A program made the position numbers and the translations under genes. A DNA stretch of 44,354 nt from Ignavibacteria bacterium (GTDB lineage Bacteria; Bacteroidota; Ignavibacteria; Ignavibacteriales; Ignavibacteriaceae), in the NCBI GenBank assembly GCA_021286645.1, contig JAJTBZ010000012.1, positions 1-44,354 on the forward strand. Direction: 5' to 3'. This document shows positions 1 to 44,354 of this stretch, one piece after another. Numbering within the stretch: position 1 is the stretch's first letter; every line of letters starts with the position of its first letter. Under the pieces are notes generated by a model. That model saw only the letters and a program-made list of their open reading frames with translations, ran no database searches and was not told the DNA's origin.

Positions 1-2
1 GT

Positions 3-239
3 GGGCCAGGATATGAAATAATAACCGAACTAAGCCCCATTCACTTCTCGAAAGGAATATTAGGAATGGCGCGCTCGGATTTTGATACCGAAGGCTCGCA
101 ATGGTTTGTTACAACTGGCGATTTTTTCCATTTAGACGGGAATTATACAGTTTTCGGTAAAGTTGTAAGTGGACAAAATATCATCGATTCCGTTGAGGAA
201 GGCGATCTAATCATTAATGTTACTAAATTATCTAATTAG
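3..239 (+). CDS. Cyclophilin-type peptidyl-prolyl isomerase, C-terminal part
   Basis: Reading frame 3 is open from the window edge to a TAG at 237-239 and encodes the last 78 residues of a cyclophilin. The family core is visible: a GILGMARS segment, then GSQWFVTTGD, then HLDGNYTVFGKVVSGQ, which line the proline-isomerase active site and peptide-binding groove in known cyclophilins. The usual short C-terminal strand ends in VTKLSN. Cyclophilins catalyse cis-trans isomerisation of X-Pro bonds and assist folding. The 5' part lies outside the window, so whether it carries a signal peptide or an extra domain cannot be seen. The following glycosyltransferase starts only 11 bp downstream, so the two may be co-transcribed. 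Family assignment is firm; cellular location is unknown. Confidence 0.9.
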   Translation, partial: GPGYEIITELSPIHFSKGILGMARSDFDTEGSQWFVTTGDFFHLDGNYTVFGKVVSGQNIIDSVEEGDLIINVTKLSN

Positions 240-250
240 AGCCAAACACA

Positions 251-1336
251 TTGATTGTTGCTATTATTCTTTTACTACTATATATATGTAGTATACTATT
301 TTTATTTGGTAAATTACACTTTGGCAGAGCGTCAGCTTATTCTGGCGCTCACCTTTCATCACTAATCCCCATATCAGTAATTGTAGCCTGTAAAAATGAA
401 GCACGCCGAATCTCTCCGCTGCTCAGGTCGTTGGAGTTGTTAAAATATCCTCCGGCATGTTTCGAAGTGATATTCGTAAACGACTTTTCAACGGATGAAA
501 CATTAAAAATTCTCCAACAATTCCAGACCCGGACTAAGTTGAAATGCACAGTACTCTCACTAAAGCAAGGTGATGAACCAGGCAAAAAATCGGCACTCGC
601 TTTTGGCGTTAAACAGGCAGCGAACCAACATATTTTCATTACTGATGCAGATTGCTCACTATCGCCTGATGTTTTGAAGTACTATTCTGCCGGATTTACT
701 TCGGGAAATGATGTATTGTTTGGACCGGCCCCATTCATACAACATGGCAATGTAATTAATACCCTAAGTTGCTATGAACAATTTCGTAACGGAATGCTCA
801 CGAGGGCACTGGCCAACAGCGGTGTTTTTTATACTGCAACCGCGAGAAATTTCGGCTATACCCGCCATGCATTCGATAAAATTCAAGGGTACTCCGGCAC
901 CCGGGAACGAATTGGCGGGGATGATGATTTATTCATCCGGGAAGCTGTGGAATTTGGATTACGAATTGCAGAGATTACGGCGTTGGATGCCTGTGTGTTC
1001 TCCGAAACAGCATATTCTCTTTCAACATATTTACGTCAACGCGCCAGACACGTATCCACCTCCCATGTTTATAGCCGAAAAAACCAGGTTATCCTTTTTA
1101 TCTGGCATGCTATCAATTATATAACGTTATTTAGCTTTTTATGCAGTTTTATTTCTCCCGTGTACTGGCTGCCAACATTTGCCAAACTTATGTGCGATAT
1201 CACTCTGACCGGTAAATTTCAGGGGCAATTCTCGTACCAATTCCCCTATACTCAACGAATTTTCCTTCCGTTTTTACACGAAATTTCTGTTCTCATTCAT
1301 TTTATTAACTCACTTTTTAAAAAAAGAGCTTGGTAA
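251..1336 (+). CDS. Membrane-associated family 2 glycosyltransferase
   Basis: A 361-residue protein with an N-terminal hydrophobic segment (about residues 2-20), a GT-A glycosyltransferase domain from about residue 40, and hydrophobic segments near the C-terminus (about 280-350). Family 2 motifs are present: CKNEARR near residue 47, VNDFSTD near 77, the DAD metal/nucleotide-sugar motif at 132-134, a GGDDD acidic motif near 220 and a QRARH motif near 263, resembling the QxxRW region of processive enzymes. It probably transfers a sugar from a nucleotide donor to a lipid or polysaccharide acceptor on the inner face of the membrane; the substrate cannot be told. The start is a TTG without an evident ribosome-binding site; no ATG occurs before the hydrophobic segment. 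It may be translationally coupled to the cyclophilin gene 11 bp upstream. Confidence 0.85.
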   Translation: MIVAIILLLLYICSILFLFGKLHFGRASAYSGAHLSSLIPISVIVACKNEARRISPLLRSLELLKYPPACFEVIFVNDFSTDETLKILQQFQTRTKLKCTVLSLKQGDEPGKKSALAFGVKQAANQHIFITDADCSLSPDVLKYYSAGFTSGNDVLFGPAPFIQHGNVINTLSCYEQFRNGMLTRALANSGVFYTATARNFGYTRHAFDKIQGYSGTRERIGGDDDLFIREAVEFGLRIAEITALDACVFSETAYSLSTYLRQRARHVSTSHVYSRKNQVILFIWHAINYITLFSFLCSFISPVYWLPTFAKLMCDITLTGKFQGQFSYQFPYTQRIFLPFLHEISVLIHFINSLFKKRAW

Positions 1337-1675
1337 TTTAAAAAGTTCTTTTTTCAAAAAAATTCATTTGCAAATACCGCTCTGATACCTGTATTTTTAT
1401 ATCATAATAATGGCAACGGTGGTATGTGGATAACTTGTGGATATGTTGAAAACGTGAAAAGGTTTCACAAGTGCCACGAACCAAATGTGGAAACTTAATC
1501 CACCAAAGCTGTTGTTAATTATTATACAACACACCCTATCTAATTATATAACAATATGTTACAGTTTTATCGATTAATGTGGAAAACTTGTGGATAAAAA
1601 TTTCTTTGAAAAATCAAATATGTTAAATTTATGTAAATTACGGTTTTCCAGAAACCGGAAATGTGGAAAACTTAA
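1337..1675. promoter_or_regulatory. Putative replication origin region with DnaA-box cluster upstream of dnaA
   Basis: This 339-bp gap holds no gene. It contains six copies of the DnaA-box pattern TGTGGAWAN, all on the plus strand: exact TGTGGATAA at 1425-1433 and 1589-1597, and near matches at 1436-1444 (TGTGGATAT), 1486-1494 (TGTGGAAAC), 1578-1586 and 1662-1670 (TGTGGAAAA). The last lies 6 bp before the dnaA ATG. Between the box groups, about 1510-1565 is almost pure A/T and could be the unwinding element. A small inverted repeat CGGTTT/AAACCG sits at 1641-1657. Such arrays next to dnaA mark oriC in many bacteria and also autoregulate dnaA. Origin function is inferred; at minimum it is a DnaA-responsive dnaA promoter region. 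Confidence 0.7.
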
Positions 1676-3085
1676 ATGAACGCAGCTATGGCACTAAATA
1701 TTACTACACCTACTGAAGCCTGGTCTGAGTGCTTAAAATTAATAAAAGAACACGTTACACCGTACACATTTAACACGTGGTTCAGCCCCCTGAAGGCTGT
1801 TTCTTTAGAGTCTGAGAAGCTGACTATTGAATTACCCAATTCATATTTTTATGAGTGGATAGATCACCGCTATAATAACCTTTTGAATAAGAGTATTAAA
1901 AAGGTATTGGGGGAAGAAGCTATTCTGGCTTATAAGTACGAAGATCCGCAGTCTATAGAACGCCGCGAGGCAGAAGAACGAGCCGAGTTACAGGTTGAAT
2001 TGAAAAAACCGATGACAACTCTAATCGTGCCTGTTCCAGAAGTTCAAAAACATGAATCGAATCTAAAACCATCTTTCACGTTCGATAATTTTATAAAAGG
2101 AAGCTGCAATCAGCTGGCTAATGCGGCCGCCTTCGCTATTTCAGCCTCACCGGGTACCACTTCGTTCAACCCGTTCTTCATCTATGGAGGCGTTGGACTG
2201 GGGAAAACCCACCTTGCTATGGCAGTTGGTAACAGGGTTCAGGAATTACACCCTAATAAAAAAGTCATTTATCTATCGCTGGATAATTTCTTTATCCAAT
2301 ATGTTGAAGCAATTAAGGAAAACAGACAACAGGAGTTTTCCAGCTATTATCAAACAATAGATGTTCTTATTCTTGATGATATACAGTTCTTTATTGGTAA
2401 AGAGAAAACACAGGAGCTGTTTTTTCATATTTTTAATTCCCTTCATCAGAATAACAAACAGATTATACTTACCAGTGATAAACCACCAAAGGAGCTTCGC
2501 GGCCTCGATGAACGCCTTATCTCAAGGTTTAACTGGGGATTAACCGTAGATATTCAACCGCCTGACTTTGAAACCCGTCTGGCGATTCTGAATAAAAAAG
2601 CTGATGAATATAATTTGCAACTTTCTGATGAGATATTGGAATATATTGCAATGAACGTTACATCGAATATACGTGAACTTGAAGGCTGCCTGATACGATT
2701 ATTAGCTAACGTAACTATAACATCACGCGAAATCGATATTAACCTGGCAAAGGAATCTGTTCAGGAAATCTCTACAACGAAAAGAAATAACATTACAACA
2801 GATGCTATTTCGAAAATTGTAAGTGATTATATGAAGGTGGATGAGAATAAACTTAGGGATAAAACCCGTAAACAGGAGATTGTACTTGCGCGGCAGATGG
2901 CAATGTACCTTACAAAGGAATTAACAAAATCTTCCTTAAAGAACATCGGCCTCTATTTTGGAGGCAGGGATCACACTACCGTAATCCATGCCTGTGAAAC
3001 AATTCAAAACCTTAGCCAGAATGACACGAATTTTAAGGAAACTTTGCAGAACGTGCGAACGAAAATTCAGTTAGCATGCTCCTAG
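1676..3085 (+). CDS. dnaA: Chromosomal replication initiator protein DnaA
   Basis: A full-length 469-residue DnaA, which opens the origin and loads the helicase. Domain I spans about residues 8-85 (SECLKLI then the FNTWFSPL motif), a charged linker follows, and the AAA+ domain III runs from about 130 to 345, with Walker A GGVGLGKT at 171-178, Walker B LILDDIQ near 231-237 and an arginine-finger region RLISRF near 280. Domain IV carries the DNA-binding signature GGRDHTTVIHAC at 429-440. The start chosen is the first ATG (1676); the ATG at 1688, giving MALNITT, is an equally good alternative. DnaA-like boxes upstream suggest autoregulation. Its stop codon lies inside a CCTAGG shared with the convergent U32 peptidase gene. 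The neighbour is not dnaN, as in many genomes of this branch. Confidence 0.98.
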   Translation: MNAAMALNITTPTEAWSECLKLIKEHVTPYTFNTWFSPLKAVSLESEKLTIELPNSYFYEWIDHRYNNLLNKSIKKVLGEEAILAYKYEDPQSIERREAEERAELQVELKKPMTTLIVPVPEVQKHESNLKPSFTFDNFIKGSCNQLANAAAFAISASPGTTSFNPFFIYGGVGLGKTHLAMAVGNRVQELHPNKKVIYLSLDNFFIQYVEAIKENRQQEFSSYYQTIDVLILDDIQFFIGKEKTQELFFHIFNSLHQNNKQIILTSDKPPKELRGLDERLISRFNWGLTVDIQPPDFETRLAILNKKADEYNLQLSDEILEYIAMNVTSNIRELEGCLIRLLANVTITSREIDINLAKESVQEISTTKRNNITTDAISKIVSDYMKVDENKLRDKTRKQEIVLARQMAMYLTKELTKSSLKNIGLYFGGRDHTTVIHACETIQNLSQNDTNFKETLQNVRTKIQLACS

Positions 3086-4314
3086 GCATACTCCTGAAAA
3101 TCCTCCCGATCTACAATTTTATATACTTTATCACCCTGTCTCACTTTTGTGAGACAGGGAAAAGTAATCAGGTCCCCTTTTTCCGAAGCATTTTTCCCGT
3201 CAACGTCATTAACCATCAGTTCTGCCGGTTCCACTTCCACCACGCCAGTTGTCTTACCCATAATTAAGATTTTTTCGCCAATACTAATACCCCCTGCTGA
3301 AAGGCGAATATGGGCAATTTGTTTTTTATCAAAATAATTAAGCACCACACCGATGAATTCTTTTCGTACCGGGGAAATATTCCCCTCATGCTCCGTAAAC
3401 TCTTTACTGCCGGGACGATTAAAATAAAATCCTGTGCTAAACCCTCTGTTATAAACATGTTCTAAATCAGTTTGGAGCATGCTCCGGAATTCTTCTGAAA
3501 AATGCCCGGCAAAATATGCATCAATTGCACGCCTGTAAACCGATGTTACCTTCGCTGCATACTCCGGACTTCGCTTCCGGCCTTCAATTTTAAAGGCATC
3601 TATTCCGGCTTCGATAAGCTGCTCAACGAAAGAAAGGGTATTTAAGTCCTTAGCTGACATAACATAATCCTTTCCAATTAAAAGACTTACATCAGCACGG
3701 CGATCATATATTTCGTATTCTCGTCTACACGATTGCAGGCAGTCTCCACGGTTAGCAGAACGCCCAAACATTTCATGGCTCATAAAACAGCGACCGGAAA
3801 CTGCCACACACATTGCTCCGTGTACAAAAGCTTCGATCTCTATATCAGTATTCTTCCGAATTTGCTTAATTTGGCTCAATGTGCACTCTCTGGCGGTAAC
3901 AATACGGCTTGCTCCCATCTGTTTATACTGTTCCGCGGCGAGTGAATTGCTAATGGAGGCTTGTGTTGAGATACAGAAACTAAGTCCTATTTTTTTACAT
4001 AAAGCAATAACGGCTAAGTCCCAGCAAACTATGAGGTTAACCCCTGCTTCGGCTGCCCGGAGCAAGACGATTTCGATGCGCTGAAGCTCATGCTCATAGA
4101 TAATTACATTCACCACGAGATGTGTTTTTACACCGTGCTCCGAACAATACGCTACTATCTCCGGGAGATCTTCGACAGTAAAGTTTTCTGCCTGGGCACG
4201 CATGTTAAAATCTTCAAGGCCAAAATAGATTGCATCTGCTCCGTTTTGAATGACCGTGCGGAGCATTGTCCAATTTCCCGCGGGAGCAGCTAGTTCAGGT
4301 TTTTTACGGAGCAT
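3082..4314 (-). CDS. U32 family peptidase / Fe-S tRNA- or rRNA-hydroxylation-type protein
   Basis: A 410-residue protein of the peptidase U32 family (YegQ/RlhA/TrhP-like). The N-terminus KKPELAAPAGN and the segment around GADAIYFG are typical of the TIM-barrel part, and the U32 signature region around VHGAMCVAVSGRCFMS is at about 164-179. Cys169, Cys176, Cys192 and Cys196 are candidates for Fe-S ligation, as characterised U32 proteins use conserved cysteines for a [4Fe-4S] cluster. Members are described as collagenase-like proteases, but several act in RNA hydroxylation or ubiquinone synthesis, so a proteolytic role should not be assumed. The gene is last in a minus-strand unit, starting 2 bp after the PduT-like gene, which suggests co-expression. 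Its TAG stop overlaps the dnaA stop by 2 bp within a CCTAGG palindrome. Confidence 0.88.
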   Translation of the reverse strand: MLRKKPELAAPAGNWTMLRTVIQNGADAIYFGLEDFNMRAQAENFTVEDLPEIVAYCSEHGVKTHLVVNVIIYEHELQRIEIVLLRAAEAGVNLIVCWDLAVIALCKKIGLSFCISTQASISNSLAAEQYKQMGASRIVTARECTLSQIKQIRKNTDIEIEAFVHGAMCVAVSGRCFMSHEMFGRSANRGDCLQSCRREYEIYDRRADVSLLIGKDYVMSAKDLNTLSFVEQLIEAGIDAFKIEGRKRSPEYAAKVTSVYRRAIDAYFAGHFSEEFRSMLQTDLEHVYNRGFSTGFYFNRPGSKEFTEHEGNISPVRKEFIGVVLNYFDKKQIAHIRLSAGGISIGEKILIMGKTTGVVEVEPAELMVNDVDGKNASEKGDLITFPCLTKVRQGDKVYKIVDREDFQEYA

Positions 4315-4316
4315 GC

Positions 4317-4871
4317 TTATATCATCTCATTCAATAATTCGGGCCTTGGGGAGGCAATTACTACTTTATTAACCAATAAACCTTTTTCTGCAATCATGTG
4401 TGCTCCGGCTTCAATTGCAGCTGTTACAGCAGCAACCTCGCCCGTCATAGTGGCGAAAGCTTTACCGCCTAACGCCATTGCCAACCGTACTTCAATCAAC
4501 TGAACATTTGCAGCTTTAACAGCCGCGTCTGCTCCCTCAATAAGGGCGGAAACAGAAAATGATTCCAAAATTCCGAGACTTTCGAGTTGAGACACCTGAG
4601 AATGCCCCGCTAAAGCGGGAAAAATATCACGGTGAACATTGGGGATTACAAAACTATCAATGACACCATACCCAATTTGCTCAGCAGCGTTTTCCACCGC
4701 GGTTCTTACCGCTGCTACATCTCCACCAATAAGTACCATATATTTTCCGGAGCAAATTGTTCTACTGATTATTAATTCCACCTCTGAAGTCTTCAGCATA
4801 ATATCCGCTGCTAACATCCCGGATGCTATACTGGTTAATTCTATCAATCCAATTGAATTCATCTCTATCAT
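4317..4871 (-). CDS. pduT: PduT-like tandem BMC-domain shell protein with Fe-S cysteine
   Basis: A 184-residue protein, the same length as Salmonella PduT, made of two bacterial microcompartment (BMC) domains (about residues 5-90 and 98-182). Domain 1 begins SIGLIELTSIASGM; domain 2 begins LGILESFSVSALIEG. Each has the typical BMC core (VLIGGDVAAV near 46-55; ATMTGEVAAV in domain 2). Cys40, in the ISRTICSGKY loop, matches the PduT pore cysteine that binds a [4Fe-4S] cluster at the trimer axis in known structures. The family role is to carry electrons across a microcompartment shell or host a redox enzyme at its face. It lies 5 bp after the PduS-like gene, its usual partner. No other shell protein or signature enzyme occurs in the window. 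The start could also be the ATG at 4862, three codons in. Confidence 0.93.
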   Translation of the reverse strand: MIEMNSIGLIELTSIASGMLAADIMLKTSEVELIISRTICSGKYMVLIGGDVAAVRTAVENAAEQIGYGVIDSFVIPNVHRDIFPALAGHSQVSQLESLGILESFSVSALIEGADAAVKAANVQLIEVRLAMALGGKAFATMTGEVAAVTAAIEAGAHMIAEKGLLVNKVVIASPRPELLNEMI

Positions 4872-4876
4872 TTTAC

Positions 4877-6190
4877 TTACCTGCTGATTTTAATATAATC
4901 TTCTGCTATATGTGTTACCTTACCGTCAATAGATGAGTGGATGTAACTACCCAACTTACCCTCAGCCGGCTTGGCAATAAGCGTTCCTTCCTTTACACTA
5001 TCCCCCATCGATACAATTGGCAGTGCCTTATCACCAACATGCTGCTTTAACATTATTTTAACCGATTGCACTTCCGGCATGGCTTCTAGATATGGAGCGT
5101 GTTTTTCATAGTTTTCCACTTGTAACCGGTGGCGCAACTGGCGTAGTGGAACTCTGCGGCCCTCTTTTATCGGATGCACTTTTACCGGTTTTTCCTGTTT
5201 ATACTTGAAATTTGCAGATTTCATTTCCTGTTTAGAATTATCACAAGCTTCCTTGGGGTATAAATCTTCAGGACAGGAATACAGGGTACATAACCCACAA
5301 GCGCAGCATAGCTCAGCAAACTGATTCCATACAGCCTTACCACCAGTTGTAAAACCAAGTGAGCGCATAACTTTATGTGGTTGTACATCATACCCTAACA
5401 GATACCGCGGACACATTTCTGTGCAATAACTACACTGATCGCAGGCTGATTTGCCAATCTTCAATTTATTGTGTGCAGATCGGTTTTTTCGTCCTACTAA
5501 ATAATGGTCTTTAGGAAGAACTATTAACCCGGAAGTGGTTTTTGTTACCACTTCATCCAAATCGAATGTCAATGAACCCATCATCAAGCCGCCGATAAAG
5601 ATTCCAAAGTCATTTACCGTGGTGCCCCCGGCAAATTCTATCAATTCCCGAAAAGTAGTACCTACCGGAACGAAAAACGAAGAAGCCTTTTTTACAGCGC
5701 CGGCTACACATACAAATTTTCTGGTTACCGCACTGCCCCGGGCTGCCTGATATATATTATAAAATGTTTCAACATTATTAACCACACAGCCTACATTCAA
5801 AGGGATACCGGCAGGAGGGATAAGTCGGCCCGTTGCAAGATAAACCAGTTCATACTCGTCTCCCGCCGGGTAGAAATCACCGAGAATAACCATCTCGATA
5901 CCGGTGCCAGGCAGATATTTTTCGAGGGCTTCAATAGCCTGTTTATTCTTTGCCTTAACCCCCAGGTAACCTTTTTGAGCCCCTGTAGCGTCCATAACCA
6001 ATTTCATCCCGCCAACAACTTCCGCCGGGAAATGCAACATTAATTCGAAATCTTTATGAATTAGTGGTTCACACTCTGCACCATTAGCTATTATAAATTC
6101 AACTTTTGCCTGGGCTTTAACATGTGCAGGGAAACCGCCACCTCCGGCACCCACAATTCCAGCGGCTTGTATTTTATCAATTAGACTCAT
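4877..6190 (-). CDS. pduS: PduS-like RnfC-family Fe-S flavoprotein oxidoreductase
   Basis: A 437-residue protein resembling PduS and the RnfC/NuoF-like SLBB family. The N-terminal part has the glycine-rich GIVGAGGGGFPAH (11-23) and ANGAECEPL (35-43) motifs that bind FMN/NADH in this fold. An SLBB-type region follows (about 160-220), then two [4Fe-4S] motifs: Cys250/253/256/260 and Cys295/298/301/306. A C-terminal beta domain follows, about 360-437. Salmonella PduS is a cobalamin reductase that partners PduT in the 1,2-propanediol microcompartment; related proteins may simply shuttle electrons from NADH. Gene order PduS-PduT with a 5-bp gap supports a functional pair. No B12-dependent diol dehydratase or aldehyde dehydrogenase is present here, so substrate and pathway are unknown. 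The upstream gap (6191-6322) should contain its promoter. Confidence 0.9.
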   Translation of the reverse strand: MSLIDKIQAAGIVGAGGGGFPAHVKAQAKVEFIIANGAECEPLIHKDFELMLHFPAEVVGGMKLVMDATGAQKGYLGVKAKNKQAIEALEKYLPGTGIEMVILGDFYPAGDEYELVYLATGRLIPPAGIPLNVGCVVNNVETFYNIYQAARGSAVTRKFVCVAGAVKKASSFFVPVGTTFRELIEFAGGTTVNDFGIFIGGLMMGSLTFDLDEVVTKTTSGLIVLPKDHYLVGRKNRSAHNKLKIGKSACDQCSYCTEMCPRYLLGYDVQPHKVMRSLGFTTGGKAVWNQFAELCCACGLCTLYSCPEDLYPKEACDNSKQEMKSANFKYKQEKPVKVHPIKEGRRVPLRQLRHRLQVENYEKHAPYLEAMPEVQSVKIMLKQHVGDKALPIVSMGDSVKEGTLIAKPAEGKLGSYIHSSIDGKVTHIAEDYIKISR

Positions 6191-6314
6191 GCTCGTCTCT
6201 CATGTTATATTTTTGTACAATCTGCAAAGTTACGGAAAAAATGCTATTCCCCCAGCCCAATTTTCTCATCTCTTTCCGTTCATTTGATTGCAGCCTAATC
6301 CCTATTTTTCTTTA

Positions 6315-6346
6315 AAATAACAAAGGCTGCCGGTTGGGGCAGCCTT
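6315..6346 (-). terminator. Rho-independent terminator of the S46 peptidase gene
   Basis: Arms AAGGCTGCC (6323-6331) and GGCAGCCTT (6338-6346) form a perfect 9-bp stem with a 6-nt loop. Read on the minus strand it is followed by TGTTATTTT, a T-rich tail, and lies about 27 bp past the S46 peptidase stop. It should separate that gene from the PduS/PduT/U32 unit downstream. Confidence 0.75.
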
Positions 6347-6372
6347 ATAAAATATATTGGACCTTAAGAAGA

Positions 6373-8517
6373 TTATTTAATCTTACCAGCCTTCAATTCT
6401 TCACTAAGTCTTTTTGCGAGGTACATATCCTGAATTGCTTCAAGCATGCCAGTCGAGTGAACTGAAAGTGTTCTATTTGCTTCAGTTGTAAAGATAAATT
6501 CTCCCGGTAAGCTTTCAATATTACCATCGAAAGCTAAACCAACAACTTCGGCGTTTTTATTAATAACCGGACTGCCTGAGTTACCACCGATTATATCATT
6601 TGTAGAAACGAACACCATCGGGGTTTCCATATCAAAATCTTTTGAGGGATGCAGCCAACGCTCGGGTAAATTCCAGGGGAATTTATTTTCATTGGAATAG
6701 CATCTGTCGTACAACCCATAGAAAGTTGTATGTGATGGCGCTGTTGTTCCGTTGTAATCGTATCCTTTTACCACACCATCGGAAATACGTAACGAGAAAG
6801 TTGCATCCGGGGGTATTTCAGTTCCATACACTTCAAATAAAGCACGACCAAGTTTCTGAACATAATCTGTCTCTGAATTTACAATCGTGCGTACTTTATC
6901 GGAAAGTTCTTTAGCTTTCGTTTTTGTCTGCAGCATATACTTAATAAATGGATCGGATGAGTTAAGAATTGCATCAGCACCTTTGGCAGCAAGTTTAATC
7001 ACATCAGATTTTGAAGTGATTAAGCTGTTTTTCAGAAGATACTGAGCTCCTTCTTTGCCGATTTTTCCGCCTGCCAGCTGAATCATTTCGTGCTGATCGC
7101 CAACGCAGGAATATACAAAATTTAGATCAAGCGCTAATAAACGGTCCTGCATACCTTTTGCAAAATCTGCGGGGAATATTTTTTCAGCAGTCTTGGTTAA
7201 AGAATCAGCAACGTAGTCCTTTTCACGTTCTACTTCAGGTTTCTTTAACTGTTCAGCGTATTTAATTAATTGTTTTGCAACCGTAAAATACTGTGCTAAA
7301 ACTATCGGGGAGAGATTATATGAAGCCGATTGCACAGCAATTTTGCGTACTTCCGCTCTTGTACCTTCAATTTTAGACCACATATCGCCATAAACGGCTT
7401 GTAATTTCGGGTTAGCATTAACAGCAGCCTTAAAATTGTTTTCAAAAACGCGTTTTTTCTGCATTAAAACTTCATCACGCAATCCTTTTAATATTCCGTC
7501 ATAAACCTTTAATGAATTAGAATAAGAGAAATAATGATCATTTAATTCATCCTTGTTCGGAGGATTATCCTGGGCAATATACTCAGAATAAACATCGCAC
7601 AAGCCCTTTAACATTCTGTATGTTACCGGATTCTGAATATCGCGCGCGTACTCAAGCTGGGCTATAGTTCTTAAACGACCGGTTCTTCCCGGATTACCAA
7701 CAACAAATACCGGTTCTCCATCCGCAGCACCTTTCGGGCTCCATTTATAAAAGTGTTTTGTTTTCAGTGGTTTTCCATTTTCATCGTAAACTCTGAAAAA
7801 CGAACAGTCCAGTGCATAACGGGGATACGTGAAATTGTCAGGGTCACCGCCATAGAATCCAAGCTGGACTTCAGGAGCGAATACCAAACGAACGTCATTA
7901 TAGCGTTTGTATCCATAGAGCGAATATTTACCACCATTATAGAAACGAACTACCGAGCATTCCAGCCCGGTTTCGGTCTTGTAATTTTTTTCTACTTCTT
8001 TTTTCTTGTCTTCATAATTCTTTACTTTTTCAGCATCATCCTTGCCTTTGTCAATTGCTGACTGGATATCAGCGGTAACATCTTTAATAAGTACCAATTG
8101 ATCGACAAACAAGCCGGGCACTTTGCGTTCATCCTGCAGTGTAGGGGCCCAAAAACCGAAATCATGGAAGTTTTCTCCAGGTTTTTGCACTTCAGTTACG
8201 CTTTCGCGCGCGCAATGATGATTAGTCATTACCAAACCATCCTCAGAAACAAAGGAGGCTGAACAATAGGTTGCAAAACGCAAAGCAGCCATACGCACGT
8301 TTTCAAACCAGTCGTCCTTGGGAATAAAGTTGTATTCTGTTTCGAAATACTTCTTGGGAGGAAAATCGAATGTCCACATCTTTCCGTTATCAAACCTACC
8401 TGCTTTAACCGTATCAAGCTTAATCCAGGAGCCGGAATTAGCCTGCGCGAATACAGTGGTGGTTTGAGCAAAAAGGAAAGCAACGAATAACGCGATTAAG
8501 TGGATACGTTTCATCAT
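6373..8517 (-). CDS. S46 family dipeptidyl-peptidase, DPP7-type
   Basis: A 714-residue exported exopeptidase, matching the length of DPP7 and DPP11. The start is placed at the first of two consecutive ATGs (8517, 8514), because a signal peptide begins there: MMKRIHLIALFVAFLFAQ with likely cleavage after an AQA-type site near residue 25. The upstream extension of the open frame to 8604 is not signal-like. The chymotrypsin-type triad is visible: His101 in TNHHCA, an Asp expected in the middle region, and Ser647 in GGNSGSP. Gly665, 18 residues after the Ser, occupies the position that is Gly in DPP7 and Arg in DPP11, predicting preference for hydrophobic P1 residues. It would act in the periplasm, removing dipeptides from peptides for uptake. 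A terminator follows on the same strand. Confidence 0.93.
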   Translation of the reverse strand: MMKRIHLIALFVAFLFAQTTTVFAQANSGSWIKLDTVKAGRFDNGKMWTFDFPPKKYFETEYNFIPKDDWFENVRMAALRFATYCSASFVSEDGLVMTNHHCARESVTEVQKPGENFHDFGFWAPTLQDERKVPGLFVDQLVLIKDVTADIQSAIDKGKDDAEKVKNYEDKKKEVEKNYKTETGLECSVVRFYNGGKYSLYGYKRYNDVRLVFAPEVQLGFYGGDPDNFTYPRYALDCSFFRVYDENGKPLKTKHFYKWSPKGAADGEPVFVVGNPGRTGRLRTIAQLEYARDIQNPVTYRMLKGLCDVYSEYIAQDNPPNKDELNDHYFSYSNSLKVYDGILKGLRDEVLMQKKRVFENNFKAAVNANPKLQAVYGDMWSKIEGTRAEVRKIAVQSASYNLSPIVLAQYFTVAKQLIKYAEQLKKPEVEREKDYVADSLTKTAEKIFPADFAKGMQDRLLALDLNFVYSCVGDQHEMIQLAGGKIGKEGAQYLLKNSLITSKSDVIKLAAKGADAILNSSDPFIKYMLQTKTKAKELSDKVRTIVNSETDYVQKLGRALFEVYGTEIPPDATFSLRISDGVVKGYDYNGTTAPSHTTFYGLYDRCYSNENKFPWNLPERWLHPSKDFDMETPMVFVSTNDIIGGNSGSPVINKNAEVVGLAFDGNIESLPGEFIFTTEANRTLSVHSTGMLEAIQDMYLAKRLSEELKAGKIK

Positions 8518-8793
8518 AGAACTTGAACCTTTTAATATTAAATGAAATATAGCCTTGAAAGTTAGTGATTTTTTTTTACCGGAAACAAAATTTTTTTTTA
8601 ACACTCACTCTCTCCGATTATATACATAATTCGCCGAAATTATCTTTTCTCTATACCCCGGTGTATTTTCTGTTTCCTGTAACAATCCGTAAATTTAGGT
8701 ATTACATAAATTGGATTTTGTACTATTAATACAATATATTTTCGCGTAACAATACATAAGCATCTTTTAGCTCATTGGATTATTCTGACGTTA

Positions 8794-10095
8794 TTGGGAA
8801 ACATTGTACTTATTCCCGGGTTGGAACTTCATGCACAGGATACAGTACGGACATATTTCGCCGATGGTACCGTGCAATCCAAAGGGTTTTCAATCAACGG
8901 AAAACCCGAGGGGCGTTTCATTGAGTTCTACCCTACGGGAAAGATCTGGAAAGATTGGAATTTTCAGAACGGGAAAGAGGAAGGCAAGTCCTTTTGGTAC
9001 TTTGAGAATGGCAAGCTAAGCATAGAGTGGATGTATCATAATGGTACGCGGCAGGGCGAATCACGCTGGTACTACGAAACAGGCGAATTATGGTCTATTC
9101 AGCTTTACTCAGCCGGTAAACTTGAAGGAATGACAAAAACATTCTATAAGGATGGGAAACTTCAGGGTGAATGGCGTTATCATAACGGGTCATTGAATGG
9201 CATTTCCGTAACATACTTCCTGAATGGAAAGAAAGAAGTAGAAAGAAACTTTATTAATGATATGCAGCAAGGAAAATCCTACGTCTATCATGATAATGGC
9301 CGAATTGCCGTTGACGCGTATTACGTTAACGATAAACTTGACGGGACCCTGTTGATTTTTGATGCTGCGGGAGACATACGGGTAAAGGATAATTATTCGC
9401 ATGGTGAATTGCTGGGTAGAATTAGGTATGATTATCTGGGAAAGCAGCAACAGGTAGAGCAGTATATAAAGAAATATCACTCCAACGGAGCTCTTGCAGA
9501 AGAGTACTTGATTCGCGATGGTAAACGAACGGGCTTATACCATCGTTATGCGCCCACCGGATACCTGGAACTGGAAAGCCTGTTCATTAACGATACGCTG
9601 CAAGGGCGGGCCTTTGAATTTGGTCCCGGCGGCGTTGTTTCTGCCTATTTTGATTATGATAACGGGCTTCCGAACGGAACAAAGAAATTCTTCTATGAAA
9701 ACGGGGAGTTACGTGCAGAAACCTTCTTAAAGAAAGGCGCATACCACGGATTGTATATTACATACTACCCGGGAGGTCAGCAGGATACAGTTGCCTATTT
9801 CGAAAATGGCAAACGCTCGGGCGAATTAAAAAAATATTCGATGAATGGTCTTTTGTATTCAACCGAATCGTATTACAATGGCTTACTCAGTAGTGATAAA
9901 ACTACGTTCTATAAGAACGGGAATTGTGCAAAAGTAGAAAAATATTTCCATGGACTGAAAGATGGCTTCAGCCGGGAATATGACGTTACTGGAAAACTAA
10001 CGACTGAAGAATTATTCAGGGATGGCGTCTTACAGGTACGCACCGAATACAATAACGACGGGACAATTAAACAGCGATTGTCGCTTCATCAATGA
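8794..10095 (+). CDS. YwqK/MORN-variant repeat protein, probably exported
   Basis: The annotated TTG start gives 433 residues, nearly all composed of about 16 tandem copies of a 24-residue YwqK-type repeat (PF07661-like) with core GxxxGxxxxYxxNGxLxxexxYxN, in almost constant 72-bp phase; two central copies (about residues 200-235) are degenerate. Such repeats form beta-hairpin stacks. In some genomes they are called antitoxins of the YwqJK system, but no YwqJ-like toxin is adjacent. The frame is open 84 bp further upstream, to 8710, and reads as a signal peptide (HKHLLAHWIILTLLGN up to LHAQ), so the real start is probably upstream of 8794, perhaps the ATA at 8752 or another non-ATG codon. Secretion and binding or adhesion roles are inference. 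aguB begins 37 bp downstream. Confidence 0.8.
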   Translation: MGNIVLIPGLELHAQDTVRTYFADGTVQSKGFSINGKPEGRFIEFYPTGKIWKDWNFQNGKEEGKSFWYFENGKLSIEWMYHNGTRQGESRWYYETGELWSIQLYSAGKLEGMTKTFYKDGKLQGEWRYHNGSLNGISVTYFLNGKKEVERNFINDMQQGKSYVYHDNGRIAVDAYYVNDKLDGTLLIFDAAGDIRVKDNYSHGELLGRIRYDYLGKQQQVEQYIKKYHSNGALAEEYLIRDGKRTGLYHRYAPTGYLELESLFINDTLQGRAFEFGPGGVVSAYFDYDNGLPNGTKKFFYENGELRAETFLKKGAYHGLYITYYPGGQQDTVAYFENGKRSGELKKYSMNGLLYSTESYYNGLLSSDKTTFYKNGNCAKVEKYFHGLKDGFSREYDVTGKLTTEELFRDGVLQVRTEYNNDGTIKQRLSLHQ

Positions 10096-10132
10096 TTTTG
10101 TTTATAAGAATGTGAAAATAAAGGATAAGACA

Positions 10133-11020
10133 ATGAAGACCCAGGATTTTACTATTGGTGTATTGCAACTTGCATTCACACCCGACCCGAAAGTGAATGA
10201 AGAAAAAACTGCCGATTTTGTTCGCAAAGCTGCTGATAAAGGAGCGCAGGTTATTTGCCTGCCTGAATTATACCGGTCACAATATTTTTGCCAGAAAGAA
10301 GATATTGACTATTATGACCTCGCTGAACCAATTCCGGGTCCTTCAACGGAATTATTCAGCACAATAGCAAAAGAAAAAAATGTAGTTATCATAGTACCCA
10401 TTTTCGAGCACCGCGGCCCCGGAATGTACCATAATAGTGCCGCGATTATGAACACCGATGGCAGCATCGCGGGTACATACCGTAAAATGCACATACCGGA
10501 TGATCCCTCATATTACGAAAAATTTTACTTTACGCCCGGCGATATGGGCTTTAAAGCTGTTGACACTAAATTGGGGAAGATAGGAACATTAATTTGCTGG
10601 GATCAATGGTTCCCTGAAGCAGCCAGGATTATGGCTTTGCAGGGAGTTCCGGTACTATTCTACCCTACCGCAATTGGCTGGCACCCCGCTGAAAAAGCAA
10701 AATTTGGGGAGCGCCAACTTGATGCATGGACTACCGTACAGAGGGGGCATGCTGTAGCTAATGGCCTTTATGTAGCAGCCGCAAATAGAATTGGTTTAGA
10801 ACGCCCGCATGCTGATCAGGCCGGAATTCAATTCTGGGGTTCTTCATTCATCAGCGATCCGCAAGGCGTAATACTTGCAAAAGCATCGACCGACAAAGAA
10901 GAAATCCTTTTAGCTGATATCAGCTATGAACATCTGGAAAATGTTCGGCGAAATTGGCCTTATTTACGTGACCGCAGAATTGATGCATATTCTGACATAA
11001 TAAAACGCTATATTGACTAA
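10133..11020 (+). CDS. aguB: N-carbamoylputrescine amidase
   Basis: A 295-residue nitrilase-superfamily enzyme that hydrolyses N-carbamoylputrescine to putrescine, CO2 and ammonia. The Cys-Glu-Lys triad is intact: Glu45 in CLPELY, Lys118 in YRKMHIPDD, Cys155 in LICWDQWFPEA. The run FYPTAIGWHP and the EIQ-type C-terminal region are typical of AguB rather than other amidases. The start at 10133 was preferred over the frame's first possible start (10022), because the extra residues overlap the YwqK-repeat gene and do not resemble the family; the protein then starts MKTQDFTIGVLQ. It is followed 8 bp later by aguA, giving the two-step agmatine-to-putrescine route. An arginine decarboxylase to supply agmatine is not in the window. 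Confidence 0.95.
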   Translation: MKTQDFTIGVLQLAFTPDPKVNEEKTADFVRKAADKGAQVICLPELYRSQYFCQKEDIDYYDLAEPIPGPSTELFSTIAKEKNVVIIVPIFEHRGPGMYHNSAAIMNTDGSIAGTYRKMHIPDDPSYYEKFYFTPGDMGFKAVDTKLGKIGTLICWDQWFPEAARIMALQGVPVLFYPTAIGWHPAEKAKFGERQLDAWTTVQRGHAVANGLYVAAANRIGLERPHADQAGIQFWGSSFISDPQGVILAKASTDKEEILLADISYEHLENVRRNWPYLRDRRIDAYSDIIKRYID

Positions 11021-11028
11021 TTGGAGAT

Positions 11029-12105
11029 ATGCAGAAAATGGCGAAACAATCAAAGCACACATACCGATTACCCGCTGAATGGGAAAAGCATGAAGCAACT
11101 ATTCTTTGCTGGCCCACAAATACTACTGATTGGCCAGGAAAATTTGTACCTATTCATTGGGTCTATAGTGAAATTGTTAAGAAAATAGCTGAGTCTGAAA
11201 AGGTAATACTCCTGGCACAAAACAGTAAACAACGGGAGTTTATTAAGCGGGTGCTTGAAAAAGCCCATGCTAATATTGCTAATGTAGATCTCAGCCTCCT
11301 GGCTACCGACCGTAGTTGGATGCGCGACAGTGCTCCGGTGTTCGTGCTCGAAGGTGCAGGGAAAAAAGCAATCCGAAAAGATATTCATTTTAAGTTCAAT
11401 GGATGGGCTAAATACCCCAATTGGAAAAAAGATTTTAAGCTGCCCTCGTTTATTGCTAAAGTAACCGGTGATGAACTGATTACTGCGGAATTTCAAAGCC
11501 GGCATGTAGTTCTTGAAGGCGGGTCTATTGATTATAATGGACAGGGTACTTTATTAACCACTGAAGAATGTTTACTCGATCCGAAGATTCAGGTTCGGAA
11601 TCCGGGCTTTTCCAAGTCAGACTACGAAAACCTGTTCAAACAATATATGGGTATCGACAAAGTTATATGGCTTGGCGATGGAATTGCAGGTGATGATACG
11701 CATGGTCATGTGGATGATCTTTGCCGTTTTGTTAACCCTCACACCGTTGTATTGGTTTCTGAAACAGATTCTACAGATGCCAATTACCATAAATTGATGG
11801 AAAATAAAGAACGTCTTGAAGGCATGACCACCGCGCGAGGTGAAAAAATTGATGTCATTCCCCTACCGATGCCCAAAGCGCTTGTTTTTGAAAACATGAG
11901 GCTGCCGGCCAGTTATGCTAACTTTTACATTACGAATCAATATGTACTGGTACCAACATTCAATGACCCCATGGATAAAATAGCACTGGGGACACTACAG
12001 GAATTATTCCCCGAACACCTGGTAACAGGTATTCACTCAACCGATTTGGTCTGGGGTTTGGGCACCCTTCATTGTCTTTCGCACGAATTGCCGGCAATTC
12101 AATAA
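11029..12105 (+). CDS. aguA: Agmatine deiminase
   Basis: A 358-residue peptidyl-arginine-deiminase-type enzyme (usual length about 365) converting agmatine to N-carbamoylputrescine and ammonia. Recognised elements are the RLPAEWEKHEATILCWP start, the MRDSAPVFV substrate motif, the GDDTHGHVDDLCRF motif with catalytic His and Asp, and Cys349 near the C-terminus in GTLHCLS, matching the nucleophile position. A TTGGAGAT ribosome-binding site precedes the ATG at 11029; MAKQ four codons later is an alternative. It lies 8 bp after aguB and directly abuts the YihY gene, so the three are probably one transcript. Substrate specificity rests on the paired AguB; related enzymes deiminate peptidyl-arginine. 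Confidence 0.94.
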   Translation: MQKMAKQSKHTYRLPAEWEKHEATILCWPTNTTDWPGKFVPIHWVYSEIVKKIAESEKVILLAQNSKQREFIKRVLEKAHANIANVDLSLLATDRSWMRDSAPVFVLEGAGKKAIRKDIHFKFNGWAKYPNWKKDFKLPSFIAKVTGDELITAEFQSRHVVLEGGSIDYNGQGTLLTTEECLLDPKIQVRNPGFSKSDYENLFKQYMGIDKVIWLGDGIAGDDTHGHVDDLCRFVNPHTVVLVSETDSTDANYHKLMENKERLEGMTTARGEKIDVIPLPMPKALVFENMRLPASYANFYITNQYVLVPTFNDPMDKIALGTLQELFPEHLVTGIHSTDLVWGLGTLHCLSHELPAIQ

Positions 12106-13119
12106 ATGAAGAAAAAGGACACCATACGAAAATCTTACGGTTGGCTTCGTGATAAACTTAGTCAGCAGTCAATTCAATGGCGCCTGCAATTTATTTGGGA
12201 TAACATACTTTACTATTATAAAGGAATTTACGTCAGTCTCGATGAGCATCATATTTTCATTTTTGCAGCGGGACTGGCATTCTCATTATTCATTTGTATA
12301 ATTCCTTTTGTTCTGATTTTGTTCTGGATACTCGGAAACTTCCTCGATTCTTCCAGTGTATCAATGCAGATTGACTCATTAATCTATACAGTTATTCCAT
12401 ATGAAGAATATGCTGACTTTGTTAGAGAACTAATATTCAACCGAATTAACGAACTCGTAAAATACAAAGATGTAGTTGGTATTATCGGTCTTGGTGGTTT
12501 ACTCTTCGCGGCCAGTGGTTTTTCCGGCAGTATTCGCACGGTATTAAATAAGATCTTTGGAGCGAAAGAGGATGTAAATATAATCCTTGGAAAGCTTCGG
12601 GATTTCGCGTTAATCTTTGTAACAATGGTGGTTCTTGTAATTACCTCGGTATTACTTCCCCTTTTAGATCTTTTGAAAAATGCCTCAGATGTGTTTATGG
12701 AATTAAAATTCCTGCAACATCCATTTTTTCAGAAACTCGCTACCAAAGTTTTTTCAATGTCAATTTCATTCCTGTTAATCACAATCGTATTTTCAGTGCT
12801 CTACAGATTTGTACCAATAGTAAAAATTCGCAAAAGATCCGTGTTGATTGGGGCTTTATGGGCCGCGGGAATGTGGGAAGGGATGAAACAACTTTTCGGT
12901 TATTATCTATCGAATTTTTCAACGTATGGTCAGATTTACGGCACGTATGCATTTTTGGTGGCTGTAGCATTCTGGATATACTACTCATCAGCAGTTTTCA
13001 TTTTTGGTGCCGAAATAGGCAAACTCTACAATGATAATCCTTTGCAAAAGAGCAATAGAAAAAACAAACACCCGCTTACCAAAGAGCAAAAAAAAATACT
13101 CAGAACTCCTAAAGTCTAA
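12106..13119 (+). CDS. YihY/BrkB-family inner membrane protein
   Basis: A 337-residue polytopic membrane protein of the YihY/UPF0761 (formerly BrkB, once misnamed RNase BN) family. After a soluble N-terminus of about 40 residues, about six hydrophobic segments can be seen: around 48-75 (FIFAAGLAFSLFICIIPFVL), 125-145, 165-185, 210-235, 245-265 and 275-305. The pattern LAFSLFICIIPF and the glycine-rich LGGLLFAASGFSGS are family-like. The C-terminal tail is basic (KSNRKNKHPL). Function in the family is not established. The ATG directly follows the aguA stop with no gap, implying translational coupling to the putrescine genes, though a functional link (for example polyamine or acid stress) is only speculation. 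Confidence 0.85.
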   Translation: MKKKDTIRKSYGWLRDKLSQQSIQWRLQFIWDNILYYYKGIYVSLDEHHIFIFAAGLAFSLFICIIPFVLILFWILGNFLDSSSVSMQIDSLIYTVIPYEEYADFVRELIFNRINELVKYKDVVGIIGLGGLLFAASGFSGSIRTVLNKIFGAKEDVNIILGKLRDFALIFVTMVVLVITSVLLPLLDLLKNASDVFMELKFLQHPFFQKLATKVFSMSISFLLITIVFSVLYRFVPIVKIRKRSVLIGALWAAGMWEGMKQLFGYYLSNFSTYGQIYGTYAFLVAVAFWIYYSSAVFIFGAEIGKLYNDNPLQKSNRKNKHPLTKEQKKILRTPKV

Positions 13120-13144
13120 ATACGTCGGCTAAAAGCTTTGCGGT

Positions 13145-14290
13145 TTAATAGAAATTATATTGTAACCCTACATTCGTATTTATATTTTTCGGGGCACCTT
13201 TGGCTTTCGTATAAGAAAATGCTACAATAAAATTGGTATTATTTTCTACATAATACCAGAAGGAAACATATAAATTGTGGATAAGAGCCCAATCCGTATC
13301 AATTTTTTTGGCTCCTGTAAATGTATATGTTGATACAAAATTTATTCGATTATTCAATTCATATATGAGTGAGGATGAATAATCCAATTGTACCATACGA
13401 CCAAAAGCACTATCAACCGGGGTTGCTATACGGGATGTAGAAGTGACCTGTGCCACCCAGCCAATGGGCAATGCATAATTAACGTTTAGACTTAATGAAG
13501 GTGCACCCGGTTTTGTTTTATCATGCGTAGTCATTTCAAATTGAAAACCTAAAGAAACATCCCACCCATAGTATCGTTTATTAACTCTTTCGTTAATTCC
13601 AAAAAGCACCTGCCGCATACGCATTACGCCCAACGCCCCTACACTTTCATCTTTTAGTGAATCCGATTTTTGAATTTCATTTTCTATATCCCGTATCCAC
13701 GCGTTTTCATAAAGCTGCTCGCTATAAATTGCTTTGTACTCATTTTCCCGTTCAATAATACCCGCTATACTTAGCATTGTAGATTTCGGCAAATGCCCGG
13801 TAACTATCCCATCACGAATCAGATGATCTTCAATACGTACTGCTTTGGCTAAAGGAGTTGCTTCAATATATCGGCCGATACCAAAACCCACAAAAAGATT
13901 TGAAGCTACCTGCTTATAATCACTCATATGACGAGCGGCTAATTCAGTCTTGCCAAACCAATCAGCATCGTTCCAAACGTACTTCTTAAAATTACCATTA
14001 AAGCTTACATCATGATTATATGAATCAAAGTTTTTTCCACCGGTAGCTTTTATTGTGGTTCCCCACGCCAATGGTAATGATGAAAGGAATTGATCAAAGA
14101 GGAAAGATCCTGTTGCATTATTCGATTCTACCTTATCACCTGTTTGCGCAAAGTTCCAGGTTCCATCGAAACGAATAGTTGTAGCACGCGATACCGCAAC
14201 ATTATAATCCTGCATTTCAACCAGCTGGGCAAATGCTGAGCAGCTAATTGCTATTAACATCAGTAAAAGTCGGTGTAAATTCCAAGTCAT
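13145..14290 (-). CDS. Putative outer-membrane beta-barrel protein of unknown function
   Basis: Start taken at the ATG at 14290, giving 381 residues with a clear signal peptide (MTWNLHRLLLMLIAISCSAFAQ, cleavage after AFA at residue 21); the frame extends 10 codons further upstream without signal character. The mature chain is rich in alternating hydrophobic/aromatic strands (for example WGTTIKATGG, GWDVSLGFQFEM, INFVSTYTFTG, NFIVAFSYTK) and ends in QYNFY, the terminal aromatic expected of an outer-membrane beta-signal. The region around residues 170-230 is charged and probably helical. I do not recognise a specific family; DUF481-like or DUF3078-like salt-induced barrels are possible relatives. 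It is transcribed divergently from the Rrf2 regulator and shares that intergenic region. It converges with the YihY gene at a 25-bp gap. Confidence 0.7.
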   Translation of the reverse strand: MTWNLHRLLLMLIAISCSAFAQLVEMQDYNVAVSRATTIRFDGTWNFAQTGDKVESNNATGSFLFDQFLSSLPLAWGTTIKATGGKNFDSYNHDVSFNGNFKKYVWNDADWFGKTELAARHMSDYKQVASNLFVGFGIGRYIEATPLAKAVRIEDHLIRDGIVTGHLPKSTMLSIAGIIERENEYKAIYSEQLYENAWIRDIENEIQKSDSLKDESVGALGVMRMRQVLFGINERVNKRYYGWDVSLGFQFEMTTHDKTKPGAPSLSLNVNYALPIGWVAQVTSTSRIATPVDSAFGRMVQLDYSSSLIYELNNRINFVSTYTFTGAKKIDTDWALIHNLYVSFWYYVENNTNFIVAFSYTKAKGAPKNINTNVGLQYNFY

Positions 14291-14352
14291 CAGGTATTCC
14301 AAATAATTGCCCTCTAACATAAAAAATATTTTGTGAATGGGAAATAATTTGT

Positions 14353-14368
14353 ATTATAGATCTATAAT
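14353..14368. promoter_or_regulatory. 16-bp perfect palindrome upstream of the Rrf2 gene; candidate operator
   Basis: ATTATAGATCTATAAT is a perfect 16-bp palindrome 28 bp before the Rrf2 ATG and 62 bp from the divergent outer-membrane gene start. Rrf2 dimers commonly bind such AT-rich dyads and repress their own promoter. Autoregulation, and control of the divergent gene, are inferred from position only. Confidence 0.5.
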
Positions 14369-14396
14369 TTTTATTAATCGGAATTTTTACTCTGAT

Positions 14397-14831
14397 ATGT
14401 CGATTATCTTTTCAAAAAAATGTGAATATGGTTTGCAGGCAGTTCTCTATTTATCGTCTATAACAGAATCTGCTGTTGCTTCTGCCGACGAGATTTCGGG
14501 CAAATTAAGAATACCCAAAGAATTTGTTTCGAAAATTCTGCAGGAACTTACAGAATCCGGAATGGTTAACTCCAAGAAAGGAAAGAACGGAGGTTTTTTT
14601 CTGGACAAGCCAGTGAACCAAATTAAGCTCATGGATATTGTTCAGGCAATTGATGGCGATAGTATTTTCCGAACATGTGTGTTAGGATTCCCCAATTGCT
14701 CCAATGAGGCTCCCTGCCCGGTTCATGAGACCTGGTCGAAGCTTAGCAAAGAAACCTTTGATATGCTGAATCAGGAAACTCTTGACCAGTTCATCTTGAA
14801 AACCAAAAAGAAAATTCAGAGCATCTCCTGA
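14397..14831 (+). CDS. Rrf2-family transcriptional regulator with three-cysteine Fe-S motif
   Basis: A 144-residue winged-helix regulator, the normal Rrf2 length. The start at ATG 14397 gives MSIIFSKKCEYGLQAVLYLS, the typical Rrf2 N-terminus; the open frame reaches 14337, but those residues lie over the palindrome and are not family-like. The HTH covers about 27-58 (ISGKLRIPKEFVSKILQEL) and the wing GKNGGFFLDKP about 62-72. Cys94, Cys101 and Cys107 form C-x6-C-x5-C, close to the cluster ligands of IscR and NsrR, so it probably senses redox state, O2, NO or Fe-S status. The palindrome at 14353 is its likely operator. It is 35 bp upstream of the YwiC-like gene, and the NapH-type gene follows; these are the likely targets. 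Which signal it senses cannot be decided. Confidence 0.9.
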   Translation: MSIIFSKKCEYGLQAVLYLSSITESAVASADEISGKLRIPKEFVSKILQELTESGMVNSKKGKNGGFFLDKPVNQIKLMDIVQAIDGDSIFRTCVLGFPNCSNEAPCPVHETWSKLSKETFDMLNQETLDQFILKTKKKIQSIS

Positions 14832-14866
14832 AAGCTTTTATCCGGAATCTGCGCTCGCCTATACTG

Positions 14867-15643
14867 GTGAAGGAACATGGGAGTTGGGCAATGATTTTTG
14901 TTCCTATACTAACCGCAATTCTTACAGTTGGAGAATTTACATTAAGTGCTTTGCAATTTCTGATCATCAGCCTATTCTGTTTCCTTGCCTACCGCCCCAT
15001 GGAATTGGTTCTTGATGAATTATTTACCCGAAAACCCCGCTCCTTAGATAAGCTTAACCACGCCTTCACCTGGTTTGGAATATATATTTCCTGTGCCGCT
15101 TTTCCGGGATTAGAACTTATCATCCGGACCAAACTTTACGGACTGCTGCTCTTTATACCGACTGCCGGTGTGTTATTCTTTGTAGCCGAGTATATACGTA
15201 TTAAATACAGGCTTGCACTACTCAGGGATATTATTGCAATTTTCGGAATTACCATACTCTGCCCTGCCATGCTATATCTCCTTACCGGTAAAATAAACCT
15301 GACCCTGGGCGTTATGTGGTTATATAATTCGACATTTTTTATTTCTTCTGCTTTTTTTATTCACATGAAAATGTTCTCAGCAAATTCTGCAAATAATAAA
15401 AAGCTCGGTAAATTTTTCACCTACCGTAAGTATAACTTTATCTATCAATTCATATTGCTGTTGTCGTTATCCATTGCTGTTATATTCGGATATACCCGAA
15501 TGGAACATTTAATTGCATTCCTGCCCATTATCCTCCATTCGATCGGAAATGCCAGGCAGGAAAGCCGACCTGTTAATTTTAAGAGAATCGGCATAATCTT
15601 CGTTTTTTATTCCCTCTTTTTTGCACTTTTTATTTCGCGATAG
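14867..15643 (+). CDS. YwiC-like polytopic membrane protein
   Basis: A 258-residue membrane protein with the KEHGSWAM N-terminal motif characteristic of the YwiC-like family (PF14256-like, KEHGAWAM) followed by about eight hydrophobic segments across residues 8-258 (for example 22-42, 55-70, 85-105, 118-138, 147-165, 190-210, 217-230, 240-257). Its function is not known; Bacillus ywiC lies in the anaerobic nitrate-respiration region. The only standard start before the motif is the GTG at 14867; the frame is open upstream to 14786, overlapping the Rrf2 gene, and that stretch reads NLRSPILVKEHG, so a slightly longer protein from a rare start cannot be excluded. Rrf2, YwiC-like and NapH-type genes run in the same direction with short gaps, suggesting a redox-regulated unit. 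Confidence 0.8.
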   Translation: MKEHGSWAMIFVPILTAILTVGEFTLSALQFLIISLFCFLAYRPMELVLDELFTRKPRSLDKLNHAFTWFGIYISCAAFPGLELIIRTKLYGLLLFIPTAGVLFFVAEYIRIKYRLALLRDIIAIFGITILCPAMLYLLTGKINLTLGVMWLYNSTFFISSAFFIHMKMFSANSANNKKLGKFFTYRKYNFIYQFILLLSLSIAVIFGYTRMEHLIAFLPIILHSIGNARQESRPVNFKRIGIIFVFYSLFFALFISR

Positions 15644-15653
15644 AATTTATATT

Positions 15654-15681
15654 TTATATCGGACTATTTTATCCGATATAA
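15654..15681. promoter_or_regulatory. 10-bp inverted repeat upstream of the NapH-type gene
   Basis: TTATATCGGA (15654-15663) and TCCGATATAA (15672-15681) are perfect inverted arms around an 8-nt spacer, starting 10 bp after the YwiC-like stop and ending 10 bp before the NapH-type ATG. Reading rightwards the stem is followed by GGTTTTTAT, so it could be a weak intrinsic terminator or attenuator. The arm length and spacer also fit a regulator operator. Confidence 0.5.
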
Positions 15682-15691
15682 GGTTTTTATA

Positions 15692-16717
15692 ATGTCAGTC
15701 AGAAAAATCAGCATCGTCAAAAACACAGAGAAACCCGTTCAGAATTACCGCCTTATTTCTCAGGTACTTTTTGCAGTCGTAAGCATATGGATTGGAATCG
15801 AGTTTTACCAATTCATTGCATTTGTCAGTTCCAATGGTATCCTTGGCAGCGCCTACCGACCCGCGGGCGTTGAGGCGTATTTACCTATCTCTTCCCTCAT
15901 GAGTTTTCTATATTTTTTATTTACCGGATTAATCCATCCGGTTCATCCTGCAGGCTTTTTCTTGTTTATCGGATTTCTCGCGGTATCACTAATCGCCGGT
16001 AAATCATTCTGCAGTTGGGTTTGCCCAATAGGTTTTATGTCAGAATATGTGGGAGCATTCGGGCAGCACATAATGAAGAAAAAAATCGTTCTGCCAAAAT
16101 TTTTGGATTACCCTTTGCGGTCGTTAAAATATTTACTATTAGGCTTCTTTTCACTTTCCATTTTCGCCATGAGTGCGGCTGAATTAAAAGTTTTTCTTGA
16201 TGGCGATTATAATATTATTGCCGATGTGAAGTTGTTTGATTTCTTCTTCCACATGTCCCAGTTCACCGTAATCGTTCTGACATTACTATTTATTGCATCG
16301 ATTTTTATCCGAAATTTCTGGTGTCGATACTTGTGTCCTTATGGTGCATTATTCGGCATACTCTCATTGGCAAGTATATTCCGTATAAAGCGCAATGCAA
16401 ATACTTGTATTGATTGTTCGCTTTGCGATAAATCTTGTCCATCACATATAAAAATAATGAAATCCGGCACCGTTATATCCGATGAATGTACATCATGTAT
16501 GAATTGTGTTGATAGTTGCCCCGTGGAAAACACTTTAGAATTTAAGCCGATGTTCAGCAATATAAAAATGAATAAAAAGAACCTGATTTGGCTCTTAATC
16601 ATCGTTTATAGCACTATTTTGGCTGGTGGATATGTTTCAGGCCACTGGAAATCTTCAGTTCCGGTTGAAAAATACCATGATATATATGAAAATCGGGAAA
16701 ATATCGGGCATCAATAA
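15692..16717 (+). CDS. NapH-type membrane 4Fe-4S polyferredoxin
   Basis: A 341-residue membrane protein of the NapH/NosR/CcoG-like group. About five transmembrane segments lie at 24-46, 85-105, 147-163, 190-207 and 298-316. Two membrane-proximal CxxxCP motifs are present (Cys107/Cys111 in SFCSWVCPIG; Cys211/Cys215 in FWCRYLCPYG), followed by a ferredoxin domain with two [4Fe-4S] sets: Cys239/242/245/249 and Cys266/269/272/276. NapH relatives take electrons from quinol and pass them to periplasmic or cytoplasmic reductases. No reductase, NapG or NosZ is encoded nearby, so the acceptor is unknown. The 10-bp inverted repeat just upstream and the Fe-S Rrf2 regulator two genes back suggest redox control. 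A C-terminal tail of about 25 residues follows the last transmembrane segment. Confidence 0.85.
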   Translation: MSVRKISIVKNTEKPVQNYRLISQVLFAVVSIWIGIEFYQFIAFVSSNGILGSAYRPAGVEAYLPISSLMSFLYFLFTGLIHPVHPAGFFLFIGFLAVSLIAGKSFCSWVCPIGFMSEYVGAFGQHIMKKKIVLPKFLDYPLRSLKYLLLGFFSLSIFAMSAAELKVFLDGDYNIIADVKLFDFFFHMSQFTVIVLTLLFIASIFIRNFWCRYLCPYGALFGILSLASIFRIKRNANTCIDCSLCDKSCPSHIKIMKSGTVISDECTSCMNCVDSCPVENTLEFKPMFSNIKMNKKNLIWLLIIVYSTILAGGYVSGHWKSSVPVEKYHDIYENRENIGHQ

Positions 16718-16788
16718 TTTGTTCGTAAAAAGAATTATAAATATATTTAGGTAATTAACTATTATTTATTAACATTTTTAGGTAGGCG

Positions 16789-17235
16789 ATGTTGGATGAG
16801 CTTGATTTAAAGATTCTCCGGATTCTTCAGGAGAAAGGAAGAATGAAACGCAATCAACTGTCCGAAATAATTGGCCTTTCTATTCCCTCCGTCAGTGAAC
16901 GGATGAATAAGCTTGAAGAGAAGGGTATAATAGAAGGTTATTTCGCAAAGGTTAACAAGAAAGCTTTTCACTATGATATAATGGCTTTCATCACTGTGGA
17001 AAGTGAATCTTCAAAGCATTATAAAGCGCTTGTAGAGCACGCAAAAAAGAATCCATATATACTTGAGTGCCACGCGGTTTTAGGAGAAGGTTCTCATCTG
17101 CTAAAAGCCATTGTTAAGAATACCGAGGCATTGGAAAAACTGTTAGCTGAAGTTCAGTCTTGGCCGGGAGTTCTCTCTACCCGAACGAATTTTGTGCTAT
17201 CTACACACAAAGAATCCATGCGTATAGAGGTCTAG
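16789..17235 (+). CDS. Lrp/AsnC-family transcriptional regulator
   Basis: A 148-residue regulator of the Lrp/AsnC family at the standard length. The N-terminal HTH (about 1-55) starts MLDELDLKILRILQEKGR and includes LSEIIGLSIPSVSERMNKLEEKGII, the usual recognition-helix pattern. The ligand-binding RAM domain (about 65-140) has the ECHAVLGEGSHLLKAIVKN segment with the conserved glycines that contact amino-acid effectors. It likely senses an amino acid or related metabolite; the effector cannot be predicted. It has its own 71-bp AT-rich upstream gap after the NapH-type gene and is followed by a strong terminator, then the NCS2-like permease. Regulation of the permease or of itself is possible but unproven. 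Confidence 0.92.
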   Translation: MLDELDLKILRILQEKGRMKRNQLSEIIGLSIPSVSERMNKLEEKGIIEGYFAKVNKKAFHYDIMAFITVESESSKHYKALVEHAKKNPYILECHAVLGEGSHLLKAIVKNTEALEKLLAEVQSWPGVLSTRTNFVLSTHKESMRIEV

Positions 17236-17282
17236 TATAGCCATCTCGTGAGGTTATAAGGAACTACTGAAAAGGTTTTAAC

Positions 17283-17330
17283 AGCTGACAGGTATATTGA
17301 GTTGGAAACAGATACTTGTCAGCTTTTTCT
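17283..17330 (+). terminator. Rho-independent terminator after the Lrp/AsnC gene
   Basis: Thirteen-bp arms AGCTGACAGGTAT (17283-17295) and ATACTTGTCAGCT (17312-17324) pair with one G-U wobble around a 16-nt loop, and are followed by TTTTCTATTTCT. This lies 48 bp past the regulator stop and should isolate it from the permease gene. Confidence 0.8.
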
Positions 17331-17436
17331 ATTTCTCCCCCATTCCCTTCATAAATAAAAAAATATTTTCTTTCCTGTCACCAGACTTTTGTAATTTTAC
17401 GGTATAAAATCCGTTTTCTCACTATCGAGGTTCTAC

Positions 17437-19026
17437 ATGCAAAAGAATAAATACCGTTGGTTTGTTCTGGGAGACATCAATGGTTTTTTTGGTTTAATGT
17501 TCGATAATTTAACGGTTCTCTCATACCTGGCAGGAATTCTGGTCTTTGGATTCGGTTACCCCGCAGATATTGTATTTACAAAAATGTTTCCCGGCACGGC
17601 TCTGGGAGTACTTTTTGGAGATGTGGTTTATACAATAATGGCGTTCAGATTGGCAAAAAAAACAGGTAATCCGAACGTAACCGCCATGCCGCTTGGCTTA
17701 GATACACCTTCAACAATTGGTATTGCACTTACAGTACTTGGTCCGGCATTCTTATACCTTAAGGGCAAGGGAATGAATGTTCAGGACGCGGCTATGATGA
17801 CCTGGTACATCGGCATGGCAACTATGGTTCTAATTGGAGTTATTAAACTAATATTTTCATTTATTGGTCAATGGGTACAGAAAATCGTTCCTCAGGCAGG
17901 TTTATTAGGCAGCCTTGCAGGAATTGGTCTGGCGCTTATTGGTATTATGCCTCTGATAGATATATTTGGGCTTCCTGTTGTTGGCATGATCGCACTTGGA
18001 CTAATCCTGTATAATCTCGTAGCCGGTTTGCGCCTGCCAAAAAATTTCCCGGGAATTTTAGCAGCCGTTGCACTAGGCACTATAATTTATTATATCTGCG
18101 CGCCATTAGGCTGGTTCGGCACTACATATGCAGCTCCATCGGGGGCATTTCATGTAGGAATACCCATGCCAACTCTGGGATTTGTAAATGGATTTACCGA
18201 AGCATTACGGTATTTGCCTATCGCTTTCCCCTTCGCATTACTCACCATAGTCGGCGGTATTAATGTAACTGAAAGTGCCCGGGTTGCCGGAGACGATTAT
18301 AACACGAGGAGTATTCTCTTAACCGAAGCATTATCTACACTGGTAGCAGGATTATTTGGCGGGGTAGCACAAACCACCCCGTATATTGGTCAGCCAGCGT
18401 ATAAAGCAATGGGTAGTAGAGCGGGTTATACACTTCTAACCGGTATTTTTGTCGGATTGGGAGGCATACTTGGTTATGTATCGTTTATTGTTGAATTAAT
18501 TCCCCGAGCGGTTTTGGCGCCAATTCTTGTATTTGTTGCATTGGATATAATGGTTCAGGCTTTTAAAGCATGCCCGGAAAAACATACACCGGCAGTTGCT
18601 TTTGCCTATTTCCCTACGGTAGCCCGCATGCTACAAATTAAACTTAGCAACCCCGAGTTGGTTCCTATTGCATTATTTAATAAAATGCTTACTCTGCCCG
18701 GTAAAACCTTATCGGATTTATTGGTAATTGTGGCCTTAGGTAATGGCTTCATCCTCACGGCAATGTTGTGGGGAGGCTTTGTAGCAACCCTCATTGATAA
18801 AAAACTGCGGCAGTCTTCGGTTTATCTTCTCTTATTAGCCGGTTTAACATTCTTCGGGCTAATCCACTCGGCTTACCCGGAAGGCAGTATGTACCTGCCG
18901 TGGACACTCCCCGGCAATTTGCAGGTAGTTCCATATCAATTTGCAACTGCCTACCTGATTTTGGCGGCCATGATGTTCTTTTTCTCATTTATAAAACAAG
19001 ACGAGACTGCACAGATAATTCATTAA
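17437..19026 (+). CDS. NCS2-like (xanthine/uracil-type) permease
   Basis: A 529-residue polytopic transporter with about 12-14 hydrophobic segments. The beginning (GDINGFFGLMFDNLTVLSYLAG), the LPKNFPGILAAVALG segment near 200, the NVTESARVAGDDYNTRSILLTEALSTLVAGLFGGVAQTTPY region near 275-310 (the family's substrate-proximal Q/N/T-rich motif, compare the NxxE and QTTP patterns) and the C-terminal hydrophobic repeats fit the nucleobase:cation symporter-2 / AzgA superfamily. Members import xanthine, uracil, hypoxanthine or guanine with H+ or Na+; the exact substrate is not clear, and this subgroup has diverged from characterised UraA/XanQ. No purine riboswitch is evident upstream. It has its own upstream gap and a hairpin after it, so it appears to be monocistronic. 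Confidence 0.75.
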   Translation: MQKNKYRWFVLGDINGFFGLMFDNLTVLSYLAGILVFGFGYPADIVFTKMFPGTALGVLFGDVVYTIMAFRLAKKTGNPNVTAMPLGLDTPSTIGIALTVLGPAFLYLKGKGMNVQDAAMMTWYIGMATMVLIGVIKLIFSFIGQWVQKIVPQAGLLGSLAGIGLALIGIMPLIDIFGLPVVGMIALGLILYNLVAGLRLPKNFPGILAAVALGTIIYYICAPLGWFGTTYAAPSGAFHVGIPMPTLGFVNGFTEALRYLPIAFPFALLTIVGGINVTESARVAGDDYNTRSILLTEALSTLVAGLFGGVAQTTPYIGQPAYKAMGSRAGYTLLTGIFVGLGGILGYVSFIVELIPRAVLAPILVFVALDIMVQAFKACPEKHTPAVAFAYFPTVARMLQIKLSNPELVPIALFNKMLTLPGKTLSDLLVIVALGNGFILTAMLWGGFVATLIDKKLRQSSVYLLLLAGLTFFGLIHSAYPEGSMYLPWTLPGNLQVVPYQFATAYLILAAMMFFFSFIKQDETAQIIH

Positions 19027-19031
19027 AATTT

Positions 19032-19058
19032 TGGGCCGTCGGGTAAGCTGGCGGCCCA
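19032..19058 (+). terminator. Hairpin, probable terminator after the permease gene
   Basis: Arms TGGGCCGTC (19032-19040) and GGCGGCCCA (19050-19058) give a GC-rich 9-bp stem with one G-U pair and a 9-nt loop, 5 bp after the permease stop. The following TTACTGTTTAG is only weakly T-rich, so termination efficiency is uncertain. Confidence 0.6.
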
Positions 19059-19190
19059 TTACTGTTTAGCCCCGCGTATCATTACCAATAAAATCAAAAA
19101 AAGCCCCGTTTACCTGTAAAAATAACCCGTTTTTTTTATATATTCATTGGTTAAACTGCTTTAGTATTTGGAACAATCGATTAACAGGGT

Positions 19191-22100
19191 ATGCTACGGA
19201 CACAACAACAAGTTCTGACCAATGAAGAACTCGACGAAAAATTAAAAGATGCATTTGATCACCTTACAGAAGGTCGATATAGAATCGCTCTGACGAATGC
19301 ACAAAAAGTTTTCGAATTCCGTCCGAATGATTTCAGGGTTGCCATTTGCCTAGCATGGGCTTATCTGGAAAATAATGAACCGGACCTGGCTCTTGAATAC
19401 GCAGATTTAGCTGTTAAACTGGGCAAAGAGATGCCAACAACTAAGCTTTATCGGGGCTTTATCCTTATGCGAATGGGAATTTTCGATGGCGCCATTGCAG
19501 ATTTGGATGTGGTTATTAAAACCAAAACTGAACCGCTTTCGTGGGCACACCATTTAAAAGCAAAAGCTCTTGCAGGCCAGGAAAAATATGCTGATGCATT
19601 GGAAGAATTTGAACTGGCGATCCGCGCTGACCGTGGTGCTACGAAAATTTTCCCCCGTTTACGTGAGTGGTACCGTAATGCCGCCGGGCAATCAGGCTCA
19701 TTTCTAACTAAGTTGGTCAATAAAAAAACGTATGTTGAAGAAGCCGAAGATGCTTATAAATCAAAAGAATATTGGTATTCTTTGTGGGCAATTAAACGAT
19801 CACTTCAGGAAGAAATAACTACCGAACAAAAAAACAGGATGCTAATCCTCGAGCTTGAATCGATGTACGCGTTGTTTCAACTTAAACCAGCCTTGGAAAA
19901 AGCCAAAAAGGTTTATGAATCGCTTAAGGATGACCAGCGTTTTCAGCAAATTTATAACAAACTACAAAATACCGAGAAAAAAAACCGGCAGGAATCTGCA
20001 CCTAAACAGGGCTCCCTTCTAAATATTCTTGGTGAAGATATTCCTGCAATTGAAGAAACCACTTCAAGTCATTTCAAGAAAACAAGTATAAACCTTGGTC
20101 AACTTGAATCGCCTAAAAGCACCAAACACTCTATGTACCAGAGCCTCGATGAGCAATTAGGCGAAGAAATACTTAAGCAGCCGGAAAAACCTGTTCAACA
20201 GGATAAAAAAGTAATAATACTCACAAAGAGAACTGATTTTCAACGATTTGATAATACCTGGGGTATCGGGTATTTTGCCCGCACTTTTGATGTTAACGAA
20301 GAGATCAGGGGTAACCAACGGGAATATTACCTTCAATTTGCGGAAGGACTTACCGGCTACATAGGAATTGAAGCTATTATCTCCAATCCATACTACCAAC
20401 TAAAAGATGAGATGCTTTCCGGAACAGCAATCTGGAAAGTGAATGGAAATGAAGTTGGACGTAATGATTTTTCGGTTCAATCCGATAGTAATTGGAAACA
20501 GGTAATAATGGTGCAAAGTTGGGGCACCGAGCAACCCGGATTCTGGAAACGAGGACAGGGTTGCGTTGAAATTTACTTCAACAACCAGAAAATATGTGAA
20601 CGGTGGTTTCTCATTGGTCAGTCATCAATACCCAATACCGAGGAGATTGATATAGACCAACTTGAAAGTGAGCTTTCGAAGCGGCAGCCAGCTGCTACGT
20701 TACCGCAAAAATCAGTTGAGACGGTTCCCACGGCGGCATCATCAATTGATGAGCTCTTTAAGGAACTAAACGCATTTACCGGCCTGTCTTCGGTAAAACA
20801 GTCAATGCGTGAATTTGTCGATTATTTGCAATTTATTAAAGAACGACAAAAATTAGGATTAAAAACACAAGACACAATGTCGTTTAACTGTGTCTTTCAG
20901 GGCAACCCCGGAACAGGAAAAACTTCTGTGGCACGGGTGCTTGGCGGAATATTCAAATCCATGGGCATTCTTGAAAAGGGCCATCTTGTTGAAGTTGACA
21001 GAAGTTCGCTGGTTGGGCAATACATAGGTGAAACTGCACAGAAAACGGATAAAGTTATTGAAGAAGCCATGGGTGGACTCTTGTTTATCGATGAGGCATA
21101 TACCTTGGTAAAGAAAGGCGGCAGCGGCCAGGATTTCGGTCAGGAAGCTATTGATACACTACTGAAACGTATGGAAGATAAGGCCGGCCAATTTGCAATT
21201 ATTGTTGCCGGTTACCCAAATGAAATGGAAGATTTTCTGTCTTCAAACCCCGGAATGAAATCGCGCTTTAATCACTTCTTTACTTTTGAAGATTATAACC
21301 CTGATGAACTGATATCAATCTTTAAAGGAATTGCAGCAAAAGAAGATTTTAGCATTGAAACCCCGGCAACAGATCTGTTATTAAAAGAATTTACATCTAT
21401 TTACCGTAAAAGAGACAAGACATTCGGTAACGCGCGCTTTGTTCGCAACTTATTCAATGATGCGAAAATGAAACTGAGTAAGCGCTATCTAAAGCTACCC
21501 GAGAGCATGCGTGATAAGCAGGCGCTAACCACGTTTACTGCAGAAGATTTTAGTGAACTGTTTGTTCAAAGCCGGGGCGATTCTTATAAAGTTGGTGTTG
21601 ATCGTGAAAGCTTAAATAGAGCCCTTGAAGAATTAAATAGCCTTACCGGGCTTCATTCGGTTAAAAAAGATATCGATCAAATGGTGAAGTTGGTGAATTA
21701 TTATATCGATATGGGCGAAAATATCGAGAACAAATTTACCGATCACATTTTATTTCTGGGGAATCCCGGAACCGGAAAAACAACCGTGGCCCGCCTTGTA
21801 AGCCAAATCTTTGCGGCCCTTGGCATTATTCCCAAAGGCCATCTGGTTGAAGCTGACAGGCAATTGCTTGTAGCACCATTTGTTGGTAAAACAGCAGAAA
21901 AGACGACGGAATTAGTTAATACCTCAATGGGCGGAACCTTGTTTATCGATGAAGCATACACATTGGTAAAACAGGGTGATTCCAGCGATTTTGGCAAAGA
22001 AGCAATCGATACACTTCTGAAACGCATGGAAGACGACCGTGGTAAATTTATCGTAATAGCTGCCGGTTATACAGAAGAGATGCAAAAGTTTATTGAAAGC

Positions 22101-23273
22101 AATCCCGGGCTCCAGTCCCGCTTTACAAAAACATTCATGTTCGAAGATTATGCTCCCGATGAAATGATTGCAATTACAAAAGTTGTGCTGCGTAAGAAAA
22201 AAATGCAACTGGATACTGAAGCCGAAGATGCGCTGCGGAAATATTACATGGAATTATACAGGAATCGGGATAAAAATTTTGGTAATGCCCGTCTGGTTCG
22301 CAATGTTTGCGAATCTGCTGTCCGTAACCATATGCTTCGAATGGTTGACATTCCGAAAGATGAACGGACCGATGATCACACGAAATTTTTACGTCTGCCA
22401 GACTTACAGGAAATTGTTAATGTACAGACTGAAAAGAAAATTATCCATATTGAGGGCGACAAAGAAAAACTTGATCTGCTACTCAAAGAACTCAATGAAT
22501 TAACCGGACTTGATTCGGTTAAGAAGTCAGTGGATAAACTGATTTCAGGATTAAAAGTAGCGAAAATCCGCGAAGCACGCGGACTAAAGGTAATAAAAAA
22601 GAATCTTCATAGCGTATTTCTCGGGAACCCCGGTACGGGCAAAACTACTGTGGCCCGCCTGCTAAGTCGAATTTACAAAGAAATGGGCCTGTTGGAAAAA
22701 GGTCACCTGGTAGAGGTGGACCGCTCCGCTCTGGTCGCGGGCTATCAGGGGCAAACTGCGGTTAAGACAGATGAAGTTATTGCTAAAGCGCTGGGCGGCA
22801 CCCTATTTATTGACGAAGCGTACACACTTACACGTGGAGGAGATGCTTTTGGCCAGGAAGCTATTGATACAATTCTTAAGCGTATGGAAGATTACAAGGA
22901 TGAATTAGTAATAATAGTTGCCGGGTACCCTGAAGAGATGCAAACATTTTTAGACGCGAATCCCGGGATGCAGTCACGCTTCACAAATTTCTTCATGTTC
23001 GAAGATTACACACCAAGACAGATGCTTGAAATCGCCACGATGATTGGCGAGAAAAATGGTTATCATCTCGATGAGGGTGCTTTACAAATGTTGCTGGATA
23101 AATTCACACGCTTATATGCTAGTCGGGATGCCAATTTCGGTAATGCACGTACAGTGCGTAATTTATTGTATAAAGCAATAAGTAATCAGGAAGAAAGGAT
23201 TTTAACAGTGTTAAATCCGACTGACGAAGACTTAACGATGATAACTTTTGAAGATGTTCAGGCTGCCGATTAG
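19191..23273 (+). CDS. TPR protein with three tandem CbxX/CfqX-type AAA+ ATPase modules
   Basis: A 1360-residue cytoplasmic protein. Residues about 10-240 form TPR-like helices (for example GRYRIALTNAQKVFEFRPNDF). Residues about 340-477 are a beta-rich domain of unknown family ending KICERWFLIGQ. Three AAA+ modules follow, beginning near 517, 807 and 1093, each opening with an ELNxxTGLxSVK sequence. Walker A GNPGTGKT starts at 571, 857 and 1145; each module keeps Walker B FIDEAYTL, sensor 1 (AGYxxEM), an SRF arginine-finger region and a sensor-2 GNARxVRN. The pore loops differ: GQYIGET, APFVGKT, AGYQGQT. Close relatives of one module are CbbX, SpoVK and EccA of type VII secretion, which also pairs TPR with one CbxX domain. 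A substrate-remodelling ATPase is inferred; the target is unknown. The hybrid kinase follows 56 bp on. Confidence 0.9.
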   Translation: MLRTQQQVLTNEELDEKLKDAFDHLTEGRYRIALTNAQKVFEFRPNDFRVAICLAWAYLENNEPDLALEYADLAVKLGKEMPTTKLYRGFILMRMGIFDGAIADLDVVIKTKTEPLSWAHHLKAKALAGQEKYADALEEFELAIRADRGATKIFPRLREWYRNAAGQSGSFLTKLVNKKTYVEEAEDAYKSKEYWYSLWAIKRSLQEEITTEQKNRMLILELESMYALFQLKPALEKAKKVYESLKDDQRFQQIYNKLQNTEKKNRQESAPKQGSLLNILGEDIPAIEETTSSHFKKTSINLGQLESPKSTKHSMYQSLDEQLGEEILKQPEKPVQQDKKVIILTKRTDFQRFDNTWGIGYFARTFDVNEEIRGNQREYYLQFAEGLTGYIGIEAIISNPYYQLKDEMLSGTAIWKVNGNEVGRNDFSVQSDSNWKQVIMVQSWGTEQPGFWKRGQGCVEIYFNNQKICERWFLIGQSSIPNTEEIDIDQLESELSKRQPAATLPQKSVETVPTAASSIDELFKELNAFTGLSSVKQSMREFVDYLQFIKERQKLGLKTQDTMSFNCVFQGNPGTGKTSVARVLGGIFKSMGILEKGHLVEVDRSSLVGQYIGETAQKTDKVIEEAMGGLLFIDEAYTLVKKGGSGQDFGQEAIDTLLKRMEDKAGQFAIIVAGYPNEMEDFLSSNPGMKSRFNHFFTFEDYNPDELISIFKGIAAKEDFSIETPATDLLLKEFTSIYRKRDKTFGNARFVRNLFNDAKMKLSKRYLKLPESMRDKQALTTFTAEDFSELFVQSRGDSYKVGVDRESLNRALEELNSLTGLHSVKKDIDQMVKLVNYYIDMGENIENKFTDHILFLGNPGTGKTTVARLVSQIFAALGIIPKGHLVEADRQLLVAPFVGKTAEKTTELVNTSMGGTLFIDEAYTLVKQGDSSDFGKEAIDTLLKRMEDDRGKFIVIAAGYTEEMQKFIESNPGLQSRFTKTFMFEDYAPDEMIAITKVVLRKKKMQLDTEAEDALRKYYMELYRNRDKNFGNARLVRNVCESAVRNHMLRMVDIPKDERTDDHTKFLRLPDLQEIVNVQTEKKIIHIEGDKEKLDLLLKELNELTGLDSVKKSVDKLISGLKVAKIREARGLKVIKKNLHSVFLGNPGTGKTTVARLLSRIYKEMGLLEKGHLVEVDRSALVAGYQGQTAVKTDEVIAKALGGTLFIDEAYTLTRGGDAFGQEAIDTILKRMEDYKDELVIIVAGYPEEMQTFLDANPGMQSRFTNFFMFEDYTPRQMLEIATMIGEKNGYHLDEGALQMLLDKFTRLYASRDANFGNARTVRNLLYKAISNQEERILTVLNPTDEDLTMITFEDVQAAD
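20739..23270 (+). repeat. Three-fold internal repeat of about 860 bp encoding AAA+ modules
   Basis: The three AAA+ modules recur every 286-288 codons (Walker A starts at residues 571, 857 and 1145). Nucleotide similarity is still visible around Walker B (for example near 21081, 21939 and 22800) and around the DTLLKRMED segment, consistent with tandem duplication followed by divergence of the pore loops. Confidence 0.8.
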
Positions 23274-23329
23274 GCTTTCTTAATAAACGGGAAATATATT
23301 CTCACAGATTAATCCATTCGGAGAGGGAA

Positions 23330-26300
23330 ATGAGCGGTTCGTTATCCGGGTTTTTGTTAGATTTTATCGATGATCCTGTAATTCTGGTAGATCAGACCGG
23401 ACTGGTACAACAGATCAATAGGGCAGCAGAAATTCGTACCGGCTTTAACCAGGAAGATATACAGGGCTTCCCTTTTTCAATTCTTCACTCCCCTACTGAG
23501 ACACAATTGGCAAAATCATATTTCGAGCAGATACTCGAGGGTACCAGAACCGGTTATATGATGAAGCTGGTACGTAATGATAATAATTCAGAGTTCACCG
23601 CCTTTCACACCTCTGTTGTTAAGGAGGATGATAAATCCACAGTAATTATTCGGATCGGCGAACCGGCAGATACACCGATTATTACCGAGAATAAAAATTT
23701 TTCTTCCTATGATCTGCTTCAGCAAGGAGCTACAATAGTATTTATTCTGAACTACGAAAAGGAAATGCGCGTAGAATATGTTAGTGATAATGTATCCGAA
23801 TATCTTGGTTTCTCAGTTCAGGAGTTTATCACGGGTAATTTACGCTTTAGAGATTTAATCCGACAGGAAGATTTACCACGCTACGACCATGAAACATTAA
23901 AATTTATTGGAAATAATACTGTTCGATTTCACCGCAAACCGTACAGAGTACGAACGAGTGATAACAAGTGGATTTGGGTTTCCGATAATTCGGTAATGCA
24001 TCATAACAAAGAAGGGCAGGCTCTTCAGTTAATTTGCTATATTCATGATATTACTTCAGCGGTAACTCTTTCGGATGAATTACTCCGCAGGAATTCAGAA
24101 TATGAAATGATTTTTTATGCGCTGCCTGATCTCTATTTCCGTTTTTCTCGCGATGGTGTAATACTTGATTACCGTGCCGGGAAATTGAATGATCTATATC
24201 AAAGCCCCGATCTGTTTTTGAATAAGAAATTCACCGATATACTTCCGCCTGACGTAAGCGAAAAACTGGATGAAGCACGACTAAATGTTTTGATAACCGG
24301 AACTCCCGTAACTGCAGAATATTCATTACAGATGCCTACAGGTATCGAATATTATGAAGCACGGCTTGCTCCTCTCATGCACGATCAGCTAATATGTATT
24401 ATTCGAAATACTACCGAAGAAGTATTGGCAGCCCAGCAATACCAGGATGTAGTTGCTTTTAACAATTCGATGCTCGAAAACTTAACATTTGGAATTACTA
24501 TATACGAAATTGATTCAGGTAATTGTGTTTTCGCGAATGCAGCTGCGGCCACCATGTTAGGCGCTCCGGATGGAGCATTATTGCAACAAAATTTTAGAGA
24601 AATCCAATCATGGAAGGTATCCGGATTTATAGAGATTGTAAATCGTACAATAAAAACCGGGGAACCTGGCAGGGCCGAGTGTCGGTTATATTCCACCTTT
24701 GGCAGAATGGTTTGGATAGATTTTCAGGTGCAAATATTAAACAAAAATAATACCCCCCACCTGCTTACTTTTCTTATTGATATTACACAAAGAAAAATTC
24801 TGGCTGAATTACAAAACGCGCGCCTTAAGGTTTTAGAAGCCATTGGTGAAAATCCTTTAGAAGCGTCACTGGAAATTGTACTTAATGAATTAAGCAAACT
24901 GACAAGCAGTCATCATTGTTTTTATTACCAAATTCAGGAAGAACAAAATACTCCCACCCTCCGGGCTCACTCAGATCAACTCAAATTGTTATTGCATAAT
25001 TCAAAGGGGAAACGTCAACGTGAATGTATTATTCATGATGCCTTGATCAATGAATGCATCGAGAAAAAAGCCCCGTTTATTCTGGGACAGGGACACGAAC
25101 AACACGTATCAAATTATTTTAACGACACGGGTATTGAAATCACCAACGCGTTAATATTTCCTGTATTGGTTAACGATAACCTGCAAGGAATTCTTGGCGT
25201 ATGCAATAAAATAATTAACTATGATGTACCGGATTTACAAATAATCAGTTTTTTTTCTGATTTAGTAATAGAAGTAATCGAGCGGAAACATACACTGGAC
25301 GCTTTAAGAAAAAGTGAAGAACAAAACAGATCCATTATATCCGCTGTTGCCGGAGGAATTATTCTTCAGGATACTGCAGGCAATATTATAATGGCAAACA
25401 ATGCTGCCAGAGGCATACTGAGACTTATACCGCAAGGAACAACCGGTTATTTTATTTATCACGAAACCGTTTCATTTATTCACGAAGATGGTTCTAACTT
25501 TGAAGGTTCAGAGTACCCTGGAATGATGGCAATGGTCCAGTCAAAACCCATTCGTAACATAGTAATGGGTATCAGAATCCCTGATCGTCCACTTACCTGG
25601 ATATCTGCCAATGCCCAACCGGTTTTCGATGATAATTCAGGATTCCCCTCATCCGTAATAATTTCATTTAACGACATTACTGCAAGGAAACAACTTGAGA
25701 ATTCACTTATCGCAGCAAAAGAACGTGCCGAAGAGCTAAACCAAATTAAAACAAACTTCCTTGCAAACATGAGTCACGAGCTTCGCACGCCGCTCAACGG
25801 TATTTTAGGGTTCAGTGAAATCTTAACCGAACTAATCGATGATGCAGAACAGAAAAGGATGGCCGGGACAATAAGGCTTTCCGGGCAACGGCTGCTTTCA
25901 ACATTAAATCTGATTCTAAATCTTGCAAAGATAGAGGCTAATAAGCAGGAAATTCATTTGCGGAATATTAATATCGTGGAGTTCACTCGCGATTGCGTGC
26001 AGCTCTTTAACGGTATGGCACAGAATAAAGGATTATCCCTGGAGTTTCTTGCTACACAGGAAGAAATAATGATAACACTTGACCCGCAAATGCTCGATTC
26101 AATTATTAATAACCTTGTGAGCAATGGAATAAAATATACTGAAAAGGGAGGCGTTACCGTTACAATTTCACAAAAAGAAGGACAGGGATTACTCTGGGTA
26201 GTAATTGAAGTAAAAGATAGTGGTATTGGCATTCCCCCGGAACTACAAAGCATAGTTTTCGATCCATTCCGGCAAGTGAGTGAAGGCTATGACAGAACTT

Positions 26301-26854
26301 TCGAGGGAACCGGGTTAGGCCTAACGATAACCAAAAAATATGTAGAATTAATGAATGGCAGTATATCTGTTCAAAGCAACCCCGGTACCGGCAGCATATT
26401 TATAGTTACTTTTCCTCTGATGATAATTGAAAATGCATTTAACCACAAAGTTGAATCGGTTACTTCATCGCTGGCATTGGAGGATGTCAATATACCAGTA
26501 TTGCTTATAGATGACGATGAAGTAACATACGGAATCGCCCGACACATGTTGCAAAAGGTCACCGACCTCGCTTATGCCCGCTCCGGAGAGGAGGCTTTAC
26601 CATTATTAAAGGGTACTGATTATAAAGTGATTCTTCTGGATGTAAACTTAGGCAAAGGGAAAACAGGTATCGATTTTATTAAAGAAATCCGAAGGTTACC
26701 ACAATATACAAGCGTTCCCATAGTCGCCATTACCGCTTATGCTATGCAGGGAGACAGAAAGAAACTATTATCATCCGGCTATACTCATTATTTATCAAAA
26801 CCTTTTTTCAAAGATGATATCCTGAATTTGTTTCGTGATATTCTTCACCTTTAA
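23330..26854 (+). CDS. Soluble multi-PAS/GAF hybrid histidine kinase with receiver domain
   Basis: A 1174-residue sensor with no transmembrane segment. In order: PAS (about 8-115), PAS (about 125-245), PAS (about 255-365), PAS (about 375-495), GAF (about 497-650), PAS (about 663-785), HisKA with phosphoacceptor His816 in NMSHELRTPLNG, HATPase_c (about 905-1035; IINNLVSNGIKYTEKGG, DSGIGIPPEL, GTGLGLTI) and a receiver domain (about 1054-1172) with IDDDE and phosphoacceptor Asp1104 in LLDVNLG, then the AITAY and SKPFF motifs. It likely senses cytosolic ligands or redox state; the signal is unknown. No DNA-binding output domain or separate response regulator is nearby. GGAGAGGG (23320-23327) serves as ribosome-binding site. 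It starts 56 bp after the triple-AAA+ gene, on the same strand, so co-transcription is plausible. Confidence 0.95.
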   Translation: MSGSLSGFLLDFIDDPVILVDQTGLVQQINRAAEIRTGFNQEDIQGFPFSILHSPTETQLAKSYFEQILEGTRTGYMMKLVRNDNNSEFTAFHTSVVKEDDKSTVIIRIGEPADTPIITENKNFSSYDLLQQGATIVFILNYEKEMRVEYVSDNVSEYLGFSVQEFITGNLRFRDLIRQEDLPRYDHETLKFIGNNTVRFHRKPYRVRTSDNKWIWVSDNSVMHHNKEGQALQLICYIHDITSAVTLSDELLRRNSEYEMIFYALPDLYFRFSRDGVILDYRAGKLNDLYQSPDLFLNKKFTDILPPDVSEKLDEARLNVLITGTPVTAEYSLQMPTGIEYYEARLAPLMHDQLICIIRNTTEEVLAAQQYQDVVAFNNSMLENLTFGITIYEIDSGNCVFANAAAATMLGAPDGALLQQNFREIQSWKVSGFIEIVNRTIKTGEPGRAECRLYSTFGRMVWIDFQVQILNKNNTPHLLTFLIDITQRKILAELQNARLKVLEAIGENPLEASLEIVLNELSKLTSSHHCFYYQIQEEQNTPTLRAHSDQLKLLLHNSKGKRQRECIIHDALINECIEKKAPFILGQGHEQHVSNYFNDTGIEITNALIFPVLVNDNLQGILGVCNKIINYDVPDLQIISFFSDLVIEVIERKHTLDALRKSEEQNRSIISAVAGGIILQDTAGNIIMANNAARGILRLIPQGTTGYFIYHETVSFIHEDGSNFEGSEYPGMMAMVQSKPIRNIVMGIRIPDRPLTWISANAQPVFDDNSGFPSSVIISFNDITARKQLENSLIAAKERAEELNQIKTNFLANMSHELRTPLNGILGFSEILTELIDDAEQKRMAGTIRLSGQRLLSTLNLILNLAKIEANKQEIHLRNINIVEFTRDCVQLFNGMAQNKGLSLEFLATQEEIMITLDPQMLDSIINNLVSNGIKYTEKGGVTVTISQKEGQGLLWVVIEVKDSGIGIPPELQSIVFDPFRQVSEGYDRTFEGTGLGLTITKKYVELMNGSISVQSNPGTGSIFIVTFPLMIIENAFNHKVESVTSSLALEDVNIPVLLIDDDEVTYGIARHMLQKVTDLAYARSGEEALPLLKGTDYKVILLDVNLGKGKTGIDFIKEIRRLPQYTSVPIVAITAYAMQGDRKKLLSSGYTHYLSKPFFKDDILNLFRDILHL

Positions 26855-26878
26855 ATGTAGTTACTCAGGAGAATTAAA

Positions 26879-28258
26879 TTGAGAACACTTCCTATCTTTG
26901 TTGTTTCATTATTACTGCTTTCCGAGATTCTGGTTGCGCAAGATTTTGTTGTGAGGGACGCAGCTACAAAAAAGAATCTAATTGATTCAATTACTTTTTA
27001 TGCGCTCGAGCATCAGAATGGCTACCAAATGCTTAAAGAGTTATGCGCTCTGGGAACCCGTGTTTCAGGTTCAAAATCTTCATATGAATCAATTGTCTGG
27101 GCTAAAAAGAAAATGGAAGACCTGGGTTTCGATAAAGTTTGGTTGCAACCAGTTAAAGTCCCCCGGTGGGAGCGTGGAAATATTGAATCGTGTATTCTCA
27201 GATCAAAGCCTCTTAAAGTGAAAGAATCACTTCACGTCGGCGCATTAGGCGGCAGCATCGCGGCAAATAATATTACCGGGAAGGTAATCGAAGTTTCATC
27301 TTTTGAAGAATTGCAGAGTCGTGCCAATGATGTGGCAGGTAAAATTGTGTTTTTCAATATCCCTTTTGATCAAAAAACATCCGTCACGTTTTCCTCATAT
27401 GGCAAATTAGGCAAATACAGATACCTGGGAGCCGCAGAAGCAGCCCGGTATGGAGCAATCGCTGTACTAATCAGATCCCTTCCATCACGCCTTGATACGG
27501 TACCGCATGTGGGAGTGATGGGATATCGTGATTCTATAAAACAGATACCGGCCGCGGCTGTAAGTACCATTGACGCCAACCGACTTTCAGAAATTCTCAA
27601 ACGTGATCCCGAAGCAGAAGTACTTTTTAACCAAAACTGCAGGAATTTATCTGATACGCTATCCTATAATGTTATTGGAGAAATGACGGGAACGGATACA
27701 TCACTGGGCATTCTGGTTTCTTCGGGACATATCGATGCCTGGGATAAAGGCACAGGCGCTCACGATGATGGGGCTGGCTGCATGCATGCTATTGAATCGG
27801 TAATACTCTTTAAACAACTTGGCCTAAAACCCCGGCACACCTTGCGAACGGTTCTATTCATGAATGAGGAAAATGGTTCACGCGGAGCAGAAGCTTACGC
27901 AAAATCTATTGATTCAGACAAACAAAAACACGTTGCTGCCATCGAATCTGATCGCGGCGGATTCACTCCATTGGGGTTCACTGTCGATAAAGATTCTGCA
28001 TCAATACAACGAATGCAGTCGCTGCTTCCGTTAATGGAAAACTGTAATATTTTTTATATTAAGAAGGGCGGCGCAGGCGTAGATGTAGGACGAATGAAAA
28101 ATGTTCCTTACCTGATTGGTTTTGTCCCCGACAGCCAACGATATTTTGATGTCCATCATTCAGGCAATGATATAATTGATGCAGTAAACCCGCGCGAACT
28201 TGAACTGGGAAGTGCCGCTATCTCTTCTCTGCTCTACCTTTTAGACACCTGTTTATAA
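26879..28258 (+). CDS. Exported M28-family metallopeptidase with PA domain
   Basis: A 459-residue zinc exopeptidase like carboxypeptidase Q (PGCP). The start is the TTG at 26879, supported by AGGAG at 26867-26871 with 7-nt spacing and by the signal peptide that follows (MRTLPIFVVSLLLLSEILVAQ). A PA-type insert (about 125-230) precedes the catalytic part. Zinc-site residues are visible: His284 in GHIDAWD, Asp296 in AHDDGAG, Glu330/Glu331 in MNEENGSRG (general base and ligand), the ESDRGG acidic ligand and a C-terminal His in VHHSGND. It would release single amino acids or hydrolyse dipeptides in the periplasm or outside the cell. It follows the kinase gene by 24 bp. It complements the DPP7-type peptidase elsewhere in the window, which makes dipeptides. 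Confidence 0.92.
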   Translation: MRTLPIFVVSLLLLSEILVAQDFVVRDAATKKNLIDSITFYALEHQNGYQMLKELCALGTRVSGSKSSYESIVWAKKKMEDLGFDKVWLQPVKVPRWERGNIESCILRSKPLKVKESLHVGALGGSIAANNITGKVIEVSSFEELQSRANDVAGKIVFFNIPFDQKTSVTFSSYGKLGKYRYLGAAEAARYGAIAVLIRSLPSRLDTVPHVGVMGYRDSIKQIPAAAVSTIDANRLSEILKRDPEAEVLFNQNCRNLSDTLSYNVIGEMTGTDTSLGILVSSGHIDAWDKGTGAHDDGAGCMHAIESVILFKQLGLKPRHTLRTVLFMNEENGSRGAEAYAKSIDSDKQKHVAAIESDRGGFTPLGFTVDKDSASIQRMQSLLPLMENCNIFYIKKGGAGVDVGRMKNVPYLIGFVPDSQRYFDVHHSGNDIIDAVNPRELELGSAAISSLLYLLDTCL

Positions 28259-28262
28259 GTGC

Positions 28263-28299
28263 TTTTTACGGGCAGTGATTAACCCACTGCCCATAAAAA
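28263..28299. terminator. Long hairpin between the convergent M28 peptidase and helicase genes
   Basis: Fifteen-bp arms TTTTTACGGGCAGTG (28263-28277) and CACTGCCCATAAAAA (28285-28299) pair with one C-A mismatch around a 7-nt loop, filling almost the whole 42-bp gap. Neither strand has a T-tract after the GC-rich stem; the T run is 5' of it on both strands. It may block readthrough or protect 3' ends rather than act as a classical terminator. Confidence 0.55.
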
Positions 28300-28300
28300 A

Positions 28301-30283
28301 TTATTCCAGTAAAAATCCCGCCGCCAAATCCGGAGTAATAGTTGAAATAAACCTTGAGGGTTTAGATAATGTTGTGCCCGATTCCCGGTCGTAAATATTC
28401 ATTGGATACGTGATAAAAAGATTCTTCTTTGCCCGTGTAGCGGCTACATACATTAGCCTGCGTTCCTCTTCCATAGCATCAAGGCTTTCTGCAGCACGCG
28501 ATGAAGGAAAGAAACCATCTACTGCATGCATTATAAATACCGAATGCCATTCCAAACCCTTTGCCGAATGAATAGTACTTAAAGTGAGCAGTTCTTCATT
28601 CTTATCTTCCTCGCCTAATTCACTAACACTATCTATCGGCGGCTCGATGGCCATATCAGATATTAATGTATCAAGTCGTTCATATCGCTGTGTAATGTTT
28701 TGAAATGTATCGATATCCTTTTTCCTCTTTTTATAATCATCGTAATATTTATCCATAAAAATCGGATAATAATACTCAATGACCAGTTCAGCCATTTCAG
28801 AAGGACGCATTTTCTTTTTATGCAAAGTATAAATAAGCTTAAATAGAGGGTATAGTTTTTCAGTTACCAAATTATTTTCCGAGCGTTCCGGATCAGCCTC
28901 AATACTTATCTGGCCGCTTTCAAGGGCAGTTAATATCTTTTGGGCCGTCTTGGGGCCAATACCTTCATGCAACAAAAGAATGCGGTACCAGCTTATAACG
29001 TCTTTGGGGTTTAGCGCAATTCTCAGGAATGCCAGTATATCTTTTATGTGGGCTGTTTCGAGAAAACGCATGCCGCCTACTTTTACAAAAGGAATATTTG
29101 CTTTTTGCAGTTCAATTTCAAGTTCAAATGAAAAATATGAAGAGCGGAAGAGAATCGCGATATCCTCTAATGAGATACCTTCTTCACGTAAATCGAGCAC
29201 TCTTTCCACAATAAATTTAGCCTGCATCTCAACATTCGGGGCAGCGATAATCGCGGGCAGTTCGCCAGTCTCTCGCCGGCTGAATAATTCTTTATCATAT
29301 TTCTGGATTGCCGCCTGATAAATTCTATTGGTAAAATTTAATATCTCTGGTGTGCTCCGATAATTCTCTTCCAACTTGATTATTTTTGTATCGGGAAACA
29401 ATTTCGGAAAATCCATAATATTTTGGAAACTGGCTCCCCGGAAAGCGTAAATCGATTGAGCATCATCCCCTACCACCATAACATTGTTATTCCCGGCCAG
29501 GCCACGCGTTATTTCTGCTTGCAAATGATTAGTATCCTGATACTCATCAACCATAACAAAGCGGATGCCTTCTCTCAGCTTACGGGCCGGTAAACTATCT
29601 TCATTCAGGAACCGTAATAGAAAAATCAACAAATCATCATAATCCAGAAGGTTATTCTGATATTTATATGCAATATACCCTTTGTGCAATTCAAAAATCT
29701 TGTCTAAATCATCCCGAAAATGCGGATACTCCTGTTCAACAATTTCTCCGATTGTTTTACCCGTATTTACTGCAAGACTGAATATCTTTATAAGGGTCTG
29801 TTTCAAAGGGAATCGTTTGCCCGTAGTGACCAATTTCATCTGATTACGCAGCAGATTTACGACATCTTCGCTGTCACCCTGATCAAGGATAGTAAACCCC
29901 GAACTCAATCCCAAAGATTTCGCGTATTTGCGAAGTGTAAGATTTGCGAATGAATGGAAAGTACCGCCACTGATTTTTTCACACCGCTCATCAAGCAGTA
30001 AAGAGGAACGATTCATCATCTCGCGCGCCGCTTTACGAGTAAATGTAAGCAACAGAATCGACTGCGGATCATATCCTGTTTCAATTAGTCGCGCCAACCG
30101 GTAGACAAGAGTACGGGTTTTACCGGTGCCCGCGCCGGCAATTATTAGATAACTGCCATCTTCGGCCGAAGCCGCCTCAAATTGCGCAGCATTCAGTAAA
30201 TTTTCATAATCTATGGTATAATGAACATTGCGCTTAATAATATTGCCTGAGTTATTAAAACGCTTTAATGTAATTTTTTGCAT
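28301..30283 (-). CDS. UvrD/Rep-family superfamily 1 ATP-dependent DNA helicase
   Basis: A 660-residue SF1A helicase with all main motifs: Q motif LNAAQFEA (about 31-38), Walker A AGAGTGKT (about 49-56), motif II MVDEYQDTNHLQ, motif III GDDAQSIYAFRGA, motif IV NYRSTPEI, motif V STIHSAKGLEW and motif VI RRLMYVAATRAKK. It unwinds DNA 3'-5' in repair or replication restart. It is shorter than E. coli UvrD (720), ends soon after motif VI and lacks the usual C-terminal extension that binds repair partners; homologues of similar length are common in this branch. The basic N-terminus before the Q motif (MQKITLKRFNNSGN) is somewhat longer than usual. Transcribed divergently from the pgeF operon across a 191-bp AT-rich gap. 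Confidence 0.93.
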   Translation of the reverse strand: MQKITLKRFNNSGNIIKRNVHYTIDYENLLNAAQFEAASAEDGSYLIIAGAGTGKTRTLVYRLARLIETGYDPQSILLLTFTRKAAREMMNRSSLLLDERCEKISGGTFHSFANLTLRKYAKSLGLSSGFTILDQGDSEDVVNLLRNQMKLVTTGKRFPLKQTLIKIFSLAVNTGKTIGEIVEQEYPHFRDDLDKIFELHKGYIAYKYQNNLLDYDDLLIFLLRFLNEDSLPARKLREGIRFVMVDEYQDTNHLQAEITRGLAGNNNVMVVGDDAQSIYAFRGASFQNIMDFPKLFPDTKIIKLEENYRSTPEILNFTNRIYQAAIQKYDKELFSRRETGELPAIIAAPNVEMQAKFIVERVLDLREEGISLEDIAILFRSSYFSFELEIELQKANIPFVKVGGMRFLETAHIKDILAFLRIALNPKDVISWYRILLLHEGIGPKTAQKILTALESGQISIEADPERSENNLVTEKLYPLFKLIYTLHKKKMRPSEMAELVIEYYYPIFMDKYYDDYKKRKKDIDTFQNITQRYERLDTLISDMAIEPPIDSVSELGEEDKNEELLTLSTIHSAKGLEWHSVFIMHAVDGFFPSSRAAESLDAMEEERRLMYVAATRAKKNLFITYPMNIYDRESGTTLSKPSRFISTITPDLAAGFLLE

Positions 30284-30474
30284 TTATCGTATAGTACAAT
30301 TAAAAATAATAAATAAAATAGCCTGCAAAGATTTATTTTCCAAAGAGAAGAGCCCCGCTACTCCAAATAAGTCGAATTCTACATTCATCCCATTTTTTCA
30401 CCTGACATCATTTTTGGCTTAAAAACCTGTGCTATAAACTCTATATTTACGCTTTATATTTATTGAAATTACTC

Positions 30475-31221
30475 ATGGTTATTGTTAAATCATACATATT
30501 CTCCCAATTTAAAAATCTTGGATTTAGTTTCAGTACGAAAGTCGGCTTGGACCGCATCCCTCCCTACAACTTCAACCTATCGCTTTCCGTTGGTGATAGT
30601 GACACTACCGTATGGGAAAACCGTGAAGAATTTTTCACCGGAGCAGGGCCGGGGTTACAGAATGTAGCATTCCAAAAGCAAGTTCATGAAAGTACTATCC
30701 GAATAGTCAACAACTCCGGATACCAGGGTGAAAGTGACGCTATGATAACTAAATGTACCGGCATCGGCCTGGCAGTTAGTACTGCAGACTGCGTCCCTAT
30801 TTTCTTATATAGCCCAAATAAGCATGTCATTGCCGGTATCCACTCCGGGTGGAGGAGTACTGTTCAAGAGATTCTCCGAAAAACCTTAAGCCAGTTATCA
30901 GAGCAATTCAATATCCATGGTGAAGATTTATATGCATACATCGGCCCCTGTATACAACAAAACAACTTTGAAACCGGGGCTGAAGTCGGCAGCCAATTCC
31001 CGGAGAAATACTGCTTGAAAAAAGGTTCTAAAATCCATGTGGATCTCACTGCACTCAACCGCGATGTTCTGCTCAATTTTGGGATCCCCGGTAAACACAT
31101 CCAGGCTTCATCGCTCTGCAGTTATAAATACGGCTCAATTTTCCATTCCTACCGTCGTGAAGGACTCAAATCCGGCAGGGCTTACGGAATTATCTGGCTG
31201 AAAGATCAAAATGAAAACTAA
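30475..31221 (+). CDS. pgeF: Multicopper-type laccase-domain protein, purine nucleoside phosphorylase/peptidoglycan editing factor PgeF
   Basis: A 248-residue protein of the YfiH/PgeF (DUF152) family. The His-Cys-His zinc site is visible: QVHES, ADCVPIFLYSP and HSGWRSTVQ, plus IGPCIQQNNFETG. Members cleave purine nucleosides (adenosine deaminase/phosphorylase activity) and in E. coli prevent misincorporation during peptidoglycan synthesis; they are often wrongly called polyphenol oxidase. The ATG at 30475 was preferred to the TTG at 30463, four codons upstream, because it starts the conserved sequence. It is first in a seven-gene operon and its stop overlaps the EamA gene by 11 bp. The promoter should lie in 30284-30474, shared with the divergent helicase. 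Confidence 0.92.
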   Translation: MVIVKSYIFSQFKNLGFSFSTKVGLDRIPPYNFNLSLSVGDSDTTVWENREEFFTGAGPGLQNVAFQKQVHESTIRIVNNSGYQGESDAMITKCTGIGLAVSTADCVPIFLYSPNKHVIAGIHSGWRSTVQEILRKTLSQLSEQFNIHGEDLYAYIGPCIQQNNFETGAEVGSQFPEKYCLKKGSKIHVDLTALNRDVLLNFGIPGKHIQASSLCSYKYGSIFHSYRREGLKSGRAYGIIWLKDQNEN

Positions 31222-32116
31222 GATTGTAATTGCATATTTAACGGTCTGCCTGACTTGGGGACTAACATGGCTGGTAATCCGTATGGGACTGGCTGATATT
31301 CCACCGTTTTATTCCGGCACATTCCGTTTTGCAGTGGCTGTACTTGTTTTATGGGGAATAGTAATTGCTCGCAAGATTCCTGTACCACTGGACAAAAAAT
31401 CTATTCTTTTGTATTTGTTCATGGGAATTTGTTCTTTCCTCATTCCGTTTGGACTAATATACTGGAGTGAACAATATGTTTCTTCGGGACTCTCTTCAGT
31501 ACTTTTTGCGGTTTATCCATTTTCAGTTGCAATACTTTCTTCGCTTACCATACCTGAAGAGAGAACAAACGCCTGGCAAATTTCGGGCATGGTAGTGAGT
31601 TTTTTGGGAATAATAAGTATATTCGCCCCTTCCATTTCTTTTAATCTCAATCTGCAATTCGTCGGGATGCTTGCAGTTATTGGCAGCGCCCTAATGCAAT
31701 CGATCGTTGTTATTATTGTTAAGAAGCATGGAAGGCAGCTGCATCCTGTAACAATCAATTTTTTTCCCATGCTAATTGGCGGAGTATGCTTTGCTGTTGC
31801 CGCCTTGCTAACAGAAGATTTTCGCGCAGTCCATTTTACGTGGAACAGTGTATTTTCATTCATCTTTTTGGGTATATTCGGTTCTGTTCTGGCGTTTACG
31901 GCATATTATTGGCTCTTAAAAAAAATCAGTATTTTTATGTTATCTTTAACTACATTTATTACTCCCATTGTTGCACTTATTGCCGGAGCAATTGTGTTAC
32001 ATGAGATATTAAAAATGAATGAAATACTGGGTAGTATTCTGGTAATTGCCGGCTTGATACTCTCTAATGGTCAACATTTACGAAAATTAGTGATCGGGAA
32101 AGCAAAAGATTCATGA
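31211..32116 (+). CDS. EamA/DMT-superfamily transporter
   Basis: A 301-residue inner-membrane protein with ten hydrophobic segments in two five-helix EamA repeats (about 1-135 and 145-295). Typical features are LTWGLTWLVIRMGL at the start, the IYWSEQYVSSGLSSVLFAVYPFSVAILS segment near 78-108 and the FGSVLAFTAYYWLLKKISI segment near 218-240, both typical of the family's repeat cores. These carriers export amino acids or other metabolites; substrate is not predictable. It overlaps pgeF by 11 bp and folB by 4 bp (ATGA-type), so it is translationally coupled to both. Confidence 0.92.
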   Translation: MKTKIVIAYLTVCLTWGLTWLVIRMGLADIPPFYSGTFRFAVAVLVLWGIVIARKIPVPLDKKSILLYLFMGICSFLIPFGLIYWSEQYVSSGLSSVLFAVYPFSVAILSSLTIPEERTNAWQISGMVVSFLGIISIFAPSISFNLNLQFVGMLAVIGSALMQSIVVIIVKKHGRQLHPVTINFFPMLIGGVCFAVAALLTEDFRAVHFTWNSVFSFIFLGIFGSVLAFTAYYWLLKKISIFMLSLTTFITPIVALIAGAIVLHEILKMNEILGSILVIAGLILSNGQHLRKLVIGKAKDS

Positions 32117-32508
32117 CAACCATAATTCGCATTAAAAGAATATCATTCTACGCGTACCATGGAGTTTTTCGGGAAGAACAAAATATCGGCGGTAAATTTG
32201 AAGCAGATATTGATATCCATACTGATTTTTCCGGTGTAGCAGATAATGATTCACTTTTAAAAACAGTGGATTATGAAAAAGTATATCGAACGATAATGGA
32301 TATTTCTGAGGGTAGAAAATACCATCTGATAGAAACCTTGGCGGTTCATATTACCGACGAATTATTCCGTAAATTTGATCATATCTCGAAGATATATTTA
32401 CGTATTCGAAAAAATAATCCCCCGATTGGCGGGGTTGTTGATAGTGTTGAAGTTGAAGTACAGAAAAGCCGGGATGAATACAAATCAGGTGCTTCTGTAA
32501 GTTTATAG
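32113..32508 (+). CDS. folB: Dihydroneopterin aldolase
   Basis: A 131-residue FolB, which cleaves dihydroneopterin to 6-hydroxymethyl-dihydropterin and glycolaldehyde in folate synthesis. The sequence has FYAYHGVFREEQNIGGKF near residues 12-29 (substrate loop with Tyr and Glu), DSLLKTVDYEKVY near 47-59, the HLIETLAVHI segment near 75-84 and a LRIRKNNPPI segment near 96-105 with the active-site Lys. The ATG overlaps the transporter stop by 4 bp. folK follows with a 1-bp gap, giving consecutive pathway steps. Confidence 0.95.
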   Translation: MTTIIRIKRISFYAYHGVFREEQNIGGKFEADIDIHTDFSGVADNDSLLKTVDYEKVYRTIMDISEGRKYHLIETLAVHITDELFRKFDHISKIYLRIRKNNPPIGGVVDSVEVEVQKSRDEYKSGASVSL

Positions 32509-32509
32509 C

Positions 32510-33046
32510 ATGATTGAAATGCAAGCATACGTAGCCATCGGCTCAAATGTCGGCGACAGCCTTGGTTATATCATTAAAGCCCTGCAAAGTGTTGACGAAA
32601 CAGAGGGAATTACACTGGCAGAAATATCACCAGTATATACGAGTCTTCCACTGGGTGAAAATGCAAAAGGCGTATTTTATAACCTGGTAATCAGAATATT
32701 TACATCGCTTCAACCCGATGAGCTTTTTCAATCATTGCAACTGATAGAAGAAAAAACCGGAAGAATACGAAGAGCAGCCTGGGGTGACAGGGAGATTGAT
32801 TTAGACATCCTTTTATACGATAATATAGTTATGGATAGTACAAATATTACTATTCCACATAAAGAAATGCATAAACGGGATTTTGTTTTGGTTCCGCTGC
32901 TGCAATTGGCTCCGCAACTGATACATCCGGGTACCATGATCCCCTTTGCTGATTATGAGCGAGAACTCGCGAATAGATATATTAATAAAAATGCAGCCAC
33001 TATTGAGTTGCAATTGATTGGTAAGAAAATAGTACAGAAAAAATGA
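32510..33046 (+). CDS. folK: 2-amino-4-hydroxy-6-hydroxymethyldihydropteridine diphosphokinase
   Basis: A 178-residue HPPK, transferring pyrophosphate from ATP to 6-hydroxymethyl-dihydropterin. The family start AYVAIGSNVGDS (6-17), the substrate region YTSLPLGENAKGVFYNLVI, the signature region RAAWGDREIDLDILLYDN (about 87-104) with the Mg-binding Asp pair, and IPHKEMHKRDFVLVPL (about 113-128) are all present. Length is slightly above the usual 160. An ATG nine bases downstream (MQAYV) is another possible start. It overlaps the next gene by 4 bp. Confidence 0.95.
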   Translation: MIEMQAYVAIGSNVGDSLGYIIKALQSVDETEGITLAEISPVYTSLPLGENAKGVFYNLVIRIFTSLQPDELFQSLQLIEEKTGRIRRAAWGDREIDLDILLYDNIVMDSTNITIPHKEMHKRDFVLVPLLQLAPQLIHPGTMIPFADYERELANRYINKNAATIELQLIGKKIVQKK

Positions 33047-33693
33047 GTGATGTTCGTTACATAGCCGTTGAAGGCGTTATTGGAGCAGGAAAAACTTCGC
33101 TGGCAAGGAAACTTTCTGAGAAGTTAAATGCCCGCCTCGTTCTGGAACAATTTGAGTTGAATCCATTCCTGGAAAAATTTTATTCTTTCCCGGAACGTTA
33201 TGCTTTCCAGACTCAAATGTTTTTCCTCGTTAACCGGTATCAACAGCTCCAGGGTTTGCATCAGGAAAGTTTGTTCGCCGAACATACTGTTAGCGATTAC
33301 ATCTTCGATAAAGATCGCATTTTCGCGTACCTGACGCTTTCTGAGGAAGAATTAAAGCTATATGATTCACTTTTTCCTATGCTGGCAAAAAGCATTCTCG
33401 TTCCGGATCTCATTGTGTTTTTACAATCCGATATCGACCGTTTAATGCACAATATCCGTAAACGAAACCGCAGCATGGAATCGCCAATAGAGAAAAGTTA
33501 TATTCAGAAACTTTCTGACGCGTATAACGATTTCTTCTTTAGATACGATCGTTCCAATTTATTAATAATCGATACCTCAAATATCGATTTTGTAGAAAAT
33601 GAAAACGATTTCGACAATATTTACAATGAAATTTTCCGGGAAGACCGGGCAAAAGTAGAATTTTATAAGCCCGAAGGACGCTCTATTTTATGA
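33043..33693 (+). CDS. Deoxynucleoside kinase (dGK/dAK-type)
   Basis: A 216-residue kinase of the deoxynucleoside kinase family. The P-loop GVIGAGKTSLA is at 10-20, a substrate-side ELNPFLEKFY near 40-50, the QTQMFFLVNRYQQL helix near 61-75, the acidic SDYIFDKDRIFA motif near 84-95 and the basic lid RKRNRSMES near 139-147. Members phosphorylate deoxyadenosine, deoxyguanosine or deoxycytidine in salvage; the specific base cannot be read with certainty. It overlaps folK by 4 bp and the small membrane gene by 4 bp. folK next to a deoxynucleoside kinase is a recurring arrangement in this phylum (general knowledge; not checked here). Confidence 0.92.
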   Translation: MSDVRYIAVEGVIGAGKTSLARKLSEKLNARLVLEQFELNPFLEKFYSFPERYAFQTQMFFLVNRYQQLQGLHQESLFAEHTVSDYIFDKDRIFAYLTLSEEELKLYDSLFPMLAKSILVPDLIVFLQSDIDRLMHNIRKRNRSMESPIEKSYIQKLSDAYNDFFFRYDRSNLLIIDTSNIDFVENENDFDNIYNEIFREDRAKVEFYKPEGRSIL

Positions 33694-33893
33694 TTCGAAT
33701 AATTATTTGGTTCCTATTCTTTTACACAGTTTACAGAATAGTTAAAATTTTTCGTTCTGTATCCGGCTCTCTTCAGACCTCTGCAGCAACCAGGCAGCCT
33801 GTGCAGGATGAGACTCCCAAGAGCTACTCCGAGCATGATGTGATTGATGCCGAATTCGTAGAAATTAAAGACAATTCTGCTGATAAAAAATAA
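33690..33893 (+). CDS. Small membrane-anchored protein, DUF4834-like
   Basis: A 67-residue protein with an N-terminal hydrophobic anchor (MIRIIIWFLFFYTVYRIVKIF), a short polar linker, and a C-terminal acidic segment SEHDVIDAEFVEIKD. This shape resembles the short DUF4834 proteins encoded beside folate/nucleotide genes in Bacteroidota. No function is known for them. It is supported as real by 4-bp overlap with the kinase gene upstream and a 4-bp gap to the Ppx/GppA gene downstream, and by the sensible membrane-anchor composition. It probably sits in the inner membrane with the tail in the cytoplasm. Confidence 0.7.
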   Translation: MIRIIIWFLFFYTVYRIVKIFRSVSGSLQTSAATRQPVQDETPKSYSEHDVIDAEFVEIKDNSADKK

Positions 33894-33897
33894 CGTT

Positions 33898-34794
33898 ATG
33901 TTTACCGGTGATGTTTCTGTAATTGATATCGGCTCGAACACGGTACACCAGGTTATTCATACAGTTACTGCGCAATCCCTTCTGATTAAACATCATGACA
34001 GACGAGTTCACCGGTTACTTCGTTTCACATCTCTACCCTATTACATAGAAGATTCAGAAATTGTCAGCCTTATACAGCATTTATCAGAAATACTTTCCTG
34101 TTCGGGAGATATACCTCATATAGCCATCGGGACTGCTGCACTGCGAGAAGCGGAAAATTCTTCGGAGGTTTGCACACGAGTCATAAATAATACTGGTTTA
34201 TCGATACGAATACTAAGCAGTTCGGCTGAAGCAGCGTACACCTATTCTGCCGTACAGTTTCTTCATAAAATCCCTGATGCGAAACTTGCGGTTCTGGATA
34301 TTGGAGGGGGTAGTTCCGAGATTATTATTGGCAATGGAATTAACTATACTAATTGTATCAGCCTTCCTCTGGGCACTGTCCGCTTAACTCAGGCTTTCTT
34401 TGATGAGGAGCCGCTCAATCCGGCATCTTTCGCGAAAGCCGCCCAGGTAATTTCTTCCGTACTTCTGAATTCCCCCTTGCAAAAATCAGATTTTGAGTTT
34501 GCCGTTTGTTACGGAACTTCAGGAATTTTCAGGCACCTGGTCAACATTCTGAACAATCCTAATGATATAATTACTCAGGCCGATCTTATTAATATCTTTA
34601 ACCACTTACAGCAATCAGGCACACGTTCAGCCATTGCTGATAAATTTTCCGTTGATTTGTCCACCGCAGAAATACTACCGGCGGGTGTGCTTATTTTATT
34701 GGTGATCAGCGAAATCTACAACATTGATTCATATATATTTTCCCGGTTTGGGCTGCGAGAAGGAATTACCCTGGATTGGCTCAGAAATAGTTGA
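33898..34794 (+). CDS. Ppx/GppA-family phosphatase
   Basis: A 298-residue member of the exopolyphosphatase/guanosine pentaphosphatase family (ASKHA fold). The phosphate-1 loop VIDIGSNTVHQV is at about 8-19, the AIGTAALREAENS segment near 77-89 and the phosphate-2 loop VLDIGGGSSEIIIGNG near 131-146; LPLGTVRLTQAFF follows. It is the short form, lacking the C-terminal HD-like domains of E. coli Ppx (513 residues), as is usual in this phylum. It hydrolyses polyphosphate, pppGpp or other phosphoanhydrides; which one is unknown. It ends the operon that begins with pgeF. Confidence 0.9.
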   Translation: MFTGDVSVIDIGSNTVHQVIHTVTAQSLLIKHHDRRVHRLLRFTSLPYYIEDSEIVSLIQHLSEILSCSGDIPHIAIGTAALREAENSSEVCTRVINNTGLSIRILSSSAEAAYTYSAVQFLHKIPDAKLAVLDIGGGSSEIIIGNGINYTNCISLPLGTVRLTQAFFDEEPLNPASFAKAAQVISSVLLNSPLQKSDFEFAVCYGTSGIFRHLVNILNNPNDIITQADLINIFNHLQQSGTRSAIADKFSVDLSTAEILPAGVLILLVISEIYNIDSYIFSRFGLREGITLDWLRNS

Positions 34795-34884
34795 AATTCT
34801 TCCATAAACACCCCTCCCTGCCTTTTATTCAAGCTGAACCTATATTTTCCCGTCTGCATCATATATAAAAAAAACGGAGTTACA

Positions 34885-35271
34885 ATGAAGTACTATAGGG
34901 AAAAACAAGTTACCGGCAGCTTTCAGGATGTACTCGCCAAAATACCTGAACTACTTAAGAAAGAAGGATTTGGCATTCTAACCGATACAGATATTCAGTC
35001 AACTCTAAAGACAAAACTGAATGCTGATTTCCGGCCATACAGAATATTGGGTGCATGCAATCCGCCTTTTGCTTATAAAGCATTACAGGAAGAAGAAAAT
35101 ATTGGATTACTACTACCATGCAATATCGTTGTACAAGAATTACCGGGAGAAAATGTGAAGGTCTCAGTTATAAACCCGCTCGCTACGATGCAAATTGCAG
35201 ATAATGAAGCTATTGAGTCGATTGCCAGGGAAGTTGCCGACCGCTTGGAACGATTTTTAGAGAGCCTGTAG
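34885..35271 (+). CDS. DUF302 domain protein
   Basis: A 128-residue single-domain DUF302 protein: GSFQDVLAKIPELLKKEGFGILTD near the start, FRPYRILGACNPPFAYKALQ in the middle and the hydrophobic NIGLLLPCNIVV strand. Function of the family is unknown; several members are small periplasmic or cytoplasmic proteins induced under metal or redox stress. A GGAG at 34876-34879 precedes the ATG. It stands alone, 90 bp after the Ppx/GppA gene, and converges with hydA. No signal peptide is visible, so it is likely cytoplasmic. Confidence 0.88.
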   Translation: MKYYREKQVTGSFQDVLAKIPELLKKEGFGILTDTDIQSTLKTKLNADFRPYRILGACNPPFAYKALQEEENIGLLLPCNIVVQELPGENVKVSVINPLATMQIADNEAIESIAREVADRLERFLESL

Positions 35272-35297
35272 CCGGAGCCGGGCTTTAAAATAATACA

Positions 35298-35339
35298 ACC
35301 GCTAAGATATTAGAGATGGCGCCCTGCAACCTTAGCGGT
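35298..35339 (-). terminator. Hairpin between the convergent DUF302 gene and hydA
   Basis: Perfect 9-bp arms ACCGCTAAG (35298-35306) and CTTAGCGGT (35331-35339) with a 24-nt loop. On the minus strand the stem is followed by TTGTATTATTTT, so it most likely terminates the hydCBA transcript; on the plus strand no T-tract follows. Confidence 0.55.
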
Positions 35340-35362
35340 CAATCATTCATCAGTTAATTTAT

Positions 35363-37078
35363 CTAGCTTTTCCTGCTATGGAAGTGAGTATGCAGAACTT
35401 CATGGCTAACATGGCTGCCAGGTTCAACAAAATACTCCTTATACAGGGTTTTAATTGATTCGTTCTCATATGAACGACGTTTTACCATCTTTTTGTCGAT
35501 TTCGTAGAGCGCGCGCATACGTTGAACGACTTTATCGGTCTTCTGGTGAATTGGCTGCCCACCGCCGTTAATACAGCCGCCCGGACAAGCCATTACTTCG
35601 ATAAAATGATATTTGGAATTTCCACTCCGAAGATCATCGAGAATCTGGCGAATATTGCCAATGCCATTAACAACAGCAACATTTACATCCAATTCACCAA
35701 TCTTAATAGTGGTTTCTTTTACTCCCTCGAGACCACGGATAGCGTTTAGCTCCATATTTTCCAGATGCTCACCGGTAAGAGTATGATAAGCATTACGAAG
35801 AGCAGCTTCCATTACGCCGCCTGAAGTACCAAAAATTGCCGCAGCACCGGTTGATTCGCCAAGCGGGTTATCAAATTCGCTGTCATTCAGATCAGCAAAG
35901 TCAATTCCGGCAACTTCAAAGAAGCGAACCAATTCACGGGTTGTCAATACTGCATCAACATCCTGTAATTTGTGCTCATTCAGTTCCGGACGAGAAGCTT
36001 CAAACTTCTTCACAGTACATGGCATTACCGAAACGACGAACACATCTTTCGGACTGATACCTAATTTTTTAGCATAGTATGTTTTTGCAATAGCACCTTC
36101 CATTTCATGGGGTGATTTACAAGAAGATACATATTGTAATAAATCAGGATAATTATGTTCAATGAACTTAACCCAACCCGGGCAGCAACTGGTGAACATT
36201 GGCAACGGTTCATTATTCGAAATTCGCTGAATAAGTTCATTTGCTTCTTCCCAAATGGTAAGATCGGCTGCAAAGTTGGTGTCAAATACTTTCTTAAAGC
36301 CTAGGCGGCGAAGACCGGTGACTAATTTACCGGTCACATCGGTACCCAAAGGTAAATTATATTCTTCGCCTAAAGTTGCCCGAACTGCAGGAGCGATCTG
36401 GGCAATAGTATATTTGTTTCTTGACTCGAGTGCAGAAGAAACTTCTTTCATGGCACTACGCTCGCGTAATGCGGCAGTAGGACATACTAAAATACACTGA
36501 CCGCACAAGATACAATCTGAAACGTTGATACCTTTGTTATAGGGTGTAGTAACGTTGCTCTGGAAACCTCTATTGGCGAAATCGATTGCACCAATCTTCT
36601 GAACTTCATTACATACGCGGACGCAACGACCACACAGAATACATTTTGCCGGATCGCGTTCCAATGAAGGGCTGGAAATATCAACGGCATGATCTTTTGT
36701 CTCACCGTGGAAACGATGTTCGCGAAGGCTGTAACGTTCTGCCAAATTTTGCAATTCGCAATTTTTATTGCGAACACATATCAGACAGTCCTGAGGGTGG
36801 TTTTCTACTAATAATTCAACTATTGTTTTACGGGCACGGCGTACACGAGCTGAATTGGTTTCAACAGTCATTCCTTCTGAAACCGGGTAGGCACATGCAG
36901 GAACAAGATTTCTAAAACCTTCAACTTCAACAGAACAAATACGGCATGCACCGCTGGGAATCAAATCCTTAATGTGGCAAAGAGTAGGTATGCTGATACC
37001 AACTGACTTTGCAGCATCAAGAATCGTCATATTATCTTCAGCTTTTACTTTAATCTTATTTATTGATAATTCTACCAT
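35363..37078 (-). CDS. hydA: [FeFe] hydrogenase catalytic subunit of a trimeric (HydABC-type) enzyme
   Basis: A 571-residue catalytic subunit. In order: N-terminal [2Fe-2S] domain (Cys34, 45, 48, 62), a His/Cys-rich cluster site (HPQDCLICVRNKNC near 94-107), two [4Fe-4S] motifs (CILCGRCVRVC and CILCGQCILVCP), then the H-cluster domain with L1 TSCCPGWV near 294, L2 MPCTVKK near 351 and L3 MACPGGC near 495, and the small C-terminal domain (YKEYFVEPGSH). This is the composition of the electron-bifurcating group A3 enzymes, which use NADH and reduced ferredoxin to make H2 or the reverse. It follows hydB by 23 bp (SD AAAAGG). Maturation genes hydEFG are not in the window. Group assignment is by domain layout and partners. 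Confidence 0.95.
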   Translation of the reverse strand: MVELSINKIKVKAEDNMTILDAAKSVGISIPTLCHIKDLIPSGACRICSVEVEGFRNLVPACAYPVSEGMTVETNSARVRRARKTIVELLVENHPQDCLICVRNKNCELQNLAERYSLREHRFHGETKDHAVDISSPSLERDPAKCILCGRCVRVCNEVQKIGAIDFANRGFQSNVTTPYNKGINVSDCILCGQCILVCPTAALRERSAMKEVSSALESRNKYTIAQIAPAVRATLGEEYNLPLGTDVTGKLVTGLRRLGFKKVFDTNFAADLTIWEEANELIQRISNNEPLPMFTSCCPGWVKFIEHNYPDLLQYVSSCKSPHEMEGAIAKTYYAKKLGISPKDVFVVSVMPCTVKKFEASRPELNEHKLQDVDAVLTTRELVRFFEVAGIDFADLNDSEFDNPLGESTGAAAIFGTSGGVMEAALRNAYHTLTGEHLENMELNAIRGLEGVKETTIKIGELDVNVAVVNGIGNIRQILDDLRSGNSKYHFIEVMACPGGCINGGGQPIHQKTDKVVQRMRALYEIDKKMVKRRSYENESIKTLYKEYFVEPGSHVSHEVLHTHFHSRKS

Positions 37079-37101
37079 TTTTGTTACCTTTTCATCAAAA
37101 A

Positions 37102-39087
37102 TTAATTGATATTGACAGCATCAAAACGGCAGGCTTCAAAGCACAATCCGCATTTCACGCACTTGTCTTCTATTATATAATGAGCATGTCCCTTTTCACC
37201 AAGAATGGCTTCGGAGGAGCACTTGCGCACGCATACACCGCAACCGGTGCATTTGCTGTTATCAACCGTATAGATGAGCAACTCTTTACAAACGCCTGAA
37301 GAGCATTTTCTTTCGTACAAATGTTCTTCATATTCATGACGGAAATACTGCAAACCGGAAAGTACCGGGTTCGGAGCTGACTGACCAAGACCGCACAAAG
37401 AAGTATCTTTAATTACACCGGCAAGTTTCTCCAATGCAATCATTCCTTTGAAACGCTGTAACTGGTCGGTTTTTTCTTTCGTAAAACGGTAACTGGTAGG
37501 TATCCGTTCAATTATTTCCAACATTCTCTTGGTACCTTCACGGCACGGAACGCACTTACCGCAAGATTCATTCTGAATGAAGGTAAGGAAGTATTTCGCG
37601 ATATCAACCATACAGGTTTCTTCGTCCATAACAACGAATCCGCCCGAACCCATCATCGCGCCTACTTCTTTTAATGATTCATAATCTACTTTTGTATTAA
37701 TTACGCTTTCAGGTAAACAACCGCCCGAGGGGCCGCCAATCTGAACAGCTTTAAATTTCTTTCCATTGGGGATACCACCACCGATTTCAAAAACTACTTC
37801 ACCAAGGCTTATGCCCATAGGAACTTCTACTAAACCGGTGTTGCGGATCTTTCCGCTAAGCGCGAAAACTTTTGTTCCCTTGCTCTTTTCGGTTCCGATT
37901 TTATTGAACCAGTCAGCACCTTTACCAATGATCTCGGCTACGTTTCCAAAAGTTTCAACATTGTTGATAACAGTTGGTTTTCCCCACAAACCTGCAATCG
38001 ACGGGAATGGAGGACGTGGACGCGGCATTCCGCGTTTGCCTTCGATAGATGCAATAAGAGCAGTTTCTTCACCGCAAACAAACGCACCGGCGCCTTTTTT
38101 AATCTTTAAGTGGAAACTGAAATCGCTGCCGAGAATATTATCACCCAGGAAACCATATTCTTTACACTGGGCAATTGTTTTCTCAAGACGTTCAATTGCC
38201 AGGGGGTATTCCGCACGGCAATAAATATAACCATCGGTAGCGCCAATAGCATAACCGCCTATTAACATACCTTCAATTAAACGGAAAGGATCACTTTCAA
38301 GAACCGAACGATCCATGAATGCACCCGGATCACCTTCATCGGCATTACAGATAATATATTTCTGTACTGATTTTTGTTTGAAAGCCAATTCCCATTTTTT
38401 TCCGGTCGGGAAACCTGCACCACCACGGCCACGTAAACCGGAAAGATTAACTTCCGCGATTACATCTTCGGGTTTCATTAAACGGAGTACCTTATCAAAA
38501 GCCCTAAATCCGCCATTGGCCAGATAAGCATCAAGAGAAACAGGATTAATAATACCGCAATTTTGCAGCACTATTTTCATTTGATGACGGAAAAATGGAT
38601 CGTTATGAATTAACTGAATATCTTTGGAATGCGGGGCATGTGCACCTAAAAGTTTTTCAGTGAAGACATCTTTTTCAACGATGGTCTTTTGAATAAATTT
38701 AGAAACAATCTTAGGAGTGATTTCACAATAGGAAACGCGGGCTTCACCAGGCAGTTTAATATCAACAATTACTTCCTTAGCGCAGTACCCGACACAGCCG
38801 GTAGCTTCAATAACGGCTTCAATGTTTAGTTTATGCAATTCTGCACGGATTGCATCTTCAACTTTCTGAGCACCAGCTGCCAAACCGCATGTACCCATAC
38901 CAACAAAGATAATGGGCAATTCATGCTCTTCATAGCGCAGCTTTCTGTTTAATTGCTGAATTTTTTCGGCGCAGTTTTTATCATGATGGCAAAGGGGACC
39001 TTCGGATTTACAGCGAACAAATAAATCACACGGTTTGGTATTAGAGTGCCAACATTCATCACAACATTTATCGATTAAACGGTTCAT
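37102..39087 (-). CDS. hydB: NuoF-like subunit of the bifurcating hydrogenase, HydB
   Basis: A 661-residue subunit carrying FMN and several clusters. In order: an N-terminal Cys-rich stretch (Cys8, 9, 12, 20, 26, 33, 39), a thioredoxin-like [2Fe-2S] domain (about 50-150), the NuoF core with FMN-binding GLRGRGGAGFPTGKKW near 217-232 and NADH-binding GAGAFVCGEETAL, a [4Fe-4S] motif SCGKCVPCREG near 522, and two C-terminal ferredoxin motifs (CTGCGVCVRKC and CVKCGLCFEAC). It is the NAD(H)-binding and bifurcation site in characterised HydABC. A GAGGAGGT ribosome-binding site (39091-39098) lies inside the hydC end; the two genes overlap by 4 bp. The first 40 residues are longer than in many HydB proteins. 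Confidence 0.95.
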   Translation of the reverse strand: MNRLIDKCCDECWHSNTKPCDLFVRCKSEGPLCHHDKNCAEKIQQLNRKLRYEEHELPIIFVGMGTCGLAAGAQKVEDAIRAELHKLNIEAVIEATGCVGYCAKEVIVDIKLPGEARVSYCEITPKIVSKFIQKTIVEKDVFTEKLLGAHAPHSKDIQLIHNDPFFRHQMKIVLQNCGIINPVSLDAYLANGGFRAFDKVLRLMKPEDVIAEVNLSGLRGRGGAGFPTGKKWELAFKQKSVQKYIICNADEGDPGAFMDRSVLESDPFRLIEGMLIGGYAIGATDGYIYCRAEYPLAIERLEKTIAQCKEYGFLGDNILGSDFSFHLKIKKGAGAFVCGEETALIASIEGKRGMPRPRPPFPSIAGLWGKPTVINNVETFGNVAEIIGKGADWFNKIGTEKSKGTKVFALSGKIRNTGLVEVPMGISLGEVVFEIGGGIPNGKKFKAVQIGGPSGGCLPESVINTKVDYESLKEVGAMMGSGGFVVMDEETCMVDIAKYFLTFIQNESCGKCVPCREGTKRMLEIIERIPTSYRFTKEKTDQLQRFKGMIALEKLAGVIKDTSLCGLGQSAPNPVLSGLQYFRHEYEEHLYERKCSSGVCKELLIYTVDNSKCTGCGVCVRKCSSEAILGEKGHAHYIIEDKCVKCGLCFEACRFDAVNIN

Positions 39088-39578
39088 GCGACCTCCTCTG
39101 TTACGTTTGCCGGCTGCACACCTTTAGCGGGTTTTGCCGCGTATTTTTTTATTATGGAAGGAATATCCTTAGTTGTTATTCTGCCATAATATTCATCGTT
39201 AACCGTAATAACCGGAGCAATACTGCAAGCACCAATGCAGTTCACTAATTCGATAGTAAATTTCTTATCTTTTGTTGTCTCACCGGCTTTAATATTTAAC
39301 GTGTTTTCCAAAGCAAAAAGCAAGTTAGCCGAGTTCTTAACGTGGCAGGCCGTTCCACGGCAAACACGTATAACGTTTTCACCTAAAGCGGAAAGTCTGA
39401 ATTGATTGTAAAATGTAGCCACGCCATACACTCTGCTTAACGGCAAGCCTACATAATCAGCCACATCTTTCAGGGCATCCTCCGGAAGATAGCCATATAT
39501 AGCTTGTACTTCCTGAAGTAAGGGAATCAAGGAACTTTTGTCATTCCTCGTGTACTGTTCAAAAATATGATTGTGCAT
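39084..39578 (-). CDS. hydC: NuoE-like subunit of the bifurcating hydrogenase, HydC
   Basis: A 164-residue thioredoxin-like [2Fe-2S] protein of the NuoE family. Ligands Cys73 and Cys78 (RVCRGTACH) and Cys114 and Cys118 (VNCIGACS) are in the usual spacing; the N-terminal helical region (LIPLLQEVQAIYGYLPEDALKDVADYVGLPLSRVYGVATFY) is typical. It passes electrons to HydB. The ATG is preceded by AGAGG. It is the first gene of the hydC-hydB-hydA operon, so the operon promoter lies in the long gap at 39579-39989. Confidence 0.95.
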   Translation of the reverse strand: MHNHIFEQYTRNDKSSLIPLLQEVQAIYGYLPEDALKDVADYVGLPLSRVYGVATFYNQFRLSALGENVIRVCRGTACHVKNSANLLFALENTLNIKAGETTKDKKFTIELVNCIGACSIAPVITVNDEYYGRITTKDIPSIIKKYAAKPAKGVQPANVTEEVA

Positions 39579-39989
39579 ATAACCTCTTTTATGGTTTGGC
39601 TATATGCATCAAGTTACGTGCCATATCACGAAAGAGTAAAATGTTCTAAATCCCAATAAAAATCGGCCGCCAGTCTCAATAACGCGATTTTTTTTCCATC
39701 TTTTATAATATTGTTTCTCACTTGTGACAACGGCATTTTTTATGGCACGCTATTTGTTAAGTGTTGAATTTTCCCACAAAATGGGCAAAATTCGCAACTT
39801 TTATATTCTGAATGGAAGCATCAAATCCTTATTTTTTACTGCAATAATACAGGCAGGTTTCTATAATTACTCACCCGGCCCTAAAAGAGATAAAAATTTA
39901 CTCTATTAATTCGAATTCTGAAACTTTATTAATCGGCGTATTATTTTTATTTTTGTAGTATCATTTCTAAAATAATTAAAGGTGATTCA
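39579..39989. other. 411-bp intergenic region between divergent hydCBA and htrA
   Basis: No convincing gene is seen; a 61-codon open frame at 39724-39909 lacks family resemblance. The region must contain both divergent promoters. Features visible: an imperfect inverted repeat GAATTTTCCCA (39766-39776) / TGGGCAAAATTC (39782-39793) with a 5-nt loop and one bulged C; a TTGTGACAA word at 39722-39730, resembling half of a Rex or CRP-type site; and TATTTTTG at 39948-39955, matching the Bacteroidota -7 pattern TAnnTTTG, 34 bp before the htrA ATG. Regulatory roles are conjecture. Confidence 0.5.
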
Positions 39990-41147
39990 ATGCAGAACAG
40001 AGTGCTATCTTCCACCCGGTTATCACTTTTTTTATTCATTTCAATATCTTTATCGTGTTTAGCTTACCCGCTTTCATTATCAGTTCAGGATAATAAAAGC
40101 GACTCAATGAAAAATCAGGCTTTAACATCTATTGACCGAAGCCGACGAACAATTATTACTGAAACAGTACAAAATGTCAGTCCCGCTGTTGTCGGTATTA
40201 ACGTTACCGAGATACAACGATATCAGGATCCATTCTTTACTCCTTTTGGCAATGACCCGTTCTTTCGCCAGTTCTTCGGCGACCGTAGTTATACCCAAAA
40301 GGTAAAAAGTCTTGGTTCGGGTTTTCTCATCTCCCCCGACGGGTACATAGTTACCAATGATCACGTTGCTGGTAATGCCACCGAGATTGTAGTTACTTTA
40401 ACAAATGGAAAGCACTACAATGCAAAAAAAGTTGGCAGCGATATGGTTTCCGATATTTGCCTGTTAAAAATCGATGGTGAAGATTTCTCATACCTTCAAC
40501 TCGGTAACTCCGATGATGTAATGACCGGTGAGTGGGTTATTGCTCTCGGTAATCCGTTTGGACTTTTTGAGCTGAATAATAAACCGACAGTTACTGTTGG
40601 TGTTGTAAGCGCTTCAGGTATGAACCTTAACCAGGTTGAGAACAGGTATTACCTAAATATGATCCAAACCGATGCGGCAATTAATGGTGGCAATAGCGGC
40701 GGCCCTTTGGTAAATAGCATGGGCGAAGTTATCGGTATGAACACAATTATTTTTACCGCACGGGGAAGTGAAGGCAATATCGGGTTGGGATTTGCCATCC
40801 CGATTAACAAAGTAAAAAAAATTGTTAAAGAGTTAAAAGAACATGGCAAGATCGAGCGCGAATTTAATACCGGACTTACAATCCAGAATATCGATGAAGG
40901 CATTGCGAAGTATTTCAAGTTAGCATCCGCCAAGGGTGTTATCATTACGAAAGTACAAAAACACTCCCCTGCCGATGGTGCAGGTATTAAACCGGGTGAT
41001 ATCATTCTGGAAATTGATGGATTCGCAATCGATAACGAACAAGCTTTAATCGGGATCCTGCAGGAATATCGCACGAATCAGATTATGACAATTAAGGTTC
41101 AGCGTGACAAAGAAACCCTGAGTATAAAAATGAAACTGGAGAAATAA
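39990..41147 (+). CDS. HtrA/DegS-like trypsin-type serine protease with one PDZ domain
   Basis: A 385-residue envelope protease. An N-terminal hydrophobic segment (about 10-30) targets it to the periplasm or anchors it in the membrane. The S1C protease domain spans about 50-270 with triad His125 (VTNDHVAGN), Asp155 (SDICLLKID) and Ser236 (GGNSGGPL). A single PDZ domain covers about 285-383, with LTIQNIDEGIAKYF at its start. One PDZ matches DegS or HhoA rather than two-PDZ DegP. It degrades misfolded envelope proteins or triggers a stress cascade. AAGGTGA precedes the ATG. The stop TAA overlaps the purB ATG by 1 bp, so the two are translationally coupled. Confidence 0.93.
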   Translation: MQNRVLSSTRLSLFLFISISLSCLAYPLSLSVQDNKSDSMKNQALTSIDRSRRTIITETVQNVSPAVVGINVTEIQRYQDPFFTPFGNDPFFRQFFGDRSYTQKVKSLGSGFLISPDGYIVTNDHVAGNATEIVVTLTNGKHYNAKKVGSDMVSDICLLKIDGEDFSYLQLGNSDDVMTGEWVIALGNPFGLFELNNKPTVTVGVVSASGMNLNQVENRYYLNMIQTDAAINGGNSGGPLVNSMGEVIGMNTIIFTARGSEGNIGLGFAIPINKVKKIVKELKEHGKIEREFNTGLTIQNIDEGIAKYFKLASAKGVIITKVQKHSPADGAGIKPGDIILEIDGFAIDNEQALIGILQEYRTNQIMTIKVQRDKETLSIKMKLEK

Positions 41148-42442
41148 TGATTGAACGATATGCACTTCCGGAAATACAGGCTATCTGGGATGACCAAAAC
41201 AAATATAACATCTGGAAAGAAATTGAGATTCTTGCTTGTGAAGCCCGTATGCAGATGGGACAAGTGCCGGCTGATGATTTACAGATAATCAAAGATAAAG
41301 CTGAATTCTCAGTTGAACGAATCAATGAAATCGAACAAACCACTAATCATGATGTAATAGCCTTCCTGACCAACCTGGCAGAACATATAGGTCCGGCTTC
41401 GCGCCATGTGCATTATGGTATGACTTCTTCCGACATACTCGATACCACTCTTTCATATCAAATGAAGCAGGCTGGAGAGTTAATTCAATCCAAACTCGAA
41501 ATACTTTCTGATGCAGTAAAAGATAAGGCCATCCAATATAAAAGTTGCTATTGTATTGGACGTACTCACGGCATTCATGCCGAACCTACTACCATCGGGC
41601 TGAAATTCTTACTTTGGTTTGAAGAAATTAAGCGCGATATCTCCCGACTCCAGGAAGCAATAAAAACTATTTCGGTCGGGCAAATTTCCGGAGCTGTTGG
41701 CACATTCGATCATTTATCCCCAAAAGTGGAAGAATATGTTTGCGAAAAAATGGGCTTGGCTCCCGCGCCGGTCTCTACACAGATTATTCAACGTGATCGG
41801 CATGCACATTATCTAAATACTTTGGCAATTATTGGTGGCACTCTCGAAAAAATGGCCACGGAATTTCGTCATCTGCAAAAAACTGAAGTATTGGAGATGG
41901 AAGAGCCTTTTAAAAAGGGGCAAAAAGGATCATCCGCAATGCCCCACAAGAAGAACCCGATAATATGCGAACGCATTGCCGGTATGTCACGTATCTTACG
42001 GGGCAATGCTCTTGCCGGCATGGAAAATATGAACCTATGGCACGAAAGAGATATTACCCATTCATCTGTTGAGAGGGTGATAGTTCCGGACAGTACCATG
42101 CTGCTCTATTATATGCTTGAACAGATGATAAAAGTAGTAAACGGATTAAGCATTTACGAAAAAAACATTGCTCGTAATCTGAACCTTACCCGCGGACTGA
42201 TATTTTCACAAAAGGTTTTGCTTCTGCTGACCGAAAAAGGCATTACGCGTGAAGAAGCTTACTCAATTGTGCAGAGTTCAGCAATGTATGTTTGGGAGAA
42301 TAAAGATTCAGATATGCTCAATGTACTTAGTGCTGACCCGCGAGTGCAACAATATATTACCAGGGATGATTTGCAAAAAGTATTTGATTTGGCTTCTACT
42401 CTGAAAAATATAGATTATATCTATCAACGTTGTTTAAATTAA
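41147..42442 (+). CDS. purB: Adenylosuccinate lyase
   Basis: A 431-residue fumarase/aspartase-superfamily enzyme acting twice in purine synthesis, splitting SAICAR and adenylosuccinate with release of fumarate. The signature GSSAMPHKKNP is at about 263-273, the MTSSDILDT motif near 90-98 and the active-site RTHGIHAEPTT near 138-148. It starts MIERYALPEIQAIWDDQNKY, typical for the short bacterial PurB. Translation is coupled to htrA by a TAATG junction. A very long shared terminator follows. Confidence 0.96.
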   Translation: MIERYALPEIQAIWDDQNKYNIWKEIEILACEARMQMGQVPADDLQIIKDKAEFSVERINEIEQTTNHDVIAFLTNLAEHIGPASRHVHYGMTSSDILDTTLSYQMKQAGELIQSKLEILSDAVKDKAIQYKSCYCIGRTHGIHAEPTTIGLKFLLWFEEIKRDISRLQEAIKTISVGQISGAVGTFDHLSPKVEEYVCEKMGLAPAPVSTQIIQRDRHAHYLNTLAIIGGTLEKMATEFRHLQKTEVLEMEEPFKKGQKGSSAMPHKKNPIICERIAGMSRILRGNALAGMENMNLWHERDITHSSVERVIVPDSTMLLYYMLEQMIKVVNGLSIYEKNIARNLNLTRGLIFSQKVLLLLTEKGITREEAYSIVQSSAMYVWENKDSDMLNVLSADPRVQQYITRDDLQKVFDLASTLKNIDYIYQRCLN

Positions 42443-42450
42443 AAAATCTA

Positions 42451-42496
42451 CTATTAGCAAAAAGCCCCGGTTGCTGCCGGGGCTTTTTGCTAATAG
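42451..42496. terminator. Bidirectional Rho-independent terminator between purB and galE
   Basis: A perfect 20-bp inverted repeat: left arm 42451-42470, right arm 42477-42496, 6-nt loop TTGCTG. The core is AAAAAGCCCCGG / CCGGGGCTTTTT, a classic two-way intrinsic terminator with A-tract before and T-tract after on either strand. The right arm includes the last codons of galE: its stop is at 42490-42492. Confidence 0.92.
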
Positions 42497-43464
42497 CGGG
42501 GATTATTATGCCATTTCCAGGCACTTTCAACAATATCTTCAATAGTATAAACAGGCACCCAGCCTAAAACTTCCTTTGCTTTTCCTGTATCCGCTACCAA
42601 TACTGCCGGATCACCGGCACGGCGATCACAATAAGTAACAGGAATCGCCTTCTGTGTTATCTTTTCGGCTATTTCAATTATCTGTTTAACAGAATTTCCC
42701 TTTCCTGTTCCGAGATTTACCGTCACAGAATCGCCTCCGTTCAGGAGATACCGTACCGCCCGAATATGCGCGTCTGCTAAATCTTCTACATGTATATAGT
42801 CTCGTACACAAGTACCGTCAGAAGTAGGATAGTCAGTACCGAATACATTGATCGTTTCACGTTTGCCTTGGGCTGTATATAGAACGAGTGGTATAAGGTG
42901 CGTTTCAGGCGAATGGCTTTCTCCAATGCCACCATCCATTGCAGCCCCTGCAGCATTAAAGTACCGCAGACAAACAGAACGAAGCCCGTAGGGGCCTTCA
43001 AAGTCCGATAAAAATTGTTCAATCATCAATTTTGTGTGCGCGTATGGATTAATTGGCGCAGGAGTTGATAATTCAGAAATTGGAATAGACGCATCATTAC
43101 CATAGACAGAACAAGTAGAGGAAAATACGATTGAACGAATATTGTTTGCAACGAGCGCGCGCAATAAATTCAATGAACCCACTAAATTATTCTGATAATA
43201 CATTGCGGGCTGTTCTACTGATTCGCCCACGTACGCGTACGCCGCGAAATGAATTACTGCCTCTATAGTATATTTTTCTAAAGTGCTGCAAAGCGTACTA
43301 TAATCCAGCAAATCAATCTGCTCAAAAACAGCACCCGGGTGAAGGGCTTCTTTATGCCCTCTTGATAAATTATCAAAAATAACTACCTTATGGCCGGCAT
43401 CTATCAATTGCCTTACCACATGTGAGCCTATATAGCCGGCTCCTCCCGTCACTAAAATCTGCAT
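42490..43464 (-). CDS. galE: UDP-glucose 4-epimerase
   Basis: A 324-residue extended short-chain dehydrogenase. NAD-binding TGGAGYIGSH starts at residue 6, followed by VIFDNLSRGH; catalytic residues are the Ser/Thr of SSTCSVYG and the Tyr-x3-Lys of NPYAHTKLMIE. ALVLYTAQGKRE and the DYPTSDGTCVRDYIHVEDLA region are typical of GalE. It interconverts UDP-glucose and UDP-galactose for polysaccharide synthesis. The start at 43464 was chosen because it begins MQILVTGGAGYIG; the open frame runs 24 codons further upstream, but that overlaps the PKD gene. The ATG lies 1 bp after the PKD gene stop, so the two are coupled. Its end overlaps the terminator shared with purB. Confidence 0.95.
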   Translation of the reverse strand: MQILVTGGAGYIGSHVVRQLIDAGHKVVIFDNLSRGHKEALHPGAVFEQIDLLDYSTLCSTLEKYTIEAVIHFAAYAYVGESVEQPAMYYQNNLVGSLNLLRALVANNIRSIVFSSTCSVYGNDASIPISELSTPAPINPYAHTKLMIEQFLSDFEGPYGLRSVCLRYFNAAGAAMDGGIGESHSPETHLIPLVLYTAQGKRETINVFGTDYPTSDGTCVRDYIHVEDLADAHIRAVRYLLNGGDSVTVNLGTGKGNSVKQIIEIAEKITQKAIPVTYCDRRAGDPAVLVADTGKAKEVLGWVPVYTIEDIVESAWKWHNNPRY

Positions 43465-43465
43465 A

Positions 43466-44353
43466 TCATTTCTGCGTTTTAATCGTAACTTTAACGGTGT
43501 TTGATGCAGAACTACATTTGGTTCCTCTGCCATCACTTACCGTAAGTACTACGGAATAATCACCTGGTTTGGAATATAAGTGATACACTTTCTCACCGGA
43601 GGCTTTTGTTCCATCGCCAAAATCCCATAAATACTGCAACTGATCGCCATCTGCATCATGCGAACGCGAGCCGTCAAACAGCAGCTCATCATGAGCTCCA
43701 CCGGTAAAACCATTTCGATTTCCACCTGCATCTGCAACAGGAGGTGTATTTATAAAAATATGAATTGTATCAGTACCTATTGAACAATGGGTTTTCTTAT
43801 TGTCATTCACTTCCAGAATAATAGTCTTCAAGCCAGCCTGAGTAAATGAGTGTTTAAGTTCCTTCATCACATGTGTAGTTCCATCACTCAGTTTCCAGGT
43901 ATATGTCAGTGAATCATTATCCACATCAAAAACTTTACGTGGACTTATATTAACCGGTTCGCCAATGCAAGCATCGGGAACAGAACCGATAATGACTTCG
44001 GGGGCAGAGTTAATCTGAATCTTTTTCATTATTTCGGCATGGCTATTACTTACATTATCGCCGTCATTAACGGTTAGTAATACACTGTACATACCCGGCA
44101 ATACATAAGTATGATTTACTACTTTACCTTTTTCCGAGCTGCCGTCTCCAAAATCCCAGGTATATTCAACAATGTTTCCATCGGGATCGTACGATTTCTC
44201 ACCCGAAAAATTAACTGTCTGACCGGGACAGGCGGCAGTTACAAAGTCAGGAACCGGTACAGGTGTAGCATCCACCCGAATAGAGAGAGAATCATAACTG
44301 GTATTATTTTCTAACTTCGTATTATCCTGTACTTTTAATATTACTTTATACGT
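43466..44353 (-). CDS. PKD-repeat surface or secreted protein, 5' end missing
   Basis: The frame is open from the window end to a TGA at 43466-43468, encoding at least 295 residues; a GTG at 44275 is not the true start because the same repeat pattern continues upstream (TYKVILKVQDN at the edge). It holds three complete PKD domains and the end of a fourth, about 85-90 residues each, with the signature WDFGDG in two copies and WKLSDG in the middle one, and ends of the type GxYSVVLTVSDG. PKD domains are Ig-like modules of cell-surface or secreted proteins. The chain ends KVTIKTQK directly after the last domain; no sorting-signal domain follows. The catalytic or anchoring part, if any, lies outside the window. 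It is 1 bp upstream of galE. Confidence 0.85.
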   Translation of the reverse strand, partial: TYKVILKVQDNTKLENNTSYDSLSIRVDATPVPVPDFVTAACPGQTVNFSGEKSYDPDGNIVEYTWDFGDGSSEKGKVVNHTYVLPGMYSVLLTVNDGDNVSNSHAEIMKKIQINSAPEVIIGSVPDACIGEPVNISPRKVFDVDNDSLTYTWKLSDGTTHVMKELKHSFTQAGLKTIILEVNDNKKTHCSIGTDTIHIFINTPPVADAGGNRNGFTGGAHDELLFDGSRSHDADGDQLQYLWDFGDGTKASGEKVYHLYSKPGDYSVVLTVSDGRGTKCSSASNTVKVTIKTQK

Positions 44354-44354
44354 G

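Follow-up and report, generated by a model that had tools for sequence, protein, structure and literature searches.

What role can a PduS-like oxidoreductase and a PduT-like shell protein play when they are encoded beside dnaA, apart from any compact microcompartment operon? The question is raised by a 44,354-nucleotide stretch of DNA (the window) from an Ignavibacteriales bacterium, in which the two genes form a minus-strand cluster with the gene of a U32-family protein (Table 1). The three-gene cluster is real: open reading frames, coordinates and expected Fe-S cysteines were as given by an earlier reading of the letters alone (the sequence-only reading), as were the gaps of 5 bp between pduS and pduT and 2 bp between pduT and the U32 gene. 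That reading had offered two options, a satellite locus that provides electron transfer for a shell whose genes lie elsewhere, or an Fe-S relay repurposed for the U32 protein. Based on the evidence below, we consider it likely that the locus is a satellite of a genomically scattered FRAG-type metabolosome, with a relay leading from NADH to the cytosol.

Table 1. Features of the PduS-PduT locus and of the related genes on other contigs of the same genome.
Feature	Contig	Position	Strand	Basis
pduS-like flavin/Fe-S NADH oxidoreductase, 437 aa	C91	4877..6190	-	ORF, domains, cysteine sets
pduT-like shell protein with tandem BMC domains, 184 aa, CSGK motif with predicted pore Fe-S cysteine Cys40	C91	4317..4871	-	ORF, domains, structure alignment
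U32-family protein, 410 aa, neighbour	C91	3082..4314	-	ORF, domain match
dnaA, convergent to U32 gene, 4-bp overlap	C91	1676..3085	+	ORF, neighbour comparison
Terminator-like stem-loop, 9 pairs, between upstream S46-type peptidase gene and pduS	C91	6323..6346	-	consensus scan only
Two BMC-H genes	C13
Two BMC-P genes	C64
One BMC-P gene	C44
Acetylating aldehyde dehydrogenase with tail, remote cargo candidate	C54

The PduS and PduT proteins

The PduS-like protein combines a Nuo51 FMN-binding domain (Complex1_51K, FMN/NADH), an SLBB domain, a 4Fe-4S dicluster domain and a C-terminal RnfC barrel, and its gene is adjacent to pduT, as is characteristic of PduS. The two [4Fe-4S] motifs proposed earlier correspond to two tetracysteine sets, C250/C253/C256/C260 and C295/C298/C301/C306, which are invariant across 11 divergent homologues. 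Among the NCBIfam models no PduS model matched, the best being RnfC and PrdC just below cut-off. The genome holds a single close PduS homologue, the copy in the window, and PduS identity across the order is 60-68%. The PduS of one relative (G056) carries a stop.

The PduT-like protein contains two BMC domains in tandem, and an end-to-end alignment of residues 4-183 was obtained with two solved PduT chains, 3pac and 3n79, as well as with 3nwg; for both PduS and PduT the fold is evident from sequence. In this alignment Cys40, assigned as the Fe-S cysteine by the sequence-only reading, coincides with the CxGK-motif cysteine, in agreement with that assignment. The motif was kept in 36/36 PduT homologues examined, and the pore cysteine stands in a C-P/S/A-G-K context. 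Against the NCBIfam PduT equivalog the protein scored 121 bits, short of the cut-off of 250.

A consensus scan returned 7 terminator-like sites, against 3.1 expected in shuffled sequence, and the stem-loop upstream of pduS is consistent with pduS beginning its own unit. In many Melioribacteraceae-type genomes a SpoIIE-type phosphatase gene lies upstream of PduS; it was not traced in the genome of the window.

Shell genes and a tailed dehydrogenase elsewhere in the genome

The shell and the aldehyde dehydrogenase that a satellite locus calls for were looked for elsewhere in the genome and found. Two BMC-H and three BMC-P genes (counted as PF03319) are located on three contigs other than that of the pair, and the dehydrogenase is on a further one (Table 1), which bears out a shell encoded elsewhere. 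With only one PduS in the genome, a full adjacent operon with its own pduS and pduT copies was not found. The shell genes occupy conserved contexts, namely ruvX-[BMC-H pair]-YbbR, [BMC-P pair]-rpoD and DUF3098-like-[BMC-P3]-dprA, each in about 20 of 21 genomes, and on the closed chromosomes of relatives (G002, G008, G054) the parts of the system lie hundreds of kb apart. PduS and PduT are intact and always paired, with shell and dehydrogenase on other contigs in housekeeping neighbourhoods and co-occurring across relatives. Scattered genes without a compact operon might suggest the vestige of a lost microcompartment, an explanation made hardly credible by the complete shell set (H, P and T), by catalytic and cluster cysteines that are all kept across 36 to 41 homologues, by the conservation of PduS and by the frozen gene contexts.

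The dehydrogenase narrowly passed TIGR02518, the NCBIfam model of acetylating acetaldehyde dehydrogenase (621.9 versus 620.1 bits). All 20 orthologues (20/20) end in a GxGISEEEIxKIIxEFK-like tail after a variable linker, and the helical moment of this tail is high, in most orthologues not extreme. Its likeness to an encapsulation peptide is limited to position, linker and heptad pattern. When the 59 genomes described below were searched with a degenerate DNA pattern for further cargo with such a tail, only the dehydrogenase recurred; the search also caught the C-terminal part of its gene where a contig of G024 begins, and the other matches were either out of frame or within unrelated proteins.

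Other cargo candidates were considered as well. In G010, G026 and G035 an SDR-ALDH pair lies immediately upstream of PduS; it was rejected, being absent from the window's own genome and from many shell-positive relatives. Canonical PduP/EutE dehydrogenase was likewise set aside, as it occurs only in G004, G027, G046 and G056, which hold a second, compact microcompartment locus. A class II aldolase is encoded near BMC-P3 in 15/21 relatives and is without a tail in Ignavibacteriales. Among the genes covered, no aldehyde-producing signature enzyme was identified.

Distribution of the pair and of its U32 neighbour

Co-occurrence was evaluated in 59 Ignavibacteriales genomes, 45 shell-positive and 14 shell-negative, with set labels entered by hand. 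The PduS-PduT pair was present in 41/45 shell-positive versus 0/14 shell-negative genomes and never without the scattered shell (41/41), while the tailed dehydrogenase was present in 44/45 versus 1/14. Because the genomes are related, Fisher p-values overstate the evidence. As four shell-positive genomes (G014, G015, G021, G031) are without the pair, it is an accessory of the shell rather than a requirement. The two genes are adjacent in every relative where both share one contig. We further compared 80 named loci of the pair from Ignavibacteria and Acidobacteriota; PduT was beside PduS in 77 of them, the remaining three being contig ends, so the pairing is far beyond chance.

No BMC-H, BMC-P or dehydrogenase gene was found near the pair in any of the 80 named loci, where it is always detached. 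All 27 Acidobacteriota genomes tested (27/27) carry BMC-H genes elsewhere, and their contigs away from the pair hold aldolase-BMC-H-BMC-P triplet loci and BMC-H-dehydrogenase loci, the dehydrogenase being homologous at 43-49%. Together with the presence of a shell in all 41 relatives that carry the pair, the detached pair in a second phylum further supports the satellite reading.

The U32 protein gave a Pfam U32 match at 2.7e-77, and its clustered cysteines are usual for this family. Its likeness to TrhP/YegQ-type U32 proteins consists in TrhP being the nearest NCBIfam model, but the score of 212.9 bits is well below the cut-off of 534, so it was filed only as a U32-family protein; no solved structure matched it in sequence. 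The alternative in which PduS-PduT serves, outside any microcompartment, as the electron source of this hydroxylase-like protein draws on the Fe-S cluster carried by U32 proteins and on the 2-bp same-strand spacing, which is also tight in a few relatives (G001, G009, G016, G018, G025, G034). However, U32 was present in 53/59 relatives regardless of the pair (Fisher p = 0.66) and independently of the shell (p = 0.32), and in most genomes with the pair its gene lies elsewhere, falling inside only 4 of the 80 named loci and outside the other 76. PduT, moreover, is a shell protein and in these genomes always comes with other shell genes. A relay repurposed for U32 is accordingly not supported, and we regard it as highly improbable. 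Of the proposed synteny, the PduS-PduT order recurs in relatives and the U32 linkage is absent in most. Tight U32 linkage and dnaA adjacency are traits of this genus or a few genera rather than of the module, and dnaA, whose adjacency is confined to the same genus, is a chance neighbour. The U32 neighbour is probably an RNA-modification-type enzyme, unrelated to the relay and outside the microcompartment system.

Proposed electron route and relation to known microcompartments

In homologues, PduS passes electrons from NADH through FMN to Fe-S clusters, contact between PduS and PduT has been reported, and the cluster of PDU PduT has a potential of +99 mV (PMC6325248). For the satellite reading we propose that the tail would draw the dehydrogenase into the shell, where it would convert an aldehyde, probably acetaldehyde, into acyl-CoA with formation of NADH. 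This NADH would be oxidised via FMN and two [4Fe-4S] clusters by PduS, docked to PduT on the side facing the lumen. PduT would then hand the electrons, through a predicted [4Fe-4S] cluster in the pore of its trimer, to an acceptor in the cytosol, so that NAD+ is regenerated inside the shell; the U32 protein would work independently.

The same satellite could also run inwards, from cytosol to lumen, driving a reductive step or enzyme activation as proposed for PduS/PduT of glycyl-radical compartments (PMC6325248), and sequence gives no electron direction. Nevertheless, the analysis identified neither a radical enzyme nor a reductase as encapsulated cargo, the sole candidate cargo makes NADH, and the potential of PDU PduT favours taking electrons from NADH, so we consider inward flow unlikely. 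Still less likely is that PduS reduces cobalamin for a B12-dependent enzyme, the role suggested for it in PDU, with PduT as docking site: the similarity to PduS and the reported corrin reduction by PDU PduS (PMC6325248) speak for this role, but no diol dehydratase or cobalamin adenosyltransferase was among the annotated neighbours of the loci examined.

Beyond outward electron export by a satellite, we lean slightly towards a vertically inherited core-genome organelle, whose shell, tailed dehydrogenase and stand-alone export module are fixed in housekeeping neighbourhoods, the same module serving an Acidobacteriota compartment. If true, this would provide a first core enzyme and a redox exit for the FRAG class. 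The findings also show that a compartment can stay intact across a whole order without an operon. Organisms with the system include the cultured Stygiobacter electus (locus L301).

FRAG microcompartments are a named class of unknown function reported in Ignavibacteriae (Sutter et al. 2021, PMC8217296), which the present model turns into a testable proposal, aldehyde conversion to acyl-CoA with electron export. As described in the main text of that paper, FRAG shell genes lie at several genomic places, with three BMC-P, remote from known enzymes. Here the shell genes are dispersed over C91, C13, C64 and C44, with dispersal confirmed in single-contig relatives; the BMC-P triplet is recognised by count of PF03319 genes; and the shell-tracking enzyme on C54, recognised by co-occurrence, is a candidate for the FRAG aldehyde dehydrogenase, which belongs to an uncharacterised branch. 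The main text mentions neither PduS nor PduT, and the detached pair and remote tailed dehydrogenase differ from what it describes. The Acidobacteriota loci, retrieved by PduS similarity and with a C-terminally tailed class II aldolase, BMC-H, a BMC-P triplet and a separate dehydrogenase, resemble the ACI type as presented there, although ACI is assigned in that paper chiefly to subdivisions 4 and 6 and our genomes appear to be largely Bryobacterales or Solibacter-like. In contrast to ACI, the Ignavibacteriales main locus is split and the tail is on the dehydrogenase, the nearby class II aldolase being tailless. PduS-PduT of PDU and GRM systems share domain order, cofactor motifs and adjacency with the pair, but lie inside the main operon, whereas here the pair is on its own, either separated from all other parts by tens to hundreds of kb or on a different contig. 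New here are this detached module, its distribution and the candidate remote cargo enzyme.

PduST and its shell genes

Domain searches and intact reading frames confirmed the minus-strand cluster of three genes beside dnaA that had been read from the sequence. The window PduT aligned along its full length to solved PduT chains, with Cys40 as the cysteine of CxGK. The closest solved structure to PduS was RnfC, the PduS barrel domain being relocated to the C-terminus, and both tetracysteine sets were invariant among the divergent homologues compared. No further close PduS was found in this genome (3.72 Mb, 99% complete), of which the window is contig C91 in full. Outside the window, PF00936 (BMC) matched two genes, both on contig C13, and PF03319 (EutN/CcmL) matched two on C64 and one on C44. 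Hence four sites in the genome together encode shell proteins of the hexamer, pentamer and tandem (PduT) kinds, including the BMC-H and BMC-P genes that the sequence-only reading had suggested looking for elsewhere. The acidic BMC-H extension varied greatly in length across relatives (open frames of about 190-480 aa).

Features of the PduST locus and the BMC-H genes
Feature	Location	Strand	Remarks
PduS-like ORF, intact	4877-6190	minus	domain searches confirm assignment
PduT-like ORF, intact	4317-4871	minus	domain searches confirm assignment
U32 ORF, intact	3082-4314	minus	domain searches confirm assignment
dnaA	1676-3085	plus	4-bp overlap with U32 ORF
BMC-H, 98 aa	C13		PF00936
BMC-H, 362 aa, long acidic C-terminal extension	C13, locus L005, 6530-7618		PF00936

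Co-occurrence and dispersal in Ignavibacteriales

In hand-compiled presence tables of 59 Ignavibacteriales genomes, 45 had a scattered shell, scored as two or more dispersed BMC-P. PduST accompanied this shell in 41/45 genomes and was absent from all 14 others (p = 2e-10, too optimistic since the genomes are related), supporting the proposal that the pair is a satellite of a shell encoded elsewhere. Losses and compact-locus replacements (genomes G004, G027, G046) nevertheless fall in at least two families. In G027 (locus L113) and G004 (L115), the scattered system has given way to compact microcompartment loci whose dehydrogenase is of PduP type and whose PduS is more distant (43-47%).

The scattering is not an assembly effect: the parts are widely separated in single-contig relatives. 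In one of these, G008, PduST maps to 1.56 Mb and U32 to 0.86 Mb; the BMC-H pair is found at 2.64 Mb, and the BMC-P genes occupy two sites, at 3.52 Mb (the pair) and 3.39 Mb (the third gene). The contexts upp-relA-ruvX-[BMC-H pair]-YbbR-tmk, engB-deoB-[BMC-P pair]-rpoD and DUF3098-like-[BMC-P3]-dprA were each kept in about 20/21 genomes. The phosphopentomutase gene deoB is immediately upstream of the BMC-P pair in 20/21 (L136-L155), while in the window's genome a contig end removes that side; its position may hint at pentose phosphate chemistry or be mere housekeeping synteny.

Candidate cargo and proposed electron transfer

The search for an aldehyde dehydrogenase elsewhere in the genome yielded an acetylating-type enzyme on C54 (524 aa), narrowly above the NCBIfam acetylating acetaldehyde dehydrogenase cut-off. 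In the PduP/EutE-type search, canonical members were confined to the four compact-locus genomes, and this more distant member was found in nearly all scattered-shell genomes (44/45 vs 1/14 without the shell); an apparent absence in G024 was resolved by a C-terminal piece at a contig start. Its C-terminal tail, NLTEDDVNKLIKSFKF in the C54 version, is conserved across 20 genomes and follows a variable Pro/Lys/Gln-rich linker not present in the catalytic family. Judged from sequence, tail and linker have the layout of an encapsulation peptide, and we infer that the dehydrogenase is a candidate encapsulated cargo. On contig C237 of G034 (L257), a 47-residue open frame about 660 bp past the dehydrogenase tail carries a second such peptide-like tail.

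Homologous PduS binds PduT and passes electrons from NADH through FMN and its Fe-S clusters, one PduT cluster having a midpoint potential of +99 mV (PMC6325248), and electron movement across the shell has been proposed for the pair (PMC6325248; Axen et al. 2014). A lumenal CoA-acylating dehydrogenase would produce NADH, whose electrons PduST would export. Given such an enzyme, and as no alcohol dehydrogenase was identified, electron export from NADH would be the simplest role for PduST. Three window genes (35363-39578, minus) specify a group A6 [FeFe] hydrogenase that depends on NADH and has subunits resembling NuoF and NuoE; it is a possible cytosolic NADH sink.

PduST beyond the order and known compartment types

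A scan of named genome contigs gave 80 loci from Ignavibacteria and Acidobacteriota, in each of which PduS was 59-68% identical. The Ignavibacteria comprised Melioribacter, Stygiobacter and Ignavibacteriaceae; the Acidobacteriota were for the most part Bryobacterales and Solibacter-like MAGs. None of the 80 held BMC-H, BMC-P or either dehydrogenase, and dnaA was present in one. Of the PduS-PduT-U32 order put forward for testing, the pair recurred (PduT in 77/80, the remaining three stopping at a contig edge) and the U32 link did not (4/80). In Melioribacteraceae-type genomes, a SpoIIE/RsbU-type phosphatase gene lies directly upstream of pduS (30/80 loci; e.g. L077 3107-4342).

The alternative reading, an Fe-S relay repurposed for U32, concerns a common protein within Ignavibacteriales whose presence is unrelated to the shell (39/45 scattered-shell genomes, 14/14 others). 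It adjoins PduST in G000, G001, G009, G016, G018, G025 and probably G034, a local arrangement within part of one family. The window U32 was nearest to TrhP, at a score below the TrhP cut-off, and another U32 protein, of greater length, is encoded on C98.

Sutter et al. (2021) gave the name FRAG to scattered Ignavibacteriae shells with three BMC-P, of unknown function, so our finding belongs to a known class; Melioribacter roseus has seven BMC-P genes across five loci (Axen et al. 2014). The main text of the FRAG paper makes no mention of PduS or PduT, and, on a comparison covering that text, priority for the detached pair is not certain. In Acidobacteriota, BMC-H genes lay away from PduST in 27/27 genomes tested; one locus combines a class II aldolase with a BMC-H and BMC-P triplet, and another BMC-H with a homologous dehydrogenase. 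Both loci agree with the published ACI type, which would make the detached PduST a third separately encoded piece of the ACI compartment.
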